Source: an uncultured Bacilli bacterium (lineage in GTDB: Bacteria > Bacillota_I > Bacilli_A > RF39 > UBA660). From it: a stretch of 64,000 bases of DNA. The position numbers and the translations under genes were made by a program. Location: contig CALVKA010000003.1 of the NCBI GenBank assembly GCA_944332475.1, forward strand, positions 62,001 through 126,000, written 5' to 3'. The notes beneath the pieces were generated by a model. It saw nothing but the letters and a program-made list of their open reading frames with translations, did not search any database and was not told the DNA's origin. Positions 1 to 64,000 of this stretch are shown here, in pieces (position 1 is the stretch's first letter; every line of letters starts with the position of its first letter).

Positions 1-170
1 ATGGTTTTAGTGTATTTCGTGTAGAAAAAGTAGAAGATGATTGTGTTATATTACAGGCATTAACTGGTACTAGCCCATCTTTTGTTGCTACTGGAGAGTT
101 TGTTACTATTTCACCTAGTTGTTTTTGTGTTATTCGTTGTTTTCCTGATACTTCTATCACCTGTTTATAG
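1..170 (+). CDS. CotZ/CotY-like spore coat protein, C-terminal part (5' end outside window)
   Basis: Reading in frame from base 3 gives 55 residues ending at a TAG at 168-170. The visible part has FRVEKVEDDC, a central variable stretch and a cysteine-rich end SCFCVIRC. It matches the C-terminal pattern of the CotY/CotZ exosporium or coat-crust family and closely parallels the next gene (FRIEAIDDCC ... LDCVGALRC). Seen: pattern, cysteines and tandem arrangement. Inference: a cross-linked structural protein of the spore surface. The N-terminus and promoter are missing. It is probably co-transcribed with the next gene, whose SD starts directly after this stop. Confidence 0.7.
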   Translation, partial: GFSVFRVEKVEDDCVILQALTGTSPSFVATGEFVTISPSCFCVIRCFPDTSITCL

Positions 171-185
171 AAAGGAGGAGATGAT

Positions 186-590
186 ATGAGTTGTGGAGAT
201 ACAAACAAAGATTGTGGTTGCCTTGCGGATATCTTAAAGAAAATATTGTTACTTCAAAGACAAGATTATGATAATGAAAATTATAGTGGTTGTGATAAAC
301 CTTATTTAGGTCCTATCTGTAATACTATTTGTTATAATACTCGTCCTATTATGTTATATAACTGCTGTACTGGTAATCCTTGGTCTTTTACTTATACAGT
401 GAATAATCAAACTTCTACTTCTGATGTGTTCCGTATTGAAGCAATTGATGATTGTTGCTGTACATGTCGTATTTTATATTTGGATACTGCTACGAATCGT
501 TATGTTGGTACTTCAGAATTTTTCACTATCAATCTAGATTGTGTTGGTGCTCTACGTTGTCTTCCAGATACATTTATTGATTTATGTTAA
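186..590 (+). CDS. CotZ/CotY-like cysteine-rich spore coat protein
   Basis: A 134-residue protein with about 17 cysteines. The N-terminus CGCLADILKKILLLQ is the family's opening helix after a CxC. The middle has NTRPIMLYNCCTGNPW, then FRIEAIDDCCCTCRILYL and a final LDCVGALRCLPDT. CotY/CotZ proteins of Bacillus (about 150 residues) form disulfide-linked crystalline layers on the spore surface. This protein is slightly shorter but has the same order of blocks. AGGAGG lies 7 bases before ATG at 186. It is the second gene of a tandem pair and ends at a terminator. Family assignment is by pattern recognition; the coat role is inferred. Confidence 0.75.
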   Translation: MSCGDTNKDCGCLADILKKILLLQRQDYDNENYSGCDKPYLGPICNTICYNTRPIMLYNCCTGNPWSFTYTVNNQTSTSDVFRIEAIDDCCCTCRILYLDTATNRYVGTSEFFTINLDCVGALRCLPDTFIDLC

Positions 591-599
591 TGTAATATT

Positions 600-624
600 A
601 AAACCAGGATAATCCTGGTTTTAT
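600..624. terminator. Bidirectional terminator after the CotZ-like genes
   Basis: Perfect 9-bp stem (601-609 with 613-621, loop TAA) flanked by A and T runs. It ends the plus-strand CotZ-like pair and overlaps the end of the convergent gene at 621. Confidence 0.8.
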
Positions 625-914
625 TGTTTGGTAATTTTTATAATATCTGAAATAGGTATTGTTTTATTATCAATCGTCAGTACATTTTCTTTTGTTCTAG
701 CGACTAAACTGGTGTGGTACGTTTCTTTTCTTGTCATAATCTCTACTGGAATATTATAAGAGTAACCTAATGTATGAAAGATACTATCTAACTCTTCTTC
801 TATGGTTGTTGGAGAAGATGTTCTAGCATCTTCTTCTTTCATATAATATACTTTTCTATTGTTGTCTATTGGTTTTGAATTTAGATTTTTGTAAAGCTCT
901 GGTAATTTTTTCAT
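621..914 (-). CDS. Small conserved-looking protein with Sm-like C-terminal pattern, function unknown
   Basis: A 97-residue soluble protein not recognised as a named family. The N-terminal half is charged and helical with a Ser/Thr/Pro stretch (RTSSPTT). The C-terminal half (from about residue 55) alternates as short strands: a VEIMTRKETYHTSLVART block, then VLTIDNKTIPISDIIKI. That rhythm is typical of small beta-barrels (Sm, PRC or GerQ-like). Start is supported by AAGGAGAG 8 bases before ATG. It is convergent with the coat-protein pair, so a spore-surface role is possible but only by location. Confidence 0.55.
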   Translation of the reverse strand: MKKLPELYKNLNSKPIDNNRKVYYMKEEDARTSSPTTIEEELDSIFHTLGYSYNIPVEIMTRKETYHTSLVARTKENVLTIDNKTIPISDIIKITKQ

Positions 915-971
915 AAAATATCTCTCCTTCGTGATATTTTATGTTTTTTAGATATAAAAATTGCACATTTT

Positions 972-980
972 TGGTATAAT
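972..980 (+). promoter_or_regulatory. Extended -10 promoter of the rodA-like gene
   Basis: TGGTATAAT is an extended -10 (TGnTATAAT) with no good -35 at 17 bp. It lies 20 bases before the ATG at 1000. Its presence shows that an in-frame TTG at 961 cannot be the start codon. Confidence 0.7.
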
Positions 981-999
981 ATATAGCGAGGAGATTATT

Positions 1000-2127
1000 A
1001 TGACGATAAAAAGACTGAACAAGAAGATATTAATTCCTATATGTATGATGGCTATTATTAGTATTATTACTATTTATAGTGCACTTACATATACATCTAG
1101 TGAATTAGGAAATTTAGCATTAAGACAAGCGTTATGGTATTTTATTGGTGCTATATTAGTGGCATTTTTAATTCATATGAAAAATGAATATCTATATCGG
1201 CATACTGTATTTTTATATATTTTTGGTAATATTTTGTTGTTAGGCCTTTTGCTTTTTGCAGAACCTGTTAATAACAGTCGATGTTGGTTTACGATTCCTG
1301 GTATTGGTAGTATTCAACCAAGTGAATTTATGAAAATATTTCTCATGTTGATGCTTGCTACTATGATTCATAATTTTAGGAGTGATTATAAAAATCCTAG
1401 TGTGAAGCAAGAATTTATTTTTATTTTAAAAACTTTAGTTATCGTTTTAATTCCATCTGTTCTTACTTTTTTACAACCTGATACAGGAGCAGTTATTATT
1501 TACTTTATTATTTATTTTTGTATGATGTTTATTTCTGGTATTCGTATTCGATGGTTTTTAATTGCAGGCGGTGTTATTGCTATTTTACTAGCTGTAATCT
1601 TTGGTCTTTTCTTTTTAAAGCAAGATTTATTTATTGATCTATTTGGTACTGATTTATTTTATCGTTTTGAACGTATTTTTAATTGGCAAAGTGGTACTGG
1701 TCTTCAGTTGGAAAATGCTTTAGCAGCGATTGGATCTGCAGGATTGTTTGGTCATGGCTTTAATCAAACACCAATTTATTTTCCTGAATCTTCTACTGAT
1801 TTCATCTTTGCTGTATATGCATCTAATTTCGGATTGATTGGAGTTTTCGTTTTATTAGGTATTATTATTTATTTTGATGTTCAAATTATATTACTCGCTA
1901 AAAGAAAATTAGTGGATACTGATAAATATATTTTAGCTGGTATTTTAGGAATGTTACTTTTTCAACAAATACAAAATATTGGTATGACAGTTGGCCTTCT
2001 TCCAATTACTGGTATTACTCTTCCTTTTATTTCTTATGGAGGATCCAGTTTACTTTCCTATATGATTTTAGTAGGAATTATTTTAAATATTTCAATGGAA
2101 AAATCGAGAAATTATCGATATCGTTAA
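1000..2127 (+). CDS. RodA/FtsW/SpoVE-family SEDS peptidoglycan polymerase
   Basis: 375 residues with about ten membrane helices. SEDS landmarks are present: NNSRCWFTIPGIGSIQPSEFMKI (a WxxIPGxGSIQPSE block), LQPDTGAVIIY with the catalytic-type Asp, and the C-terminal TGITLPFISYGGSS. SEDS proteins polymerise lipid II into glycan strands with a partner class B PBP at the membrane. No PBP or MreCD genes are adjacent, so RodA, FtsW and SpoVE cannot be separated by context; RodA-like is my best guess. The start was set at the ATG with GAGGAG 6 bases upstream, since the longer frame begins inside the promoter. A single-gene unit with its own terminator. Confidence 0.88.
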   Translation: MTIKRLNKKILIPICMMAIISIITIYSALTYTSSELGNLALRQALWYFIGAILVAFLIHMKNEYLYRHTVFLYIFGNILLLGLLLFAEPVNNSRCWFTIPGIGSIQPSEFMKIFLMLMLATMIHNFRSDYKNPSVKQEFIFILKTLVIVLIPSVLTFLQPDTGAVIIYFIIYFCMMFISGIRIRWFLIAGGVIAILLAVIFGLFFLKQDLFIDLFGTDLFYRFERIFNWQSGTGLQLENALAAIGSAGLFGHGFNQTPIYFPESSTDFIFAVYASNFGLIGVFVLLGIIIYFDVQIILLAKRKLVDTDKYILAGILGMLLFQQIQNIGMTVGLLPITGITLPFISYGGSSLLSYMILVGIILNISMEKSRNYRYR

Positions 2128-2150
2128 CTAGTAATTTTACTAGTTTTTTT
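2126..2150 (+). terminator. Rho-independent terminator of the rodA-like gene
   Basis: AACTAGTAA pairs with TTACTAGTT (2126-2134 with 2137-2145), followed by a T run. It begins at the stop codon. Confidence 0.85.
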
Positions 2151-2153
2151 ATA

Positions 2154-2179
2154 CAAAAAAAGCAAGTTATTCTTGCTTT
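2154..2179 (-). terminator. Terminator of the oapA-prsW unit
   Basis: Stem 2160-2166 with 2172-2178 (AAGCAAG / CTTGCTT), followed on the minus strand by seven T. It overlaps the prsW stop codon. Confidence 0.8.
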
Positions 2180-2949
2180 AGTCCACAGTTAGGGCAAAAC
2201 TCTCCTTCTACTTTATGGCCACATCTAGGGCAAAAATTATTTATTATTTTTAATTTCATGGTTTCCTCTGATAACATTTTTACTCTTTTGATTGAAATAG
2301 AATATAAGAAAAAAATAAAGACTACAAAAATCGTTACTATGATTCCTGATTCTGTAAAGCAGCAGAAATCATAGATTCCATGATATAGAGTTGGAATTAA
2401 AATACTTTTTATTTTATTTATTTTTACTTCTTTTTGGTTTCCCATTTTCTCATGGTACTTTGCTAAACTTAAATAATATCCCATAGCAACACCATCACAA
2501 ACATGTCCTGGAATAGCAAGGAGTCCTCTTAATATTCCTACTTGAATACTTGCTATGTTAAAGACATATAAAATATTTTCAAAAGCTGCAAAGCCTAATG
2601 CTACAAATACTGAATATACAGTTATATCATATACTTCATCAAACTCTTTATTCTTATAACCAAAATGATAAGTCATTAACCATTTACAGAACTCTTCTAC
2701 TAAGGCAATTGATATAAATATGTAAATGGTAAATTCTATAAAGTTCATGGTTGTATATTCTTTAGTTAAAAAAGGCATAAAGAAAACCAGTATATATGTT
2801 AATATTAAAACTAAAAAGCACGAAAAAATTCCTGCTGCAAATAGTTTGATTAATAACAATTTAGGTTCTTTATGTCTGTCTTTACTATAAATATAGGCTC
2901 CTAATAAGATGACAGGAAGGATTGCTATTATTAATAATAAATGATACAT
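2167..2949 (-). CDS. prsW: PrsW-family intramembrane metalloprotease with C-terminal zinc ribbon
   Basis: 260 residues, about eight membrane helices. PrsW signatures: LVEEFCKW (Glu85-Glu86), FDEVYDITVY and ALGFAAFENILYV (Glu124-Asn125), then IPGHVCDGVAMGYYLS (His149), with a later HGIYDF. In Bacillus, PrsW makes the first cut in an anti-sigma factor, RsiW, in response to envelope stress. Unusual here is a cytosolic tail at about 240-256 with CPRCG and CPNCG, a zinc ribbon not present in B. subtilis PrsW. The gene follows the oapA-like gene by 32 bases with GGAGGG as SD, so the two are probably co-transcribed. The substrate is unknown; no sigma/anti-sigma pair is in the window. Confidence 0.85.
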   Translation of the reverse strand: MYHLLLIIAILPVILLGAYIYSKDRHKEPKLLLIKLFAAGIFSCFLVLILTYILVFFMPFLTKEYTTMNFIEFTIYIFISIALVEEFCKWLMTYHFGYKNKEFDEVYDITVYSVFVALGFAAFENILYVFNIASIQVGILRGLLAIPGHVCDGVAMGYYLSLAKYHEKMGNQKEVKINKIKSILIPTLYHGIYDFCCFTESGIIVTIFVVFIFFLYSISIKRVKMLSEETMKLKIINNFCPRCGHKVEGEFCPNCGLKQE

Positions 2950-2981
2950 ATTATCCCTCCTATTCTTATCATCAGTATACC

Positions 2982-3620
2982 TTATTGCTTACTTTTTTTC
3001 AATTGTTTTGGATGATAAATATAGGATAGTGCTTTCGAAGATTCATATACAATAATATTACTTTTATTAATGGCAAAACTTTTTCCAAATGCTTTTCCAC
3101 CGATTGTTAAAGAGGCAACAATAGCGGCTACTATTAGGCTTGTAAAAAAACTATTGGTATTTAAATTGTTAGAAATAATAACTGAGATACTAGCAGAGGC
3201 TGCTCCTGAGACAACTCCACAAATATCTCCTATAACATCACAACAAAAGTTAGATACTTTTTCTGCGTTTTTTACCATTTTAACAGCGATGTTTGCTCCT
3301 CGTACTTTTCTAGAGTTCATGGAATGAAATACTTTCTCATCGGCAGAGGTAACTGCCATTCCTACTACATCAAATACAATATTAATTAAAATAAATAGCA
3401 AAATTAAAATAATACCAAATGGTAAAGATAAATTTGGTATGGTACTTTCTGATATAAAGGATAGGCAAAAGGAAATTGTAAATGCAATGATAATAATTTG
3501 CGTAATCCATTTGCTATCTACTTGTTCTTTCTTCTTTTTTTCTTTTCTTCTTGTTTGTACCTTTAAATTATTTATTTCAACTTTTGCTTGTTCTTTTCTA
3601 TTTTTTCGTCTAAATAACAT
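2982..3620 (-). CDS. oapA: OapA-like OLE-RNA-associated membrane protein
   Basis: 212 residues. A very basic N-terminus (residues 1-35, many K/R) is followed by membrane segments at about 40-60, 66-91, 130-150 and 158-178. Between them is the segment AVTSADEKVFHSMNSRKVRG (89-108), then the DxxxD motif DVIGD (128-132) and GVVSGA. OapA (OAP) of Bacillus halodurans is known to have this short four-helix layout, a DxxxD motif and distant resemblance to DUF21/CorC-type transporter domains. It binds OLE RNA at the membrane. The gene lies 35-40 bases downstream of a structured RNA of OLE size, the defining neighbourhood. SD GAGGA precedes ATG. Alternative: an unrelated DUF21-like membrane protein. 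Confidence 0.82.
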   Translation of the reverse strand: MLFRRKNRKEQAKVEINNLKVQTRRKEKKKKEQVDSKWITQIIIIAFTISFCLSFISESTIPNLSLPFGIILILLFILINIVFDVVGMAVTSADEKVFHSMNSRKVRGANIAVKMVKNAEKVSNFCCDVIGDICGVVSGAASASISVIISNNLNTNSFFTSLIVAAIVASLTIGGKAFGKSFAINKSNIIVYESSKALSYIYHPKQLKKSKQ

Positions 3621-3654
3621 AGTTCCTCATTTCTTTAATAAATGTATTGGCTAT

Positions 3655-4210
3655 AGTATGGTAAACTTTGAATCTTAGGTCAAGTAGAGTTTCTCTAATT
3701 CTTACATTCTCGTTACCAAGAATGCGGTTCCCCTTTTAAAGAATTAATACAATGTCACCATTTGTATGACTTGATTACCACTTAGTATTCACTGCAATCC
3801 CATACTATATACGTTCTAGGAGATTTCCTCACCAATTTCTTATTATTAGTTCTTTTTTGCAAAGACCATTTCATAACGCACATCTATCAAATTGGCCAGT
3901 TTCATAGATGCGATCATTAATCCCAAAATCTTCACGCAAGACAAGCTACACTACACATAACTTTCGCCACGATATAGGTTTAATCCTAGGTCGTAACTGG
4001 TCCATCAGTGTTGTCCGTATAGGCCAGTCACAAGGCTAGGTCTCCAACAGGTAATGGGTCGATTGCGTATGCCATTACGGTCGCCCAGTACCTTTACATC
4101 TTCAGCATCCACCCCGAGTTGGGCACTAGAAGCAAACACCAAAGGTTTCACAGATATGCCCTTAACGGTTGTTTATTCCCGTCTTCCTAATAAGTCTTTG
4201 GACTAGAATA
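3655..4210 (-). ncRNA. ole: Large structured RNA, probable OLE RNA (ornate, large, extremophilic)
   Basis: A roughly 550-base stretch without coding frames, clearly richer in G+C than its surroundings. Read on the minus strand, its ends pair with each other: 4192-4197 with 3663-3668 and 4186-4190 with 3675-3679. Inside are many helices: 4051-4057/4072-4078; 4024-4031/3993-4000 extended by 4036-4040/3985-3989 across an internal loop; 3904-3912/3879-3887; a GUGA-capped hairpin at 3747-3767; 3719-3725/3704-3710. Known: OLE RNAs are about 600 nt, occur in Bacillota and sit just upstream of oapA, as here. I found no RNase P, tmRNA or SRP hallmarks. Ends are approximate and the promoter is not clear. 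The identification rests on size, structure and neighbour, not on alignment. Confidence 0.75.
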
Positions 4211-4223
4211 ACGTGCCAATTAT

Positions 4224-4252
4224 TTAAAGAAAACTACCTAATTTAGGTAGTT
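4224..4252 (-). terminator. Terminator of the glucosaminidase-like gene
   Basis: AACTACCTA pairs with TAGGTAGTT (4232-4240 with 4244-4252), followed on the minus strand by TTTTCTTT. It separates this gene from the downstream ncRNA, so the RNA needs its own promoter or read-through. Confidence 0.8.
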
Positions 4253-4961
4253 AACTTGCTCTTATTTTTTCTACATAACTTTTTATTTTTGCAGGCCAAG
4301 CGGAACTTGCTGCATATTTAGGAGCTATGCTATCGATTGTTGTTAACCCTTGAGAATAATAATTCTTCTGTAGGTTATTAATAAATCCTATGATTCCATC
4401 ATCTAGTGTTGCATATGCTTTATACGATCCACCATTGCAACCAGGAGAACCTTTTTGTCCACCTACATTATTACATGTTCTAACTAGGCTAGAGCAATTA
4501 TAACTGCAGCCAGTTTCATGTAACATAATTGCAACAGCTACATAAGGATCCACGCCTTTTTCAATACATTGACTAGCAATTAAATAACCTTTTCCTGCGA
4601 TGTATCCACTTCCAAGGTTACGATTTAGTTTTTCTGCTAATTCATCAATTGTCATTCCTTCATAGACTTCAATTCTAGGTGGAATGATGACAGAAGCAGG
4701 TGCTACTTCCATATCAATAGCAATTACTTCTGGTTCTGTAGTTTCCTCTTCTGTAGGAGTTGGATTTTCTTCTTTTGTTGAATTTATGATTGTATTGGCA
4801 GAAGTTGCCATATTTTTTAATTGAATTGTGCTATTTGTTGTATCTACTGCTTGTTCTTCTTGTAGTAATTTTGCTTCATCTGATTGTATTACTAAAGCAA
4901 TAGAGATCATTACTATTCCTAATGTTGCTAAAACCGAGCTGATTAGATTTCCTCTTTTCAA
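4251..4961 (-). CDS. Membrane-anchored glucosaminidase-like cell-wall hydrolase
   Basis: 236 residues. There is an N-terminal signal anchor (about 5-25), a Thr/Glu/Pro-rich linker to about residue 85, then a lysozyme-like domain. The domain has YLIASQCIEKGVDPYVAVAI, the likely catalytic Glu in MLHETG, CNNVGGQKG, a GGSYKAYATLDDGI block and YAASSAWPAKIKSYV. This pattern fits Firmicutes LytD/FlgJ-type N-acetylglucosaminidases that cut the glycan strand outside the membrane. The longest frame begins with GTG at 4970, but GAGGTGA overlaps that codon and lies 5 bases before TTG at 4961, so TTG is the preferred start. Four or more cysteines suggest disulfides. Confidence 0.72.
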   Translation of the reverse strand: MKRGNLISSVLATLGIVMISIALVIQSDEAKLLQEEQAVDTTNSTIQLKNMATSANTIINSTKEENPTPTEEETTEPEVIAIDMEVAPASVIIPPRIEVYEGMTIDELAEKLNRNLGSGYIAGKGYLIASQCIEKGVDPYVAVAIMLHETGCSYNCSSLVRTCNNVGGQKGSPGCNGGSYKAYATLDDGIIGFINNLQKNYYSQGLTTIDSIAPKYAASSAWPAKIKSYVEKIRAS

Positions 4962-4994
4962 ATTAGTCACCTCATTGTTTTTTGTAACACTACC

Positions 4995-5023
4995 ATTGTA
5001 GCTTATTTTATAAAACTTGTCAA
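4995..5023 (-). promoter_or_regulatory. Sigma-A promoter of the glucosaminidase-like gene
   Basis: On the minus strand TTGACA (5018-5023) is followed after 17 bp by TACAAT (4995-5000), a near-consensus housekeeping promoter about 35 bp before the TTG start. Confidence 0.85.
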
Positions 5024-5029
5024 TTTTTG

Positions 5030-6589
5030 TTACTTTATCTTAAATGTCATTGGTGCTTTTTTATATACAACTATTAAGGCTATTATAGAATATAGGATGG
5101 TTGCTACTATAGCGATAATAGAAAAGCTAATCGTTGACATTTCAAAGTCTGTAAATGAATATGCTACGATATATGTTGCTAGCGATATGATGGAATATGT
5201 AATACTTTTCATGGACATATTTTTATCATATGGTTGAAATAAATAGTAAATCACTAGATAGTGAATTGAGAAAAATATACTTAGTACAATAATAAAAATT
5301 GGTATTGCTATATAGTTTATTATATTCGTTGTTCCTCCGGATAAGTATAATAAAAGTGGAAGTCCTATCGCAATTACCGATGCTGGTATTAGGTTTACTT
5401 TTGATACTGTTAATACTCTAGTTTTAAATATATTTAAAATCACTTTAGGATTTCTATAAAAATTAAATGTTAACATAGAATGATCACAGTTATAAAACAT
5501 AGCTTGTGTAATGATAGATCCTCGGTTAATAAAGTACATAACAATAATAAACCAGGCAATATTATTTAATAGAAAGTCATTTAAGTTTTTTTGTAATACA
5601 GGACTAAAGTGAATAACGATTGCGGTTGTAACAATTACTAACAAGGAGATTGTTGCGAACCATTTGGCACTTCGTAATAAGATTTCTTTATGGCGTTCAA
5701 AGAAAATGGTATTGAATAAGTCATAGCCTTTTTTTCCTTTTAATTTTCTTTCATCGATTTTTTTATCTTTATCTTTAATATCGACCATTGCTTGACGAGA
5801 ATAAGCTCTTGCTTGTTCACTATTCATGGCTGCTACTTTGGTATTTAATCTTTTATAGATTAATTTATAATTGTCTATTTTCATTAGGCCAATATAACTA
5901 ATGATAGCTAGAGGTATAAAAATAAGATCTAGTATAGCTATTATTGGAGTGGTAATAGTGATTTGTATTCTTGGTAATAAGCAGGCTATAATACTTAGTA
6001 TAATAATCGTCCAATAAAGTGGATAATTATATGTTAGTGCTATTTTATATTTGTTATAGTGAAGAACATTTAGTCTTTCTCCTATGACTCTTCCTAAGAA
6101 ACCAAATACAAGATATAGAACAATAATAGGGCTTTGTATTAAGAACCATAATCCAATACTATGCGTTATGAGATTTATTAGTAATTCTGTCCAAAGGGTC
6201 GCTTTCATATACTCTTTGGCATTCATATTAAATAGAACAATTGAAAAATATTTTTTTGTACTTGTTGTTAATACTCTATTGTTAAAGAATATACCGATGA
6301 TAGTAAATATAAAATAAACATGTAGTATTCCTGTTGTGATATTCTTAGGTGTTAATACTGTTGCAATCATATAAATAATCCAGAAATATAAAAATTTAAA
6401 AAAAAGATTTTTTATGGTTGATACTATTAATGCCAATACTCTTATTACACTTTTGGCTTTGGCACTTTTATATAGTCCATCACCCGGGAATAAATCTTTT
6501 AAAATAGGAAATTTTTTGATGTTATAGATAAAGGAATTAATTGCATAAGTAATATCTATTTTAAAAGACATTTTTAAACTATTTATCAT
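5030..6589 (-). CDS. ABC transporter permease, large polytopic membrane subunit
   Basis: 519 residues with about 12 hydrophobic helices in two halves. A charged cytosolic segment lies between them (about 255-300, KDKDKKIDERKLKGKKG). No catalytic motif is seen. Its start overlaps the end of the ATPase gene by 11 bases, so translation is probably coupled and the two proteins form one ABC-2-like exporter. The substrate cannot be told; two-gene units like this often export peptides, drugs or lipids. Its downstream end lies inside the promoter region of the glucosaminidase-like gene. Confidence 0.75.
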   Translation of the reverse strand: MINSLKMSFKIDITYAINSFIYNIKKFPILKDLFPGDGLYKSAKAKSVIRVLALIVSTIKNLFFKFLYFWIIYMIATVLTPKNITTGILHVYFIFTIIGIFFNNRVLTTSTKKYFSIVLFNMNAKEYMKATLWTELLINLITHSIGLWFLIQSPIIVLYLVFGFLGRVIGERLNVLHYNKYKIALTYNYPLYWTIIILSIIACLLPRIQITITTPIIAILDLIFIPLAIISYIGLMKIDNYKLIYKRLNTKVAAMNSEQARAYSRQAMVDIKDKDKKIDERKLKGKKGYDLFNTIFFERHKEILLRSAKWFATISLLVIVTTAIVIHFSPVLQKNLNDFLLNNIAWFIIVMYFINRGSIITQAMFYNCDHSMLTFNFYRNPKVILNIFKTRVLTVSKVNLIPASVIAIGLPLLLYLSGGTTNIINYIAIPIFIIVLSIFFSIHYLVIYYLFQPYDKNMSMKSITYSIISLATYIVAYSFTDFEMSTISFSIIAIVATILYSIIALIVVYKKAPMTFKIK

Positions 6590-7289
6590 TTTCTTCGTCC
6601 TTTAAGCTAGCAATAATTTTATCTTTATATTTCTTTGTATTTAAATTTTTCTTTTCTACTAGTTCTAGTTTTTTATTATTTAATATTACGATTTCGTCAC
6701 ATAAATCTAGTGCTAATTCTAATATGTGAGTAGAAAAGATTAAGATATGGTCCTTTTTCATGTTTTTTAATAATTGTTTCATTTCTTCTTGTACAACAAT
6801 ATCTAGAGATGTTAATGGTTCATCTAGTAATAATACTTTAGGGTTTGCTATAAAGTTAATTAACATTTGCATTTTATTTTTCATTCCATGAGAATATTCT
6901 TTTAATAATTTATCTTGATCTTCTTTATTTATTTTTACTAAGTCAAAATATTCATCTATTGTTTTTTCTTCTTTGATATTGTCTTTATTGATTTCTAGGA
7001 AAAAAGTTAGAAATTCCTTCCCTGTTAAAAATTCTGGTACTGTTGGTGTTGAAATAACATAACCAATATCCTCTGTTCTTAATTCATTTTCTCCATAGTT
7101 ATCTGATAGGATAAATTCTCCTCTATCTATTTCAACATCTTCATTTAAGCAGTTAAAAAAAGTTGTCTTACCTGCACCGTTTCTACCAATTAAGCCATAG
7201 ATTTTTCCTTCTTCAAATGTAAAGTTAATATCTTTTAATACTTCTTTTTCGCCATAAGATTTTGTTAAGTTTTTTATTGCTAATTTCAT
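6579..7289 (-). CDS. ABC transporter ATP-binding protein
   Basis: 236 residues. Walker A is GRNGAGKTT (about 36-44). The signature is the degenerate YSHGMKNKMQ, typical of ABC-2/CcmA-type ATPases. Walker B with D-loop is VLLLDEPLTSLD and the switch His is in FSTHI. It powers the overlapping permease gene. AGGAGG is 7 bases before ATG. The C-terminus is lysine-rich and short, without a regulatory domain. Confidence 0.93.
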   Translation of the reverse strand: MKLAIKNLTKSYGEKEVLKDINFTFEEGKIYGLIGRNGAGKTTFFNCLNEDVEIDRGEFILSDNYGENELRTEDIGYVISTPTVPEFLTGKEFLTFFLEINKDNIKEEKTIDEYFDLVKINKEDQDKLLKEYSHGMKNKMQMLINFIANPKVLLLDEPLTSLDIVVQEEMKQLLKNMKKDHILIFSTHILELALDLCDEIVILNNKKLELVEKKNLNTKKYKDKIIASLKDEENDK

Positions 7290-7329
7290 ATTTTTCCTCC
7301 TGGGCTTATTATATCATACTTTATATATA

Positions 7330-7357
7330 GAAAAAACCATAACTATTGTTATGGTTA
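7330..7357 (-). terminator. Terminator of the zinc-ribbon membrane protein gene
   Basis: AACCATAAC (7335-7343) pairs with 7348-7356, followed on the minus strand by a T run. It overlaps the stop region of the gene above. Confidence 0.8.
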
Positions 7358-8638
7358 TGATTCTAGGGAGTCTATATTAATTTTTATATAGTTTCTGACA
7401 TAAGAGGAATCCTCTTCATATTTTGTCTTATCTTCTTCTATGTTGTTTTGGAATGTTGTAAACTCTGTTTCTAGAGCTTCTTTTTGGTTTAGTGTTTTGC
7501 TCTCTTCTTCTGTTAGTGTTCCTGCTTGTTGTTTTTGCCTTAAATCTTCTAGTTCTTGCGTTGTTTCTAATAGATTCAGCGTCCCACGTTTTTCGTTGAT
7601 TTCATATTTTGCGATATAAGTTTCTTCCTTGGTAGGATTACTTGTCTCTAGTAATATTGTTTGTTCTTTTCCCATGTTGCAACCAATAAAATTAATAGCT
7701 AATTTTTCTTTTGTATAACTATTGTATATTGATTGAACATATAATTTACAAAGTTTTCTTTTTTCTTGGTATACGGTATCTACTGTTTCTTCTTTTGGTG
7801 TTGTTGTAATATCTGGTAATATGGCAATATAGATAATATACATTGTAATTACAAAGATGATACAAATAACAATAGCTAGTAAAGGGTTCGTTCCTCCTTT
7901 TTTTCGACATAGTTTAATAAACTCTTCTGCGTTTAAACGATACTTTTTGTTTTTTATTTTCTTGGCTTTTTTTGTTACATGTTTTACATACCAACTATTG
8001 AATTTTATTCCTAGTAGTATTGATGTTACTATGATAAATGCAATTAAAATAATGATTGCGGTAGTAGTATATTTTGACATTATTGCTAAAACAATTATAA
8101 TGATAATCTCTAGAATTGCAGGTAAATAGGTTTTTCGATAGATTAGATATATCCAATTAAAGAAAAATGCAGGTATAGAAAAACCTCTTTTTGACATTTT
8201 GACATAGTTTTTTCCGATGTATGCCATTCTTCTTTGTTCAGCTGGTGTTGCGTTTGAATTTAATATTTCTTTATCGCTCATTACTTTTTTTGAAGTTTTA
8301 TTTACCAAAAATAAGATTATGGCTAATATGGTGGCAGGAATGATTAAAATTAAACTTCCTATTCCTAAGGTATTAAAAATAGTAGTAAGCCGTTCTTTTT
8401 CTTCTGTTATTTTTATGATTGTAATGATTCTTCCAGTAAGAATAAAGATGATTCCTAATATTAAAAATAATACTGGGATTTGCCATTTGAATTTTCTTTT
8501 TTGTTTCATTTCTTCTTTTGGGTTGTTTTCTGTTTCTTTTCCTTCTTGTGCATCTATATCATCAACAAAGGCTCCACAATTCATACAAACTCTATCTTGG
8601 TCTTGTAAGGGTGCACCACAGTTTGGACAATGTCTCAT
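7355..8638 (-). CDS. Zinc-ribbon, DUF2628-like membrane protein with extracytoplasmic C-terminus
   Basis: 427 residues. It starts with a zinc ribbon (CPNCG ... CMNCG, residues 4-25) and an acidic linker. Two helices follow, then a KRGFSIPAFFFNWIYLIYRK segment, the hallmark of DUF2628-type membrane proteins, with three or four more helices. After the last helix (about 265-285) is a 145-residue Glu/Lys/Thr-rich domain predicted outside. Function unknown; the layout suggests a sensor or scaffold. GTG at 8650 gives a longer frame, but GGTGAG lies 5 bases before ATG at 8638, so that start is used. Two other zinc-ribbon membrane proteins occur in this window. Confidence 0.68.
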   Translation of the reverse strand: MRHCPNCGAPLQDQDRVCMNCGAFVDDIDAQEGKETENNPKEEMKQKRKFKWQIPVLFLILGIIFILTGRIITIIKITEEKERLTTIFNTLGIGSLILIIPATILAIILFLVNKTSKKVMSDKEILNSNATPAEQRRMAYIGKNYVKMSKRGFSIPAFFFNWIYLIYRKTYLPAILEIIIIIVLAIMSKYTTTAIIILIAFIIVTSILLGIKFNSWYVKHVTKKAKKIKNKKYRLNAEEFIKLCRKKGGTNPLLAIVICIIFVITMYIIYIAILPDITTTPKEETVDTVYQEKRKLCKLYVQSIYNSYTKEKLAINFIGCNMGKEQTILLETSNPTKEETYIAKYEINEKRGTLNLLETTQELEDLRQKQQAGTLTEEESKTLNQKEALETEFTTFQNNIEEDKTKYEEDSSYVRNYIKINIDSLES

Positions 8639-8723
8639 TTTTCTCACCACTACTTTCTACTTTTAGTATATCATTATTTTTTGTTTTCTACTGATTTGTT
8701 AAAAGAATTTTACAACTTTTTAC

Positions 8724-8756
8724 AAGAAAAGCTATAACCATGTTGTTATAGCTTTA
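8724..8756 (-). terminator. Terminator of the Cna-B surface protein gene
   Basis: Perfect 11-bp stem AAAGCTATAAC (8728-8738) with 8744-8754, followed on the minus strand by TTTTC. Confidence 0.85.
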
Positions 8757-10196
8757 TTCGTGTTTCTTATTTTTTATCATAACTCCTAAAATTAGGATAC
8801 CAATAATCAGTACAACAAATCCTATTAGAGGTATATATCCTGAGGTCATACTAGTATCTGGAACACTTACTAATGGGACATTTTCTAATACTACACTTGC
8901 TTCTCTGTTTTGTATGATTTGAACTTGTTGTTCTATGACTGTTGCTTCATAGTTAGGTGGCGTTACTGTTTGACGTATTGTATAATTTCCAGCTGGTAAT
9001 ACTATGTTAATTTCATCTTCTGTTGTTGTTTGACGGTAAACGATATCTCCTTGTTCATTATAAATGGTTATTTCTGCTCCTGGTAAGTATTCTCTGGTTG
9101 AAGAATTTATTACTTTGATATTTACATTTCCACCTGCTACTTCGTAATTTGTTTCTAGTGGTACAAATATATTTTCATCTTCATAATCACCATGACAATT
9201 CACAAATACTCCTGGATATGCATAATTTCTATAATCCCAAACTTGTTGTATTGGCATGTATGTAAATGTCTGCTGATCTCTAGTAATCCCTTGAATTGTA
9301 AATTTAAATTGAATTTTTCCGTTTTTTACTTCGGAAAATGGAATACGTAATTTAAATCCTTCCATATTTTTAAAATCTGTTCTTTCATTTCCATTTTCAT
9401 CTACAACGGTAATAGGAGAGTCTACCACCACTTTATAATTAGTAAATCCTATGGCATAGTCTTCTACACTGGTAGGAGTAATTAAGTTTGTTTCAATATA
9501 GCTATTTGTTACTTGTAATTTTATTTTACTAGTATCGATTGGATTTAAATATAGTTCTGGGTCTGTAGTATTTTGTCCTTCTTCTGTTTCTATCCATTCT
9601 AAATAATTTTGAATATTCTCTAGTGTATTTAGTACAATTTTTCCTTTTTCTGATTCCTTAATCGCTCTTTTTTCTAACGCAGATAATAAGTTATCATAAA
9701 TATAAAAACCATCACTATCATATTTTTCGTTAGAGTCAGACTCGATAGCTACCTCTTCCCCATCTATATAATTATAATTGTCCTCATAACCAGCATACAT
9801 GTCTAGGAGCCACCAAAGTATTAACTGGCGGTAATAGCGATTTTGATATTCATCTGTACTAACATCTGGAATTAATTTCATTAAGTCTTCTGTTAAATTT
9901 TCGACTTTAGAAAAGTCAGAATACACATTACTATTTCTATGAAGTAACAAACCAACATTATCATATAATGTTCCATCTTCTTCCGTTGTATATACTTCCT
10001 TTGGCAACGTAATGGTTTCATAATCTGTCTTTATCAGTGTTAGGGTCTCGTCCGATACGGATAGTTTTACATTCGTAGGACAGGATGGATTCCCTATTGG
10101 CAAACTGTAGCTTGCTTTGTAAGTTAATAATGTTACAGCAACTACTAATAATAAAATAGATATTACAACTACTCCATATTTTTTCTTTCTTTTCAT
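8754..10196 (-). CDS. Cell-surface protein with Cna-B/SpaA-type domain and sortase-like C-terminal anchor
   Basis: 480 residues. There is an N-terminal signal peptide (about 8-28) and a large acidic extracellular region. A Cna-B/SpaA-like beta domain lies at about 350-440: VNIKVINSSTREYLPGAEIT, then LPAGNYTIRQTVTPPNYE. The C-terminus has VPDTS, a hydrophobic helix and the positive tail KNKKHE. This is the architecture of sortase-anchored surface proteins, but VPDTS deviates from LPxTG in its first and last positions. No sortase gene is in the window. If sorting fails, the protein would simply stay membrane-anchored. Role inferred: adhesion or surface structure. A stand-alone gene with its own terminator. 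Confidence 0.75.
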   Translation of the reverse strand: MKRKKKYGVVVISILLLVVAVTLLTYKASYSLPIGNPSCPTNVKLSVSDETLTLIKTDYETITLPKEVYTTEEDGTLYDNVGLLLHRNSNVYSDFSKVENLTEDLMKLIPDVSTDEYQNRYYRQLILWWLLDMYAGYEDNYNYIDGEEVAIESDSNEKYDSDGFYIYDNLLSALEKRAIKESEKGKIVLNTLENIQNYLEWIETEEGQNTTDPELYLNPIDTSKIKLQVTNSYIETNLITPTSVEDYAIGFTNYKVVVDSPITVVDENGNERTDFKNMEGFKLRIPFSEVKNGKIQFKFTIQGITRDQQTFTYMPIQQVWDYRNYAYPGVFVNCHGDYEDENIFVPLETNYEVAGGNVNIKVINSSTREYLPGAEITIYNEQGDIVYRQTTTEDEINIVLPAGNYTIRQTVTPPNYEATVIEQQVQIIQNREASVVLENVPLVSVPDTSMTSGYIPLIGFVVLIIGILILGVMIKNKKHE

Positions 10197-10311
10197 ATTA
10201 TCCCTACCTTATTTTTTTATATTATATCGTGCTTTTTGTATATTGCCAATTTACACATATGTACCTTTGTTTACATTTCTACTTTGCGTTATTTTACTTT
10301 TTATTTTTTAC

Positions 10312-10350
10312 CTTTTAAAAAGACTAAATTATTTTATAACTTTAGTCTTT
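10312..10350 (-). terminator. Terminator of the nudix-galE unit
   Basis: AAAGACTAAA (near 10318-10328) pairs with TTTAGTCTTT (10341-10350) across a loop, followed on the minus strand by a T run. Confidence 0.75.
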
Positions 10351-11352
10351 CTTATTTTTTAAAATGAAGTTGTAGGCATCTTTACACATATCTTCTATTC
10401 CTAAAGAAGCTTCCCATCCTAATTCATCTTTGGCTTTTGTTGGATCAGCGAAGCATTCTGCAATATCTCCAGATCTGCGATTGGTAATTTTATAATTTAC
10501 TTTTACATGATTTACTTTTTCAAAAGCATTCACAATATCTAATACACTATAACCAATTCCAGTTCCTAGATTATAAATGTATAGGCCTTGACTTTCTTTT
10601 TCTAATTTTTCTAGTGCTTTAATATGTCCTTTAGCTAGGTCTACTACATGAATGTAGTCTCTTACTCCTGTACCATCTTTGGTTGGATAGTCATTTCCAA
10701 AAATAGATAGACATTCTAATTCTTTACTTGCTACTTTTGCAATATATGGCATTAAATTGGCTGGGATGCCGTTTGGCTCTTCCCCGATTAGTCCACTTGG
10801 ATGAGCACCTATTGGATTGAAGTATCTTAGAATAGCGATGTCCCAGGTGTTATCTGATTTATATAAGTCTTTTAAAATTTGTTCTACAAATAATTTAGAA
10901 GTTCCATATGGATTTGTGGTACCTCCTGTTTTGTCGGTCTCTTTAATGGGTACTTTCTCTGGGTCACCATAGACGGTTGCACTTGATGAAAAGACTAGTT
11001 TTTTGACATGATGTTTTGTCATTACTTTTAATAATACTAATACCGTTGATACATTATTCATATAGTATTCTATTGGTTTTTGAACAGATTCTCCTACAGC
11101 TTTATAGGCAGCAAAATCTATTACTGCATCTATTTTTTCTGTTGTAAAAATATTATTTAGTAATTGTTCATCCATCATATCTCCTAAATAGAATTTAACT
11201 TCTTTTCCTGTGATTTCTTTTATCTTTTCTTTTACTTCTTCTTTGGAGTTAGATAAGTTATCTAATACTACTACTTCATAACCTTCTTGTAGTAGCTCTA
11301 CGCAAGTATGACTACCAATATAGCCTAGACCACCTGTTACTAATATTTTCAT
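10342..11352 (-). CDS. galE: UDP-glucose 4-epimerase
   Basis: 336 residues, the usual GalE length. NAD-binding Rossmann motif GGLGYIGSH at residues 7-15, the SSSATVYG strand, catalytic NPYGTSK (YxxxK), and RYFNPIGAHPSGLIGE and GTGVRDYIHVVDLAKGH blocks. It interconverts UDP-glucose and UDP-galactose in the cytosol, for the Leloir pathway or surface polysaccharides. No galK or galT is adjacent, so a role in envelope sugars is as likely as galactose use. Only 1 base separates it from the upstream Nudix gene, so the two form an operon. Confidence 0.95.
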   Translation of the reverse strand: MKILVTGGLGYIGSHTCVELLQEGYEVVVLDNLSNSKEEVKEKIKEITGKEVKFYLGDMMDEQLLNNIFTTEKIDAVIDFAAYKAVGESVQKPIEYYMNNVSTVLVLLKVMTKHHVKKLVFSSSATVYGDPEKVPIKETDKTGGTTNPYGTSKLFVEQILKDLYKSDNTWDIAILRYFNPIGAHPSGLIGEEPNGIPANLMPYIAKVASKELECLSIFGNDYPTKDGTGVRDYIHVVDLAKGHIKALEKLEKESQGLYIYNLGTGIGYSVLDIVNAFEKVNHVKVNYKITNRRSGDIAECFADPTKAKDELGWEASLGIEDMCKDAYNFILKNKKD

Positions 11353-11353
11353 T

Positions 11354-11875
11354 CTAGTTCCTCCTCATATGTTTTTCTTTATATTCTTGCATTACTACTA
11401 GCATCTCTTTTCCAATGACGGTTTCAATAGAATGGTTTAACATACTTTCTCGTAGAAATTGTTCCATATCTTTGATTGGAATATAGAACAAATTGAAGTC
11501 GGTTGATCTTTCTAGGTCAGATAGACTCATTTCTTCTACTTTTGGTCCTTCATTACTACGAACGATATAATAATACATCTTGTTGCATCTTGTTTTTCCT
11601 GTATCTAAGTAGTTGCTATAATACTCTTCTATTACCATAAATGGCCCTGTTTCTATTGTACTGTCAATCCCTGTTTCTTCTTTTATTTCCCTTTTTAAAC
11701 TTTCTTCTAAAGATTCATGATCTCTCCAATGACCACCTGGGAATTGATAAGTATAATTATTATGAACCACCAATAATTCTTGTTTTTCATTTACCATTAA
11801 AGCTTTTACTCTAATGACTGTGTCATCTATATCCTTAATATCTAAATTATCTTCATTAATAATTACTCTTTTCAT
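11354..11875 (-). CDS. Nudix hydrolase
   Basis: 173 residues with a complete Nudix box, GGHWRDHESLEESLKREIKE followed by ETGI (about 68-90), which fits Gx5Ex7REUxEExGU. Such enzymes cleave nucleoside diphosphates linked to another moiety, using Mg2+ bound by the glutamates. The substrate is not predictable from sequence. It directly precedes galE with 1 base between, which suggests a nucleotide-sugar or housekeeping link, though this may be incidental. The C-terminal lysine/arginine tail is short. Confidence 0.9.
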   Translation of the reverse strand: MKRVIINEDNLDIKDIDDTVIRVKALMVNEKQELLVVHNNYTYQFPGGHWRDHESLEESLKREIKEETGIDSTIETGPFMVIEEYYSNYLDTGKTRCNKMYYYIVRSNEGPKVEEMSLSDLERSTDFNLFYIPIKDMEQFLRESMLNHSIETVIGKEMLVVMQEYKEKHMRRN

Positions 11876-11887
11876 ATTTTCCCCTTT

Positions 11888-12931
11888 CTAATTGTATACA
11901 TATCTTTCCCAGTATTCTGTCGTTGTTGGTGATACTGTTTGAAAGACTGCGTCTATTTGTTCACACATGTATTTTGCTTTTTTCCAAATTGTCGTGCCGG
12001 TTATGAGACAACTGGCTTCTGATGTTGCCATCATATATTCAAAAGTAGAAGCTCTATCTTCATATTCATCTGTTTGTGCATAACTGTTGACAAAAGAAGC
12101 ATAGGCATTATTTCCTGTAGTATAAGATAAGGAGTCGTTGACGTTTCCATAACTAAATCCTGATGGGTTTAATGTGTTCCAGGTAGTATAATTGGCACCT
12201 CTTGTATACATGTATTTTTCTACATAATGATATAGTTCATGGTGTAAGCTTTCTGTGAAACTGTAGTCTGTTGCGAGTGAGATTACTACATTTTTTGTTG
12301 TTGAATCCGTAATTCCTGTGACATTTGCTTGTGAATATCTTTTTAATAAATAGATTGTCAAATTATAACCACCTTGTTTTGTCTCATTTATAAAACCAGA
12401 AGGATATAATGACAAATTATAATTTAAGGCACTTAGTACTTCGTTTATACGATTCGTATCTGATAACATGATGCTAGATAGTCCTCCTACAGAATATCCA
12501 TTGGTTTCTGCTCCATATTTTACCGTAATCCCATAGGTGTTTTGAATGTTGTTTCTTAGGGTGTTATTGGTATCCTCTATTGATGGTGTATTATTATCAG
12601 GCTGTGATGGTTGATAACTCGGTGTTTGTGATGTTGTGCCGCCGGAGTTTGATGGGGCAGATTGTGCTGGTGGGGTGGTATTTTCCGTTGTTGATTCTGT
12701 ACTGCTTTCTGGAGAAGTTCCTTCTGGTGTTGTTTCCACATCATCAATCGAGATATCATCCGTTGTTGTAATATTGATACCTTCCGTATTTGTGGTCCCT
12801 ACTACATGAGTATTTGTGACTGGATTTATCAGTGAATGATTTTCTAAGTTTAATCCGATTCCAGCTATAATCAATACAAAGGAGAAGGCGATTAAGACTT
12901 CTGCTAATCTGATGCGTGATTTCCTTGTCAT
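11888..12931 (-). CDS. Secreted or anchored zincin-type metallopeptidase-like protein
   Basis: 347 residues. N-terminal signal anchor (about 8-27), then a Thr/Ser/Pro/Gln-rich linker to about 125. The globular domain contains HHELYHYVE (HExxH zinc motif, about 231-237) and, about 60 residues later, YEDRASTFEYMM with a Glu suited as third zinc ligand. These are hallmarks of gluzincin-type extracellular peptidases. No close family is recognised. It probably acts on cell-surface or environmental protein. It ends 12 bases before the Nudix gene and may share its transcript. Confidence 0.65.
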   Translation of the reverse strand: MTRKSRIRLAEVLIAFSFVLIIAGIGLNLENHSLINPVTNTHVVGTTNTEGINITTTDDISIDDVETTPEGTSPESSTESTTENTTPPAQSAPSNSGGTTSQTPSYQPSQPDNNTPSIEDTNNTLRNNIQNTYGITVKYGAETNGYSVGGLSSIMLSDTNRINEVLSALNYNLSLYPSGFINETKQGGYNLTIYLLKRYSQANVTGITDSTTKNVVISLATDYSFTESLHHELYHYVEKYMYTRGANYTTWNTLNPSGFSYGNVNDSLSYTTGNNAYASFVNSYAQTDEYEDRASTFEYMMATSEASCLITGTTIWKKAKYMCEQIDAVFQTVSPTTTEYWERYVYN

Positions 12932-12975
12932 ATAGCGCCTCCTACTCTTCTATCTAATTGTAACAAATTTAATCA

Positions 12976-13003
12976 TAAAAAAAAAGACCTATTACAGTCT
13001 TAT
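12976..13003 (-). terminator. Terminator of the DUF1292-linked gene set
   Basis: AAGAC (12984-12988) pairs with GTCTT (12997-13001), followed on the minus strand by nine T. The stem is short but the T run is long. Confidence 0.65.
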
Positions 13004-13545
13004 TTCAAAAAATTTGGTGCTAACATTCCTAGAATTATAGCTCCTAATATTAAGATACTGAAGATGAAAGCTAGTGCGTTACCAGTACCTCTTTGGTCAA
13101 TTTTTTCTTGAGAGATACCACTTGGTTTATTGCTTGCTGTTTGTCCTACCGCCTCAGAAATTCTTGTTGTTTCTTTCTCTTGTAAACCATGAATGTTACA
13201 CATATCATTATGTTCACTAATAATTTTAAGACTAACTTTTTCTTCTTTGTATGGAGAAATTTGATTAATTACTATTTTATTGTCTTTTGTAAATTGGTTT
13301 AAAAATGGCTCTAATAGTTCTTGAATTACTAATTCTAGATTTGAAAAAGTTTCTTCTTCTAGCTCTTCTTTAGAGCCATCTATTTCATATTTTGTTGCTT
13401 TGGCATGACAATAATTTGCATCAATATCAAATTCAAATATAATGGAGTTTTCTGGAGTTGATTGTTTTAAAAAATTATTAATTTTATCTAAATATTGTTG
13501 TGGGGTACTAGTATCTTGTATTTCTAATTTTTCAACTTCATCCAT
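13000..13545 (-). CDS. Tail-anchored membrane protein, function unknown
   Basis: 181 residues, soluble and acidic for about 150 residues, then one C-terminal helix ALAFIFSILILGAIILGMLA and a very short tail. That is a tail-anchored layout with the main domain in the cytosol. The segment includes FEFDIDANYCHAKATKYEID, which looks like a beta sheet domain. No family recognised. It is the last of three closely spaced genes (15011 to 13000) with a Glu/Pro-rich protein and a DUF1292 protein; gaps of 12-14 bases indicate one operon. Confidence 0.55.
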   Translation of the reverse strand: MDEVEKLEIQDTSTPQQYLDKINNFLKQSTPENSIIFEFDIDANYCHAKATKYEIDGSKEELEEETFSNLELVIQELLEPFLNQFTKDNKIVINQISPYKEEKVSLKIISEHNDMCNIHGLQEKETTRISEAVGQTASNKPSGISQEKIDQRGTGNALAFIFSILILGAIILGMLAPNFLK

Positions 13546-13559
13546 TATGTTTCACTTCC

Positions 13560-14720
13560 TTATTGATATTCTTTATTTAAAGCTTTGATTTGATCATATA
13601 ACTCTTGTGCTTTGTCTAATTCTCCTTCGTTATAATAGATATTTGCTTTTACTGTTAAATCTTCAATTTGTCTTTCAATATTATCCGGTAATTCTTTTGG
13701 AGTTTGTTCTGGTTTAGGAATTGGCTCTGTTGTTTCTGTTGGGCCCTGGAACAGACCTTTACTTATTAATAATTGTTCCTGATATAATCTTGATTTTCTT
13801 AGGTTTTCCAATTGATTAGGTCTAACCATTATGGCCTTGGATAAATTTTTTGTCATCTTTTGGAATCTCTTAACGGTTGAGTCCTTCGAATTATCAATAG
13901 GACTTGAAATAGAAGATGTTATGGTAACTTCTGGATCTTCTTTTGTTGCTTGCTGGGCTACCTCTTCTACTTTTTCCTCTTTATTAGGTTCTTGCTCCGT
14001 TACTATTTCCTGTATTACTGGTTCATTAGAAGGTTCAGGCACTTCTTCCTTTGAATCTGGTTGTGACATTGTTGTTAATTTTGGTTCGGCTGGAGATTCC
14101 GTTGGTGTTTTTACTATTGGTTCCACTATAGGAGATGGTGTCTTTTCTTCCTGTACTTTAGGTTCTTCTTTTTTCTCCACTACTTCTTTTGGTGGTTCTA
14201 CTACTGGTTCTTTTTCTACTGTTACTACTGATTGTGGCTTTATAGGATCCTCGTCTACTACCTTTTCTTCTTGTACCTTAGGCTCTTCTTCCTTTTTTTC
14301 TACTATTTCTTTTGGGGGCTCTGCTGGAGTTTGTTTTTCTATTGTTACTACTGGTTGTGGTTTTATAGAAGTTCTTTCTTCTTCTACTTTTTCTTCTACT
14401 ACTTCTTCTTTTGGTGCTTGTGGCGGTTGTTTTTTTTGTTGTTCTTGAATAGAATTCGCCATTGGGATACCTTCTGTTTTTTCCGTTATATCATCTAGTT
14501 GCTGTAGCTGGTGCTCGAACTCATCTGTTAACTCTACTATTTTATCACTAATAGATGTTAGTGATGTTATTAGTTCTTTTTGCTTTTCTTCTTCTATTGT
14601 ACGTTTTTTTATTTCTAATTTTTTTCTTGTTATTTCTGTTACAACATCATAGGCAATAGCTTTCATCTGCATTGATGCTAATCGATACTCATTATTTTCA
14701 AATTCAAAACTATCATCCAC
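13560..14720 (-). CDS. Low-complexity Pro/Glu/Lys-rich protein with C-terminal TPR-like helices
   Basis: 386 residues. A helical N-terminus (1-85, coiled-coil-like) leads to a long disordered region (about 90-275). That region has degenerate repeats of a PPKEVVEKKEEPKVQEEK type alternating with IKPQPVVTIEK. The C-terminus has a helical TPR-like pair ending NIYYNEGELDKAQELYDQIK. Function unknown; the layout suggests a spacer or scaffold linking a coiled coil to a TPR module. No signal peptide is seen. Between a DUF1292 gene and a tail-anchored protein gene in one operon. The repeat-rich DNA also opens false frames on the plus strand. Confidence 0.6.
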   Translation of the reverse strand: MDDSFEFENNEYRLASMQMKAIAYDVVTEITRKKLEIKKRTIEEEKQKELITSLTSISDKIVELTDEFEHQLQQLDDITEKTEGIPMANSIQEQQKKQPPQAPKEEVVEEKVEEERTSIKPQPVVTIEKQTPAEPPKEIVEKKEEEPKVQEEKVVDEDPIKPQSVVTVEKEPVVEPPKEVVEKKEEPKVQEEKTPSPIVEPIVKTPTESPAEPKLTTMSQPDSKEEVPEPSNEPVIQEIVTEQEPNKEEKVEEVAQQATKEDPEVTITSSISSPIDNSKDSTVKRFQKMTKNLSKAIMVRPNQLENLRKSRLYQEQLLISKGLFQGPTETTEPIPKPEQTPKELPDNIERQIEDLTVKANIYYNEGELDKAQELYDQIKALNKEYQ

Positions 14721-14732
14721 TAGCTATCACCC

Positions 14733-15011
14733 CTAACTTTCCTTAGGTTGCGTATTTGCGATTGCTTTTAGTAAGTGTTGAACATCTATCCACTCTACGT
14801 CATCTGTAATTTCTTCCAAACGAAAGTTGTTTCCATCTGGTATGATTTTAGCAATATAAATAACTTGATTCCCTGTTTCTTCTTGTACTTCACCTTTTGT
14901 GTATACAACATATTGCCTTTTGTCATCATCAGAATTCAAATATGTTACTACCTCAATATCAGATGACAATCCATCGATGTCAATCAATTCTGCCATTTCT
15001 TTTTTATCCAT
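14733..15011 (-). CDS. DUF1292-family small protein
   Basis: 92 residues, close to the usual DUF1292 (YrzB-like) length. The family pattern is visible: VVTYLNSDDDKRQYVVYTKG, a VIYIAKIIPDGNNFRLEEI strand pair and TDDVEWIDVQHLL. The family is widespread in Bacillota and its biochemical role is not established. First gene of the 15011-13000 operon. SD AGAGAGG precedes ATG. Confidence 0.7.
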   Translation of the reverse strand: MDKKEMAELIDIDGLSSDIEVVTYLNSDDDKRQYVVYTKGEVQEETGNQVIYIAKIIPDGNNFRLEEITDDVEWIDVQHLLKAIANTQPKES

Positions 15012-15069
15012 AGCGCAACCTCTCTATTCTATTTTTATTATACACGACTTTTTCAGTTAAGTAAATAAT

Positions 15070-16137
15070 TTAAATAAATAATATCACTAGTATGGTAGCT
15101 ATCATTATACTGATTTGTACACCTTGCTTTCCATGTTCGGAAAGTTTTTTCCAAGGAATATGACAAATAAGTAATATGATAATATAAGGAATTATATAAG
15201 CAACTAAATAACCTATGTGAATTAATATGTTCATGATGATGGATATATCATTCGTTTCTAATAAAGTGGATACGATTGTATTGTAAATAGGAGATGCTGT
15301 TAGACCAATTGCTATTGCTAATAATAGTAGGATTATTTTTTGTAATGGCTTCGGTATTTTTATTTTTTGTAAACTTTCTATTGCTAGCAATGCAGAAATT
15401 ATAATAATGATAATTCTAGCAATCCATTTTATCGCTTCTATTTCTATTTTGGCTGTTAAAATGCTGGTAATCCCTATTAGTAATAGGCCTATTGGTAATA
15501 GGATTAATTTATCTTTTTTCTCTTTTTGTAGACTGATAGCAGCAGTATAGGTGATGATGAGCCATAAAACCGGTAATGAAAAACTGGCTAATAAACCTAA
15601 TATCGGAATTGCCGTCATTAAATCAAAGTTTTTGAAATTAATTTCTCCTATGATTGGTAAATTTAAAGTTGTATTTTCATCTAGCTTTTTTTCTTGTATT
15701 ACAAATTCTTCGTCTGGAATTTCTGCTGTCTGTTCGTAGGTACCATCTTTAATTTCTTGAACAATATCGTGATGCGTATTCTCACTATAATAAGATACTG
15801 TTCTTCTTAATTCCTGTTCTGTTGAAGTAGAAAAACCGGTAATAATCGTTTGGCCAATAATTGTTACGGGAACTCCTGTAAAACTTTTTTCTGTTTTTGT
15901 TGCAATTTGGTTTAGTAATTGCTGGTTTTCTTCGTTATGCCATACTTCGTATTTAACGATTTCTAGATTAGGAAATTCTTCTTGTAATGTTTTAAAATAT
16001 TCTTGTTCTGCCGCACAATGGGGACACCCATCTCCCCAGAATAGATATAAGGTAACTTTTTCTTCTGCTGTTGTGTTGGGTATGAATAGAAAAAGCATTA
16101 CGAATACTAATAAAATATACTTAATCTTTTTTAACAT
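15070..16137 (-). CDS. Secreted thioredoxin-like CPHC domain fused to a polytopic membrane domain
   Basis: 355 residues. Signal peptide (1-24), then a thioredoxin/glutaredoxin-like domain with active site GDGCPHC (Cys38, Cys41) and the cis-proline region GVPVTIIG. From about residue 170 there are six helices resembling the electron-transferring membrane part of DsbD/CcdA proteins. Likely role: moving disulfide redox equivalents across the membrane or oxidising or reducing exported proteins. It starts 17 bases inside the end of a cysteine desulfurase gene, so translation is coupled. No cytochrome c maturation genes are nearby. Confidence 0.72.
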   Translation of the reverse strand: MLKKIKYILLVFVMLFLFIPNTTAEEKVTLYLFWGDGCPHCAAEQEYFKTLQEEFPNLEIVKYEVWHNEENQQLLNQIATKTEKSFTGVPVTIIGQTIITGFSTSTEQELRRTVSYYSENTHHDIVQEIKDGTYEQTAEIPDEEFVIQEKKLDENTTLNLPIIGEINFKNFDLMTAIPILGLLASFSLPVLWLIITYTAAISLQKEKKDKLILLPIGLLLIGITSILTAKIEIEAIKWIARIIIIIISALLAIESLQKIKIPKPLQKIILLLLAIAIGLTASPIYNTIVSTLLETNDISIIMNILIHIGYLVAYIIPYIIILLICHIPWKKLSEHGKQGVQISIMIATILVILFI

Positions 16138-17254
16138 ATAAACTGCTCAACTCATTTCTTATTTTTATAAACTCTTTTACAAATATTTCTAATTCTTGTT
16201 TTGTTGTGAGATAAGAAATACTTATCCTTAAACTATGATTAGCTTTTTCTTGATCTTGCGTTACTGCAAATACTGCTCCTGATGTATCATTTGTAGAACA
16301 TGCTGTCTTGGTAGAAATATAAATTTCTTTTTCTTCTAAGGCATGAAGAAATGTTTCTGGCTTTATCTGTTCTATACTAATATTTAAGATATTAGGGATA
16401 GCATCTTTAGGACTATTGATTGTAATGTTTCCTTTTTCTAATTCTTTTCTTAAATAATCATTATAATGTTGTACTTGATCTCTTTTTTCATCTATGTTTT
16501 CATATGCTAGCCTTAGAGCTTTTGCCATAGAGACAATTAAGGCTGTTGGAGGGGTTCCACTTCTGTCTTTGGTTGTTGATTTTCCTCCGTGAATTAGAGG
16601 TTCTATTACAATATTTTCTTTTTTTATCAATGCACCAATCCCTTTCATACCATAGAATTTCTGGGCGGAAAAACTTGCTAGATCTACATTGGTCAAATCT
16701 ACTTTTTCCTTCCCTAAACTTTGCGTAATATCTGTATGAAAATATGCTTTTGGATATTCTTTTACTATTTTTCCTATCTCTTTAATTGGTTGAATAATAC
16801 CTAGCTCACTGCTGATGCTAGCAATCGTAACTAGAATGGTGTCATCTCTCATCTTTCGTTTTAAATCTTCTAGGTCTACTTTCCCCTCTTCTGTTAAATT
16901 TACATACTCTACTTCAAATCCTTGTTTTTCTAGAAATTTTAATGGTTCTAAAACGGATGAATGTTCTAGTTGAGTTGTAATAATATGCTTTCCTCTATTT
17001 TGATATTTAAAACAAATTCCTTTGATAGCTGTATTGTTTGCTTCACTTGCACCACTGGTATAAATAATTTCATTCGGTTTTACTTGTAAAATGCTTGCTA
17101 TTTGTCTTGTTGCTGCATCAATTAAAGATTTTGCTTCTACTCCTAATTTATGTAAAGAATTAGGATTACCTATCATTTTTCTTGTCGTATCTACATAACT
17201 TTTTAGGACTTCTTCATTTACTGGCGTAGTAGCACTATAGTCTAAATATATCAC
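16121..17254 (-). CDS. Cysteine desulfurase (NifS/IscS family)
   Basis: 377 residues. MIYLDYSATTPVNEEVL opens the protein, the PLP Lys is Lys199 in SAQKFYGMKG, and the reactive cysteine is Cys319 in TKTACSTND. It removes sulfur from cysteine for Fe-S cluster, tRNA thiolation or other uses. Two usual residues are altered: the His before the PLP Lys is Gln198, and the family NNE triplet reads SSE (148-150). No iscU or thiI/mnmA gene is adjacent. The coupled downstream gene is a membrane thioredoxin, suggesting a link to thiol chemistry. The start codon is GTG with AAGG upstream. Confidence 0.88.
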   Translation of the reverse strand: MIYLDYSATTPVNEEVLKSYVDTTRKMIGNPNSLHKLGVEAKSLIDAATRQIASILQVKPNEIIYTSGASEANNTAIKGICFKYQNRGKHIITTQLEHSSVLEPLKFLEKQGFEVEYVNLTEEGKVDLEDLKRKMRDDTILVTIASISSELGIIQPIKEIGKIVKEYPKAYFHTDITQSLGKEKVDLTNVDLASFSAQKFYGMKGIGALIKKENIVIEPLIHGGKSTTKDRSGTPPTALIVSMAKALRLAYENIDEKRDQVQHYNDYLRKELEKGNITINSPKDAIPNILNISIEQIKPETFLHALEEKEIYISTKTACSTNDTSGAVFAVTQDQEKANHSLRISISYLTTKQELEIFVKEFIKIRNELSSLYVKKD

Positions 17255-17301
17255 GTGATCCCTTCTTTCTCTTCTTTATTTTAGCACGGTTTTTTCTATT
17301 C

Positions 17302-17330
17302 AAAAAGAAAAATGCTACTTTGGCATTTCT
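17302..17330 (-). terminator. Terminator of the relQ-like unit
   Basis: GAAATGC pairs with GCATTTTTC around a 7-base loop on the minus strand, followed by a T-rich tail. It overlaps the end of the 67-residue gene. Confidence 0.65.
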
Positions 17331-17518
17331 TCTTTGCTATCTCCACTGATATGATATAATTCATAATTTAATTGGGCCATTGCTAATTCAATGGTCATTA
17401 ACTTTTCACTTTTATCTAATTTCTCATTTTCTAATAGATTTTTTACAATCTCCTCTGCACCTTTTAGTATTGCGTCTTTATTTTCTAATACATTGATTTT
17501 ATCTAACATATAATTCAT
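17315..17518 (-). CDS. Small helical protein downstream of an alarmone synthetase gene
   Basis: 67 residues, all helical and charged, no cysteine and no membrane segment. Not recognised. It follows the RelA/SpoT-domain gene by 15 bases with an AGGAGG-type SD, so it is translated from the same message. It could be a regulator of that enzyme, but this is only from position. Confidence 0.55.
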   Translation of the reverse strand: MNYMLDKINVLENKDAILKGAEEIVKNLLENEKLDKSEKLMTIELAMAQLNYELYHISGDSKEEMPK

Positions 17519-17533
17519 ACTCGTAACCTCCTA

Positions 17534-18154
17534 TTATTTATCTGTATATTTTTTTACAATATCATATAGATGTTGCATCTTAGTATCCATCATTTTTATT
17601 TCATCCGAGCAGGATAATAATTCTCTTTTTAGATAGACTGGTATGTCGTTTGGTAGTTTATATTGTAGTTTGTGTTCTAGTGATGCCCAAAAATCCATTG
17701 CCAGTGTTCTAATTTGAATTTCTGCTTCTATATATTCTTGTTTTTGTTCTAAATGGATTGGTACTAATACCATCAAATGATAACTACTATAGCCTGAATC
17801 TTTCGGATTTTTGATATAGTCTATTTCTTCTAGTATTTTAAAATTTTTAGATTCTTTAATAATATTTACAATATCATATACATCTGATAAAAAAGAACAA
17901 ACAATTCTAAATCCCACGATATCATGGATATGTTTTTCTACATTTTCTATACTGAATTCATATCCTTTATCTTTTAACTTCTTCAAAATACTGCTTTCGG
18001 ATTTTAATCTAGATTTTATATGTTCTACTGGATTATTTCCTGTTCTATGTTCATGTTCTTTTAGCAAAATTTCTAATTCTGCTTCTAACATAGTTTTTGC
18101 AAATCTGTACTTCAATAGCGTTCCTTCCCAGTCTCTGGGATTTTCTTGGTTCAT
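17534..18154 (-). CDS. Small alarmone synthetase, RelQ/YjbM-like (p)ppGpp synthetase
   Basis: 206 residues, the size of single-domain synthetases; there is no hydrolase, TGS or ACT domain. Synthetase motifs: an IHDIVGFRIVCSFLSDVYDI block, IDYIKNPKDSGYSSYHLMV and EAEIQIRTLAMDFWASLEHKLQYK. It transfers pyrophosphate from ATP to GDP or GTP to make (p)ppGpp in the cytosol. Small synthetases of this type are usually controlled by transcription and by allosteric pppGpp. First gene of a two-gene unit with a 67-residue partner. Confidence 0.9.
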   Translation of the reverse strand: MNQENPRDWEGTLLKYRFAKTMLEAELEILLKEHEHRTGNNPVEHIKSRLKSESSILKKLKDKGYEFSIENVEKHIHDIVGFRIVCSFLSDVYDIVNIIKESKNFKILEEIDYIKNPKDSGYSSYHLMVLVPIHLEQKQEYIEAEIQIRTLAMDFWASLEHKLQYKLPNDIPVYLKRELLSCSDEIKMMDTKMQHLYDIVKKYTDK

Positions 18155-18170
18155 TTCTGTCCTCCTATCA

Positions 18171-18201
18171 ATAAAAAAGAGGGTGTTGTTGTTACAGCCC
18201 T
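18171..18201 (-). terminator. Terminator before the alarmone synthetase gene
   Basis: On the minus strand GGGCTGT pairs with ACACCC with one mismatch (near 18181-18200), followed by CTCTTTTTTATT. It ends the two-gene unit 19043-18247. Confidence 0.6.
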
Positions 18202-18246
18202 ACTTTTTGCGAATTTCATTATACCATAAAATTCTTTGTTTGAGTA

Positions 18247-18519
18247 TTATTTGTTTGTATTTTGATAATAATCTCTTTCGGCAATACTCATGCTTACTTG
18301 GTCTAATTCTTCTTGTTCTACATCTTCTAGGTCGGAGATTATATCTTCTATTCTTTGTAGAATTTGTTTGGCTGTCATACAATTATTGTAAGCGATATGA
18401 TATTTTTTTAGTACTGCTATTTCGTATGTCGTTAAAAATATGTCATGTTTTGTTTTATGAAGTTTATTCTTTTCAAAGTCTATGGCACTTAGTAATTCTT
18501 CTATATTATATTCTTTCAT
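18247..18519 (-). CDS. Small helical protein, function unknown
   Basis: 90 residues, charged and helical with a coiled-coil-like C-terminus (about 50-80). Not recognised. Its ATG overlaps the TAA of the upstream gene (TAATG), so the two are translationally coupled. The partner is an exported, membrane-anchored protein. Confidence 0.6.
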   Translation of the reverse strand: MKEYNIEELLSAIDFEKNKLHKTKHDIFLTTYEIAVLKKYHIAYNNCMTAKQILQRIEDIISDLEDVEQEELDQVSMSIAERDYYQNTNK

Positions 18520-19043
18520 TAGTTACAAGTATATCCGTTGTTTTTCATATGTGTCATAAACTCTCCTTCTGTGTAACTATCTTTGATTGATAATGTAACG
18601 ACATCTTGTGCTTTGGTGTTGGAATTAATTTTAATTTGTAAGTCATCATCGTCTGTAAATTCAATATTATTTAATATTAATGTTTCATCATCATCTACTA
18701 CAATATGAGCAATGATTCTATCAGATTCTTGTGTAATATCTACTGTTTTTTTAGGCAAATATTCATAAGAGTTTTCTAATACAAAACGCATAGAGTTTAA
18801 GTAGCTATCGTCTTCTGTATATTGATCTGGGAAAATCAATGTTTTTGTTAAATCCATACTACCGATACGATTGCCATCTAATGTTACTTGTAATTCTTCA
18901 TTGATTGCAATTCCTAAGTCATTGGTTGTAGATTTACTACATACAACATAAGGTTGTTGGATAGTTGCGAATAGATAAATAATAATGACAATAAAAATAA
19001 TCGTTAAAATCATTGGAAAGACTTTTCCTTTTTTTAGGCCCAT
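18519..19043 (-). CDS. Signal-anchored exported protein, function unknown
   Basis: 174 residues. An N-terminal helix at about 10-28 is followed by an acidic extracytoplasmic domain rich in beta strands and in Asp (IAHIVVDDDETLILNNIEF, then TDDDDLQI). Two cysteines, one just after the helix and one near the C-terminus, could pair. The longest frame starts at GTG 19052, but AGAGGTG lies 6 bases before ATG at 19043, which is preferred. First gene of a two-gene unit. Confidence 0.6.
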   Translation of the reverse strand: MGLKKGKVFPMILTIIFIVIIIYLFATIQQPYVVCSKSTTNDLGIAINEELQVTLDGNRIGSMDLTKTLIFPDQYTEDDSYLNSMRFVLENSYEYLPKKTVDITQESDRIIAHIVVDDDETLILNNIEFTDDDDLQIKINSNTKAQDVVTLSIKDSYTEGEFMTHMKNNGYTCN

Positions 19044-19131
19044 CACCATCACCTCTTTCTAAGCATATCTTAACCTATATCTATGTATTCGTCAAGATTC
19101 TTATTTCTTTTTTAGACAAGGTTTTTAGACA

Positions 19132-19160
19132 AAATAAAAGCTCCTTTTCAGGAGCTTATT
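19132..19160 (-). terminator. Terminator of the hsp20 pair
   Basis: AAGCTCC (19138-19144) pairs with GGAGCTT (19151-19157), followed on the minus strand by TTATTTTG. Confidence 0.75.
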
Positions 19161-19164
19161 TTTA

Positions 19165-19569
19165 TTATTTAATTTCAATTACTTTCTTAGAATTTGCTTC
19201 TTCTTTTTTAGGAACAACAATTTTTAACATTCCATTTTCAAAGGATGCATTAATATGATTTTCATCTAAGTCGCCTAAGTAAAAACTTCTTTGATATTTA
19301 CCATAAGATCTTTCGCGGCGAATATAGTTTTTCTCTTTATCTTCTTCATTTTCTTCTGATTTTTTCTCAGCTGTGATTGTTAGATATCCATCTTTTGTTT
19401 CCACTGAAATTTCATCTTTATTGAAACCTGGGATATCCATTTCAATATGATAGTCGCCACCTTTTTCATAAATATCACATTTCATGTGTTGTTCCTTTCT
19501 TGTTGTTAGAAAATCGTCAAATAAATCATCTAAATAAATTTTTCTTGGCATTAAATCCATATTTATCAT
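19165..19569 (-). CDS. Hsp20-family small heat-shock protein (second copy)
   Basis: 134 residues. The alpha-crystallin domain begins at DIYEKGGDYHIEMDIPGFNK and includes GYLTITAEKKSEENEEDKEK, the RRERSYGKYQRSFYL strand and the closing ENGMLKIVVPKKE. A short N-terminus and an IEIK tail complete it. It binds unfolding proteins in the cytosol without ATP. It is a near copy of the upstream gene, with 136 identical bases in a row. It lies 27 bases downstream of that gene, so both depend on the CIRCE-controlled promoter at 20023-20064. Confidence 0.93.
   Translation of the reverse strand: MINMDLMPRKIYLDDLFDDFLTTRKEQHMKCDIYEKGGDYHIEMDIPGFNKDEISVETKDGYLTITAEKKSEENEEDKEKNYIRRERSYGKYQRSFYLGDLDENHINASFENGMLKIVVPKKEEANSKKVIEIK
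19388..19523 (-). repeat. 136-bp exact repeat, copy in the downstream hsp20 gene
   Basis: Identical base for base to 19823-19958. It spans the end of the N-terminal arm and the first strands of the crystallin domain, while flanking parts of the genes differ. Confidence 0.9.
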
Positions 19570-19596
19570 CTTCCTTTCGTTATTTTTATATTTATA

Positions 19597-20001
19597 TTAT
19601 TTAATCTCAATCATTTTTTTCGTATCTTGTGCTTCTTCTTTTTTAGGAACAACAATCTTTAACATTCCATTTTCAAAAGATGCATCTATTTTGTCTTCAT
19701 CTAAATCACCTAGATAAAAACTCCTTTCATATTTTCCGTAAATTCTTTCACGGCGAAGGTAGTTTTTCTCTTTATCTGCTTCATTATTTTCTTCTTTCTT
19801 TTCAGCGGTGATAGTTAGATAACCATCTTTTGTTTCCACTGAAATTTCATCTTTATTGAAACCTGGGATATCCATTTCAATATGATAGTCGCCACCTTTT
19901 TCATAAATATCACATTTCATGTGTTGTTCCTTTCTTGTTGTTAGAAAATCGTCAAATATATCATCAAAAAATCTTCTTGGCATTAAATCCATATTTATCA
20001 T
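19597..20001 (-). CDS. Hsp20-family small heat-shock protein (first copy)
   Basis: 134 residues, the first gene after the CIRCE promoter. Same domain order as its neighbour. Differences cluster in the loop after ITAEKK, in RRERIYGKYERSFYL, and at the C-terminus (AQDTKKMIEIK). Small heat-shock proteins form oligomers that hold unfolded substrates for Hsp70/ClpB. Either of two close ATG codons could serve as start (20001 or three codons later); GGAAG precedes both. Confidence 0.93.
   Translation of the reverse strand: MINMDLMPRRFFDDIFDDFLTTRKEQHMKCDIYEKGGDYHIEMDIPGFNKDEISVETKDGYLTITAEKKEENNEADKEKNYLRRERIYGKYERSFYLGDLDEDKIDASFENGMLKIVVPKKEEAQDTKKMIEIK
19823..19958 (-). repeat. 136-bp exact repeat, copy in the upstream hsp20 gene
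   Basis: Partner of 19388-19523. Exact identity at synonymous positions points to recent duplication or gene conversion. Confidence 0.9.
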
Positions 20002-20022
20002 CTTCCTTTCATTTACAATTAT

Positions 20023-20051
20023 GTTATAGCACCATTTTTAGCACTTGTCAA
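20023..20051 (-). promoter_or_regulatory. Sigma-A promoter of the hsp20 pair
   Basis: Minus strand TTGACA (20046-20051), 17-bp spacer, TATAAC (20023-20028). The -35 lies inside the CIRCE element, so bound repressor would block polymerase. Confidence 0.85.
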
Positions 20052-20064
20052 TAGCGAGTGCTAA
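20038..20064. promoter_or_regulatory. CIRCE operator (HrcA-type), hsp20 pair
   Basis: TTAGCACTT, 9-base spacer, GAGTGCTAA. This is the HrcA consensus (TTAGCACTC-N9-GAGTGCTAA) with one changed base. It predicts repression at normal temperature and release during protein stress. Confidence 0.93.
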
Positions 20065-20100
20065 TTTTTTTGAAAATTTTTTTCTTCCCTTTTATTCTAT

Positions 20101-20132
20101 ACAAAAAGAAGATATTTATTCTCTATCTTCTT
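20101..20132 (-). terminator. Terminator of the transglutaminase-like gene
   Basis: GAAGATA-type stem with TATCTTC around a loop near 20108-20131, followed on the minus strand by TTTTTG. It overlaps the gene's last codons. Confidence 0.6.
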
Positions 20133-21418
20133 TTCTTTTCTAATATTTTTTGATTTTTTCTTGATATGCCAAAAAATTCTTCTACTTGTGCTTTATGCCT
20201 TGGTATCAGTTGTTGTTGCTCTATTAAGTTAGTAAGGTTTTCTTGACTATATTCACAAAACCCCTCTTCGCTTTGAAGATAAAAATGAGGTGTCTGTTCA
20301 TTATCTTTTATCTTTATAACTCTAAAAATATCTAAATCTTGTTCTTTTGGATGATATACAGAAGTTGTTTGTATAGATGAAAAAGGAAAATCATCAAATA
20401 AGAAATGACTATATTGTCTGATTAATTGATACCGTTCTACATTTGACTTTATTCCTAGTGGTAATTGATATAGCCAGTTTAATAGACGAATTCTTTTTTT
20501 TATTTCTTTCTTAGTATTACCGTGACTATGTTTTGCTAAGGCCTCACTTAATCTAACCATTCTTTCTGTTAAGTCTCTATCTGTTATTACTCTTCTTCCT
20601 AATTTTTTGTATACTTCATCTATTGTCTCTTGTAATTCTTGATTTTTATACTGTTCTTCCTCTTCTTTCCATGATGGAACTTCTAATACTTTAAGTCCTG
20701 TTATCTTTAATCCAAATTGTATTCTTCCAACATCCGACATAATTTTATCTTGACCAAAAGAAAAACCGTCAGCATCATAAATTGTTTGATTGATAGGAAT
20801 AGATACTGATAGATGAAATTTTCCGTAGATACTTGATGGAATTTGATACTCTTCTAATAATTTATGATACATGATTGCCCATTGTCTACAGATAATTTCG
20901 TTGTTAGTTAAATCTATTTTATCAATAGCGTCTAGTTTTGAAAAATCTTGATGTTTTAGGTATCTTGTATCATATCTTATGATATCTCCTAATAAAATAT
21001 AAATTCCTATCGCTTGTTCTAGTTGTGTTTCTAAAGTGCTGGGTAAATTTTGTTTTATATAAGATAGAATTTGTGGATTTAGTGAAGCCTTTAATTCTTC
21101 TTCTGTTGCATCATGATTTGTCCATGTATTGATACATTCTGTTTGATGAGTCCTGTAATAGATATCATTCTGATAATAGAAGCGATTGATTTTTTCTTGA
21201 ACCGTTTTTTCTCTTGGTTCATGTTTTAGTACTTCTATATAATAAGATATAGGATAGTCTAAGTTTTCTTTTTTACAAAATTCTTCTAGTTCTCTTAATG
21301 TAGTACCTGTTGTTACTAGGTTTTCTATTTGTGCTAGAATACCCGGTTGTCTCATGATGTCCATTGCGATTTTTTGATAAGAAGTTTTCTCTTCTTCTAG
21401 CCATCCTTTCATAGCCAT
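20123..21418 (-). CDS. Transglutaminase-like cysteine-fold protein, function unknown
   Basis: 431 residues, no signal peptide. The central part (about 175-225) has the order of a transglutaminase core: NNEIICRQWAIMYHKLLEEY (Cys at the start of a helix), then FHLSV (His) and TIYDAD (Asp). The flanks are helical and charged. Such folds act as peptidases, amidases or cross-linkers, but the family here is not identified. Cytosolic by sequence. A single gene between hsp20 and aarF-like units. Confidence is in the reading frame and triad order, not in activity. Confidence 0.6.
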   Translation of the reverse strand: MAMKGWLEEEKTSYQKIAMDIMRQPGILAQIENLVTTGTTLRELEEFCKKENLDYPISYYIEVLKHEPREKTVQEKINRFYYQNDIYYRTHQTECINTWTNHDATEEELKASLNPQILSYIKQNLPSTLETQLEQAIGIYILLGDIIRYDTRYLKHQDFSKLDAIDKIDLTNNEIICRQWAIMYHKLLEEYQIPSSIYGKFHLSVSIPINQTIYDADGFSFGQDKIMSDVGRIQFGLKITGLKVLEVPSWKEEEEQYKNQELQETIDEVYKKLGRRVITDRDLTERMVRLSEALAKHSHGNTKKEIKKRIRLLNWLYQLPLGIKSNVERYQLIRQYSHFLFDDFPFSSIQTTSVYHPKEQDLDIFRVIKIKDNEQTPHFYLQSEEGFCEYSQENLTNLIEQQQLIPRHKAQVEEFFGISRKNQKILEKKRR

Positions 21419-21462
21419 TCCCCCTAAAGTGGCTATATTATACTACATTTTCTTTATTTTTT

Positions 21463-21489
21463 CAAGAAAAAAACCTCTATGTGAGGTTA
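21463..21489 (-). terminator. Terminator of the aarF-like unit
   Basis: AACCTC (21472-21477) pairs with GAGGTT (21483-21488), then a seven-T run on the minus strand. Confidence 0.8.
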
Positions 21490-23049
21490 TAGGCGTTTGA
21501 ATTTTGAAATAATCAATTTATAAAGTAGCCATACTGTACAGATGATTGCTCCTAACATATACAGATAGAAAATAAATGGTAAGTTGTCTTCTGCATTCAA
21601 TACCATTTGACTAGTACCAATTATGAAAGCAACATCTAGGGCACTGATGATTATCAAGTGCACGATTCTTTCAATTCTATCAATTTGATGTTTAGAGTCT
21701 GTTAATTCAATATTGAATCGTAATTCTCCGCTATTAATCCCTTTTAATGTTGTTAGTGCTTCATTGGGAATTAGTAATAAATTGGCACCACTTTTGATAC
21801 TGGATAAAGCAAAATTAGTTAGTTTATCCTTATCAAATAAAGCTTCCTTTGGTGTTACTTTGGCAGTTAAGACTTCCATTAAACTGATATTTGGAGTTAT
21901 CTTTTCTAGTGTCCCTTCTAATACTACGATACCTCTTATTAATATTGTTATTTCTTTTGGTAATGTTATTTCATTTCTTCTTAGTAATACGAACATTTCT
22001 GTTGTGAATTCTTTGATATCAATGTTGGCAATTTCTGTAGATTTATTTCTATCTAATACTTTTTTAATATCTTTTTTTAACTGCATATAATCTGTTCTAT
22101 GATTTGATACATCTAATAAAGTTAAAAGGTGAGCTACTTCTTCTATATCATTTTTTACTATTGCAACAATGCAATCTCCTAATAAAGTTCGATTTCGTTT
22201 AGATAGTCTTCCCATCATACCAAAATCTAAATAGGCAATTTTTCCATCTATTATTTTAATATTATCACTATGTGGATCTGCATGATAAAAACCATCATCA
22301 ATTGCTTGCTTTAAATAATTATGAGCTAATTTTTCGGCTATTTCATCTAAATCATAACCCTCTTTTTTCAACTCTTCTGTTTCAGAAATATTATATCCAT
22401 CAATATATTCCATTACTAATAGGTTGCTTGTTGAAATTTTTTCATAGACTTTTAATGGTTTTACATAAACTAGTTCTTTATTATTTTCCCTAAATTCGAT
22501 AATATGATTTTTTTCAGTATGAAAATCCATCTCTTCTTTGGCTCTTTCATACATCTCATCTACCACTTGTGTTAAGTCAATAATATCTCCAAATATCTTA
22601 TTTAGATGTAGTATCTTAATTACTTTTTTCAAGAGTTTGGCATCTCGTTCCATAAGTTCTTCGATGTTTTCTCTTCTTACTTTAACAGCAACCGTTTCTC
22701 CTGTTTTTAGTTTTGCTTTATGAACTTGAGCAATCGATGCTGATCCTACTGGGGTTTGATCCATTTCTAAAAATATTTCTTCCAGGGTATAATCGTATTC
22801 TCTCGTTAAAATTTCTTCTACTTTTTCATATGGCATTGGTTTTACTGAGTGTTTTAATTTTTGAAATTCTTGACAGTATTCTTTTGGAATCAAATCATCT
22901 CTTGAAGATAAAATTTGGCCCATTTTTACAAAAGTTGGTCCTAATTCTTCTAGTGCCATTCGAACATTTTTGGGAGTTACATCTTTTGTTAATTTATATT
23001 TTTTTATTACAGCAATAATTTCGCCTAATCGACTAGGATTGTTTTTCAT
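21487..23049 (-). CDS. ABC1/AarF/UbiB-family protein kinase-like protein
   Basis: 520 residues. The family KxGQ region FVKMGQILSSRDDLIPKEYC is at about 50-70, the Lys motif is in VAVKVRREN, the catalytic-loop equivalent is YHADPHSDNI and the metal motif is YLDFGMMG. Two C-terminal helices (about 475-515) anchor it in the membrane. UbiB-type ATPases support quinone synthesis in respiratory bacteria; in anaerobic Bacillota their role is unknown. It starts 17 bases inside the end of a phasin-like gene, an arrangement often seen in Bacillota. Confidence 0.9.
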   Translation of the reverse strand: MKNNPSRLGEIIAVIKKYKLTKDVTPKNVRMALEELGPTFVKMGQILSSRDDLIPKEYCQEFQKLKHSVKPMPYEKVEEILTREYDYTLEEIFLEMDQTPVGSASIAQVHKAKLKTGETVAVKVRRENIEELMERDAKLLKKVIKILHLNKIFGDIIDLTQVVDEMYERAKEEMDFHTEKNHIIEFRENNKELVYVKPLKVYEKISTSNLLVMEYIDGYNISETEELKKEGYDLDEIAEKLAHNYLKQAIDDGFYHADPHSDNIKIIDGKIAYLDFGMMGRLSKRNRTLLGDCIVAIVKNDIEEVAHLLTLLDVSNHRTDYMQLKKDIKKVLDRNKSTEIANIDIKEFTTEMFVLLRRNEITLPKEITILIRGIVVLEGTLEKITPNISLMEVLTAKVTPKEALFDKDKLTNFALSSIKSGANLLLIPNEALTTLKGINSGELRFNIELTDSKHQIDRIERIVHLIIISALDVAFIIGTSQMVLNAEDNLPFIFYLYMLGAIICTVWLLYKLIISKFKRL

Positions 23050-23347
23050 CTTTTTTCTTTGTTTCTTCCTTTAATAACTTTAGTAACTCTTCTTTTTCTT
23101 CTTTACTTAAAGATTGAATGGTTTCTTTTAATTTATCTTTGGAAACTTCTTCCTTTACTACTACTGTTACATTTTCTTTTAGTGATTCTTTAATATTATG
23201 TTTTAATTCTTCGTTAGCTACCTTTCCAGCTTCTAGCATTTCTTCTCCCTTGGCTAATAATTCTTTTTTTAGATCTTGAGCTTTGTCGTTTGTCATACTC
23301 ATAGCTCCTAATCCCATTAAAAAAATGTTTTTTAATTCTTCTTTCAT
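23033..23347 (-). CDS. Phasin-like small helical protein
   Basis: 104 residues: an N-terminal amphipathic segment LKNIFLMGLGAMSMT, then long charged helices rich in Glu and Lys. This pattern (phasin/PhaI superfamily) is often encoded next to AarF-type kinases, as here, with a 17-base overlap. It may bind membrane or lipid surfaces and recruit or regulate the kinase-like partner. No polyhydroxyalkanoate genes are present, so granule binding is not implied. Confidence 0.65.
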   Translation of the reverse strand: MKEELKNIFLMGLGAMSMTNDKAQDLKKELLAKGEEMLEAGKVANEELKHNIKESLKENVTVVVKEEVSKDKLKETIQSLSKEEKEELLKLLKEETKKKDEKQS

Positions 23348-23454
23348 TTTTATTCCTTCTTTCTTTTTACTATTATATTATTAGGTAAGGGTTTCCATGC
23401 TTTTAACTTTTTTAACCCTTCTAATATTATTATAACAAAATATTATTAAAAACG

Positions 23455-23482
23455 ACAGAAAAAGACACAAATGTGTCTTTAT
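23455..23482 (-). terminator. Terminator of the phosphoketolase gene
   Basis: AAAGACACA (23461-23469) pairs with TGTGTCTTT (23472-23480), then a T run broken by single bases on the minus strand. Confidence 0.75.
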
Positions 23483-25815
23483 TTCCATCTCCAATTTTTT
23501 ATATATGGCATATCTTCTCCATGTTGTTTGATGTATGATTTATGTTGTTTTAACATATCGTTACACCAATTAATTAATACTTTTGATGTTTTTTGATACC
23601 TTGGAATGTGTAATAAGGCATCAATTACCAAATGGAAACGGTCTATTTCATTTTGTACTCTGATGTCAAACGTTGTGGTAATGGTTCCTTCTTCTTGATA
23701 TCCATGGATATACATGTTTCTATTGGTTCTGTGATAAGTTAGTTGCTCAATTAAAGATGGGTATCCATGAAAATTGAAAATAATTGGGGTATCTTTGGTA
23801 AATAATCTATCATATTCTTCTTCTGTTAGTCCATGTGGATGTTTGATTCTAGGAGCTAGTTTCATTAAATCTACTACGTTAATTACTCTGATTTTAATAT
23901 CTTTTACACAACTTCTTAAAATGTCTACTGCAGCCATTGTCTCTAGAGTTGGTGTTTCTCCACAGCAGGCCATAATAACATCTGGTTTTCCGTTGTCATT
24001 GCTAGCAAAATCCCATACTCCTATTCCCTTGGCACAATGTTGTTTGGCTTGTTGTCTATTTAACCATTGTGGTCTGGGATGTTTGCTGGCAACGATAGCA
24101 TTAATTTGGTTTTTAGTCTTGATACAATGATCAAAACAAGATAATAGGCAGTTGGTATCTGGTGGCAAATAGATTCTTACAATATCTGCTTTTTTCGTTG
24201 CAAGATGATTTAAGAAACCTGGGTCTTGGTGCGTATATCCGTTATGATCTTGTTGAAAGCAATGAGATGTTAATAAAATGTTTAAAGATGCAATTGGTGC
24301 TCTCCATAAAATTTCTTTTGTTACTTTTAACCATTTGGCATGTTGTGAAATCATAGAGTCTACAATCCGAATGAACGCCTCATAGCTGTGAATCATTCCA
24401 TATCTTCCTGTTAATAAGTAACCTTCCAACATTCCCTCACATACATGTTCTGAAAGATAAGAATCCATAACTCTTCCGGTTGGAGATAAATATTCATCGG
24501 TTTTATATATTTTTGAGTTCCAAGTTCTATTTTCTTTTTCAAAAATATGATTTAGTCGATTAGATAGTGCTTCATCTGGTCCAAAAATACGAAAGTTTTT
24601 GTTTTCTTTATTTAATACAAATAAGTCTCTGATATAGTTCCCAAGTTCTATCATATCTTGTTTTTCTATGTTTCCAGGCGATGATACGTCTACTGTATAA
24701 TTTTCCCAATTAGGTGTGATGATTGGTTTTAATAATAATCCACCGTTGGCATAATCACTTTTTCCCATACACTTTGAAGGAGTTGGAGCTAATTCTCTAA
24801 TTTCTTTTTTGACTCTTCCCTTTTCATCGAATAACTCTTCTGGATGATAACTTTTTAACCATTTTTCTAGTAGTGGTAAATTCATTGGATTGTCTCTAGT
24901 AATTGAAATTGGGACTTGATGGGCTCTAAAACTTCCTTCAATTTGTTTTTCTTCTATCTCTTTTGGACCCGTCCATCCTTTAGGTGTTGTTAAAACAATC
25001 ATAGGCCATTCATGTTCTGTTGTAGCACGTCCTTTTACGTTTTGAATTTCCTTGATTACTTTATCTAGTGTTTTTGCCATTTCTTCGTGAACCTTTAGGG
25101 AGTCTTTTCCTGTTACAAAATATGGTTTCCATCCGTGACCATAGAAGAAATCTTCTAATTCTTCCTGACTCATTCTTCCAAATATGGTGGGATTCGATAT
25201 TTTATAACCATTCCTATGTAGGATTGGTAACACATAACCGTCGGTTTCGGGATTTAAAAATTTATTGATGTTCCATGAAGTAGCAAGTGGTCCTGTTTCC
25301 GCTTCTCCATCTCCAATGACACAAGCAACAATTAATCCTTTGTTGTCTAGGGCTGCTCCTGCTGCATGAGCAAGACTATATCCTAATTCTCCGCCTTCAT
25401 GGATAGAACCTGGTGTCTCTGGAGCAACATGAGAAGATACTCCTCCTGGAAAACTAAATTGTTTAAATAATCTTTTTAATCCTACTTCATCTTCTGTAAT
25501 ATTGGGATAAAATTTTGTATAAATTCCTTCTACATAGTTATTGGCAATCATAGCTTGTCCACCATGTCCTGGCCCTGAAATATACATCATTTTTAAATTA
25601 TATTTTTTAATTACTCTATTTAAATGCATATAAATAAAGTTTTGTCCTGGTGCTGTTCCCCAGTGACCTACTACATTAGGTTTTACATCACTACTAGTTA
25701 GTGGCCTTTTTAATAAGGGATTATCCAATAAATATAGTTGACCAACTGAAATATAGTTTAATACTCGAAAATACTCATCCATTAATTTTAATTCTTTTTT
25801 TGTAAGTGTTGCCAT
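23479..25815 (-). CDS. xfp: Phosphoketolase (xylulose-5-P / fructose-6-P)
   Basis: 778 residues, normal for the family. Characteristic stretches: YISGPGHGGQAM, SHVAPETPGSIHEGGELGYS, the thiamine diphosphate motif GDGEAETGPLATSWN, RMSQEELEDFFYGHGW and TSHCFQQDHNGYTHQDPGF. It splits xylulose-5-phosphate or fructose-6-phosphate with phosphate into acetyl-phosphate and a smaller sugar phosphate, feeding acetate kinase for ATP. It is the key enzyme of heterofermentative or bifid-type sugar use. Transcribed alone, with an SD just before ATG. Which sugar phosphate is preferred cannot be read from sequence. Confidence 0.96.
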   Translation of the reverse strand: MATLTKKELKLMDEYFRVLNYISVGQLYLLDNPLLKRPLTSSDVKPNVVGHWGTAPGQNFIYMHLNRVIKKYNLKMMYISGPGHGGQAMIANNYVEGIYTKFYPNITEDEVGLKRLFKQFSFPGGVSSHVAPETPGSIHEGGELGYSLAHAAGAALDNKGLIVACVIGDGEAETGPLATSWNINKFLNPETDGYVLPILHRNGYKISNPTIFGRMSQEELEDFFYGHGWKPYFVTGKDSLKVHEEMAKTLDKVIKEIQNVKGRATTEHEWPMIVLTTPKGWTGPKEIEEKQIEGSFRAHQVPISITRDNPMNLPLLEKWLKSYHPEELFDEKGRVKKEIRELAPTPSKCMGKSDYANGGLLLKPIITPNWENYTVDVSSPGNIEKQDMIELGNYIRDLFVLNKENKNFRIFGPDEALSNRLNHIFEKENRTWNSKIYKTDEYLSPTGRVMDSYLSEHVCEGMLEGYLLTGRYGMIHSYEAFIRIVDSMISQHAKWLKVTKEILWRAPIASLNILLTSHCFQQDHNGYTHQDPGFLNHLATKKADIVRIYLPPDTNCLLSCFDHCIKTKNQINAIVASKHPRPQWLNRQQAKQHCAKGIGVWDFASNDNGKPDVIMACCGETPTLETMAAVDILRSCVKDIKIRVINVVDLMKLAPRIKHPHGLTEEEYDRLFTKDTPIIFNFHGYPSLIEQLTYHRTNRNMYIHGYQEEGTITTTFDIRVQNEIDRFHLVIDALLHIPRYQKTSKVLINWCNDMLKQHKSYIKQHGEDMPYIKNWRWK

Positions 25816-25867
25816 ATCATCTCTCCTATCTTAACCATTATATATCAAAACTCGTTTTTTTAAAAGA

Positions 25868-25906
25868 GCAAAATAAAAGATAGAGATGGTTTTTCTCTAT
25901 CTTTAT
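25868..25906 (-). terminator. Terminator of the MacB/FtsX-like ABC unit
   Basis: AAAGATAGAG (25876-25885) pairs with CTCTATCTTT (25895-25904), followed on the minus strand by TATTTTG. Confidence 0.7.
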
Positions 25907-28248
25907 TCTACACTTTTCAAAGACTCAATCATATCAATTTTCTTTAGTGAGAAGTATAAAATAATATTTACTAGTATGGCGAATGCTGCGGTTATTAAAA
26001 CGGCATAGATGTAACTAGCAAAGGCTATGGTTGGATCAAACATTAACATATCAATTTCACAGGTTTTGATGATATACATTGTTAAAATATTTCCAATACC
26101 TAATCCTAATAAAATCCCTATTATTGTTAATATTGTATTTTCTCTATTGATATATTGATATACTTCTTTGTCATAGAATCCTAATACTTTGATGGTAGCA
26201 AGTTCTCTTCTTCGTTCACTGATATTGATACTAGATAAGTTATAGAGTACGACAAAGGCTAAAGCTCCAGCGGATACGATTAAAATTAGAGAAACATAAG
26301 CAAAACTATCCATCGTATCATCAAAGACATGTCTTGTTGCGGAAGTAAAGGTAATTGAGGATACACCAGATATTTCTTTTAGTTCATTCGCAAATTCCTT
26401 TTCTTCTTTTTCTGTCATATTTTCAGTTTTAATTAAGACTGTATTGTAGGTATCTTCTTGATAATATTTTTTTGGTAGATAAATATAATGAAATAAATAA
26501 TTTTCTGTAATGTGAGATATTTTTTCAGTATAAGTATCGGTTCCTGTAAATTCTAATGTATCATTTTCTTCTACTTCTAGTAGGGTTGCTAGCTTTTCTG
26601 TGATGATAATACCATTATCTAATTCATAATGATCTTTCGATTTTCTATCTTGAAGTTTGATGAATCCATCTGGATCTTCTTCTGGGATTACTAGTGTCAC
26701 AGATTGATTGGTGTCTTTGTTATCTATTGTTACAGATTCTTCTTGCACGCTTAACGTATCTGTTACTTTATCGTTTTCTTTGATTTGGTTAATCGTTTCT
26801 TCTGTTGCTTGTTCATTTAGAGAAATAGTTGCTTGATAAGAGAAAATATCTTCATATTGATGAGGTACCATTTTGACAATACAATCTTTTAATCCAAATC
26901 CTGCTAGTATTAAACCTGTACATCCAGCAATACCAATAATTGTCATTAAAAATCTTTTCTTATAACGGAAGACATTTCTAACCGTTACTTTGTAAGAGAA
27001 TGATAGACGATTCCAAATGAATGGAATTCTTTCTAGTAACACTCTTTTTCCTGCTGCTGGTGCTACTGGTCTTAGTAAGTTAGCAGGAGATTCTTTTAAT
27101 GTTTTTCTACAAGTATAAAGGGTTGCACCTAACGTACATAAAAGTGCGATTAGCATTCCTTGGAATGTTAAAGAGGAGTAATAGCTTAATTTTATATCGC
27201 CAATTCTATACATGTTCTGGTACATAGCAAAGCATAATTCTGGTAGTATTCGATAACCAATTAATACTCCTATCATTGATCCTATGATGGTTGCTAAAGA
27301 GGCATATAAAACGTATTTAAACATAATAGCACTATCTTTATATCCAAGGGATTTTAATGTTCCGATTTGTCCTCTTTCTTCTTCTACCATACGGGTCATG
27401 GTGGTTAGACAAATTAATACCGCTACCACAAAGAAGACTAATGGGAATACTTTAGCAACATTGTCAATTCTTTCTGTATCTTGTTGATATTGATAAAATC
27501 CAACATTGGAATCAAGGTCTAGTACATACCATGTTTGTCCTTCTAATTTTTCTTCTTTTAAGTCTTGACGAATGTCTTTTTTTGCTTCTTTTACTATATC
27601 TTCATAGTCGTTTGAGAATCTACTTTCGTCTGTTGCTAACTTAATGTAAGCATTGGTCTTTATTGGACTGATAATGTTTTCTATTGGTACATATAGAAAG
27701 TAATCGATGGTCCCTGTTAATAAATCTGTTGAATCTCGTTCTGTTGATATATATAAAGGACTTTCTACGTAACCTGTTACCGTGACTGTTTTTTCTTTTA
27801 CTAAATCAGAGAAAATTGTTAATTCATCTCCAATTTTTATTTCTTTGCGAAAATCATTATCTACTACTACTTCATTTTCGTTTTCTGGCATACGTCCTTT
27901 GATTAATTTTGGTTTGCCTATTTCATCGTCTTTATCATAGGAAATAATTTTGGTAGCATAATCTTCTTGTTTTGTAGTAATAGCATCAAAACTATAACCT
28001 GCTTCTATGTCATAGTTTTCTTTTAATTTTTCTATTACATCATCAGAAACACCATAATTAGAGGTGATGTAGGCATCATACATATTAGTCTCATCATAGT
28101 ATTCATCTAATGTATTTTTCATATCTGGAGCAACTGCTCGAATACCAGCAAAAAATCCTACTCCTAGTAATACAATTACTAAAATAGAGAAAAATCGTTT
28201 GCTTGTTTTTACCATGCAGACAATGGTTTCTTTTAATAATTTTTTCAT
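25903..28248 (-). CDS. FtsX/MacB-type ABC transporter permease
   Basis: 781 residues. An N-terminal helix (about 15-35) and a large extracellular domain (about 40-255) are followed by three helices (about 265-375). A central helix at about 430-450 precedes a second extracellular domain and a last set of three helices (about 655-770). This duplicated FtsX layout belongs to MacB/LolE-type transporters that act on extracytoplasmic substrates by mechanotransmission. The ATG overlaps the TAA of the ATPase gene (TAATG). Substrate unknown; related Bacillota units serve peptide resistance or export. Confidence 0.85.
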   Translation of the reverse strand: MKKLLKETIVCMVKTSKRFFSILVIVLLGVGFFAGIRAVAPDMKNTLDEYYDETNMYDAYITSNYGVSDDVIEKLKENYDIEAGYSFDAITTKQEDYATKIISYDKDDEIGKPKLIKGRMPENENEVVVDNDFRKEIKIGDELTIFSDLVKEKTVTVTGYVESPLYISTERDSTDLLTGTIDYFLYVPIENIISPIKTNAYIKLATDESRFSNDYEDIVKEAKKDIRQDLKEEKLEGQTWYVLDLDSNVGFYQYQQDTERIDNVAKVFPLVFFVVAVLICLTTMTRMVEEERGQIGTLKSLGYKDSAIMFKYVLYASLATIIGSMIGVLIGYRILPELCFAMYQNMYRIGDIKLSYYSSLTFQGMLIALLCTLGATLYTCRKTLKESPANLLRPVAPAAGKRVLLERIPFIWNRLSFSYKVTVRNVFRYKKRFLMTIIGIAGCTGLILAGFGLKDCIVKMVPHQYEDIFSYQATISLNEQATEETINQIKENDKVTDTLSVQEESVTIDNKDTNQSVTLVIPEEDPDGFIKLQDRKSKDHYELDNGIIITEKLATLLEVEENDTLEFTGTDTYTEKISHITENYLFHYIYLPKKYYQEDTYNTVLIKTENMTEKEEKEFANELKEISGVSSITFTSATRHVFDDTMDSFAYVSLILIVSAGALAFVVLYNLSSINISERRRELATIKVLGFYDKEVYQYINRENTILTIIGILLGLGIGNILTMYIIKTCEIDMLMFDPTIAFASYIYAVLITAAFAILVNIILYFSLKKIDMIESLKSVE

Positions 28249-28949
28249 TACCAGTTAATATCCTCCACTTTTTGTGGATGTTTATTGATTGTTGTTTCTT
28301 CTGCTTTTCCATTTTTAAATCTAATAACTTTGTCTGCGATTGGGGCAATTGCACTGTTGTGGGTAATAATGATTACTGTCATGTGGTCTTGTCTTGCTAA
28401 GCGTTCTAACACTTTCAAAATTTGTTTTCCTGTTGTATCGTCTAAGGCACCAGTTGGTTCGTCTGCTAATAAAATTTTTGGGCTTTTGGCAACGGCTCTA
28501 GCTATAGCGACACGTTGTTGTTCTCCTCCGGATAATTGTGCTGGAAAGTTATTCAATCTATTTTCTAGTCCTACTGCTTTTAATGTCTTTACTGGCGATA
28601 AATGTTTTTTACAAATTTCTGTTGCTAGTTCTACATTTTCTTTGGCTGTTAAATTTTGTACTAAATTATAAAATTGAAATACAAAACCAATATCATTTCT
28701 ACGATATTTAATCAATTCTTTATTGGAGTATTTGGTAATGTCTTTTCCGTCGATTATTACTTCTCCTGAGGTTACTTTATCCATTCCTCCTAAAATATTT
28801 AAGGCTGTTGTTTTTCCGGCTCCACTTGGCCCTAAAATAACTACCAATTCTCCTTTTTCAATAGAAAAAGATGCTTCATTTAAAGCTTTTACTAGAGATT
28901 CTTTCTCTCCATAAATTTTACTTACGTTTTTAAACTCGATGTAAGGCAT
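28248..28949 (-). CDS. MacB/LolD-type ABC transporter ATP-binding protein
   Basis: 233 residues. Walker A GPSGAGKTT (about 40-48), Q-loop VFQFYNLV, signature LSGGEQQRVAIARA, Walker B ILLADEPTGALD and switch His in IITHNS. It drives the coupled FtsX-type permease. The C-terminal extension VEDINW is short. SD GGAGGG precedes ATG. Confidence 0.95.
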   Translation of the reverse strand: MPYIEFKNVSKIYGEKESLVKALNEASFSIEKGELVVILGPSGAGKTTALNILGGMDKVTSGEVIIDGKDITKYSNKELIKYRRNDIGFVFQFYNLVQNLTAKENVELATEICKKHLSPVKTLKAVGLENRLNNFPAQLSGGEQQRVAIARAVAKSPKILLADEPTGALDDTTGKQILKVLERLARQDHMTVIIITHNSAIAPIADKVIRFKNGKAEETTINKHPQKVEDINW

Positions 28950-29023
28950 ATTATCCCTCCTATCTATACTTGTATTATATCATCTTTTTGTGAAAAAAAA
29001 GAGAAAACACTATATTTTCGCTT

Positions 29024-29674
29024 TTATACTACATAAATTAAAATACTTAAAAATTGCAGTGTAGACCCTGCTAAAACAAAGAAATGAAATACAGAATGAA
29101 AATATTTCTTTTTCGCACCTATCCCGTATAAAATGGCACCTATGGTATAAGCTATTCCGCCTGTTATTAATAACACTAGTCCTGGAGTTGGTAAAAGTGC
29201 AGATATTGTATTATAGGAAAAGATAATCATCCATCCCATGATTAAATATAAGATTGTGGAGGGAATTTGAAATTTTTCTAAATTAATGGCATTTAATAAC
29301 ACTCCTAGAATGGCACTGGCCCAGATAATAGCAAAGATAATCCAACCCTCATTTCCTCCAATTAGACATAAACAATATGGCGTATAACAACCGGCAATAA
29401 ATAAATAAATGTCACAATGATCTAATACACGAAATACTTTTTTGGCTTTTAGCTTTGGACTTAGAGCATGGTATAGACAACTGATTAAATACATAATAAT
29501 CATGGTCGTTCCATAAATACAGGAAGATACTACTCCTATTGTACTATGGTGTGTTGCAGAAAAGACTACTGTTAATACTAAAGCAATAATTCCTAGTAGT
29601 ACTCCTACTCCATGAGAAATTGAGTTGATTAATTCTTCTCCTAACGAATATTTTGGTATGGTTATTTTTCCCAT
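29024..29674 (-). CDS. Hemolysin III / PAQR-family membrane protein
   Basis: 216 residues with seven helices. PAQR motifs: GEELINSISHGVG near the N-terminus, SCLYHALSPKLKAKKVFRVLDHCDIYLFIAG in the middle and FHSVFHFFVLAGS near the C-terminus, with conserved His and Asp that bind zinc in the family. Bacterial members are called hemolysin III or YqfA and are linked to membrane lipid homeostasis; true hemolysis is uncertain. A single gene with GAGGAGG-type SD. Confidence 0.9.
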   Translation of the reverse strand: MGKITIPKYSLGEELINSISHGVGVLLGIIALVLTVVFSATHHSTIGVVSSCIYGTTMIIMYLISCLYHALSPKLKAKKVFRVLDHCDIYLFIAGCYTPYCLCLIGGNEGWIIFAIIWASAILGVLLNAINLEKFQIPSTILYLIMGWMIIFSYNTISALLPTPGLVLLITGGIAYTIGAILYGIGAKKKYFHSVFHFFVLAGSTLQFLSILIYVV

Positions 29675-29709
29675 AGTGCCTCCTCTTATTTTTTATATTA
29701 TATCATTTC

Positions 29710-29744
29710 CATAAAAAAACGACACCAATTTATAATGGTGTCTA
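29710..29744 (-). terminator. Terminator of the ucpA-like gene
   Basis: GACACCA-type stem (29721-29727) with TGGTGTC (29736-29742) and a T run on the minus strand. Confidence 0.8.
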
Positions 29745-29747
29745 TTT

Positions 29748-30530
29748 TTAAACTCCTACACTTTTGGTCTCTGGTAGGGTAGATGCTCCATCAATTACGA
29801 TTCCTTGACCTGTAATATAGGTAGATTCATCACTAGCAAGAAAGGCAGCTAACTCTCCTAGTTCTTCTATGGTTCCAAGACGTCCCATTGGGATTCCTGC
29901 GGCGATTCCATCAATTACACTTTGCGGGTTGCTGGCATTAGAGTCTTTGGCAATACCATCTACCATAGGTGTCATAATATATCCTGGCATAATAGCATTT
30001 ACTGTAATGTTATTCTTTACCACTTCAGCAGCAAGTCCTTTGGTAAATCCAATTAGAGCGGCTTTGGTTGTTGCATAAGCTACTTCTCCTGTATCTGCTA
30101 CCATTGGTCCTGTTACACTGGATAGGTTTACGATTCTTCCATAATTATTTTTTATCATATAAGGAACTACTACTTGTGTCATGTTCCAAGTTCCTTTGAT
30201 ATTAATATCAAAATGACTATCTCTTACTTCATCTGTCATTTGTAGAAATGGTTGCAATTTCGCAATACCGGCATTGTTTACTAAAATGTCAATCTTTCCT
30301 TTTTTGGCAATTACGTCATTTACAATGGCTGTCAACATATTTTTATCTCTGATATCTCCTTTGTAACCCATTACTTTAGGATTTTGTAATTCTTGAAGAG
30401 TTTGTTGTAGTTTATCGGAGTTATCGATAATTATTACGTCTGCTCCATACTTTAAAAATACTTTTACAATTCCTAAACCATTTCCCATGGCTCCACCAGT
30501 TACAATAGCTACTTTTCCATCTAATTTCAT
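29748..30530 (-). CDS. ucpA: UcpA-like short-chain dehydrogenase/reductase
   Basis: 260 residues, classical SDR. NAD(P)-binding VTGGAMGNGLG, the NNAG motif, catalytic Ser in NLSSVTG and YATTK. From memory the protein follows E. coli UcpA along most of its length: DINIKGTWNMT, SSVTGPMVADTGEVAYA, LAAFLASDES and the ending STLPETKSVGV. UcpA's substrate is not settled; it has been linked to furfural tolerance. Transcribed alone. The SD is AGGAGG. Naming is good for the subfamily, not for activity. Confidence 0.8.
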   Translation of the reverse strand: MKLDGKVAIVTGGAMGNGLGIVKVFLKYGADVIIIDNSDKLQQTLQELQNPKVMGYKGDIRDKNMLTAIVNDVIAKKGKIDILVNNAGIAKLQPFLQMTDEVRDSHFDINIKGTWNMTQVVVPYMIKNNYGRIVNLSSVTGPMVADTGEVAYATTKAALIGFTKGLAAEVVKNNITVNAIMPGYIMTPMVDGIAKDSNASNPQSVIDGIAAGIPMGRLGTIEELGELAAFLASDESTYITGQGIVIDGASTLPETKSVGV

Positions 30531-30596
30531 AATATCCTCCCCTTTCCTATTCTAAAATAAGTATATCATTTCTATTTTATATTTACTAGAGTTTTG

Positions 30597-30986
30597 TTAT
30601 TCTTCTTGTAATTCTTTGTTTACTTCTTCCATGTAAGATTCATACTTTTGTTCAGTATCTTGCCATTCTTGATAAGCGGTACTAGCTTGCTTTATCCCTA
30701 TTACGAATGGAAAGGCTACTACTATTATGATAGGAATTATCCATAATTTTTTCTTATATTTTATTACAGAAAATATTAAATATGCCGTAAATACTATCAT
30801 TAATATTACGATTGTGATTAACATCATGGCTGTTGTCATTCTTTCGTTTACTACATATTCTGTTAGTATTTCTGCAGATTGATTTCCTCGTATTTTCTCT
30901 AAATATATAGTAATTTCCATACAACCTAATATCACTAAACCAATTATACTGATTATGATAAAAAATTTATTTGGTTGTTTATTCAT
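30597..30986 (-). CDS. Small three-helix membrane protein, function unknown
   Basis: 129 residues: helices at about 8-27, 50-72 and 82-100, and a charged Glu-rich C-terminus. Not recognised. The start was placed at the ATG with AGGAGGA 8 bases upstream rather than at a TTG two codons earlier. It stands alone between ucpA-like and htpG. Confidence 0.6.
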   Translation of the reverse strand: MNKQPNKFFIIISIIGLVILGCMEITIYLEKIRGNQSAEILTEYVVNERMTTAMMLITIVILMIVFTAYLIFSVIKYKKKLWIIPIIIVVAFPFVIGIKQASTAYQEWQDTEQKYESYMEEVNKELQEE

Positions 30987-31068
30987 GTACAAATCCTCCT
31001 ACTATAATACTTATTCTACCCCTATCATTTATTAATTTTCATATTATGAGTATAACATTCTTTTTCAT

Positions 31069-31097
31069 CAAAAAAAGACTGTAAGTATAGCCTTTTC
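31069..31097 (-). terminator. Terminator of htpG
   Basis: AAGGCT pairs with AGTCTT (one G-U) around a loop near 31075-31094, then a long T run on the minus strand. Confidence 0.7.
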
Positions 31098-31100
31098 CTT

Positions 31101-32981
31101 TTATTTAGAAATTACTTCACAGATTAAGTTAGATATTTCTGTTGGGTTATCGATTGGAAGTCCGGCGATGATTCTTGCTTCACTATAAAGAATTTTTGTA
31201 TATTTTTTAAATTCTTCTTTGTCTTTCTTATATAAGTCTTTTAACTTTTTAGCGATTGGATGTTTTTCGTTGATTTCTAGTACCGTTTGAGCTTTAATTC
31301 CCATATCATTTGGCATAGCATCAAATACTTTTTGCATTTCAATAGAAACATCGCCTTCACTAGTTAAGCAAACTGGATGTGTTTTTAATTTATTGGTAAA
31401 TCTTACTTCTTTTACGTCTTTGATTTCTTCTTTCATGTCTTTTAGTAAGTCTTCATTTTCCTCATTTACTTTCTTTGTTTCTTCTTTTTCCTCATCTGTT
31501 TCTAAATCCAAATCTCCATTTTCAACATTGGCAAACTTCTTACCTTCATATTCCCCGATGGCAGTAATGGCGAACTCATCTACATAATCTGTTAAATATA
31601 AGATATCATAATCTTTTTCTTTTACTTGTTCTACTTGTGGAAGAGAATCAATTTTCGCAATAGAGGCTCCTGATGCATAGTAAATTTTCTCTTGGCCTTC
31701 TGGCATTTTTTCTACATATTCTTTTAACGTAATTAGTTTGTCTTTCTTAGATGAATGGAACATAATTAAATCTTGTAATTTATCTTTATCTTGTCCATAG
31801 TTATTATAAATACCATATTTTAGTTGTACTCCAAAGGTTTTAAAGAACTCTTCATATTTTTCTCTATCCTCTTTTAACATTGTTTCTAATTCTTTTCTAA
31901 TTTTAGACTCAATGTTTTTGGCAATTAAGCCTAAGCTTTTTGATTTTTGAAGAATTTCCCTTGAAATATTTAGAGATAAGTCTTCTGTATCTACTACACC
32001 TTTTACAAAACTAAAATAGTCTGGTAAAAGATCTGCACATTTTTCCATGATTAGTACACCACTGGCATATAGACTTAATCCTTTTTCATAATCTTTTGTA
32101 TAGTAGTCATATGGAGCATGAGATGGAATAAATAATAATCCATTATACGTACACATTCCTTCTACTGATGTTTGAATCACTTTTAATGGTTTATCAAAAT
32201 CATTGAATTTATCCATATAGAAGTTATTGTAGTCTTCTTCTGAGACATCACTAGCTTTTTTCTTCCATAGTGGAATCATACTGTTGATGGTTTCTATTTC
32301 AATTTTATCTTCATATTCGTGTTTTTCTTCATCTTTTAGTTCATGTTTGGTAACTTCCATCTTAATTGGATAGCGAATATAGTCTGAGTATTTCTTAATT
32401 AACTCTTTTAGTGTATATTCTTCTAGATATTGACTATAGTTATCTTCTTCGGTATCAGGTTTAATGTGAAGAGAGATTTTTGTTCCATGATCTTTTTTAT
32501 CGCATTCTTCAATACTATAACCTTCTGCTCCAGTAGAGATCCACTTATAACCTTTCTCGCTATCTACAGATTTGGTTTCTACTTCGATACAGTCACTTAC
32601 CATAAAGGCAGAATAAAAACCTACACCAAATTGTCCAATAATATCTACCTTATCTTGTTTGGTCATATCTTCTTTAAATTTTAAGGAACCACTTTGAGCA
32701 ATGGTACCTAGGTTTTTATCTAATTCCTCTTCTGTCATACCGATACCATTGTCTTCGATTACAAGGGTTCTATTATCTTTGTCATAGTCAACTCTAATTT
32801 CTAATTTATCCTTTTTTACTTTTATCTTTTTATCTGTTAGGGAACGATAATATAATTTATCAATGGCATCGCTAGCATTCGATATTAACTCCCTTAAAAA
32901 GATATCTTTATTTGTATAGATAGAATTAATCATTAAATCTAATAATCTTTTAGATTCTGATTTAAATGCTTTTTTCTTCAT
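31101..32981 (-). CDS. htpG: Hsp90-family chaperone HtpG
   Basis: 626 residues, the expected length. ATP-lid and pocket motifs: RELISNASDAIDKLYYRS, VIEDNGIGMT, GTIAQSG and IGQFGVGFYSAFMV. Middle-domain GVVDTEDLSLNISREILQ carries the catalytic-type Arg. The dimerisation domain follows an acidic segment at about 500-525. It remodels client proteins in the cytosol with ATP. A CIRCE element in its promoter indicates HrcA control, whereas B. subtilis htpG is not in the HrcA class. Confidence 0.97.
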   Translation of the reverse strand: MKKKAFKSESKRLLDLMINSIYTNKDIFLRELISNASDAIDKLYYRSLTDKKIKVKKDKLEIRVDYDKDNRTLVIEDNGIGMTEEELDKNLGTIAQSGSLKFKEDMTKQDKVDIIGQFGVGFYSAFMVSDCIEVETKSVDSEKGYKWISTGAEGYSIEECDKKDHGTKISLHIKPDTEEDNYSQYLEEYTLKELIKKYSDYIRYPIKMEVTKHELKDEEKHEYEDKIEIETINSMIPLWKKKASDVSEEDYNNFYMDKFNDFDKPLKVIQTSVEGMCTYNGLLFIPSHAPYDYYTKDYEKGLSLYASGVLIMEKCADLLPDYFSFVKGVVDTEDLSLNISREILQKSKSLGLIAKNIESKIRKELETMLKEDREKYEEFFKTFGVQLKYGIYNNYGQDKDKLQDLIMFHSSKKDKLITLKEYVEKMPEGQEKIYYASGASIAKIDSLPQVEQVKEKDYDILYLTDYVDEFAITAIGEYEGKKFANVENGDLDLETDEEKEETKKVNEENEDLLKDMKEEIKDVKEVRFTNKLKTHPVCLTSEGDVSIEMQKVFDAMPNDMGIKAQTVLEINEKHPIAKKLKDLYKKDKEEFKKYTKILYSEARIIAGLPIDNPTEISNLICEVISK

Positions 32982-33008
32982 TTTAACATCTCCTTTGCGT
33001 ATACTTTA

Positions 33009-33037
33009 TTTATAACACCATAATTAGCAGCTGTCAA
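33009..33037 (-). promoter_or_regulatory. Sigma-A promoter of htpG
   Basis: Minus strand TTGACA (33032-33037), 17-bp spacer, TATAAA (33009-33014). The -35 sits inside the CIRCE element. Confidence 0.85.
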
Positions 33038-33050
33038 GATAGAGTGCTAA
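33024..33050. promoter_or_regulatory. CIRCE operator, htpG
   Basis: TTAGCAGCT, 9-base spacer, GAGTGCTAA. One half is perfect and the other has two changes from consensus, so affinity for HrcA may be lower than at hsp20 and clpB. Confidence 0.88.
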
Positions 33051-33057
33051 AATATTT

Positions 33058-33088
33058 TATAAAAAGAAGTCATGCATTCATGACTTCC
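33058..33088 (-). terminator. Terminator of the 326-residue unknown gene
   Basis: Perfect stem GAAGTCATG (33066-33074) with CATGACTTC (33079-33087), then TTTTTAT on the minus strand, directly before the htpG CIRCE. Confidence 0.85.
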
Positions 33089-34050
33089 TCTAATTCTGTT
33101 TTTAGTTTGTTTTCTTGATCTTCTAAAATTGTAATATCTTCTTCTTTTAATCTAGTTAGGGATAGATGAGATAATTTATTTTCTTTAATAATCTTTAATC
33201 TTTTTTTCTCAATTCCCAAACATAAATAATTATAGGTATCTTTTGCTTTTTCTACTCTAATTTTGAAGAAACGTTTTTCTTCTTGGTTTTTAATAGCATC
33301 TAATACTTGATAAGTATAATTACTATATACTAAGTCTTTGTCATCACAGAAAATATTCAATAATTTTTGATTGTTGCTGTATTCAATTACTAATAAATGA
33401 TTATCGATAATGGCATAATATTTTCCATTTACTTGTTCTAAGAAGGAAATGTTTCCTTGTTTAAAATCCTTCTCATTTTGTAAGGATGGAAAGTATTTCG
33501 TTAAGTCAGCTTTCCATAGATTACAATTAATCGATGCTTGATACTCAATCTCTTCATTGGTGTTCATAATGACAGATAATATTTCTGTCGCTAGTTCACT
33601 CATAATATTTGGTGCATGTTCGAATAACATGACTATTGTTTCAAATAAGAATTTCCATTCTTTTGGAAGATATCTTGTCATGTAGAAATCATAGATATGA
33701 CCAGAATCATAGACATTCATCGTAATTTCAAAGCTATTCATGTTTTTATTTCGTCTATCTCTTTTTTCTACCTTTTCATATTTTGGTAATTCTTTTGTTA
33801 TTTGGTTTACTAGGTAATTCACACTTTTTACTCCTATAAACTGATAACAAAAATATTCTTCTATTTTATTGTCTTCTACCGCATCTATTGGGATATATAA
33901 TACCTTAAATTTATCTATTATGCGATTATAAAGCAAGCATAAATAAAAATTGGAATTATTATAATTTGTTATTTGTAATTCTACAAAAGGATACTCTTTT
34001 TTCCTTTTTAATATTTTATGAATTAAGTTTAATTTTTTATTTAGTTGCAT
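33070..34050 (-). CDS. Cytosolic protein of unknown function
   Basis: 326 residues, no signal peptide or membrane helix. Alternating strands with many aromatic residues (YNNSNFYLCLLYNRI, YVFEITMNVYDSGHIYDFYMT-like region) and a helical, charged C-terminus (about 295-325). Not recognised. AAGGA lies 7 bases before the second ATG at 34050, which is preferred to the first ATG at 34056. It stands alone upstream of htpG, and its terminator isolates it from htpG transcription. Confidence 0.6.
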   Translation of the reverse strand: MQLNKKLNLIHKILKRKKEYPFVELQITNYNNSNFYLCLLYNRIIDKFKVLYIPIDAVEDNKIEEYFCYQFIGVKSVNYLVNQITKELPKYEKVEKRDRRNKNMNSFEITMNVYDSGHIYDFYMTRYLPKEWKFLFETIVMLFEHAPNIMSELATEILSVIMNTNEEIEYQASINCNLWKADLTKYFPSLQNEKDFKQGNISFLEQVNGKYYAIIDNHLLVIEYSNNQKLLNIFCDDKDLVYSNYTYQVLDAIKNQEEKRFFKIRVEKAKDTYNYLCLGIEKKRLKIIKENKLSHLSLTRLKEEDITILEDQENKLKTELEEVMNA

Positions 34051-34156
34051 ACCCATTTCCTTTTCTCTACTACTTCCATTTTATTATAGCATGCTTTAAC
34101 AAATTTTCCTAATTTTTTTCAATTGTTATCTTTTTTTTGTTAATTACTGAGTTACA

Positions 34157-35509
34157 TTATTCTAAACTTTCTACCCAGGAGATTATTTTTTGCCATGTAG
34201 ATGGGCCTACCACTCCGTTTTCTGGTAGGCTGTAGCGTCTTTGGATAGATTTAATGGATTCTTCTGTTAATTCGTCGAATGTTCCATTTACTTTTACTCC
34301 AGGAATTTGATGAGTTTTTTCACAAATAATATATAAAAAGTTTTGTAAGTTTTCGATATCATCTCCACTCATACCTTTGGAAAGAAAAATGCCAGGATAG
34401 AGTTTGTCTTCATAATATAGATATTCTTCTGGTATTGTTTCTCTTGTTTGATTATAGGCTGTTACTAAAGCGTTCCAAGTATTTTTGTCTACTACTCCGG
34501 TTGCTTCTATATCATAATCTGTTTGAAAAGCCACTACCATTTCTTTTGTATCTTCTGTAAAGTCTTCGCCTGCTAAATTTAGCATTGGTATATCAGAGTC
34601 AAAATAGGATAAAAAGTTCAATAAATAGTTTAAGGCTCTAATATAGGGACCGCTTTCTCCTTCTTGTAACGTATCTCCATATGGAAACTCTACTTCTTCT
34701 ACACTGATACCTTCACCAGCTAAGTCGGCAACTTTTTTTACGGCATTATATAAATATTTTACTTCATACCAAGTGGGCTTATCAACTTCTCCTGTTACTG
34801 GTAAGTCAAAAATTTCCTGGAAAGCTTTAACGCTTTCTTCCATATCTGTTGTAAAGAAGATGGTTTCTTCTTCTATTTTAGGAATGGCCGGATAATTATT
34901 ACTAATTCTATTTAATTGTACTTTTAATTGTCTTACATAGTTTCCTGCAGATCCTAGACGAAATGGAAAGCCTGGATAAGATGGAATATTAGGGGCAACA
35001 GGGGCGTTGTAAACAATATCAATATTATCTCCATAATATTCTTTTAATATTTCAATTGGTGCTAAACCAGCTTGAGCAAGTTCTACACTTCCCCATTGTG
35101 AAAGTCCATCACACTTTGTATTGATTCCATCACAGTAAGTGGCAAATAGCGGTTGAATTTGAGAGCCTTTGATGATGTAGTTGTTGAATATATCGTCTAC
35201 AATTTCTGAAATATTTTCAAAAAATTGAGAGTCTTCTTTAAACGTTTGGTCATAGGATGGACTACTTGTGATATCAAAATTATATCCTTGTGCTGGGTAC
35301 CATTCATTATAAATTCTATTTAGAGCAAATGATATCTGAGCTAGAATATTTGCTTTAATGGCATCTGTTGGCCATGATGGATAAATTTCATTTGAGGCAA
35401 CATTTTTAATATATTCTGGAAAAGAAACGGTTATGTTTTTAGCAGCCGCATTAGGTGCCCCTAAATGAACAACGATTTCTGTTGGAACAACTGGAGTTCT
35501 AACTGCCAT
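34157..35509 (-). CDS. SleC-like protein: SpoIID-type N-terminal domain with three peptidoglycan-binding domains
   Basis: 450 residues. The N-terminal part (1-170) has VSFPEYIKNVASNEIYPSWP, a DAIKANILAQISFALNRIY block and CDGLSQWGSVELAQAGL. This is the SpoIID-related module found in clostridial SleC-type cortex proteins. Then come three PG_binding_1 repeats (about 185-255, 270-350, 370-445), each ending in the GxxDxxTW pattern (GEVDKPTW, GVVDKNTW, GVVGPSTW). Likely role: binding or cutting cortex peptidoglycan during spore formation or germination. It overlaps the upstream gene, which encodes what is usually the N-terminal domain of the same protein. The first in-frame codon is TTG at 35518, but ATG at 35509 fits better. 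Confidence 0.75.
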   Translation of the reverse strand: MAVRTPVVPTEIVVHLGAPNAAAKNITVSFPEYIKNVASNEIYPSWPTDAIKANILAQISFALNRIYNEWYPAQGYNFDITSSPSYDQTFKEDSQFFENISEIVDDIFNNYIIKGSQIQPLFATYCDGINTKCDGLSQWGSVELAQAGLAPIEILKEYYGDNIDIVYNAPVAPNIPSYPGFPFRLGSAGNYVRQLKVQLNRISNNYPAIPKIEEETIFFTTDMEESVKAFQEIFDLPVTGEVDKPTWYEVKYLYNAVKKVADLAGEGISVEEVEFPYGDTLQEGESGPYIRALNYLLNFLSYFDSDIPMLNLAGEDFTEDTKEMVVAFQTDYDIEATGVVDKNTWNALVTAYNQTRETIPEEYLYYEDKLYPGIFLSKGMSGDDIENLQNFLYIICEKTHQIPGVKVNGTFDELTEESIKSIQRRYSLPENGVVGPSTWQKIISWVESLE

Positions 35510-35921
35510 TTTGATCAATTCCTTCCATATTAATTTCTGGAATCATTTTTATATATTGAATGACGCCAGTGTTTCCAAAGATTGCAACATCATATTTTTT
35601 AATTCTTTCATATCCTTCATGAATCGCTGTCACGTCATACATCGCATATTGGGCATCGTCTCCTGGTTTAAAGTTTTTATTTTCTGCAGGAGATGGCAAT
35701 TCAATATTACTAATCATACCACTAGAATCTGTTAGGCCACTAAAAAACAATACTTTTTGTCCATCGATATCCTTAGTAACTAAAATACGAGTATCAGGAA
35801 TGGGAATCGCTCGATAAGCAGTAAATACCTCTACTTTTAATCTACCTGTCGATGGATTTTCTTGGATAAAATTTTCATAACTCTCTGTTTGTTTAAAATC
35901 TTCTAGATTTACAAAATTCAT
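35499..35921 (-). CDS. Carboxypeptidase-regulatory-like beta domain protein, SleC N-terminal-like
   Basis: 140 residues. The beta-sandwich pattern is LKVEVFTAYRAIPIPDTRIL, a SGLTDSSGMISNIELPSPA block and DVTAIHEGYERIKKYDVAIF. In clostridial cortex-lytic proteins of SleC type such a domain precedes the SpoIID-like region in one chain. Here it is a separate gene overlapping the next by about 11 bases. No signal peptide, like mother-cell-made spore proteins. It directly abuts the LysM gene upstream, forming a three-gene operon. Confidence 0.65.
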   Translation of the reverse strand: MNFVNLEDFKQTESYENFIQENPSTGRLKVEVFTAYRAIPIPDTRILVTKDIDGQKVLFFSGLTDSSGMISNIELPSPAENKNFKPGDDAQYAMYDVTAIHEGYERIKKYDVAIFGNTGVIQYIKMIPEINMEGIDQNGS

Positions 35922-36749
35922 CTATATTTCCCTCACTTTCAGTACTTGACCAATTTGTAAATTGGTAGATGTTAAATTGTTTAAATCCATTAAGTTAATT
36001 ACTGTTGTATTATATCGTCTAGCAATATCATATAGATTGTCCCCTTTTTTTACTGTATAAGTTTCATATTGGGGCTCTATATATCCTTCTCCATAACATT
36101 CTTTCACTGTTTGGGACGGTGTCTCTTCTTCGGTTGGTATTTTTAGGATTTGTCCTACGGATAGAATTGTTGTTTGCAGATTATTGGCATTCATAATATC
36201 GTCTACTGTTGTATTAAATAGTTGAGCAATGCTATATAGACTGTCTCCTGCTTTTACTTCATATTCTTTATAATTGGTCTGTATATTTTGCGTTGGTATT
36301 TTTAATGTTTGCCCTATGGATAATAAATTACTGGTCAAGTTATTAGCTTGTTTGATGGTTTCTACTGTTACGCCATATTTTAGGGCAATTTGATACAGGT
36401 TATCTCCATTTTTCACTGTATAAATGGTATAGTTGTCCGTTTGATTACCACTTCCTTCTACTGGAACTTGTAGTTGTTGTCCAACGGATAGAATTGTCGT
36501 AGAAAGATTGTTTAGCTCTATCAGTTCATTTATCGTAGTATTATATTGTATTGCGATTTTGTAAAGAGTATCTCCACTTTTTACTGTATAGGTTGTTGTT
36601 GATTGGGTTGTCGGAATTTGTAATGTTTGTCCAACATTGATGGTGTTGCTTGTCAAAGAGTTTACTCTTTTTATTGTTTCAACAGGAATACCAAATTGTT
36701 TACTGATACCATATAAGGTATCTCCTTTTTGCACAGTATAATTTCTCAT
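35922..36749 (-). CDS. Protein of five LysM domains
   Basis: 275 residues made almost entirely of five LysM units, each starting Y(T/E)VxxGD(T/N/S)LY.I and ending (V/I)GQxL(K/Q)(I/V)P, starting near residues 4, 53, 107, 164 and 232. There is a short linker with a Cys before the fifth. LysM binds N-acetylglucosamine glycan. No catalytic domain and no signal peptide are present, as in SafA-like spore proteins that bind the cortex surface. First gene of an operon with two SleC-like genes, behind a sigma-E-like promoter. Likely an assembly factor of the spore envelope. Confidence 0.85.
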   Translation of the reverse strand: MRNYTVQKGDTLYGISKQFGIPVETIKRVNSLTSNTINVGQTLQIPTTQSTTTYTVKSGDTLYKIAIQYNTTINELIELNNLSTTILSVGQQLQVPVEGSGNQTDNYTIYTVKNGDNLYQIALKYGVTVETIKQANNLTSNLLSIGQTLKIPTQNIQTNYKEYEVKAGDSLYSIAQLFNTTVDDIMNANNLQTTILSVGQILKIPTEEETPSQTVKECYGEGYIEPQYETYTVKKGDNLYDIARRYNTTVINLMDLNNLTSTNLQIGQVLKVREI

Positions 36750-36763
36750 GCTTCACCTCAGTT

Positions 36764-36791
36764 TATTATATGTCTTTAGGTAAATTGTTAT
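36764..36791 (-). promoter_or_regulatory. Sigma-E-like sporulation promoter of the LysM-SleC operon
   Basis: Minus strand ATA (36789-36791), 16-bp spacer, CATATAATA (36764-36772), which fits the mother-cell sigma-E form ATA-N16-CATAnnnT. There is no acceptable sigma-A -35 for the overlapping TATAAT. Confidence 0.55.
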
Positions 36792-36811
36792 CTCTTTTTT
36801 GGGGAAATAAT

Positions 36812-36820
36812 CATATCTTA
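36812..36820 (+). promoter_or_regulatory. Possible sigma-K/E -10 element of the collagen-like gene
   Basis: CATATCTTA matches CATAnnnTA, the -10 of sigma-K and sigma-E promoters, 20 bases before the ATG. No convincing -35 was found, so this is tentative. Confidence 0.35.
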
Positions 36821-36840
36821 TTAATGAAAGGAGGAAACAT

Positions 36841-39036
<2,196 letters not shown>

Positions 39037-39149
39037 AATTTTACATCCTCCTACTATTGTTTTTATCATAACATAGTTTTTTCTTCTTGACTTAGTTTTT
39101 TTGCATTTTTTTAACTTGTTTACATATGATACAGAGAAAGGGTGAAGAA

Positions 39150-40223
39150 ATGAAAGTATGTGTTTATGCTATTAGTAAAAATGAAGAAAAGTTTGTCCAC
39201 AGATGGGTAGAATCTATGAAGGAAGCGGATGAAATCTATGTTTTGGATACAGGGTCTACTGATTCTACTGTGGCTTTATTAGAGGAAGCCGGGGTTCATG
39301 TTACTGTAGAAGAATTTAATCCTTGGCGTTTTGATGTTGCAAGAAATCGTTCGCTAGAACTAGTTCCTGATGATTGTGATATTTGTGTTTGTACAGATTT
39401 GGACGAAGTGTTTGAGGCTGGTTGGAGAGAAAAAATTGAAGCTGCCTGGAATGAGAATACGACGCGATGTCAATATAGCTATCATTGGAGTTTAGATGAA
39501 GATGATAAACCAATTGTTAGTTTCTTTTTGAATCAAATTCATAAAAAAGACGGATATCAATGGACACATCCTGTTCATGAAGTATTATCTTATTCTCTAG
39601 GAGATGAAGTAGTTGTTAGTTGTCCGGATGTCATCTTAAAGCATTATCCAGATAGCAAGAAGTCCAGAAGCAGTTATTTACCATTATTGGAGTTATCTGT
39701 TGAAGAAGATCCAGATGATGATCGTAATATGCATTATTTAGGACGAGAATATATGTATTATGAAAAATGGGAACAGGCTATTGCTACTCTTAAAAAACAT
39801 TTAACATTACCAAGAGCAGTTTGGAAAGATGAGCGAGCAGCTTCTATGAGGTTTATTGGTCGTTGCTACAAAAATTTAAAGCAATATGATGAAGCAAGAT
39901 GTTGGTATGATTTGGCTATCAAAGAAGCTCCTCACCTACGTGATGCTTTTGTAGAAAAAGCTTTGATGGAATATGAATTGGATAACTATCGTGAGGTTGA
40001 AGATTTATGTTTTCGGGCATTAGAAATTAAAAATCATGAGAAAACCTATATTAATGAACCATTTAGTTGGGATCAAACTATTTATGATTTACTGTCTATC
40101 AGTGCTTATTATTTGGAAAGATATTCACAAGCAGTCTATTTTGTCGATATTGCATTAAGCTACCTTCCAAATGATGAGAGATTATTAAATAATAGAAAAA
40201 TATTCAAAGAAAAAGAAAGCTAA
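39150..40223 (+). CDS. Family 2 glycosyltransferase with TPR repeats
   Basis: 357 residues. The GT2 N-terminus is VYAISKNEEKFVHRWVESM, then EIYVLDTGSTDSTV with the nucleotide-binding Asp, FDVARNRSLE and CTDLDEVF (a DxD-type motif). From about residue 205 TPR-like helices follow (NMHYLGREYMYYEKWEQAI; CYKNLKQYDEARCWYDLAI). It probably transfers a sugar to a protein or polysaccharide in the cytosol; the TPR part may hold the acceptor. GGTGAAG is 5 bases before the chosen ATG. TTGCAT-N18-TATGAT just upstream may be the promoter. Confidence 0.85.
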   Translation: MKVCVYAISKNEEKFVHRWVESMKEADEIYVLDTGSTDSTVALLEEAGVHVTVEEFNPWRFDVARNRSLELVPDDCDICVCTDLDEVFEAGWREKIEAAWNENTTRCQYSYHWSLDEDDKPIVSFFLNQIHKKDGYQWTHPVHEVLSYSLGDEVVVSCPDVILKHYPDSKKSRSSYLPLLELSVEEDPDDDRNMHYLGREYMYYEKWEQAIATLKKHLTLPRAVWKDERAASMRFIGRCYKNLKQYDEARCWYDLAIKEAPHLRDAFVEKALMEYELDNYREVEDLCFRALEIKNHEKTYINEPFSWDQTIYDLLSISAYYLERYSQAVYFVDIALSYLPNDERLLNNRKIFKEKES

Positions 40224-40238
40224 TATTAGCTTTCTTCT
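40211..40238. terminator. Bidirectional terminator between the GT2 and MscS genes
   Basis: AAGAAAGCTAA (40213-40223) pairs with TTAGCTTTCTT ending at 40236. It ends both converging genes. Confidence 0.85.
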
Positions 40239-41113
40239 GTTGTTCCAGTATATAAACCAAATTCCCCTTCCTTATATTTTTCTAATATTTTATTCCAGAT
40301 TACACTTTCTACATAACGTCCTTTTTTAGGATGCATTAAATAACGAATGGTTAATTCAATGTGATCTCCTACAATTTTGGTATAAATGGTTGGGTCATAT
40401 TTATTAAAATAAACTCTATTGGTCGTGTTAATATCATTAATTTGTGCTTTCATTTTCTTTGGGATGTTTTTGATAATTTCTATATTGTTTACTATTTTAT
40501 ATAATTCTTGTTTGTTTTTTACTAAATCCGAATCCATGGTTACTTTTACTGTTAATTCATCCCATACATATTTAAATCCTTTATTTAGATTTCTAACAGG
40601 TTCTGAGAATACTACTGAATTTGGGAATGTTACAATTACACCAGTTGACTGTCCATGATCATCCTTAGTAGATATTTCTAGTACTTCAAAGTTTAGAGAA
40701 GAAATATTCATGACATCTCCGCGAATACCTTTTACTTCGATTCTGTCTTCTACTTGGAATGGCTTTTTCATCTTAATATATATTCCACAGAAAAAATTTA
40801 AAATTAATTCTCGTAGGGCAATGGTCATAGCTGCTGATGTTACACTAATTAGTGTCATCAAACTTTGTATATATTCATTCCAAATGAATAATAGGAATAC
40901 TACTTCTAATACATTTAATATAATTTGAATGGTTTGATTAATTAAATATTCTTTTCTTCCTTCGATTTTCTTTTGAATGGTTTTTCTACCCATTTTCTTG
41001 GCAAAAGAGAATATCAAAATTACAATTGTTGTAGACAAAATTAATGAAATGTATGTTTCATTAATCGTTGTTAAATCGCTTAAATATTTGCAAAACCTAT
41101 CAAAAAACTCCAT
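40226..41113 (-). CDS. MscS-family mechanosensitive channel
   Basis: 295 residues. Three N-terminal helices (about 18-38, 58-78, 82-108). The third is ISVTSAAMTIALRELILNFFCG and lines the pore in the family. Then MKKPFQVEDRIEVKGIRGDVMNISSLNFEVLEI, the MscS beta domain, and VTFPNSVVFSEPVRNL. The channel opens on membrane tension to release solutes during osmotic downshock. A single gene. Confidence 0.92.
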   Translation of the reverse strand: MEFFDRFCKYLSDLTTINETYISLILSTTIVILIFSFAKKMGRKTIQKKIEGRKEYLINQTIQIILNVLEVVFLLFIWNEYIQSLMTLISVTSAAMTIALRELILNFFCGIYIKMKKPFQVEDRIEVKGIRGDVMNISSLNFEVLEISTKDDHGQSTGVIVTFPNSVVFSEPVRNLNKGFKYVWDELTVKVTMDSDLVKNKQELYKIVNNIEIIKNIPKKMKAQINDINTTNRVYFNKYDPTIYTKIVGDHIELTIRYLMHPKKGRYVESVIWNKILEKYKEGEFGLYTGTTEES

Positions 41114-41225
41114 GTTGCTCCTCCTCTTTGGCTTATAATTGTATCACTTTTCAGTATAATTTTGAAGTAATCTATCTAAATCTATGTTATACTAGACACA
41201 TTGTTGACACTTTGGAGGTGTTTTT

Positions 41226-41888
41226 ATGATTATTGGAATTATTGGAGCCTTTGATGAAGAGGTAGAAAAGTTTATTGAGATATTTCGATTAGAAAAACAA
41301 GAAAAAGATTTATGGGATATTTATACTGGAATTTATCAAGGAAAACAGTTGATTGTCTGTCGTTCTGGTATTGGAAAAGTCAATAGTGGCGCTATGACAC
41401 AATACATGATTGATCATTATCATGTGGATTTGATTATCAATTCTGGTTGTGCTGGTAGTTTACTTAGTAAAGTTAAAATTATGGATGTTATTTTGAGTAG
41501 TTATGTTACTTATCATGATTTTCAGCCTGCTCGTATTATGGAATATAGTGTTCCTGAACAAGGAATGGTATCTGCTTCTACGAAGTTAATTCATATTGCA
41601 GAAGATGCTTTGAAAAAGTTAGAGGTGAATAATTATTATATTGCTCCTATTGCTAGTGGAGATTGCTTTGTAACAGATGCTAATATGAGGGATAGAATTT
41701 ATCAAGCAACGGGTGCTTATGCAGTCGATATGGAAAGTGCTTCTATTGGTCATATTTGTAAATTGAATCATATTCCTTTTTTATCTTTGCGGACGATTTC
41801 TGATTTTTCTGATGGAAATGAGGATTTTGAAGTAATTGCTGCCTATAAATCTAGTCAACTAGTAAAAGAAATGATTGACTTACTATAA
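41226..41888 (+). CDS. mtnN: 5'-methylthioadenosine/S-adenosylhomocysteine nucleosidase
   Basis: 220 residues. MIIGIIGAFDEEVEKFIE opens it with the catalytic Glu region. NSGCAGSLLSKVKIMDVILS and VTYHDFQP follow, then AVDMESASIGHICK with substrate Glu, and LRTISDFSDG with the catalytic Asp. It hydrolyses MTA and SAH to adenine and a thioribose or ribosyl-homocysteine, recycling SAM by-products. GGAGGTG SD. A single gene. Confidence 0.95.
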   Translation: MIIGIIGAFDEEVEKFIEIFRLEKQEKDLWDIYTGIYQGKQLIVCRSGIGKVNSGAMTQYMIDHYHVDLIINSGCAGSLLSKVKIMDVILSSYVTYHDFQPARIMEYSVPEQGMVSASTKLIHIAEDALKKLEVNNYYIAPIASGDCFVTDANMRDRIYQATGAYAVDMESASIGHICKLNHIPFLSLRTISDFSDGNEDFEVIAAYKSSQLVKEMIDLL

Positions 41889-41927
41889 AAAAGATAGCTA
41901 CTCTTTTTCGTTAGCTATCTTTTTTAG
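41886..41927. terminator. Bidirectional terminator after mtnN
   Basis: AAAAAGATAGCTA (41888-41900) pairs with TAGCTATCTTTTT (41912-41924). It ends mtnN and overlaps the end of the convergent small gene. Confidence 0.85.
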
Positions 41928-42143
41928 TCCATTAAATAAAAATTCTTTGGCTTTTTCATCGGGTTCTTCTTGTATTTGTTTGGCTAAAGATTTTAATTTT
42001 GCTTTTTTCTTTGTGTCTATATCTAAGTAGTCTAGTTTGTCTAGGAATTCTTCAATCATTTCATTAATTGTCATTTCTTCTTCATCTTCTTTTTCTAACA
42101 TGTCTTTTAGAATTCCAGTTTTTTCTAATTCTTCTTCTGACAT
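41898..42143 (-). CDS. Small acidic helical protein, function unknown
   Basis: 81 residues, about one third Asp/Glu, helical with no membrane segment. Not recognised. AGGAG lies before ATG. It sits between mtnN and the S66 peptidase gene and could share the latter's transcript (32 bases apart). Confidence 0.6.
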   Translation of the reverse strand: MSEEELEKTGILKDMLEKEDEEEMTINEMIEEFLDKLDYLDIDTKKKAKLKSLAKQIQEEPDEKAKEFLFNGLKKIANEKE

Positions 42144-42175
42144 AAACTACTCCTCTTTTCTTTTTTCTTATTATA

Positions 42176-43159
42176 TCACAAAACTTGCTCTATTGCACCT
42201 TTACCATTGTTGCATGTGATATGTGCTTTACTTCCATTGATAATCGTCATTTTTGGAGGGACATGTCCAATATCTGCATTAAATATGATAGGAAGTTCTG
42301 GGAATATTCTTTTTAGAGCTTCTTGATAAGAAAAATCTTCATAAAAGCACTGTGGAAAACAGACTCTTCCTACAATCATTCCTTTAATATGCTTGAACCA
42401 GCCAGCTTCTTTCATTTGAAATAATGTAAGATAAAATTCTTCTGCACTTTTTGAAAATACATCAAAGTACCAAATAATTCCGTCTTCTTGATATCTTTTT
42501 ATAAAGTCTTTTGTAAAATCATATGGTGTTCCTATTAAATCTTTTAAGCAGTCGATGCATCCTCCTATCATTCGTCCTTTGATATCTACTTCTCCATTGA
42601 TTGTTTCCCAGTAATCTTTTTCTGTTAAATTATAACCATCATAGTTTTCTATTCTTTCTTTTTGATAATATGGAAAACTATACTGAGTAATTAAATTTCC
42701 TTTTATCATTTCTATATTATTTTGGAGAGATTCATGTAATTTTGATTGATCAAAGCTTCCTGCATTACATCCATATATCGTTGCGATATCTAGTTTTGTA
42801 GTTACTGTATATAGAATGGAAGTTGGATCAGAATATCCCATAATCCATTTGGGGTGTTGTTTGATGTGATCCCAGTTTATATATGGTAACATTTCTAATA
42901 AAAAGTCTCCACCACTTGCACATATAATCATAGAAATGTTATCGTTCATTATTAATTCATCTAGTTCTTTGGCTCTTTGCTTGGCAGGGGCAGATACGAT
43001 TCCTTTTTTTCTTACACTTTCTGTCTCTACAATTTGAAAGTGTTCTTTCTTTAATGTGTTAATCGATTTTTCAAAAGAGTCTAAATCATCTCCTACTCCA
43101 GCTGATGGTGCGGTAATACCAATGGTTTGCCCTTGCTTTATAAATTTAGGATACTGCAT
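42176..43159 (-). CDS. S66-family LD-carboxypeptidase / MccF-like peptidase
   Basis: 327 residues. ITAPSAGVGDDLDSFEKSI at the N-terminus, ICASGGDFLLEMLPYINWD, the nucleophile Ser in MGYSDPTSIL, GRMIGGCIDCLKDLIGTPYD and the late His in NADIGHVPPKMTI. These fit LD-carboxypeptidases that trim the terminal D-Ala of murein tetrapeptides, or MccF enzymes that cleave microcin C-like inhibitors. It starts inside the end of the upstream membrane-protein gene (14-base overlap). Confidence 0.88.
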   Translation of the reverse strand: MQYPKFIKQGQTIGITAPSAGVGDDLDSFEKSINTLKKEHFQIVETESVRKKGIVSAPAKQRAKELDELIMNDNISMIICASGGDFLLEMLPYINWDHIKQHPKWIMGYSDPTSILYTVTTKLDIATIYGCNAGSFDQSKLHESLQNNIEMIKGNLITQYSFPYYQKERIENYDGYNLTEKDYWETINGEVDIKGRMIGGCIDCLKDLIGTPYDFTKDFIKRYQEDGIIWYFDVFSKSAEEFYLTLFQMKEAGWFKHIKGMIVGRVCFPQCFYEDFSYQEALKRIFPELPIIFNADIGHVPPKMTIINGSKAHITCNNGKGAIEQVL

Positions 43160-43979
43160 TTTTTCTTTGTCCTTTACTGTCTAAGATGCTATTTATCACA
43201 ATTAAGATAATACTTACAACTAGCATAATACCTGCTGTTATTAACATTGGAAGTGCAGAAACTGTCATCGTAGTATTCATAGATTCAATTACTAGATTGA
43301 ATAATAAAGAGATACTTGCTCCAATTAAAGCAATGAATAAAGCGGAGATAATTCCTGCTATTCCTACATTTACAATCCATTTGTAATAAGGTTTCTTTAA
43401 TAGAGCAATCATGATGATTGCTACTACAGAAATAATGACTGCAATCATAATAAATTCACTTGATGTGATTGTATTGTAACCATCTATCATTGTTTGAGCC
43501 TCCGCAGGCATTTCATCTTTTGCTTCTTTAATAATTTGTTGATAGGCATTATCCACTTCTTCTGTTTCAAAAGCTTCGTCTAATGCCTGATCTAATTGCT
43601 CATCTGTAATTTCTTCACCTAATGCTTCTTCTATCATATCTTTGTTACCATGAAGAATGTTTCTTATATCTTCTTCTAAATCTACATCATCTACATTTTC
43701 TTTTGATAAGTCTTGTAGTAGACGACTACTATATTTTTCTACAAAAGCATTAATTTCTTCATTGTTTTCAATATTTTCTTCAATGGTTTGATATTCCTCT
43801 TCTGATAAATCTGGCAAGTCACTTGTAATTACCTCTGTCATTTGACTCGTGATTGCTTCTTTAAAATAGTCTCCTATTAAATCTTCATTTACTGTTCTTT
43901 CTGCATAGATTACTGTTGGTATTAAGGTAAATGTAAATACTAATATTGTTGTTAAAAGTCCTCTAATAAATGTTTTCAT
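43146..43979 (-). CDS. Membrane protein with acidic extracytoplasmic domain, function unknown
   Basis: 277 residues. Signal peptide or helix at 7-26, an acidic helical domain (about 27-175, rich in E/D), then three helices (about 178-198, 203-230, 237-265). Not recognised. Coupled by overlap to an S66 peptidase gene. The outer domain may sense or bind wall material, but this is a guess. Confidence 0.6.
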   Translation of the reverse strand: MKTFIRGLLTTILVFTFTLIPTVIYAERTVNEDLIGDYFKEAITSQMTEVITSDLPDLSEEEYQTIEENIENNEEINAFVEKYSSRLLQDLSKENVDDVDLEEDIRNILHGNKDMIEEALGEEITDEQLDQALDEAFETEEVDNAYQQIIKEAKDEMPAEAQTMIDGYNTITSSEFIMIAVIISVVAIIMIALLKKPYYKWIVNVGIAGIISALFIALIGASISLLFNLVIESMNTTMTVSALPMLITAGIMLVVSIILIVINSILDSKGQRKNAVS

Positions 43980-44009
43980 AACTCCTCCTTTGTTTGTTTT
44001 ATTATACCA

Positions 44010-44045
44010 TGAAAAAAAGCAATTCCGTGATAAGAATTACTTTTG
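44010..44045 (-). terminator. Terminator of folD
   Basis: AGTAATTC pairs with GAATTGCT with one G-U (44019-44041), then seven T on the minus strand. Confidence 0.8.
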
Positions 44046-44055
44046 TTTATTTATT

Positions 44056-44964
44056 TTACATATGTTTATTAGATTTGATTAGTGTCTTAGCCTTTGAAAT
44101 GCCTTGTTCTAGTACTTCATCTACTTCTTCTCCATAGACAGATTTTGCAGAATTGTAGGCTAACATACAAATTGTCATTGGTCCTACTGCTCCTGTTGGA
44201 GGAGTAATTAATGATGCTTGGGGATAGATGTCATCAAAGTCGATATCTCCTACTGTTTTTCCTTCTTGATTTTTATGAACACCGACATCAATTACAACGG
44301 CTCCTTCTTTAATAAATTCTCCAGTAATATATTCTTGCTTATTTAGTGCTGCTACGACAATATCACAATCTTTTGTAATGCTAGCCAATCCTGTTGTTTT
44401 CGAATGACAAATTACCGGGGTTGCATGATTTCTTAACATTAAATGTGCTAGAGGTTTTCCTACAATATTACTACGATTGATAATGGCTACTTTTTTACCT
44501 GCTAATGGAATTTCGTAAGCTTTTAATAGAGTTTCAATTCCATGAGGTGTACAAGGAATTAAAGCATCTTCATTTAATGCCAGTCTTCCTATGGATGTAG
44601 TCGTTAAACCATCGATGTCTTTTTCTGAAGAAATTCTATCTAATATTCTTCTTTCATATGGTTGTAGTGATTTTGATAATGGTAACTGTATCATAATTCC
44701 TGTTATTTTTGGATCTTCACTTAATGATTTAATGTAAGCTTCAAATTCTTCTACACTTGGATTTTCGAAGTGTACACTATGAAAATCAATTCCTGTTTCT
44801 TGCTGTATTTTTTCCTTCTTCATTTTAGCATACATCTGTCCACCAAAATCATTTCCTACTGATACATCTACTACATTAACTGTTCTATCTCTTTTTACTA
44901 AGTAGTTTCTTAATTCTTCATATAAAATACTACTAACTTGTAATCCATTTATTTTTTTATCCAT
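44056..44964 (-). CDS. folD: Bifunctional methylene-THF dehydrogenase/cyclohydrolase
   Basis: 302 residues, normal length once the start is corrected. YAKMKKEKIQQETG holds the catalytic Lys, then GIMIQLPLSKSL, KDIDGLTTTSIGRLA, PCTPHGIETLL, NADP-binding VAIINRSNIVGKPLA and the closing TPPTGAVGPMTICML (usually TPVPGGVGPMT). It converts 5,10-methylene-THF to 10-formyl-THF in one-carbon metabolism. A longer frame to 45042 would add a hydrophobic stretch that includes the promoter, so it is rejected in favour of ATG 44964. Confidence 0.96.
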   Translation of the reverse strand: MDKKINGLQVSSILYEELRNYLVKRDRTVNVVDVSVGNDFGGQMYAKMKKEKIQQETGIDFHSVHFENPSVEEFEAYIKSLSEDPKITGIMIQLPLSKSLQPYERRILDRISSEKDIDGLTTTSIGRLALNEDALIPCTPHGIETLLKAYEIPLAGKKVAIINRSNIVGKPLAHLMLRNHATPVICHSKTTGLASITKDCDIVVAALNKQEYITGEFIKEGAVVIDVGVHKNQEGKTVGDIDFDDIYPQASLITPPTGAVGPMTICMLAYNSAKSVYGEEVDEVLEQGISKAKTLIKSNKHM

Positions 44965-44988
44965 AACCTTACCCTCATTTCTATTTTC

Positions 44989-45017
44989 ATTATAACAAAA
45001 GAAAAATAGAAAGTAAA
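44989..45017 (-). promoter_or_regulatory. Sigma-A promoter of folD
   Basis: Minus strand TTTACT (45012-45017), 17-bp spacer, TATAAT (44989-44994), 25 bases before the ATG. Confidence 0.8.
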
Positions 45018-45030
45018 TTATTAGAAAAAT

Positions 45031-45057
45031 GAAAAAGAGCAAGGTTATTCCTTGCTT
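45031..45057 (-). terminator. Terminator of clpB
   Basis: GCAAGG (45039-45044) pairs with CCTTGC (45050-45055), then CTCTTTTTC on the minus strand. Confidence 0.7.
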
Positions 45058-47162
45058 TCAATATTTGTTACTTTATAATTTTCATCTTGAAAATCGATTG
45101 TTACGGTATCGTTTGGTTTAATTTGTCCTGCAATAATTAACTTAGATAACATGGTTTCAATCGTTCTAGATACTAAACGTTTTAGTGGTCTTGCTCCATA
45201 GTTGATATCATATCCTTCTTCTATTAACTGTTCTCTTGCTTTATCTGTCAAGTTTATTTTTAAGTTAATATCTTTTAATCTGTTTTCAATTTCTTTTATA
45301 ATCTTGTCTAGGATATGACCGATAGCATCTTTGGTTAATGGGTTAAAGACAATTACTTCATCAATACGGTTAATAAATTCTGGACGGAAATGTTCTCTGA
45401 CATCTTTCATTACTTGATCTGTGTTACCGTTTAGAATATGTTCGCTACCTAAGTTAGAAGTCATGATGATGATGGTATTTTTAAAGTCTACTGTTCGACC
45501 ATTGGAATCTGTTACACGTCCATCGTCTAGAATTTGTAGTAATAAGTTTAGTACTTCTGGATGAGCTTTTTCTACTTCATCAAATAAGACAATGCTATAT
45601 GGATTACGTCTTACTGCTTCTGTTAATTGTCCACCCTCTTCATATCCTACATATCCTGGAGGCGAACCAATTAGTCTTGATACAGAGAATTTTTCCATAT
45701 ATTCACTCATATCAATTCTTATCATATGACGTTCATCATCAAATAGTTCATAGGCAAGTGTTCTTGCAACTTCTGTTTTACCTACACCAGTTGGTCCTAA
45801 GAATAGGAAGGATGCAATTGGTCTATTTGGGTCTTTGATACCACTTCTTGATTTGATAACAGCATCACTTACTAATTCTAGTGCTTCATCTTGGCCCATG
45901 ACACGTTTTTTCATGTTGTCTTCTAGATGTAATAATTTATCTTTTTCACTGCTTACTAGCTTTGCTACTGGAATATTGGTCCATTTGGCAATGATTTTTG
46001 CGATATCGTCTTCTGTTACCGTGTCACTTAAGATTTTATTCTTTTCGGTATTATTTAATTCTTCCAATTCTTTCTCTAATTTTGGAATCGTACCATGTCT
46101 TAGAATAGCTGCTTGTTCTAAATCATATTTATTTTCTGCTTGATCTAGTTTGAACCTGGCTTCTTCTATTTCTTTTTTCTTTTTCTTAATATTTTCATTT
46201 AAATTTTTTTCTTTGTTCCATGCTTCAGTTAATTCTTGTTCTTTTTGTTTCATTGTTGTTAGATTCTTATCAATATCTTCACGACGTTTCTTAGAAATTT
46301 CATCTTTTTCTTTTTTGATGGCTTGACGTTCAATTTCTAACCTCATAATTCTATGAGTTAAGTTATCTAGTTCGAATGGAACGGAATCCATCTGTACTCG
46401 TATGGTTGCACAAGCTTCATCCACTAGGTCAATGGCTTTATCTGGTAAGTAACGGTCTGTGATGTATCTATTAGATAATGTTGCTGCAGCAATTAGAGCC
46501 TTATCTTGAATCGTTACACCATGATGGATTTCAAAACGTTCTTTTAATCCACGAAGAATAGTAATGGTATCTTCGACATTTGGTTCATCTACTTTAATTT
46601 TTTGGAAACGTCTTTCTAGGGCTCCATCTTTTTCTATATATTGTCTATATTCATTTAGAGTTGTAGCACCAATGACATGAATTTCACCACGAGCAAGCAT
46701 TGGCTTTAAGATGTTAGAAGTATCCATGGCACCATCTGTTCTACCAGTACCAACTATCATGTGAATCTCATCGATAAACATGATGATATCTCCTTCACTT
46801 TTCTTAATTTCATTTAAAACCTTTTTTAGTCTCTCTTCAAACTCACCACGATATTTGGCCCCAGCAATTAAAGATGCCATATCTAGTTCCCAGACTGTTT
46901 TATCTTTAAGACTAGAAGGTACATCACCTTTGATAATTCTTAAAGCAAGCCCCTCTACGATTGCTGTTTTACCAACACCAGGTTCTCCAATTAGAACTGG
47001 GTTATTTTTTGTTTTTCTTGATAATACTCTGGTGATACTACGAATTTCTTCATCGCGTCCAATAACTGGGTCAATTTTACCTTTTTTTGCTTCGGCTGTA
47101 ATGTCACGTCCATATTTTTCTAGAACATTTTCTTCTTGTTCTTGTTCATAATTATTATACAT
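45045..47162 (-). CDS. clpB: ClpB disaggregase lacking the N-terminal domain
   Basis: 705 residues; typical ClpB has about 860. It begins [27 protein letters not shown], right at the first AAA+ module, so the substrate-binding N-domain is absent. Present are Walker [10 protein letters not shown], the coiled-coil middle domain (about 250-375), second Walker [25 protein letters not shown] and GARPLKR. The middle domain marks it as ClpB rather than ClpC. It threads aggregated proteins with ATP and works with DnaK and Hsp20. The CIRCE promoter lies 36 bases upstream, so the short form is native, not a truncation of the frame. Confidence 0.93.
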
Positions 47163-47183
47163 ATTATCACCCCTTCACTGTAT

Positions 47184-47211
47184 ATTATACTCTGTTTTTA
47201 GCACTTGTCAA
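47184..47211 (-). promoter_or_regulatory. Sigma-A promoter of clpB
   Basis: Minus strand TTGACA (47206-47211), 16-bp spacer, TATAAT (47184-47189). The -35 lies inside the CIRCE element. Confidence 0.87.
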
Positions 47212-47224
47212 TATAGAGTGCTAA
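47198..47224. promoter_or_regulatory. CIRCE operator, clpB
   Basis: TTAGCACTT, 9-base spacer, GAGTGCTAA, differing from the HrcA consensus by one base, the same one as at hsp20. Confidence 0.93.
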
Positions 47225-47272
47225 TTTATTTAAAAAAGAAAAGATGTAATGATACATTCTTAACTTTTACTA

Positions 47273-47410
47273 CTATTTTCTAAGCATTGACATATATTTT
47301 TCTTTTTCATTCTTTTTAAAACAAATAATATCGTCAGAGCTAAATACTATTTGCGATGGGCATTTTCTTACTTTATTATTGGTACAATATTTGCCTCTTA
47401 TTTTTGCCAT
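47273..47410 (-). CDS. Possible 45-residue basic protein
   Basis: An open frame in the otherwise gene-free stretch 47163-47510, reading MAKIRGKYCTNN to a KYMSMLRK end. It has three cysteines and many Lys/Arg. No good SD (only AAAGAAAT) and no clear promoter, so it may be chance. The rest of this stretch holds the clpB promoter with CIRCE and, at 47488-47513, the terminator of the next gene. Confidence 0.3.
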   Translation of the reverse strand: MAKIRGKYCTNNKVRKCPSQIVFSSDDIICFKKNEKEKYMSMLRK

Positions 47411-47487
47411 TTACATATTTCTTTTATAAAAATATTTAATTTATGCTTTTTCTACTAATGCAAGTATAAATAAAATATTTGAACAAA

Positions 47488-47513
47488 TAAAAAGGCAGAG
47501 GCTTCTGTCTTTA
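47488..47513 (-). terminator. Terminator of the DUF2871/Ca-ATPase transcript
   Basis: AAGGCAGA pairs with TCTGTCTT around a short loop (47492-47511), then TTTTTATTT on the minus strand. Confidence 0.75.
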
Positions 47514-47927
47514 CTTTTCTTCTTTTACTTTTCTGAATAGTATGATAAAGAATAAAACAATACCTATTCCTAATAAAAGGTGCCCTATACCACTGATTCC
47601 ACTAATCATCTTGTCATATTTTATATAGAAATCATTTACAATATCTGCGACACCTCTCATCCATAGCATGATTCCAGTTAGGAGTAATCCTATGTTGTAG
47701 ATGATATAAAATGATTTGAATTTTTTATCTTTTGTTATGTGAAATTGTTTTTCTAGTACTAGAACGATTAGGAAAAAGAACATTCCTAATACAAAGAAAT
47801 GGGTATGGGTTAAACTCCAAGTATTTGGTTCTGTTAATTCTAAAAACCTACTTCCTTCTCTATAAATAATTCCACAAAGCATGGCTATAATAGCATATAC
47901 AAAGGATGTATTTATTATTTTTTTCAT
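47511..47927 (-). CDS. DUF2871-family membrane protein
   Basis: 138 residues, four helices. Family landmarks are TNxAM-type FVYAIIAMLCGIIYREGSRF, THTHFFVLGMFFFLIVLVLE (HTH with conserved His) and the final GIGHLLLGIGIVLFF. Function unknown; the conserved histidines suggest metal or haem contact. It follows the Ca-type ATPase gene by 15 bases and is likely co-transcribed. Confidence 0.75.
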   Translation of the reverse strand: MKKIINTSFVYAIIAMLCGIIYREGSRFLELTEPNTWSLTHTHFFVLGMFFFLIVLVLEKQFHITKDKKFKSFYIIYNIGLLLTGIMLWMRGVADIVNDFYIKYDKMISGISGIGHLLLGIGIVLFFIILFRKVKEEK

Positions 47928-47942
47928 ATACTTCTACTCCTT

Positions 47943-50528
47943 TTATTTTTCTTCTTTTGGGGCAAATAATTTTATAATTTCTGATACTAATAATGGGACA
48001 ATGGATAGTCCTATGACGATTAACCATTGTGCTGTATTTAATGGGGCAATGGAGAAAAATTTACTTAATGCTGGCACAAAGATAATGACTAGTAAAATTA
48101 ATGTGGATGCTAGCATAGCTAAGAATAATGTTTTGTTCTTTGGTTGCTCTTTTGAAAAGAAAGATAATGTGTTCGAATGTTGATTCATAGCATGTACAAT
48201 CTGTGATAGACAGAGTGTAATAAATGTCATTGTAACAGCGGTTTCATAACTTTGTTGTAGACCGATAAAGTAAGCGGCAAATGATAATATTGTTAATAGT
48301 GCTCCATAATACGCAATATTATAAATCATACTTCTTTCAAATAACGTTCCTTTTTTCGTTGGTGGATGTTTCATAGTATTTTTATTGGCAGGATCTACTC
48401 CTAAAGCTAATGCTGGCAATGTATCTGTAATTAAGTTTACAAATAAGATATGAACTGCTAATATCGGAGTTTGAAGATTAAAGACCATGGCTAATAAAAT
48501 GGTTAATACTTCAGCAATATTTCCAGTTAGTAAAAACTGTATTACTTTTTCAATATTTCGATAGATTCTTCTTCCTTCTTTAATAGCAACTTCAATTGTT
48601 GAAAAATTATCGTCTAAAAGCAACATATCAGCAGCGTCTTTAGCAACATCTGTCCCATTTTTACCCATGGCAATTCCAATATCAGCAGTGTTTAAAGCAG
48701 GGGCATCGTTTACTCCATCACCTGTCATACCTACTATTTCGTGTTGTTCTTGTAAGGCATTTACGATATCTAATTTATCTTTTGGACTTACTCTAGAGAA
48801 GACACTAATCTTTGGTAATTTTTTTAATAAGTCTTCTCTTGTCATACGATGGAATTCTTCAACATTAACTGCTAAATCACCTTCTTTATATATACCTAGT
48901 TCTTTAGCAATCGCAACAGCTGTTGCTTTATGGTCACCAGTTATCATAATGACTCTGATTCCTGCTTCATGACAACTTTTGATAGAAGATAATACTTCTT
49001 TTCTTGGAGGGTCTATCATACCAGTTATACCTAAGAAAATCATATCTTTTTCGACTTCATCTTTAGATAATTTAGTAGTTTTATAAGCATAACCTAAACT
49101 TCTTAAAGCGTTATTAGCCATATCTTCACATTTAGATAAGATTACTTTTTTATCATCTTCTGTTAGTTTTTTCTTACGATTACCAATTAAAGCATAAGAA
49201 CAATTTTTTAATAATTCTTCTACGGCCCCTTTTGTGTAAGATGTTAGTTTTTTATTTTCATCTTTACAAATTACAGTCATTAATTTTCTATCTGAATCAA
49301 AGGGTTTTTCTTCTTGTTTAGGATTATTTCTAATTAATTCATCTACTGAATAGTTATTTTTTTCAGCAAATAATAATAGTGCCCCTTCTGTAGGATCTCC
49401 TTGAACTTTATTTTGAATAAGACTAGCGTTATTACAAAGGACTCCACACATTACTAATTTATCAATATTTTTTTCTTTTCCAGAAAGTAAGCTATCAGCT
49501 GTTTCATATTCAACAACAGTCATTTTATTTTCCGTTAAAGTTCCTGTTTTATCACTACAAATAACAGTAGCACTACCTAGTGTTTCAACAGCTGGTAGTT
49601 GTTTTACAAGTGCTTTTTTCTTTGCCATTCTTTCAACACCTAAAGCCATAACAACTGTTACTGTTGCAGGTAATCCTTCCGGTATAACAGAGATGGCAAG
49701 AGATATAGAAATCATTAAAATATCAATTAGGTTTTGACCGTGATATAGTCCTAAAATAAAGATAAAAATACTTACTAATATTCCTATGATACTTAAGACT
49801 TTTCCAATATGATTTAATTTTTCCTTAAGGGGTGTTTCTGTATTATCAGTATCTAATAGTTTAGCAATCGTTCCTATTTCAGTATTCATTCCTGTTCCAA
49901 TTACAAGAGCTACTGCTGTACCATTTGTAATTATAGTTGATGAATATCCTTGATTTTTTCTTTCTCCTAGAGGAACATCATTTACACCAACATAAGAAGA
50001 ATCTTTATCGACAGGAATACTTTCTCCAGTTAAAGCAGATTCATCTACTTCTATTTCATGCTCTTTAATAAAACGTACATCAGCAGGAATAATATTTCCT
50101 GCTTCTAAATAAATAATATCTCCTGGGACTAAATCTTTAGCCATAACTTCTTCTTTTTTACCATTACGTAAAACTAAAGAATGAGGAGCATTCATATTTT
50201 TTAATGCCTCAAGAGCATCACTTGCCTTTTTTTCTTGAATAACACTTATTAAAACATTAATAGCAATAATAAATAAAATAACAAATCCTTCTAGTTTTTC
50301 TCCTAATATAAATGACAAAAAAGAAGCAATTAATAAGATAATAATCATTTTATCTGTTAGTTGTTCTAATATCATTTTAAGAATCGTTTTTTTCTTTTTT
50401 TGCACTAATTCGTTAGGGCCATACTTTTCTAATCTTTTCTTTACTTCAATTGAAGATAGTCCTACATCTTCACTTGTATTTAATTCTTCTAATACTTCTT
50501 TTAAAGATTTTTTATATGATTCTTGCAT
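47943..50528 (-). CDS. P-type ATPase, calcium-transporting type IIA-like
   Basis: 861 residues, ten helices. Actuator TGESIPV, transmembrane PEGLPATVTVVMALGVERMA with the ion-binding Pro-Glu-Gly, phosphorylation site DKTGTLTENKMTV, hinge MITGDHKATA and MTGDGVNDAPAL, and the last helices with NLITDTLPALALGVD. It exports Ca2+ (or a similar cation) at the cost of ATP, as bacterial SERCA/LMCA-type pumps do. Ion choice is inferred from motifs. In a run of closely spaced minus-strand genes from 54451 to 47511. Confidence 0.92.
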   Translation of the reverse strand: MQESYKKSLKEVLEELNTSEDVGLSSIEVKKRLEKYGPNELVQKKKKTILKMILEQLTDKMIIILLIASFLSFILGEKLEGFVILFIIAINVLISVIQEKKASDALEALKNMNAPHSLVLRNGKKEEVMAKDLVPGDIIYLEAGNIIPADVRFIKEHEIEVDESALTGESIPVDKDSSYVGVNDVPLGERKNQGYSSTIITNGTAVALVIGTGMNTEIGTIAKLLDTDNTETPLKEKLNHIGKVLSIIGILVSIFIFILGLYHGQNLIDILMISISLAISVIPEGLPATVTVVMALGVERMAKKKALVKQLPAVETLGSATVICSDKTGTLTENKMTVVEYETADSLLSGKEKNIDKLVMCGVLCNNASLIQNKVQGDPTEGALLLFAEKNNYSVDELIRNNPKQEEKPFDSDRKLMTVICKDENKKLTSYTKGAVEELLKNCSYALIGNRKKKLTEDDKKVILSKCEDMANNALRSLGYAYKTTKLSKDEVEKDMIFLGITGMIDPPRKEVLSSIKSCHEAGIRVIMITGDHKATAVAIAKELGIYKEGDLAVNVEEFHRMTREDLLKKLPKISVFSRVSPKDKLDIVNALQEQHEIVGMTGDGVNDAPALNTADIGIAMGKNGTDVAKDAADMLLLDDNFSTIEVAIKEGRRIYRNIEKVIQFLLTGNIAEVLTILLAMVFNLQTPILAVHILFVNLITDTLPALALGVDPANKNTMKHPPTKKGTLFERSMIYNIAYYGALLTILSFAAYFIGLQQSYETAVTMTFITLCLSQIVHAMNQHSNTLSFFSKEQPKNKTLFLAMLASTLILLVIIFVPALSKFFSIAPLNTAQWLIVIGLSIVPLLVSEIIKLFAPKEEK

Positions 50529-50540
50529 AAATACTCCCTT

Positions 50541-53129
50541 CTATTCTTTAAAATAGTTATTTAGTTTTTCTAATATTTTTTGCTTTTTGACGGACTTTTG
50601 TAATTCATTATTAGTTGCGAATATAATTAGGATAATTCCAACAACTAAAATATATAGCCACCAAGGTAAGCTTGTCCAAAATTCTATCGTTAAAGAAAAT
50701 ATATTGATTAAGATAAAGATAATACTTAGATAAAATAATGATGATATTTTTTTGTAATAAGATAATATTGTTGTTAGTAAAAGGAAAGTTACAAATATAA
50801 TACCATCTAGTTGGTTTTTATATTGTGCTATGGCAATAGCAAATAAAATAATAGTACCAAGGTATTCTAAGATATTAGCAGATTCTTTTTCTTTTTTCTT
50901 AATAATAGTTTGTGTTATTAAAAACAATGTAAGTAAGTAACCTAATATCGTAAAGACCGTTGGTCTATTGAAGTTAGAAAAGATTGTTTCATATAACCAT
51001 AAACAAGTTAGATAAAAACATACTCTTATGATGTTTGGATACTTTTTATTTTTATCCATATTAGTAAATGACCATATAATTAATAAAATAATTGTATAGT
51101 AAGTATTTAGAGGATACATTATATGGTTTAAGATAATATAGGCTGGAGTAATAAAATCTGTTGTTAAACGTTGTTTTGCTAAATAGGAATCTTTCATCCA
51201 AATAATTATCATTATTAAACTTAATAATGGATTTAGTTCAATATCATATAAAACTACTTTTTCTGTAAATAATAAGATAGTTAAAAATACATAAGAAGTA
51301 TTTTCTAATATTTTGTTATGTTCTATTTTTTTATTATAAAATAGTGTTAATAAAATAGTAATAATAATTAATATGTAATTAATTCCTTTATCTAAGAAAG
51401 TAACTGATAATAAAGCAAAGACATAAATAGATAAATAGTTTTTAAATTCTATTAATTTCTTTTTACTTAGTAGTTTGATAGTAATTAGTAATAATGAAGT
51501 TATAGTAAATGATAAATACTTAGGTATTTCTATAGGTATTATGTTTACTATTGCTTCTAAGAATATAGAGAAAGCAAAATATGTAATTAGTAAATGATAA
51601 CTTTTTTTAGAATTATGATAATTTAAGAATGTTGTTATAGTTATTATTAGAGGTATTAAGAAGTTTTTACTTCCTCCATCTAAGATATTATCAATAGCAA
51701 AGATAATTAAACATGGTATTAAAATAATATTAGTATTTAGTTCTATTATATCTTTTAGTTTTTCTTTATTTACCTTTTTCATAAGAATACATTTTACAAT
51801 TTCTATGATTGTTAAAGATAAAACAAATTCTTGAAAACTTAAGTTTAAAGTATAAGTTACTAAGTAAAATAAGAAAGCTATTAACCAGATACTTAGTGTG
51901 ATATGAACTGTCCATTTTTCTTTTAAATAACGATATATATTTATAAAGATGGTAACTGTTATTAAAGTTATAGCTAACCATAGATAATTAGATAGCATAT
52001 TAGCTATAAAAAGTGAAGCAAAAGATATAATTATAACTATCCAATCTAGTGAAGTTGTGTTTTTAAGATCTAGTTCTAGTCTTATATATAATAGTGTTAA
52101 CGTTACTAACATAATTATTTGTTGGATAAATAAAGATAAATCTAATTTTAAAGTAAGTGTTCCAATTAGTAAAATTGCATAAACTGGAACAAGGGCATGA
52201 TGATAGTTTTCTTTTCTGCCATAGTAAATAGATATTATTAGTTGTAAGAACATAGTTATAAAATATGGAATAGTTAAATCTATGATTGGAATATTTTCAC
52301 TAGGTTCTGTTATACCAATTATTATTAATAATGATGATAATAAAGTCAAAAGAATAGTTAGTGTTATATGTAAAATATTTTCTATTTGTTTAGATATTGC
52401 TGTTTTAAAATAAATGTTTTTAATTAGTATAGCAATATTATAAATAGTAAAACCTAAAAAATATACTTGGTAATTAACATCTAAAAAGATTAAGAAAAAT
52501 AATACTGATAATAGTTGAAATAAATAGTTAGCGTATGATAGTTTTTCTTCTTTTTTAGACGAGAAAAAGTAAATTATACTAGTTATAATAGAAGTAATTG
52601 CAAGATATAAAAATAAGTATTTCCCACTTTGGAGAGTTTTTCCTAATAGGCCAAGTGGCGCAATAGATATTAAAGAGATTGGAATGTATATCATAGCAAT
52701 ATAAAAGAAAGCTTTGGCTGTTTTTAAAATATTTAGGTTATGTTTAGCATAATAACTTAGACCAAGGAAGATAAAAACTAAGAAGAAGACAGTTATTACT
52801 TTAATAATATTTGGTAAGACATTCCATGTTGATGTTAAGAAAAGAATAGCTGCTAAAACGATAAGAATAGAACCTGTAATTAGTATTAAGTTATTACGAT
52901 CTTTTTCTTTAGGTATTGTTTTAGTTTCTAAAACTTCTTCTTGTTGTTGTTTTATATCTGGTATTATTTCTTGTTTAGATTTATTTTTTTCATTAAGTAT
53001 TGTCGCCATATTTTTAATATTTATATGAAGTAAGTTATTTTCTTTTTTTAGTTTATTTAATTCTTTATTTTTATCATTAATTATTACCATTAAAATGATA
53101 ATAATTCCAATCCATATAATATTTATCAT
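50541..53129 (-). CDS. Very large polytopic membrane protein, function unknown
   Basis: 862 residues, about 25 hydrophobic helices. The N-terminal helix (4-17) is followed by a coiled coil (about 18-45), a charged linker and a run of helices with short loops to near the C-terminus. Weak similarity in rhythm to DUF2157/DUF2339-type envelope proteins (LILITGSILIVLAAILFLTSTWN). No motif for catalysis is visible. AT content is even higher than average. Between the Ca-type ATPase and a small gene; 12-base gap to the ATPase, so co-transcribed. Confidence 0.6.
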   Translation of the reverse strand: MINIIWIGIIIILMVIINDKNKELNKLKKENNLLHINIKNMATILNEKNKSKQEIIPDIKQQQEEVLETKTIPKEKDRNNLILITGSILIVLAAILFLTSTWNVLPNIIKVITVFFLVFIFLGLSYYAKHNLNILKTAKAFFYIAMIYIPISLISIAPLGLLGKTLQSGKYLFLYLAITSIITSIIYFFSSKKEEKLSYANYLFQLLSVLFFLIFLDVNYQVYFLGFTIYNIAILIKNIYFKTAISKQIENILHITLTILLTLLSSLLIIIGITEPSENIPIIDLTIPYFITMFLQLIISIYYGRKENYHHALVPVYAILLIGTLTLKLDLSLFIQQIIMLVTLTLLYIRLELDLKNTTSLDWIVIIISFASLFIANMLSNYLWLAITLITVTIFINIYRYLKEKWTVHITLSIWLIAFLFYLVTYTLNLSFQEFVLSLTIIEIVKCILMKKVNKEKLKDIIELNTNIILIPCLIIFAIDNILDGGSKNFLIPLIITITTFLNYHNSKKSYHLLITYFAFSIFLEAIVNIIPIEIPKYLSFTITSLLLITIKLLSKKKLIEFKNYLSIYVFALLSVTFLDKGINYILIIITILLTLFYNKKIEHNKILENTSYVFLTILLFTEKVVLYDIELNPLLSLIMIIIWMKDSYLAKQRLTTDFITPAYIILNHIMYPLNTYYTIILLIIWSFTNMDKNKKYPNIIRVCFYLTCLWLYETIFSNFNRPTVFTILGYLLTLFLITQTIIKKKEKESANILEYLGTIILFAIAIAQYKNQLDGIIFVTFLLLTTILSYYKKISSLFYLSIIFILINIFSLTIEFWTSLPWWLYILVVGIILIIFATNNELQKSVKKQKILEKLNNYFKE

Positions 53130-53138
53130 AGAATACTC

Positions 53139-53657
53139 CTATCTTCTTTTACCATTACTTTTACTTATGTTCATTGTATCATAAAATTCATCTAAATCGT
53201 AAATTTCTTTGTTTAAGTATACTCTTCCTTCATTGGTAATTGGTGTTGCTTGAAAATATGCACTTTTTCTTGTTAATAGTTCTTGCCAATCTTCATAGCT
53301 AGATGTAAAGTAGCTTTTTTGTTCTTCGGTTGGTATAGTTGGTGTTAAGGTCCAGTACGCATTATATTCATTATCAGTACCAGATATTCTAGAAGATAAG
53401 TTTAGAGCAAAGACACATCCCCTACTTGCCATTAGTGTTACTTGTTTAAAGAATGATTTTTCTCTATCATAATTAAATCCTAATTGCTCAGAAAGATTTT
53501 GAAACCATTCTGTATTTAGTATTTCTGATACAAAAGCAGAGTCATGATAGTTTTCATCTTTTCTTTCTTTAATGATTTCGTAAGACTGTTTTCCAAAATA
53601 TCTTTTATCACCATTAGGAGCAATAATAAGTCCTAGTTTAGTTTCTATCTCTAACAT
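53139..53657 (-). CDS. Cytosolic protein of unknown function
   Basis: 172 residues, mixed fold, no membrane segment. Notable are CVFALNLSSRISGTDNEYNA and an end rich in basic residues. Not recognised. It starts 7 bases inside the end of the IMPase-like gene and ends 10 bases before the large membrane-protein gene, so it is part of that operon. Confidence 0.6.
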   Translation of the reverse strand: MLEIETKLGLIIAPNGDKRYFGKQSYEIIKERKDENYHDSAFVSEILNTEWFQNLSEQLGFNYDREKSFFKQVTLMASRGCVFALNLSSRISGTDNEYNAYWTLTPTIPTEEQKSYFTSSYEDWQELLTRKSAYFQATPITNEGRVYLNKEIYDLDEFYDTMNISKSNGKRR

Positions 53658-54451
53658 TTTTCAACACCTATTTCTTTTATTAAATCTATTATTTCATCGT
53701 GAACAATACCATTACTTATAATAGCACCATGGATTGCTCTATCATATTTATCTTCTTCACCAAAGAGACTTGTTACAGTACCTCCTGCTTCTTCAACAAT
53801 AATTTTTAAGGCAGCAATATCACAGTTTTTACCTTCTCCTCCAGGAAAAAGAGCTAAAGTAAAGTTTCCTTCAGCAACTTCTACTCCAGCATGAACAATA
53901 CTACCGATAGTAACAATATATGATTTTTTACCTATTTCTTTTTCTATATCATATAAATTATAAGTTGCGGTTGGCCACATATCAATTTGTACAACAGATG
54001 ATGAGTCTTCTAAATATGTTTTGTTTACATGAATTGGTTTATTGTTTTTATAAGCACCTTGACCAAGGGATGCCTCATATAAAGTATCAGTAAATGGATC
54101 ATAGGCAACACCTACAACTGGTCTACCTTCTTCTGTTAGAGCAAGTGAAAACATAGCAACAGGAATATGTCGTTGATACATGGCGGTTCCATCAATAGGA
54201 TCTGTTACCCAGGTATATTTACTTTTTCCAGATTTTTCTTCTTCTCCATCAATTGCGTGATCTTTAAAGTTTTTCTTTACTTCGTTAATTACCATTTTAT
54301 TAATTTTTTCATCTACTTCAGTTACAATTGTTTTATCATCTTTATAGTGATATTCTTTTACTTCATCAAAATACTTTAACATGATTTTACCTGCTTTTTT
54401 AGCAAGTCTTTTAGCAAATTTTAAATACATTTTTAATTCTTCGTTTGTCAT
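53651..54451 (-). CDS. Inositol monophosphatase-family phosphatase
   Basis: 266 residues. Metal-binding motifs: DGEEEKSGKSKYTWVTDPIDGT (Glu, Asp, Asp) and late GGEGKNCDIAALKIIVEEAGG (Asp in place of WD). It dephosphorylates small sugar or nucleotide phosphates such as inositol phosphates, fructose-1,6-bisphosphate or PAP; the substrate is not clear. First gene of the 54451-47511 series; the extended -10 TGCTATAAT on the minus strand just upstream is a likely promoter. Confidence 0.88.
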   Translation of the reverse strand: MTNEELKMYLKFAKRLAKKAGKIMLKYFDEVKEYHYKDDKTIVTEVDEKINKMVINEVKKNFKDHAIDGEEEKSGKSKYTWVTDPIDGTAMYQRHIPVAMFSLALTEEGRPVVGVAYDPFTDTLYEASLGQGAYKNNKPIHVNKTYLEDSSSVVQIDMWPTATYNLYDIEKEIGKKSYIVTIGSIVHAGVEVAEGNFTLALFPGGEGKNCDIAALKIIVEEAGGTVTSLFGEEDKYDRAIHGAIISNGIVHDEIIDLIKEIGVEKC

Positions 54452-54530
54452 AGTCCACCTCTATTTTTATTATAGCATACATTACTTTATTGTTTTACAT
54501 TTTTGTGTTATTCTATATTCGGGTGATAGA

Positions 54531-54998
54531 ATGATTAAAGTGTGTTTTGTTTGTTTAGGAAATATTTGTCGTAGTCCTATGGCAGAATTTATTTTTAAAG
54601 ATATGATAAAAAAGGAAAATTTAGAAGATAAAATAAGTGTTTGTTCAATGGCAACTAGTACGGAAGAAGTTGGGAATATGATGCATCCTGGAGCAAAAAG
54701 TGAATTAGATAAAAATCATATTCCTTATACTTATCATCAAGTTAGAGTATTAAGTCAGGATGATTATGCAAAATATGATTATTTTATAGGAATGGATGCT
54801 TCTAACGTATTTCATATAAAACGTATATTTGGTGAAGATAAAGATAGTAAAGTTTTTAAATTATTAAATTTTAGTGAAAGTGATAAAGATATATCTGATC
54901 CTTGGTATACAGGAGACTTTACTACTACTTATCAAGATATTGTAGTTGGTTGTAAAGCATTTTTAGATTTTTTAAAAGATGAAAATAATATAAACTAA
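54531..54998 (+). CDS. Low-molecular-weight protein-tyrosine phosphatase
   Basis: 155 residues, the expected size. P-loop VCLGNICRSPMAEF (Cys-x5-Arg-Ser) near residues 7-14 and the general-acid motif DPWYTGDF near the C-terminus. It removes phosphate from tyrosine or arginine side chains in the cytosol; no partner kinase is adjacent. The longest frame starts at 54381, but that part lies antisense to the IMPase gene. ATG 54531 with GGGTGA upstream is the start. Confidence 0.92.
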   Translation: MIKVCFVCLGNICRSPMAEFIFKDMIKKENLEDKISVCSMATSTEEVGNMMHPGAKSELDKNHIPYTYHQVRVLSQDDYAKYDYFIGMDASNVFHIKRIFGEDKDSKVFKLLNFSESDKDISDPWYTGDFTTTYQDIVVGCKAFLDFLKDENNIN

Positions 54999-55026
54999 AA
55001 AAAGCCTTATTTTTAGGCTTTTTTTG
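54997..55026. terminator. Bidirectional terminator
   Basis: AAAAAAAGCCT pairs with AGGCTTTTTTT around a short loop (54996-55026), between the converging phosphatase and permease genes. Confidence 0.85.
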
Positions 55027-56161
55027 GTTTTTTCTTTGTTTTTTCTTCTAATTTGGTATTTACATTTGTTTTTATAATACTATAGACAATAGATGATATA
55101 GGAACACTTAATAACATACCTATTATTCCACCAATACTAGCACCTATTGTTACAGCGACTAAGACCCAGATACCAGGTAATCCAACTGATTTACCTACTA
55201 CTTTAGGATAAATTAAGTTACCTTCTATTTGTTGTAGAATAATGATAAAGATAATAAAGATTAAAGCTTTAGTAGGATCTATCATTAAGATTAAGAAAGC
55301 TCCAATAAATGTTCCAATGAATGCTCCAAAGACTGGTATTAATGCGGTAAAACCTACTAATACAGATATAGTTGAAGCATATGGTATTTGTAATATAAAC
55401 ATACCTATAAAACATAATATACCAATGATTAGGGCTTCTAGACATTGTCCACTTATAAAATTACCAAAGGTTGTATTAGAAAGTGCAGCAATTTCTTTAA
55501 GACGTTTTTCTTTCTTTTCAGGAAGATAAGCTTTTATTATTTTATTTAGTTGTCTTCCTAAATCTTCTTTTTTCAATAATACGTATATAGCAAAAACAAT
55601 TCCTAAAACAAATGATGTTATAGTACCAATAACAGTTGATGCTACTCCGACTGTTGTTTCAACAATTTCTTCTTTATTGTTATCTACATAATTTGTTATT
55701 TCAACTTTAATTTTATCAAAATTATTTGTAAATTTATTGATATCTTTTTCTTTAATTCCAATATTATCTAACAACTTCATAGTTTCTTGTTTATAAGAAT
55801 CAAAGTTTTCTGTAAATATTTCTGTCGTGTTTTGTAGTTGAGGAATTAATAATCCTAATATTAAAGCTAATAAAGCAATAATAATTAAGAAAGTTGTAAT
55901 TACTGATGTTGGTCTTTTTAGACATTGCCATGTCTTGGTATTTTTTTCATTTAGTTTTTTAAACAATTTGTTTTCAACAACATTAAGTAAAACATTTAAA
56001 ACAAAGGCAATCATAGCACCAATAATAAAAGGCATAAATATTTTTATAATGTAAGTAATAAATGACCAAATTGGTTTTATATAAATAAAGATAAAGATAA
56101 GAATTATGGTAAAGAAAATTAATTCCATAATAGTTCTTTTATTTTTTTCTAAATTAAACAT
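55013..56161 (-). CDS. AI-2E-family transporter (YtvI/PerM type)
   Basis: 382 residues, about eight helices. Landmarks: FMPFIIGAMIAFVLNVLLN, a long extracytoplasmic segment (about 115-175), FVLGIVFAIYVLLKKEDL and the conserved loop TISVLVGFTALIPVFGAFIGTFIGAFLI. Family members export diverse small solutes or Na+; autoinducer-2 export is one case. A single gene. Confidence 0.85.
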   Translation of the reverse strand: MFNLEKNKRTIMELIFFTIILIFIFIYIKPIWSFITYIIKIFMPFIIGAMIAFVLNVLLNVVENKLFKKLNEKNTKTWQCLKRPTSVITTFLIIIALLALILGLLIPQLQNTTEIFTENFDSYKQETMKLLDNIGIKEKDINKFTNNFDKIKVEITNYVDNNKEEIVETTVGVASTVIGTITSFVLGIVFAIYVLLKKEDLGRQLNKIIKAYLPEKKEKRLKEIAALSNTTFGNFISGQCLEALIIGILCFIGMFILQIPYASTISVLVGFTALIPVFGAFIGTFIGAFLILMIDPTKALIFIIFIIILQQIEGNLIYPKVVGKSVGLPGIWVLVAVTIGASIGGIIGMLLSVPISSIVYSIIKTNVNTKLEEKTKKKPKKA

Positions 56162-56278
56162 AACATCCTCCTCTTAATTGTTTAACATTTTATCATAATT
56201 ATTCAGTTTTTTCAACAGAAAAGGATTACGGTATTTTAACAATAATATGATATCCAACTTGTAGGAATTTGCTCCATA

Positions 56279-56314
56279 AGAAAAAGGACTAGTCAATAAA
56301 ATGTCCTTTTTTTA
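56279..56314 (-). terminator. Terminator of the 323-residue unknown gene
   Basis: AAAAAGGAC (56281-56289) pairs with GTCCTTTTT (56303-56311), then T-rich on the minus strand. Confidence 0.75.
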
Positions 56315-57283
56315 ATTTTTCAAAGTTAATTTTTTTGCTGGTTCACTTGGAACTTCTTGTAAACGATAATCTGTTCCATCTTCCATAGTAAAGTCAAAAC
56401 CATCACTCAAAGTTCTATCAACTTTTTCAACTACAAACTGTTTTTTGCCAAATGAGTGTGTAGGAACATAAAAGTATAATTTAAAATTAGAAATTTGTGA
56501 AGCTTCTTCATCATCCAAAAAGCGAATAGGTTGAAGTTCTGGTTCTTCTTCATTAGCTCCCCAGACATCTCTAAACATAATGCCGTCATGATGATGCCAT
56601 AATCCCATTATACCAACAGGTTGATTTTCTCCTACGATAGCGAATTGTATAGGTACATCTTCACCACATGCACCAGTAAATTTCTCTGTAGATCCATATG
56701 CCAAATATCTGGCATCAGGAAAACTATATGTACCATCAAGTTTAATGTCCATTGCTAATACATCAGTCAACAATTTTTCTTCTTTACTTTTATAACGATA
56801 ATCATAAAAAAGATTTATTTTTTCTATAGGTATTTTATTTTCTTTAATATAATCAAATAATTCATCTGACATCATCAAACCATATACAGTATAATCATCA
56901 ACTTTTCGAGCCTCTTCATCGCTATATTGTTCAAAGTAATATTCAATATCATTAAAATCTTGACCATATGCGTGAACCTCAGGGAGAAAATAGCCACTAT
57001 TTTGTACACAATCTGCATTTGGTACACCAATAAATGCAACAGGACCTATTTCTTTACAATATCCAAATCCTGCACAATAACCTGATATATCATTAAGTTC
57101 CATTACTTGATCATAGGAATATGTACCTTTTAATAAAAAATCTCTACACCCTACTCTATCTCTACTAAACATAAATAAATGTCCAGCTGCATAATCAACA
57201 CCAAAATCGCGACCTGGATTAGCTATTTTTAAAAGTCCTTCTAAAAATCTTGCTTTAATTCTTCCTTTAATATTATCAAACAT
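56312..57283 (-). CDS. Cytosolic protein of unknown function
   Basis: 323 residues, no signal peptide. Distinct segments are GRDFGVDYAAGHLFMFSRDR, SGYCAGFGYCKEIGPVAFIG, ADCVQNSGYFLPEVHAYG and GLWHHHDGIMFRDVWG, the last with three His in a row. Acidic, many aromatic residues and about five Cys. Not recognised. AGGAGG SD. Its upstream sequence overlaps a doubtful 60-residue frame. Confidence 0.6.
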   Translation of the reverse strand: MFDNIKGRIKARFLEGLLKIANPGRDFGVDYAAGHLFMFSRDRVGCRDFLLKGTYSYDQVMELNDISGYCAGFGYCKEIGPVAFIGVPNADCVQNSGYFLPEVHAYGQDFNDIEYYFEQYSDEEARKVDDYTVYGLMMSDELFDYIKENKIPIEKINLFYDYRYKSKEEKLLTDVLAMDIKLDGTYSFPDARYLAYGSTEKFTGACGEDVPIQFAIVGENQPVGIMGLWHHHDGIMFRDVWGANEEEPELQPIRFLDDEEASQISNFKLYFYVPTHSFGKKQFVVEKVDRTLSDGFDFTMEDGTDYRLQEVPSEPAKKLTLKN

Positions 57284-57458
57284 ACAAAATCCTCCTAAAA
57301 AAGTAAATATTGTTGTATATAATATATGAAATTTCGGAAAAAGTAAATAGTTTTACAAAAAACCAGTGTAGATTCTTTTGATAAGGTGTTGTTGGTTCTG
57401 ATAATAAATCAAGTGTTGCTTTTATTATTACAGGTAGTTGACAATCTTCTTTTGTCAT
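57276..57458 (-). CDS. Doubtful 60-residue frame, possible gene remnant
   Basis: Starts 9 bases after the upstream stop with GGAG 7 bases before ATG, so it could be translated. The first 35 residues (MTKEDCQLPVIIKATLDLLS on) look protein-like. The rest is hydrophobic and aromatic and runs through the promoter and SD of the next gene, as expected of a truncated frame. It may be the N-terminal stub of a lost gene. Confidence 0.25.
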   Translation of the reverse strand: MTKEDCQLPVIIKATLDLLSEPTTPYQKNLHWFFVKLFTFSEISYIIYNNIYFFRRILYV

Positions 57459-57467
57459 ATTATACTC

Positions 57468-58091
57468 CTACAAATTAATTTTTTCTTCAACTTCAATATT
57501 TTTGTTTATTAGGTTTTTAAAGTTAGTAAAATCTTCTTTAGAGCCAACCACCATTCCATAATGAATTGGTATTACTTTCTTTGGATTGATTTTATTTGTA
57601 AACGTTGCTGCTTCTTGGTAGTCCATCGTATAAGTACCACCAATTGGTATTAGTAAAATATCACATTTTATATTTTCATTTTCTTCTAAAGCATCAGTAT
57701 CTCCTAAGATGTAGTAGGTTTCATTATCTAGGGTTATAACATAGCCAAGCCAATTATTTTCTTTAGGATGAAAAGCTTTATTTTTATTATAAGATGGTAC
57801 TGTTTTTATATTAATACTATCTATATTTAACTCTTCATTAGGCTTCATTATTATAATATTTTCTTTAGAAAAACCTAGATTAAGAGATTCTTCTAAAATA
57901 TCACTTGGTCCTATGATTATGGTATCTTCTTTTTTTATTTTTAAAATATCTTCACTAGAGAAATGATCCCAGTGAGTATGAGTTATAAATATATAATCTG
58001 CATCATGTAGTTCTTCTGTTTTTAAAGGATCAAAGTAAAGTGTTTTTTCTTTCATAATTTTAATACTACTTTGACAATTAACTGTTAACAT
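57468..58091 (-). CDS. MBL-fold metal-dependent hydrolase
   Basis: 207 residues. The family zinc motif is FITHTHWDHFS (HxHxDH variant), followed by IPIGGTYTMDYQEA, GDTDAL and IPIHYGMVVGS with late His. It resembles UPF0173/YtkL-type small beta-lactamase-fold hydrolases, whose substrates are mostly unknown. It follows the ASCH-nucleotidyltransferase gene by 19 bases, likely same transcript. Confidence 0.85.
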   Translation of the reverse strand: MLTVNCQSSIKIMKEKTLYFDPLKTEELHDADYIFITHTHWDHFSSEDILKIKKEDTIIIGPSDILEESLNLGFSKENIIIMKPNEELNIDSINIKTVPSYNKNKAFHPKENNWLGYVITLDNETYYILGDTDALEENENIKCDILLIPIGGTYTMDYQEAATFTNKINPKKVIPIHYGMVVGSKEDFTNFKNLINKNIEVEEKINL

Positions 58092-58110
58092 ATAAATCTT
58101 CCTTTCTTTT

Positions 58111-59076
58111 TTATTCCCAGGGAATAATAGTTAATTTAGGCCATTTTTCTTTCCATCTTTTGGTTTTAAGTTCATAATCTTTTTTTATAAAATCAATTTT
58201 TACGGGTCTTATAATTAGAGAAAATAAATCTTCTAATCCATAAGGAGCATATATTTTTAATTTATCATTTTCTAATCTAACACCTAGACAAGTAATTGTT
58301 GTTCCCCATCTTGCGATAGCATCTTCTATTGAGCTATATGGTTTTATTACTCGGTTATATTTTTTTATCCAGATGGGAACACGAGATTCATTCTTTATAT
58401 CAGTTTTAACATTTAAATCTTTTAAAGTTTTTTCTAAAGCTTTAATTATTTTATCTTCCTTTTCATAAGAAGTATCTTTATCATAATAGACAATATCATA
58501 GTCTGATATATTTTTATCTATAGGATATCTATGAAAATAGTTAAAGACTGTTTGATTTATAGCTCCAGCACCAAGATAATAATTTTTAAAATCATTGTTT
58601 TCTTTTTGATAAATTTCTAGTCTTTTTAATATTTCTATTAATTTTTTATTTTTATTTAAGATTGTTTCTAATTGTTTAGACATAATTTCTTCATTAAAAT
58701 CCCAGATATTTAGTCTACCTATAGAATAAATAGGATAAGCTAAGACTTCTAAATCATCTAAAATCCAAGCATATCTACCCTCTTTATACTCTCCACAAAT
58801 ATATTCTTGGTAATTATCTTTTTTTAGTTTTTCAATCCATTCTTTAGTCATTTTGATACAATCTTTTAAATTAACTTTACAAATAATTTGACCATATGAA
58901 TAATTTTTATCTTTAATAAAAGGTATTAGTTCTTTATTTTCTTTAGTTACTTTAGAAACACTTGCGTGAATGTATAGTTCTCCGCGATATGATGTTTTCC
59001 AAGAACGAGTTTCTATTTTTTTTACTTTTTCTTTAATTAAAGTTGCATATGGTTCTTTGATACTAAGTACTTTCAT
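58111..59076 (-). CDS. ASCH domain fused to a DUF925-type nucleotidyltransferase-like domain
   Basis: 321 residues. The N-terminal 125 residues are ASCH-like: MKVLSIKEPYATLIKEKVKK, ETRSWKTSYRGELYIHAS and GRYAWILDDLEVL. After a helical linker (to about 165) comes YLGAGAINQTVFNYFHRYP, then DYDIVYYDKDTSYEKED with acidic metal-binding residues and the closing region GLEDLFSLIIRP, as in DUF925 nucleotidyltransferases. ASCH domains bind RNA or nucleotides. A combined role in RNA or nucleotide modification is inferred. The domains usually occur in separate proteins. Confidence 0.75.
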   Translation of the reverse strand: MKVLSIKEPYATLIKEKVKKIETRSWKTSYRGELYIHASVSKVTKENKELIPFIKDKNYSYGQIICKVNLKDCIKMTKEWIEKLKKDNYQEYICGEYKEGRYAWILDDLEVLAYPIYSIGRLNIWDFNEEIMSKQLETILNKNKKLIEILKRLEIYQKENNDFKNYYLGAGAINQTVFNYFHRYPIDKNISDYDIVYYDKDTSYEKEDKIIKALEKTLKDLNVKTDIKNESRVPIWIKKYNRVIKPYSSIEDAIARWGTTITCLGVRLENDKLKIYAPYGLEDLFSLIIRPVKIDFIKKDYELKTKRWKEKWPKLTIIPWE

Positions 59077-59150
59077 TTTATCTCCTCTTTTTTATTATAG
59101 CATAAAATTTATTTTTTAGTTTTTTTGTGATATAATTCTTGGTGATGTAT

Positions 59151-59795
59151 ATGAAAGACAAAGCTTTTTTGAATTTTTATTATTTATTTTGGATATTTAT
59201 AGTAGGTTGTGTTGTAGGATGGTTGGTCGAAGGTGCATTTTCTTTAATTCGCTATCAAGAACTTGTAAATCATTCTGCTCTTGTTGTAGGACCTTTTAAT
59301 GTAGCCTATGGTCTTTCGGCGTGTTGTTTATCAATGTTATTATATAAATATAGAGATGATGGTCTATTAAAAATTTTTGCAATCGGTTTTGTAGGTGGAT
59401 CAATAGTAGAATATATTATGAGTTGGGGAATGGAATTAGTTTTAGGATTTACCGCCTGGGACTATTCTAATAAATTTTTAAATATTAATGGAAGAATTTG
59501 TTTTACGTATTCTTTATTCTGGGGACTTTTAGCAATCGTTTGGATAAAATATATTTATCCATATATGATTAAACAAATTAAAAAGATAGATATAGATTTT
59601 GGTAAAAAAATAATGAAGTTTTTAATTATATTTTTAATATTAGATTTAATTTTAACATTTAGTGCAATTGAAAGAGCAAGAAGAAAAGAAGATGGTATTC
59701 CACCAAGTAATTCTTATGAGGTCTTTTTAGATAAGACGTTTAATCAAAAATATTTACATAATATGTTTAATAATAACTGGGGTGAAAGAAAATGA
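59151..59795 (+). CDS. Putative ABC-transporter type IV (CmpB-like) membrane protein
   Basis: 214 residues, about six helices. Motifs FIVGCVVGWLVEGAFSLIRY, VVGPFNVAYGLSA and FVGGSIVEYIMSWGMELVLGFTAWDYSN fit the PF06541-type family, common in Bacillota; its transport role is not proven. The start is ATG 59151 with GGTGAT upstream, not the TTG at 59139. TATAAT at 59131-59136 is a likely -10. It overlaps the next gene by 4 bases (ATGA). Confidence 0.75.
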   Translation: MKDKAFLNFYYLFWIFIVGCVVGWLVEGAFSLIRYQELVNHSALVVGPFNVAYGLSACCLSMLLYKYRDDGLLKIFAIGFVGGSIVEYIMSWGMELVLGFTAWDYSNKFLNINGRICFTYSLFWGLLAIVWIKYIYPYMIKQIKKIDIDFGKKIMKFLIIFLILDLILTFSAIERARRKEDGIPPSNSYEVFLDKTFNQKYLHNMFNNNWGERK

Positions 59796-60877
59796 GAATT
59801 GTTGTTTTTACATGTAATACTGGTGGCGGTCATAATGCTTGCGCTAGGTATATTCAAGAAGAGTTTCAGAGTCGTGGTGTTGAATGTGACATAAAAGATT
59901 ATATGGAGCTTGCTGGCAAAAATGCTTCTAGTCTTGCAGAAAAGATGTATCTGGATTCTACTCATGGAAACGGAAAGATGTTTGGTAGTGTTTATAAATT
60001 AGGAGAACTTTATAGTAAAACAAAAATACCTAGTCCTGTTTATGGACTCAATAAACTTATCAAATATAAACTTTATCGTTATTTGATGGATTATCAATAT
60101 GATTTGGCAATCGGAACTCAGTTATTTGCGTGCCTTGGGCTTACCGCTGTGAAAAAAGAATACCCCATTTGCTTTATTAATGTTGCGACAGATTATGAAT
60201 GCATTCCATTTTGGGAAGAAACAAAACCTGATTATTTTGTGATTCCTAGTTCACTTCTTATGCAACGTTTTATGGACAAGGGATTTTCTAAAGATATTTT
60301 GTTGCCAATTGGTATTCCAATTTCGTCACGTTTTTTAGATAGTAAGGAATCTTGCGAATTTCCTAAAGATAAAGATATGATTCTTCTTACGTCTGGTAGT
60401 ATGGGGTTTGGAGACTTAAAAAACATTGTTTTAAGGTTGTTAGAAGAAATTCATGATACTTATTTAGTTGTGGTCTGTGGAAATAACAAAAAAATGAAGA
60501 AAGAGTTAGAAATGATTCAAAATGATTATTTAATTGTGAAAGGATTCATTCATAATATGGGAGAATATATGAAAGCTAGCACAATAGTTATTACCAAACC
60601 TGGAGGAGTTACGACAACTGAAGTTGTGGAGCTTCGAAAGCCTTTAATTTTAATGATGCCAATTCCAGGCGTTGAAGATTATAATGCTAGTTTTTTTGAA
60701 AATCATCAAATGGCATTAAAAGCAAATAATACGGAAGAGTTAGTTATAAAAACAAAATGGTTACTAGAAAATAAAAATATACAGGAAGAGTTGGTTCGAA
60801 ATCAAGAGAAGTATATTCATCCCTATTCTGCCAAAGCTTTAGTAGATTTTGTTTTGGAACATATGAAAAAGTCATGA
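59792..60877 (+). CDS. Glycolipid glycosyltransferase, MGDG synthase/UgtP-like (GT28)
   Basis: 361 residues. The N-terminal GGGHNACARYIQEEF is the family loop. The C-terminal GT28 domain has DMILLTSGSMGFGDLKN, a YLIVKGFIHNMGEYMKAS block and ITKPGGVTTTEVVELRKPLILM, which bind the nucleotide sugar. It probably adds glucose or galactose to diacylglycerol at the inner membrane surface; a MurG-like role is less likely because lipid II genes are absent. The ATGA overlap with the upstream membrane-protein gene implies coupled translation. Confidence 0.85.
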   Translation: MRIVVFTCNTGGGHNACARYIQEEFQSRGVECDIKDYMELAGKNASSLAEKMYLDSTHGNGKMFGSVYKLGELYSKTKIPSPVYGLNKLIKYKLYRYLMDYQYDLAIGTQLFACLGLTAVKKEYPICFINVATDYECIPFWEETKPDYFVIPSSLLMQRFMDKGFSKDILLPIGIPISSRFLDSKESCEFPKDKDMILLTSGSMGFGDLKNIVLRLLEEIHDTYLVVVCGNNKKMKKELEMIQNDYLIVKGFIHNMGEYMKASTIVITKPGGVTTTEVVELRKPLILMMPIPGVEDYNASFFENHQMALKANNTEELVIKTKWLLENKNIQEELVRNQEKYIHPYSAKALVDFVLEHMKKS

Positions 60878-60897
60878 TTTGTTTCATGACTTTTTGT
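60865..60897. terminator. Bidirectional terminator after the glycosyltransferase gene
   Basis: AAAAAGTCATGA (60866-60877) pairs with TCATGACTTTTT (60884-60895). It overlaps both stop regions. Confidence 0.9.
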
Positions 60898-61726
60898 TTT
60901 TTGTTTTATTGATTATTAATAATATAACATCTATAAATACTGGAATTACAAATATGAAGTAACCAATATATAGTAACACCTTGATTTCTGTTGTTTTATT
61001 TTTTATTTTGTTGATTAATAAATTATTGGCAATTGGTTTTGACTTACAGATTAATATTACTATTATACTAATTATCCATAATAATCCTATTACTCCTGAT
61101 GGTTCTTTTGTACCTTGTTCTATGATTTCTAATGTTGCTTTTGTAATTACTTTTTCATCACTTTTTTCTTTTGAAATAATATTTCCATCTTTATCTTTAA
61201 TAACTAAGTATGTTACTTCTTTCTCTCCATTTTTTCCTTCTTGTACTACTTTTTCTGTTCCTTTTTCTAATTCATTATTTTTTTGATATTCCGTTTTGTA
61301 CTTGATTTGTTCTTTTTCCGTAATGCTTTCTTGGTATTGACAACTGCCATCTTCTGTATTTGCTGATGCATTATAATTGATGGCTGTACTATCCATACAT
61401 CCTTCTACTTTGGCTATACAACTGCCATCATCGGCTGTGGCATTAGCATTATAGTTAATTGCATTAGAATCGGTACATCCATATACATGAGCTGGTGCAC
61501 TATATGTGCTAGATGAGTCTCCATAAGAGGAACTTCCTGAGCTAGAACTACTACCTCCACTACATGTACAAGAAGGACTTAATGAACCATCTGCACATAT
61601 CGTTCTACCACTACTATCACAGCCGGCTACCCCTCCATGCCATGAGCAACATCCTCTTTGAGCATATGTTCCTAATGGAAATATAAATATTGTTCCTAAT
61701 AAAATTAAAAATACTACTTTTTTCAC
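60884..61726 (-). CDS. Secreted, membrane-tethered protein with GCxD-x-NYN-x-DDGSC repeats
   Basis: 280 residues. Signal peptide 1-22, then a cysteine-rich block RGCCSWHGGVAGCDSSGRTI with SPSCTC, a Ser/Gly stretch, and two repeats GCTDSNAINYNANATADDGSC and GCMDSTAINYNASANTEDGS. A helical region follows, then two C-terminal helices (about 205-225, 250-272). The GCCSWHGGV block occurs in several uncharacterised Gram-positive exoproteins. The DDGSC repeats are better known from Bacteroidota surface proteins and probably bind Ca2+. Function unknown. Confidence 0.7.
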   Translation of the reverse strand: MKKVVFLILLGTIFIFPLGTYAQRGCCSWHGGVAGCDSSGRTICADGSLSPSCTCSGGSSSSSGSSSYGDSSSTYSAPAHVYGCTDSNAINYNANATADDGSCIAKVEGCMDSTAINYNASANTEDGSCQYQESITEKEQIKYKTEYQKNNELEKGTEKVVQEGKNGEKEVTYLVIKDKDGNIISKEKSDEKVITKATLEIIEQGTKEPSGVIGLLWIISIIVILICKSKPIANNLLINKIKNKTTEIKVLLYIGYFIFVIPVFIDVILLIINKTKNKKS

Positions 61727-61845
61727 TTCTTACACCTACTACTCTCTTTCTGACCAATTCGATATTAGTATACTCTCTTTATATTTATTTGGCAGATTTT
61801 TCCATGAATGTAGGTTCTAGCTACTGTGAATTGTAGTATTTCTTT

Positions 61846-62310
61846 CTAAATTTCTATTAATTTATGATTTTCGCTTTTTATAAATTTTACTAAATCTTCA
61901 TATTGTAAAGATAATGTTGCGGTATTTCTATTTGGATGAACTAAGACTTTCTTTCCTTTTAATTCTTTATCTAGTACGACTGTTACTTTATTTTCTTTAT
62001 CATTTATAATGGCAAGAGGAGTTACTGAGCCCGGTATGATACCTAATATTTCTTCTAGACTTTCAGGAGATGCGAAATGAAATCTAGTTACTCCTAACGT
62101 TTCAGATAATGCTTTTAGATTTACTTGTTTATCTTCTTTTAACATATATAAGAAGTATTCTTTTTTGTGGGTTTTTAAAAATAAGTTTTTGCAACCAATA
62201 CCAGCAATTTGTGGTACTTTTTCTTGTGCTTCTTCTACTGTATATACAGCAGGATGTTCTACTTCTTCATAAGAAATATTTAATTCTGTTAATTTTTCTT
62301 CTATTGTCAT
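61846..62310 (-). CDS. YbaK/ProX-type prolyl-tRNA editing domain protein (PrdX-like)
   Basis: 154 residues. Family blocks: VEHPAVYTVEEAQEK, GIGCKNLFLKTHKKEYFLYML, TRFHFASPESLEEILG, GSVTPLAIIND and the closing HPNRNTATLSLQYEDLVKF. Such trans-editing enzymes remove alanine (or a similar residue) wrongly loaded on tRNA-Pro. GGTGA SD. A single gene. Confidence 0.9.
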   Translation of the reverse strand: MTIEEKLTELNISYEEVEHPAVYTVEEAQEKVPQIAGIGCKNLFLKTHKKEYFLYMLKEDKQVNLKALSETLGVTRFHFASPESLEEILGIIPGSVTPLAIINDKENKVTVVLDKELKGKKVLVHPNRNTATLSLQYEDLVKFIKSENHKLIEI

Positions 62311-62340
62311 ATAATCACCTGTTTTTATTTTACCATTATT

Positions 62341-62372
62341 AAAAAAAGAAGTCCATTTTTAAGACTTCTTTT
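62341..62372 (-). terminator. Terminator of the zinc-ribbon anchored protein gene
   Basis: AGAAGTC (62348-62354) pairs with GACTTCT (62363-62369), then seven T on the minus strand. Confidence 0.8.
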
Positions 62373-62374
62373 GA

Positions 62375-63151
62375 TTATTCTTTTACTACTACATATTTTT
62401 GTATGGTTTCTGCGGAAAAGTTGTTTGCTGTTAAATCAATCTCTACATTTGATGTATCTGTTAATGGATAATAGATTGCTCCCATGTTTTCATCTAGTTG
62501 TACAACTAAAGCCTCTACTCCGTTATTTAAGGTAACATTATATCTTTGTACCTCATATACACCTTCCCAATATGGATTGGATGCATAAAAATCAGCATCT
62601 TCTTGTGCACTACTATAACCGCTGTACATAAATGATATTGTTGAACACTCTAAATTTGTACTAAAATACATTTTTAAGGTATCAGAATCTTCTGAACGAC
62701 TACTATCGGCACATTCATTTTGTACGATAAAGGTAACAGTATCGTCGCCTTCACCGACGGTAGTTTCAAATGATTCTCCTGTAGCTTGTTGTTCTGTTTC
62801 TTGTTGGGAAGAATTATTATTGTTTTTGGTAGTAGACTCTTCTTGATGGAAGACTAAGAAGTATATAGCAAGTCCTATTATAGCTAATACCAAGACTCCG
62901 ATAATAATTCCTATTATTATTTTATTATTTTTGTTTCCATTCGTTGATGGTTGCTGTGGTGATGGAGACATTGTTGGTACTGGTTGGTTGCTATTTACTC
63001 CATTATTTGTTTCGTTTTGTTGGGGATTATTTTGCATATTAGTAGTTTGTGTAGTAGTTGTACTTTGATTAAAACCACTTAATGGCATACCACATGCCGT
63101 ACAGAAGGATGCTCCTTCCCTATTATCTGTTCCACATCTTGGACACTTCAT
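62375..63151 (-). CDS. Zinc-ribbon, single-helix membrane protein with outer domain
   Basis: 258 residues. Zinc ribbon CPRCG and CTACG (3-20), an Asn/Gln/Pro/Thr-rich linker (25-75), one helix (about 78-102) and an extracytoplasmic domain (105-258) that includes two Cys. Domain layout is like other Bacillota ribbon-anchored proteins of unknown function. A single gene with TTACACC (GGTGTAA) SD. Third zinc-ribbon membrane protein in the window. Confidence 0.7.
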   Translation of the reverse strand: MKCPRCGTDNREGASFCTACGMPLSGFNQSTTTTQTTNMQNNPQQNETNNGVNSNQPVPTMSPSPQQPSTNGNKNNKIIIGIIIGVLVLAIIGLAIYFLVFHQEESTTKNNNNSSQQETEQQATGESFETTVGEGDDTVTFIVQNECADSSRSEDSDTLKMYFSTNLECSTISFMYSGYSSAQEDADFYASNPYWEGVYEVQRYNVTLNNGVEALVVQLDENMGAIYYPLTDTSNVEIDLTANNFSAETIQKYVVVKE

Positions 63152-63228
63152 ATTTACACCTCTATACTCTCTTTTTATACTTTCATCTTATCATTCACGA
63201 GTGATGCTGTCAATTTAAATAGAAGAGT

Positions 63229-64000
63229 TTATTCTCTTCTTGCACTTGTTGTTTTGTCTATCATAATTAGAGGAATATATATTTCATCGTCTGAATATCC
63301 GGCATGATGAGAAAATAGGATATCTTCTCCTTCATCGATAAGGCATTTATCAGATTCTTCTGCAATGGCCACAAAATCTCCTAAAGAACTTCTAAATAAA
63401 GGGTGTTCTTCTCCTTCCCCAAATAGTTTACTTTCTATTACTTCTTCTTTGGGATATAGTTTAAAATCTTTTCCAAAGTGTTTATTAAATAGTGTTTTAA
63501 ATTCTTCTTTTCTTCCTTCTTTTACGTGGAAAGTGATGGCTCTTTGTTCTAAGGATGTTGGGTGTTCTAGTGTGTCTAAAATATCAGGATAGTCTTTTAG
63601 GAAAACATGAGTTACTTTTTTGTGACCATGATCTGCAATTACAAAAAGGATGGTATTTTCTAATTCTTGACATAGGGATTCTATTTTATCGTTTCTTTCT
63701 TGAATTAATACTTTTGTTTCTTTGCTATCAGGACCTAATTCATGCATAGTATGATCTGGTTCTGTGTCATAAGCATAAATATATTTTTTCCCAGGTTCTT
63801 TGGTGTAATTTTTTATTTTCTCTAGCATATCATCTAAATCTTGATAAATATCTTTTTGAAATGGGAATAGTTCTATTCCTCTACCCTTATTTTCTTCTTC
63901 TATTCTTTCTGGGATTGATTTGAACTTATAATATTTGTCTTTTATGTTTAGGAAATCTTCATCGATTGTTTCTTTTCCTTTTTCCGTTTTCATATAAATA
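63229..64000 (-). CDS. Alkaline-phosphatase-superfamily phosphodiesterase, C-terminal part (5' end outside window)
   Basis: At least 254 residues; the frame is open to the window edge, and the ATG at 63993 is probably internal, because the family's N-terminal metal site and nucleophile Thr/Ser are missing. Visible: YAYDTEPDHTMHELGPDS (Asp and His metal ligands), LFVIADHGH (Asp-His) and the late SHHAGYSDDEIYIPLIM with His. This is the order seen in type I phosphodiesterase/nucleotide pyrophosphatase enzymes. No terminator is evident. Confidence 0.8.
   Translation of the reverse strand, partial: IYMKTEKGKETIDEDFLNIKDKYYKFKSIPERIEEENKGRGIELFPFQKDIYQDLDDMLEKIKNYTKEPGKKYIYAYDTEPDHTMHELGPDSKETKVLIQERNDKIESLCQELENTILFVIADHGHKKVTHVFLKDYPDILDTLEHPTSLEQRAITFHVKEGRKEEFKTLFNKHFGKDFKLYPKEEVIESKLFGEGEEHPLFRSSLGDFVAIAEESDKCLIDEGEDILFSHHAGYSDDEIYIPLIMIDKTTSARRE

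Follow-up and report, generated by a model that had tools for sequence, protein, structure and literature searches.

OLE is a large, membrane-associated bacterial RNA. The family RF01071 of Rfam, with the RNAs of H. halodurans and of Clostridium species, provides the main reference for comparison. Closer to the present case, OLE has been reported in RF39 and TANB77 gut bacteria, where it is correlated with sporulation genes (Fernando and Breaker 2024, PMC11332333), and RF39 bacteria have been predicted to sporulate (PMC10868615).

The 64-kb stretch of DNA analysed here (called the window) comes from a draft genome of 1.43 Mb, and the host is very probably one of the reduced RF39-type gut Bacilli. 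Its relatives in the class are MAGs of 1.0–1.7 Mb, several of them from animal guts, and the class also takes in code-4 mycoplasma-like genomes that read TGA inside a conserved gene. Judged from the sequence, the best explanation of the locus, to which we assign a probability of roughly 0.9, is that such a host carries a functional full-length OLE RNA together with its partner gene oapA.

The window copy shares with the RNAs of H. halodurans and Clostridium the match to the whole model, the helices P1, P3, P4 and P5–P9, domain 2, the A-rich loop L4, the complementarity of L5 and L6, the palindromic loop L9.3 and the position of oapA next downstream. It differs from them in its AT-rich helices, in having neither the anti-Shine-Dalgarno mimic for bS21 nor, in the genome, the OapC family, and in the glucosaminidase gene upstream, the RNA's own promoter being absent in the window's genus. 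Compared to the 'variant 1' and 'variant 2' OLEs of RF39 and TANB77 (PMC11332333), the lineage is probably the same, OapA is likewise kept, and OapC, MpfA and probably OapB are likewise missing; unlike 'variant 2', the window copy retains P7 and P8. The bit scores are not comparable between the two studies, because that survey used its own model. Since OLE in RF39 had thus been published in 2024, the suggestion of the first-pass annotation that this locus widens the range of OLE does not hold. What is added here is the loss of the promoter in one genus, the joint presence or absence of RNA and protein at a locus that is otherwise preserved, and a set of mini-OLE RNAs from outside the window; in the available text of PMC11332333, neither the promoter loss nor the mini-OLEs of ca 380 nt are described.

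Identity and fold of the OLE RNA

The match to RF01071 (Rfam 15) runs from 4235 to 3631 on the minus strand and covers model positions 1–616 of 616, with a score of 377.5 bits (E 2.4e-107), the gathering score of the family being 50 bits. Across all 64 kb of the window, OLE is the sole Rfam family above its gathering cut-off. The first-pass annotation had proposed an OLE RNA at 3655–4210, to be checked with this very model; the identification is confirmed over the full length and the location was right, while the match is slightly longer at both ends. The stretch is indeed non-coding and lies between genes at 4251–4970 and 2982–3620, both on the minus strand. It is also GC-rich for this genome, as had been noted, with a G+C content of 0.39–0.45 compared to 0.25–0.32 around most of the stretch and 0.30 for the window. 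The folding energy of the minus strand is −174.3 kcal/mol, against −144.5 ± 5.1 kcal/mol for shuffled sequences (z −5.8), and the plus strand has a z of −3.4.

For the secondary structure, 29 full-length relatives from the same family were aligned, and the pairs of the Rfam structure, with P1 and P3 added by hand, were counted. Double-sided changes are found at 119 of 169 base pairs, compared to 80.5 ± 3.6 after shuffling, and the number of double-change cells is 728, compared to 234 ± 14. Furthermore, 87.3% of the cells are paired, against 73.9% in the shuffled alignments and 39–45% with the partners slid; relatedness remains in the shuffle control and is removed by the slid one, from which the gap is wide. 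The covariation thus bears out the OLE secondary structure and, together with the whole-model match, identifies the RNA at 3631–4235 (minus strand) as a genuine full-length OLE.

The closing of the structure turned out to be different from the one first read by eye, in which 4186–4197 was paired with 3663–3679. On the same alignment, this helix has a double change in 2 of 11 pairs, where the shuffle mean is 1.6, and it was rejected for want of covariation support. The true partner of 4187–4201 is 3832–3849, the two minus-strand segments forming P3 and P3.1 (12 bp in two parts), a pairing that was found by hand and that has double changes in 7 of 12 pairs when counted on the alignment. Twelve base pairs is the typical length of P3 plus P3.1, a stem that has been proposed to span the membrane (PMC12265935). 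P1 consists of 6 bp, with AUUGGC at 4215–4220 pairing with GCCAAU at 3646–3651, both on the minus strand. Five of its six pairs show double changes, and 67% of the cells are paired, a value lowered by one-column alignment slips. As read from these pairings, P1 and the 12-bp P3 are the closing helices of the window OLE. The many strong internal helices that had been pointed out are present, among them a hairpin with a GUGA loop at 3747–3767 (minus strand, helix 18), in which all eight pairs covary; a 9-bp hairpin with a GUAA loop at 3704–3725 (minus strand) corresponds to helices 20–21 of the covariation count.

The loops that make dimer contacts in known OLE structures (PMC12286853 and PMC12265935) can also be recognised. 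P4 with its A-rich loop L4, a dimer contact in the published cryo-EM work, is at 4164–4183 on the minus strand, as given by the Rfam structure and covariation. The loop L5 (4120–4126, minus strand) carries UGCC, which is complementary to GGCA of L6 (4075–4070) and nearly invariant among the 29 relatives. The loop L9.3 carries the palindrome UGGCCA at 3893–3898 (minus strand), and both sequence and alignment suggest a symmetric kissing loop. In a hand count over the relatives that have this loop, the central letters are palindromic in 23 of 26, with four kinds of palindrome (GGCC 18, AGCU 3, GUAC 1, UCGA 1) and three non-palindromic cases; the evidence is that of the four central letters only, read by eye from the alignment. 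The switching from one palindrome to another is as predicted by an RNA–RNA self-contact, and switching among GGCC, GAUC and AGCU has been described at this loop (PMC12286853), with which the relatives of the window agree. Counting palindromes over a wide segment around L9.3 is uninformative (26 of 26, and 21 when shuffled).

Next to P5, on its upstream side, is the k-turn strand J4a/5 (CAUAUCUGUGAAAC, 4145–4158, minus strand), recognised by its conserved letters in the alignment and having UGGAG at 4042–4046 as partner; its role in the k-turn has been described (PMC9723947 and PMC12286853). What can be read from the sequence is thus an OLE fold with P1, P3, P4, the k-turn letters and all three kinds of dimer contact, namely L4, L5–L6 and L9.3. 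In P6, on the other hand, the CCUCC of the anti-Shine-Dalgarno mimic is found in none of the 29 relatives. This mimic, which binds bS21, is an accessory element that the OLE of H. halodurans does not need for its general function (PMC12054373).

OapA and the helper proteins

The gene at 2982–3620 (minus strand, 212 aa) starts 26 bases past the 3' strand of P1. That an OapA-like gene directly follows the RNA had been proposed from the start, and the motif, the co-occurrence and the predicted fold all confirm it. The DxxxD motif, of the DVIGD type, is present in 33 of 33 relatives in the family and reads DVIGD in the window. An AlphaFold2 model based on 31 family sequences (pLDDT 86.4) has four long helices, the membrane helices being predicted at residues 36–60, 66–92, 119–153 and 157–185, and all of its top five matches in the PDB are structures of CNNM/CorC Mg2+ transporters. 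These matches come from the fold search; searching PDB sequences with the OapA profile gave no hit. At the sequence level, 21 of the 31 members match Pfam CNNM at E<=0.01; the window protein matches no Pfam family above cut-off, and CBS and CorC domains are absent from it. The option of a stand-alone MpfA/CorC transporter was rejected on account of these missing domains. According to the model, the gene encodes OapA with a CNNM-like four-helix fold, which shares its predicted fold with the CNNM, MpfA and CorC Mg2+ transporters and differs from them in the DxxxD motif, the four membrane helices without CBS or CorC domains, and a basic N-terminal tail of 37 residues in the window's clade.

Tails of this kind, of 26–39 residues, occur in most OapA proteins of the clade with long OLEs and are absent from OapA of the short-OLE clade. 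A link between tail and long OLE was considered and set aside, because the association rests on a single OLE change on the tree and is inseparable from shared descent.

The L7Ae family, to which OapC belongs, is missing from the host genome, and no member scores above cut-off in the 60 genomes of the family examined, as compared to 28 matches above cut-off among the 39 genomes from elsewhere in the class, where it is common. The k-turn letters beside P5 are kept in the OLE alignment. The usual place of oapB is between map and infA. In the host these two genes overlap, leaving no gene between them and no KOW gene there, and OapB is probably gone. With no OapC, no oapB at its usual place and no P6 mimic, the particle would probably be reduced to the RNA with OapA.

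Full CNNM/MpfA proteins are found in one of the 60 family genomes (G030, which has no OLE), compared to most genomes of the other families. Almost all of the family thus lacks the protein, 24 of the 25 members devoid of OLE among them, and MpfA is therefore no substitute for OLE in this family. This calls for caution with the published anticorrelation.

In the particle as we envisage it, the RNA would dimerise through L4–L4, L5–L6 and L9.3–L9.3 contacts, and the RNA dimer would attach to a dimer of OapA in the membrane; following the published model, P3 would run through the bilayer or alongside it. The particle would take part in metal-ion and stress homeostasis.

Transcription of the unit

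Outside the window's genus, a sigma-A promoter is found shortly before P1, matching at 10–12 of 12 positions in 25 of 28 loci and at 9 in the other three. Within the genus, no such promoter is seen before OLE in any of the seven loci, the scores being 5–7 and no better than in shuffled sequence. What is found instead, directly upstream in all seven OLE-bearing members, is a glucosaminidase-domain gene (4251–4970 in the window, minus strand; PF01832, 30.8 bits with a cut-off of 30.2), whose stop codon is ca 30 bases before P1 in the genus and 6 in G008. This gene has a sigma-A promoter, TTGACA-17-TACAAT, at 4995–5023 (minus strand), and a promoter like it is kept in all congeners readable there, with or without OLE. 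Downstream of oapA there is a gene for a prsW-like intramembrane protease (2167–2949, minus strand; PF13367, 112.5 bits), after which an intrinsic terminator at 2159–2179 (minus strand) ends the unit. Further upstream, the window has a two-gene ABC exporter at 5030–7289, including a 519-aa membrane protein with no Pfam match; a similar protein of 521 aa is found at the same place in the outgroup G032.

The lost sigma-A promoter and the position of OLE between the glucosaminidase gene and oapA/prsW suggest that the RNA is made by read-through and processing. The glucosaminidase gene and OLE would then probably share a transcript, and the promoter at 5023–4995 probably drives the whole unit, such that glucosaminidase, OLE, oapA and prsW would form one transcription unit.

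It is important to note that a hairpin at 4232–4252 (minus strand), between the glucosaminidase stop codon and OLE, resembles a weak terminator and would limit read-through. It has a counterpart in six of the seven species, is missing in G008, and is also found in some congeners without OLE. The last two facts make it, most simply, an old, leaky terminator of the glucosaminidase gene, which RNA polymerase would pass, OLE being excised from the transcript afterwards.

The same hairpin is the first argument for another option, namely an unrecognised promoter for an alternative, perhaps sporulation, sigma factor located within the glucosaminidase gene or immediately ahead of it, so that no read-through would be needed. 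A 10-of-12 match inside that gene (GTTACA-16-TATAAT at 4524–4497) and the spore-related genes of the window also speak for it. However, promoter-like matches in this region are no more numerous than in shuffles, no motif is conserved there beyond what the coding constraint accounts for, and the hairpin behaves as described above, being present also in OLE-less species and missing in G008. We consider such a promoter possible but rather unlikely, and read-through with processing remains the preferred reading.

The spore-related hints in the window are a CotZ-like gene at 186–590, a SpoIID-like gene with peptidoglycan-binding repeats at 34157–35518, a gene with five LysM domains at 35922–36749 and a collagen-like gene at 36841–37968.

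Between OLE and oapA, no terminator is found in the genus, while several relatives outside it have one. This arrangement in the window, with neither terminator nor promoter in between and the oapA start so close to P1, is what one would expect if the RNA were a riboswitch-like leader acting in cis on oapA and not a free RNA. However, OLE has its own terminator before oapA in G028, G040 and G019, it is ca 1 kb away from oapA in G051, G053 and G020, and the two are on different contigs in G018 (L080 and L108). In H. halodurans, moreover, OLE is a free, processed RNA (PMC11332333). A cis-acting leader is thus highly improbable, and we retain the free OLE RNA.

Presence, loss and reduction across the family

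Of the 60 family genomes, 35 have OLE; a wider sample of the family has it in 186 of 291 genomes, and it is in none of the 39 genomes from the other families of the class. In a wider comparison, the low-scoring matches in G547 and G588 are fragments or broken copies and were left out. Among the 60 genomes, both OLE and OapA are present in 33, OLE only in two, OapA only in none, and neither in 25. In one of the two exceptions (G033) the locus is cut by a contig end; in the other (G049, locus L088) the OLE is of full length and oapA was not found within 6 kb or in the draft genome. In the OLE-less congeners G004, G006, G011 and G014, prsW comes directly after the glucosaminidase gene, so that these sister species lack ole and oapA jointly while the rest of the locus is preserved. 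The unit would accordingly be dispensable, and the locus offers a natural comparison, with and without ole-oapA, inside one genus. Trees of the glucosaminidase gene give about five changes of OLE presence over the genus and two outgroups (4–6 in bootstraps, with many forks weak). A related glucosaminidase-like gene also precedes OLE and oapA in the outgroup G032, which makes repeated loss the simplest reading of the patchy distribution.

These losses raise the question of whether the RNA is a decaying OLE that is no longer functional, its promoter and helpers lost and the unit deleted in sisters. The missing sigma-A promoter, the absence of OapC and of oapB from its usual place, the ca five changes within the genus, and an L9.3 palindrome that is broken in the congeners G002 and G015 would all fit. 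Nevertheless, the window RNA fits the whole model at 377.5 bits, and compensatory changes reveal structural constraint in the congeners. Every congener with OLE also has an unbroken OapA reading frame in which the residues of the motif do not vary, and where the RNA disappears the protein goes with it, instead of the two decaying separately. Decay is thus very unlikely, and a functional OLE with OapA remains the best reading.

In two other genera, the genomes G050, G475 and G414 have OLE RNAs of only 378–381 nt, scoring 134–139 bits (L107:6001–6381, L144:1501–1878 and L145:1501–1878). Each has a promoter in front and, directly behind, an oapA gene whose product carries DVVGD. What these mini-OLEs are missing is P5–P8 together with the k-turn; P1, P4 and its loop, the 3' domain and a short P9 whose loop is the palindrome UGAUCA are all retained. 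A second OLE in G040 was considered as a further case and rejected, since it runs off the contig end. As the published survey applied a cut-off of 235 bits on its own model (PMC11332333), RNAs of this kind may have been left out there.

As a discovery the locus is ordinary, and its use lies in dissecting OLE. The natural losses help to sort the parts of the particle: OapC, the bS21 mimic and probably OapB have gone, whereas the RNA persists with OapA and the dimer loops, and the mini-OLEs point to an even smaller core. Tentatively, the OLE particle of this family may consist of the RNA and OapA only, with the ca 380-nt OLE (P1, P4, a short P9 with its palindromic loop, and domain 2) as the smallest core still found alongside oapA, and in the window's genus the RNA may have ceased to be a gene in its own right and be cut free from the mRNA of an operon that encodes a peptidoglycan hydrolase. 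If this is true, the level of OLE in the genus would be tied to cell-wall turnover.
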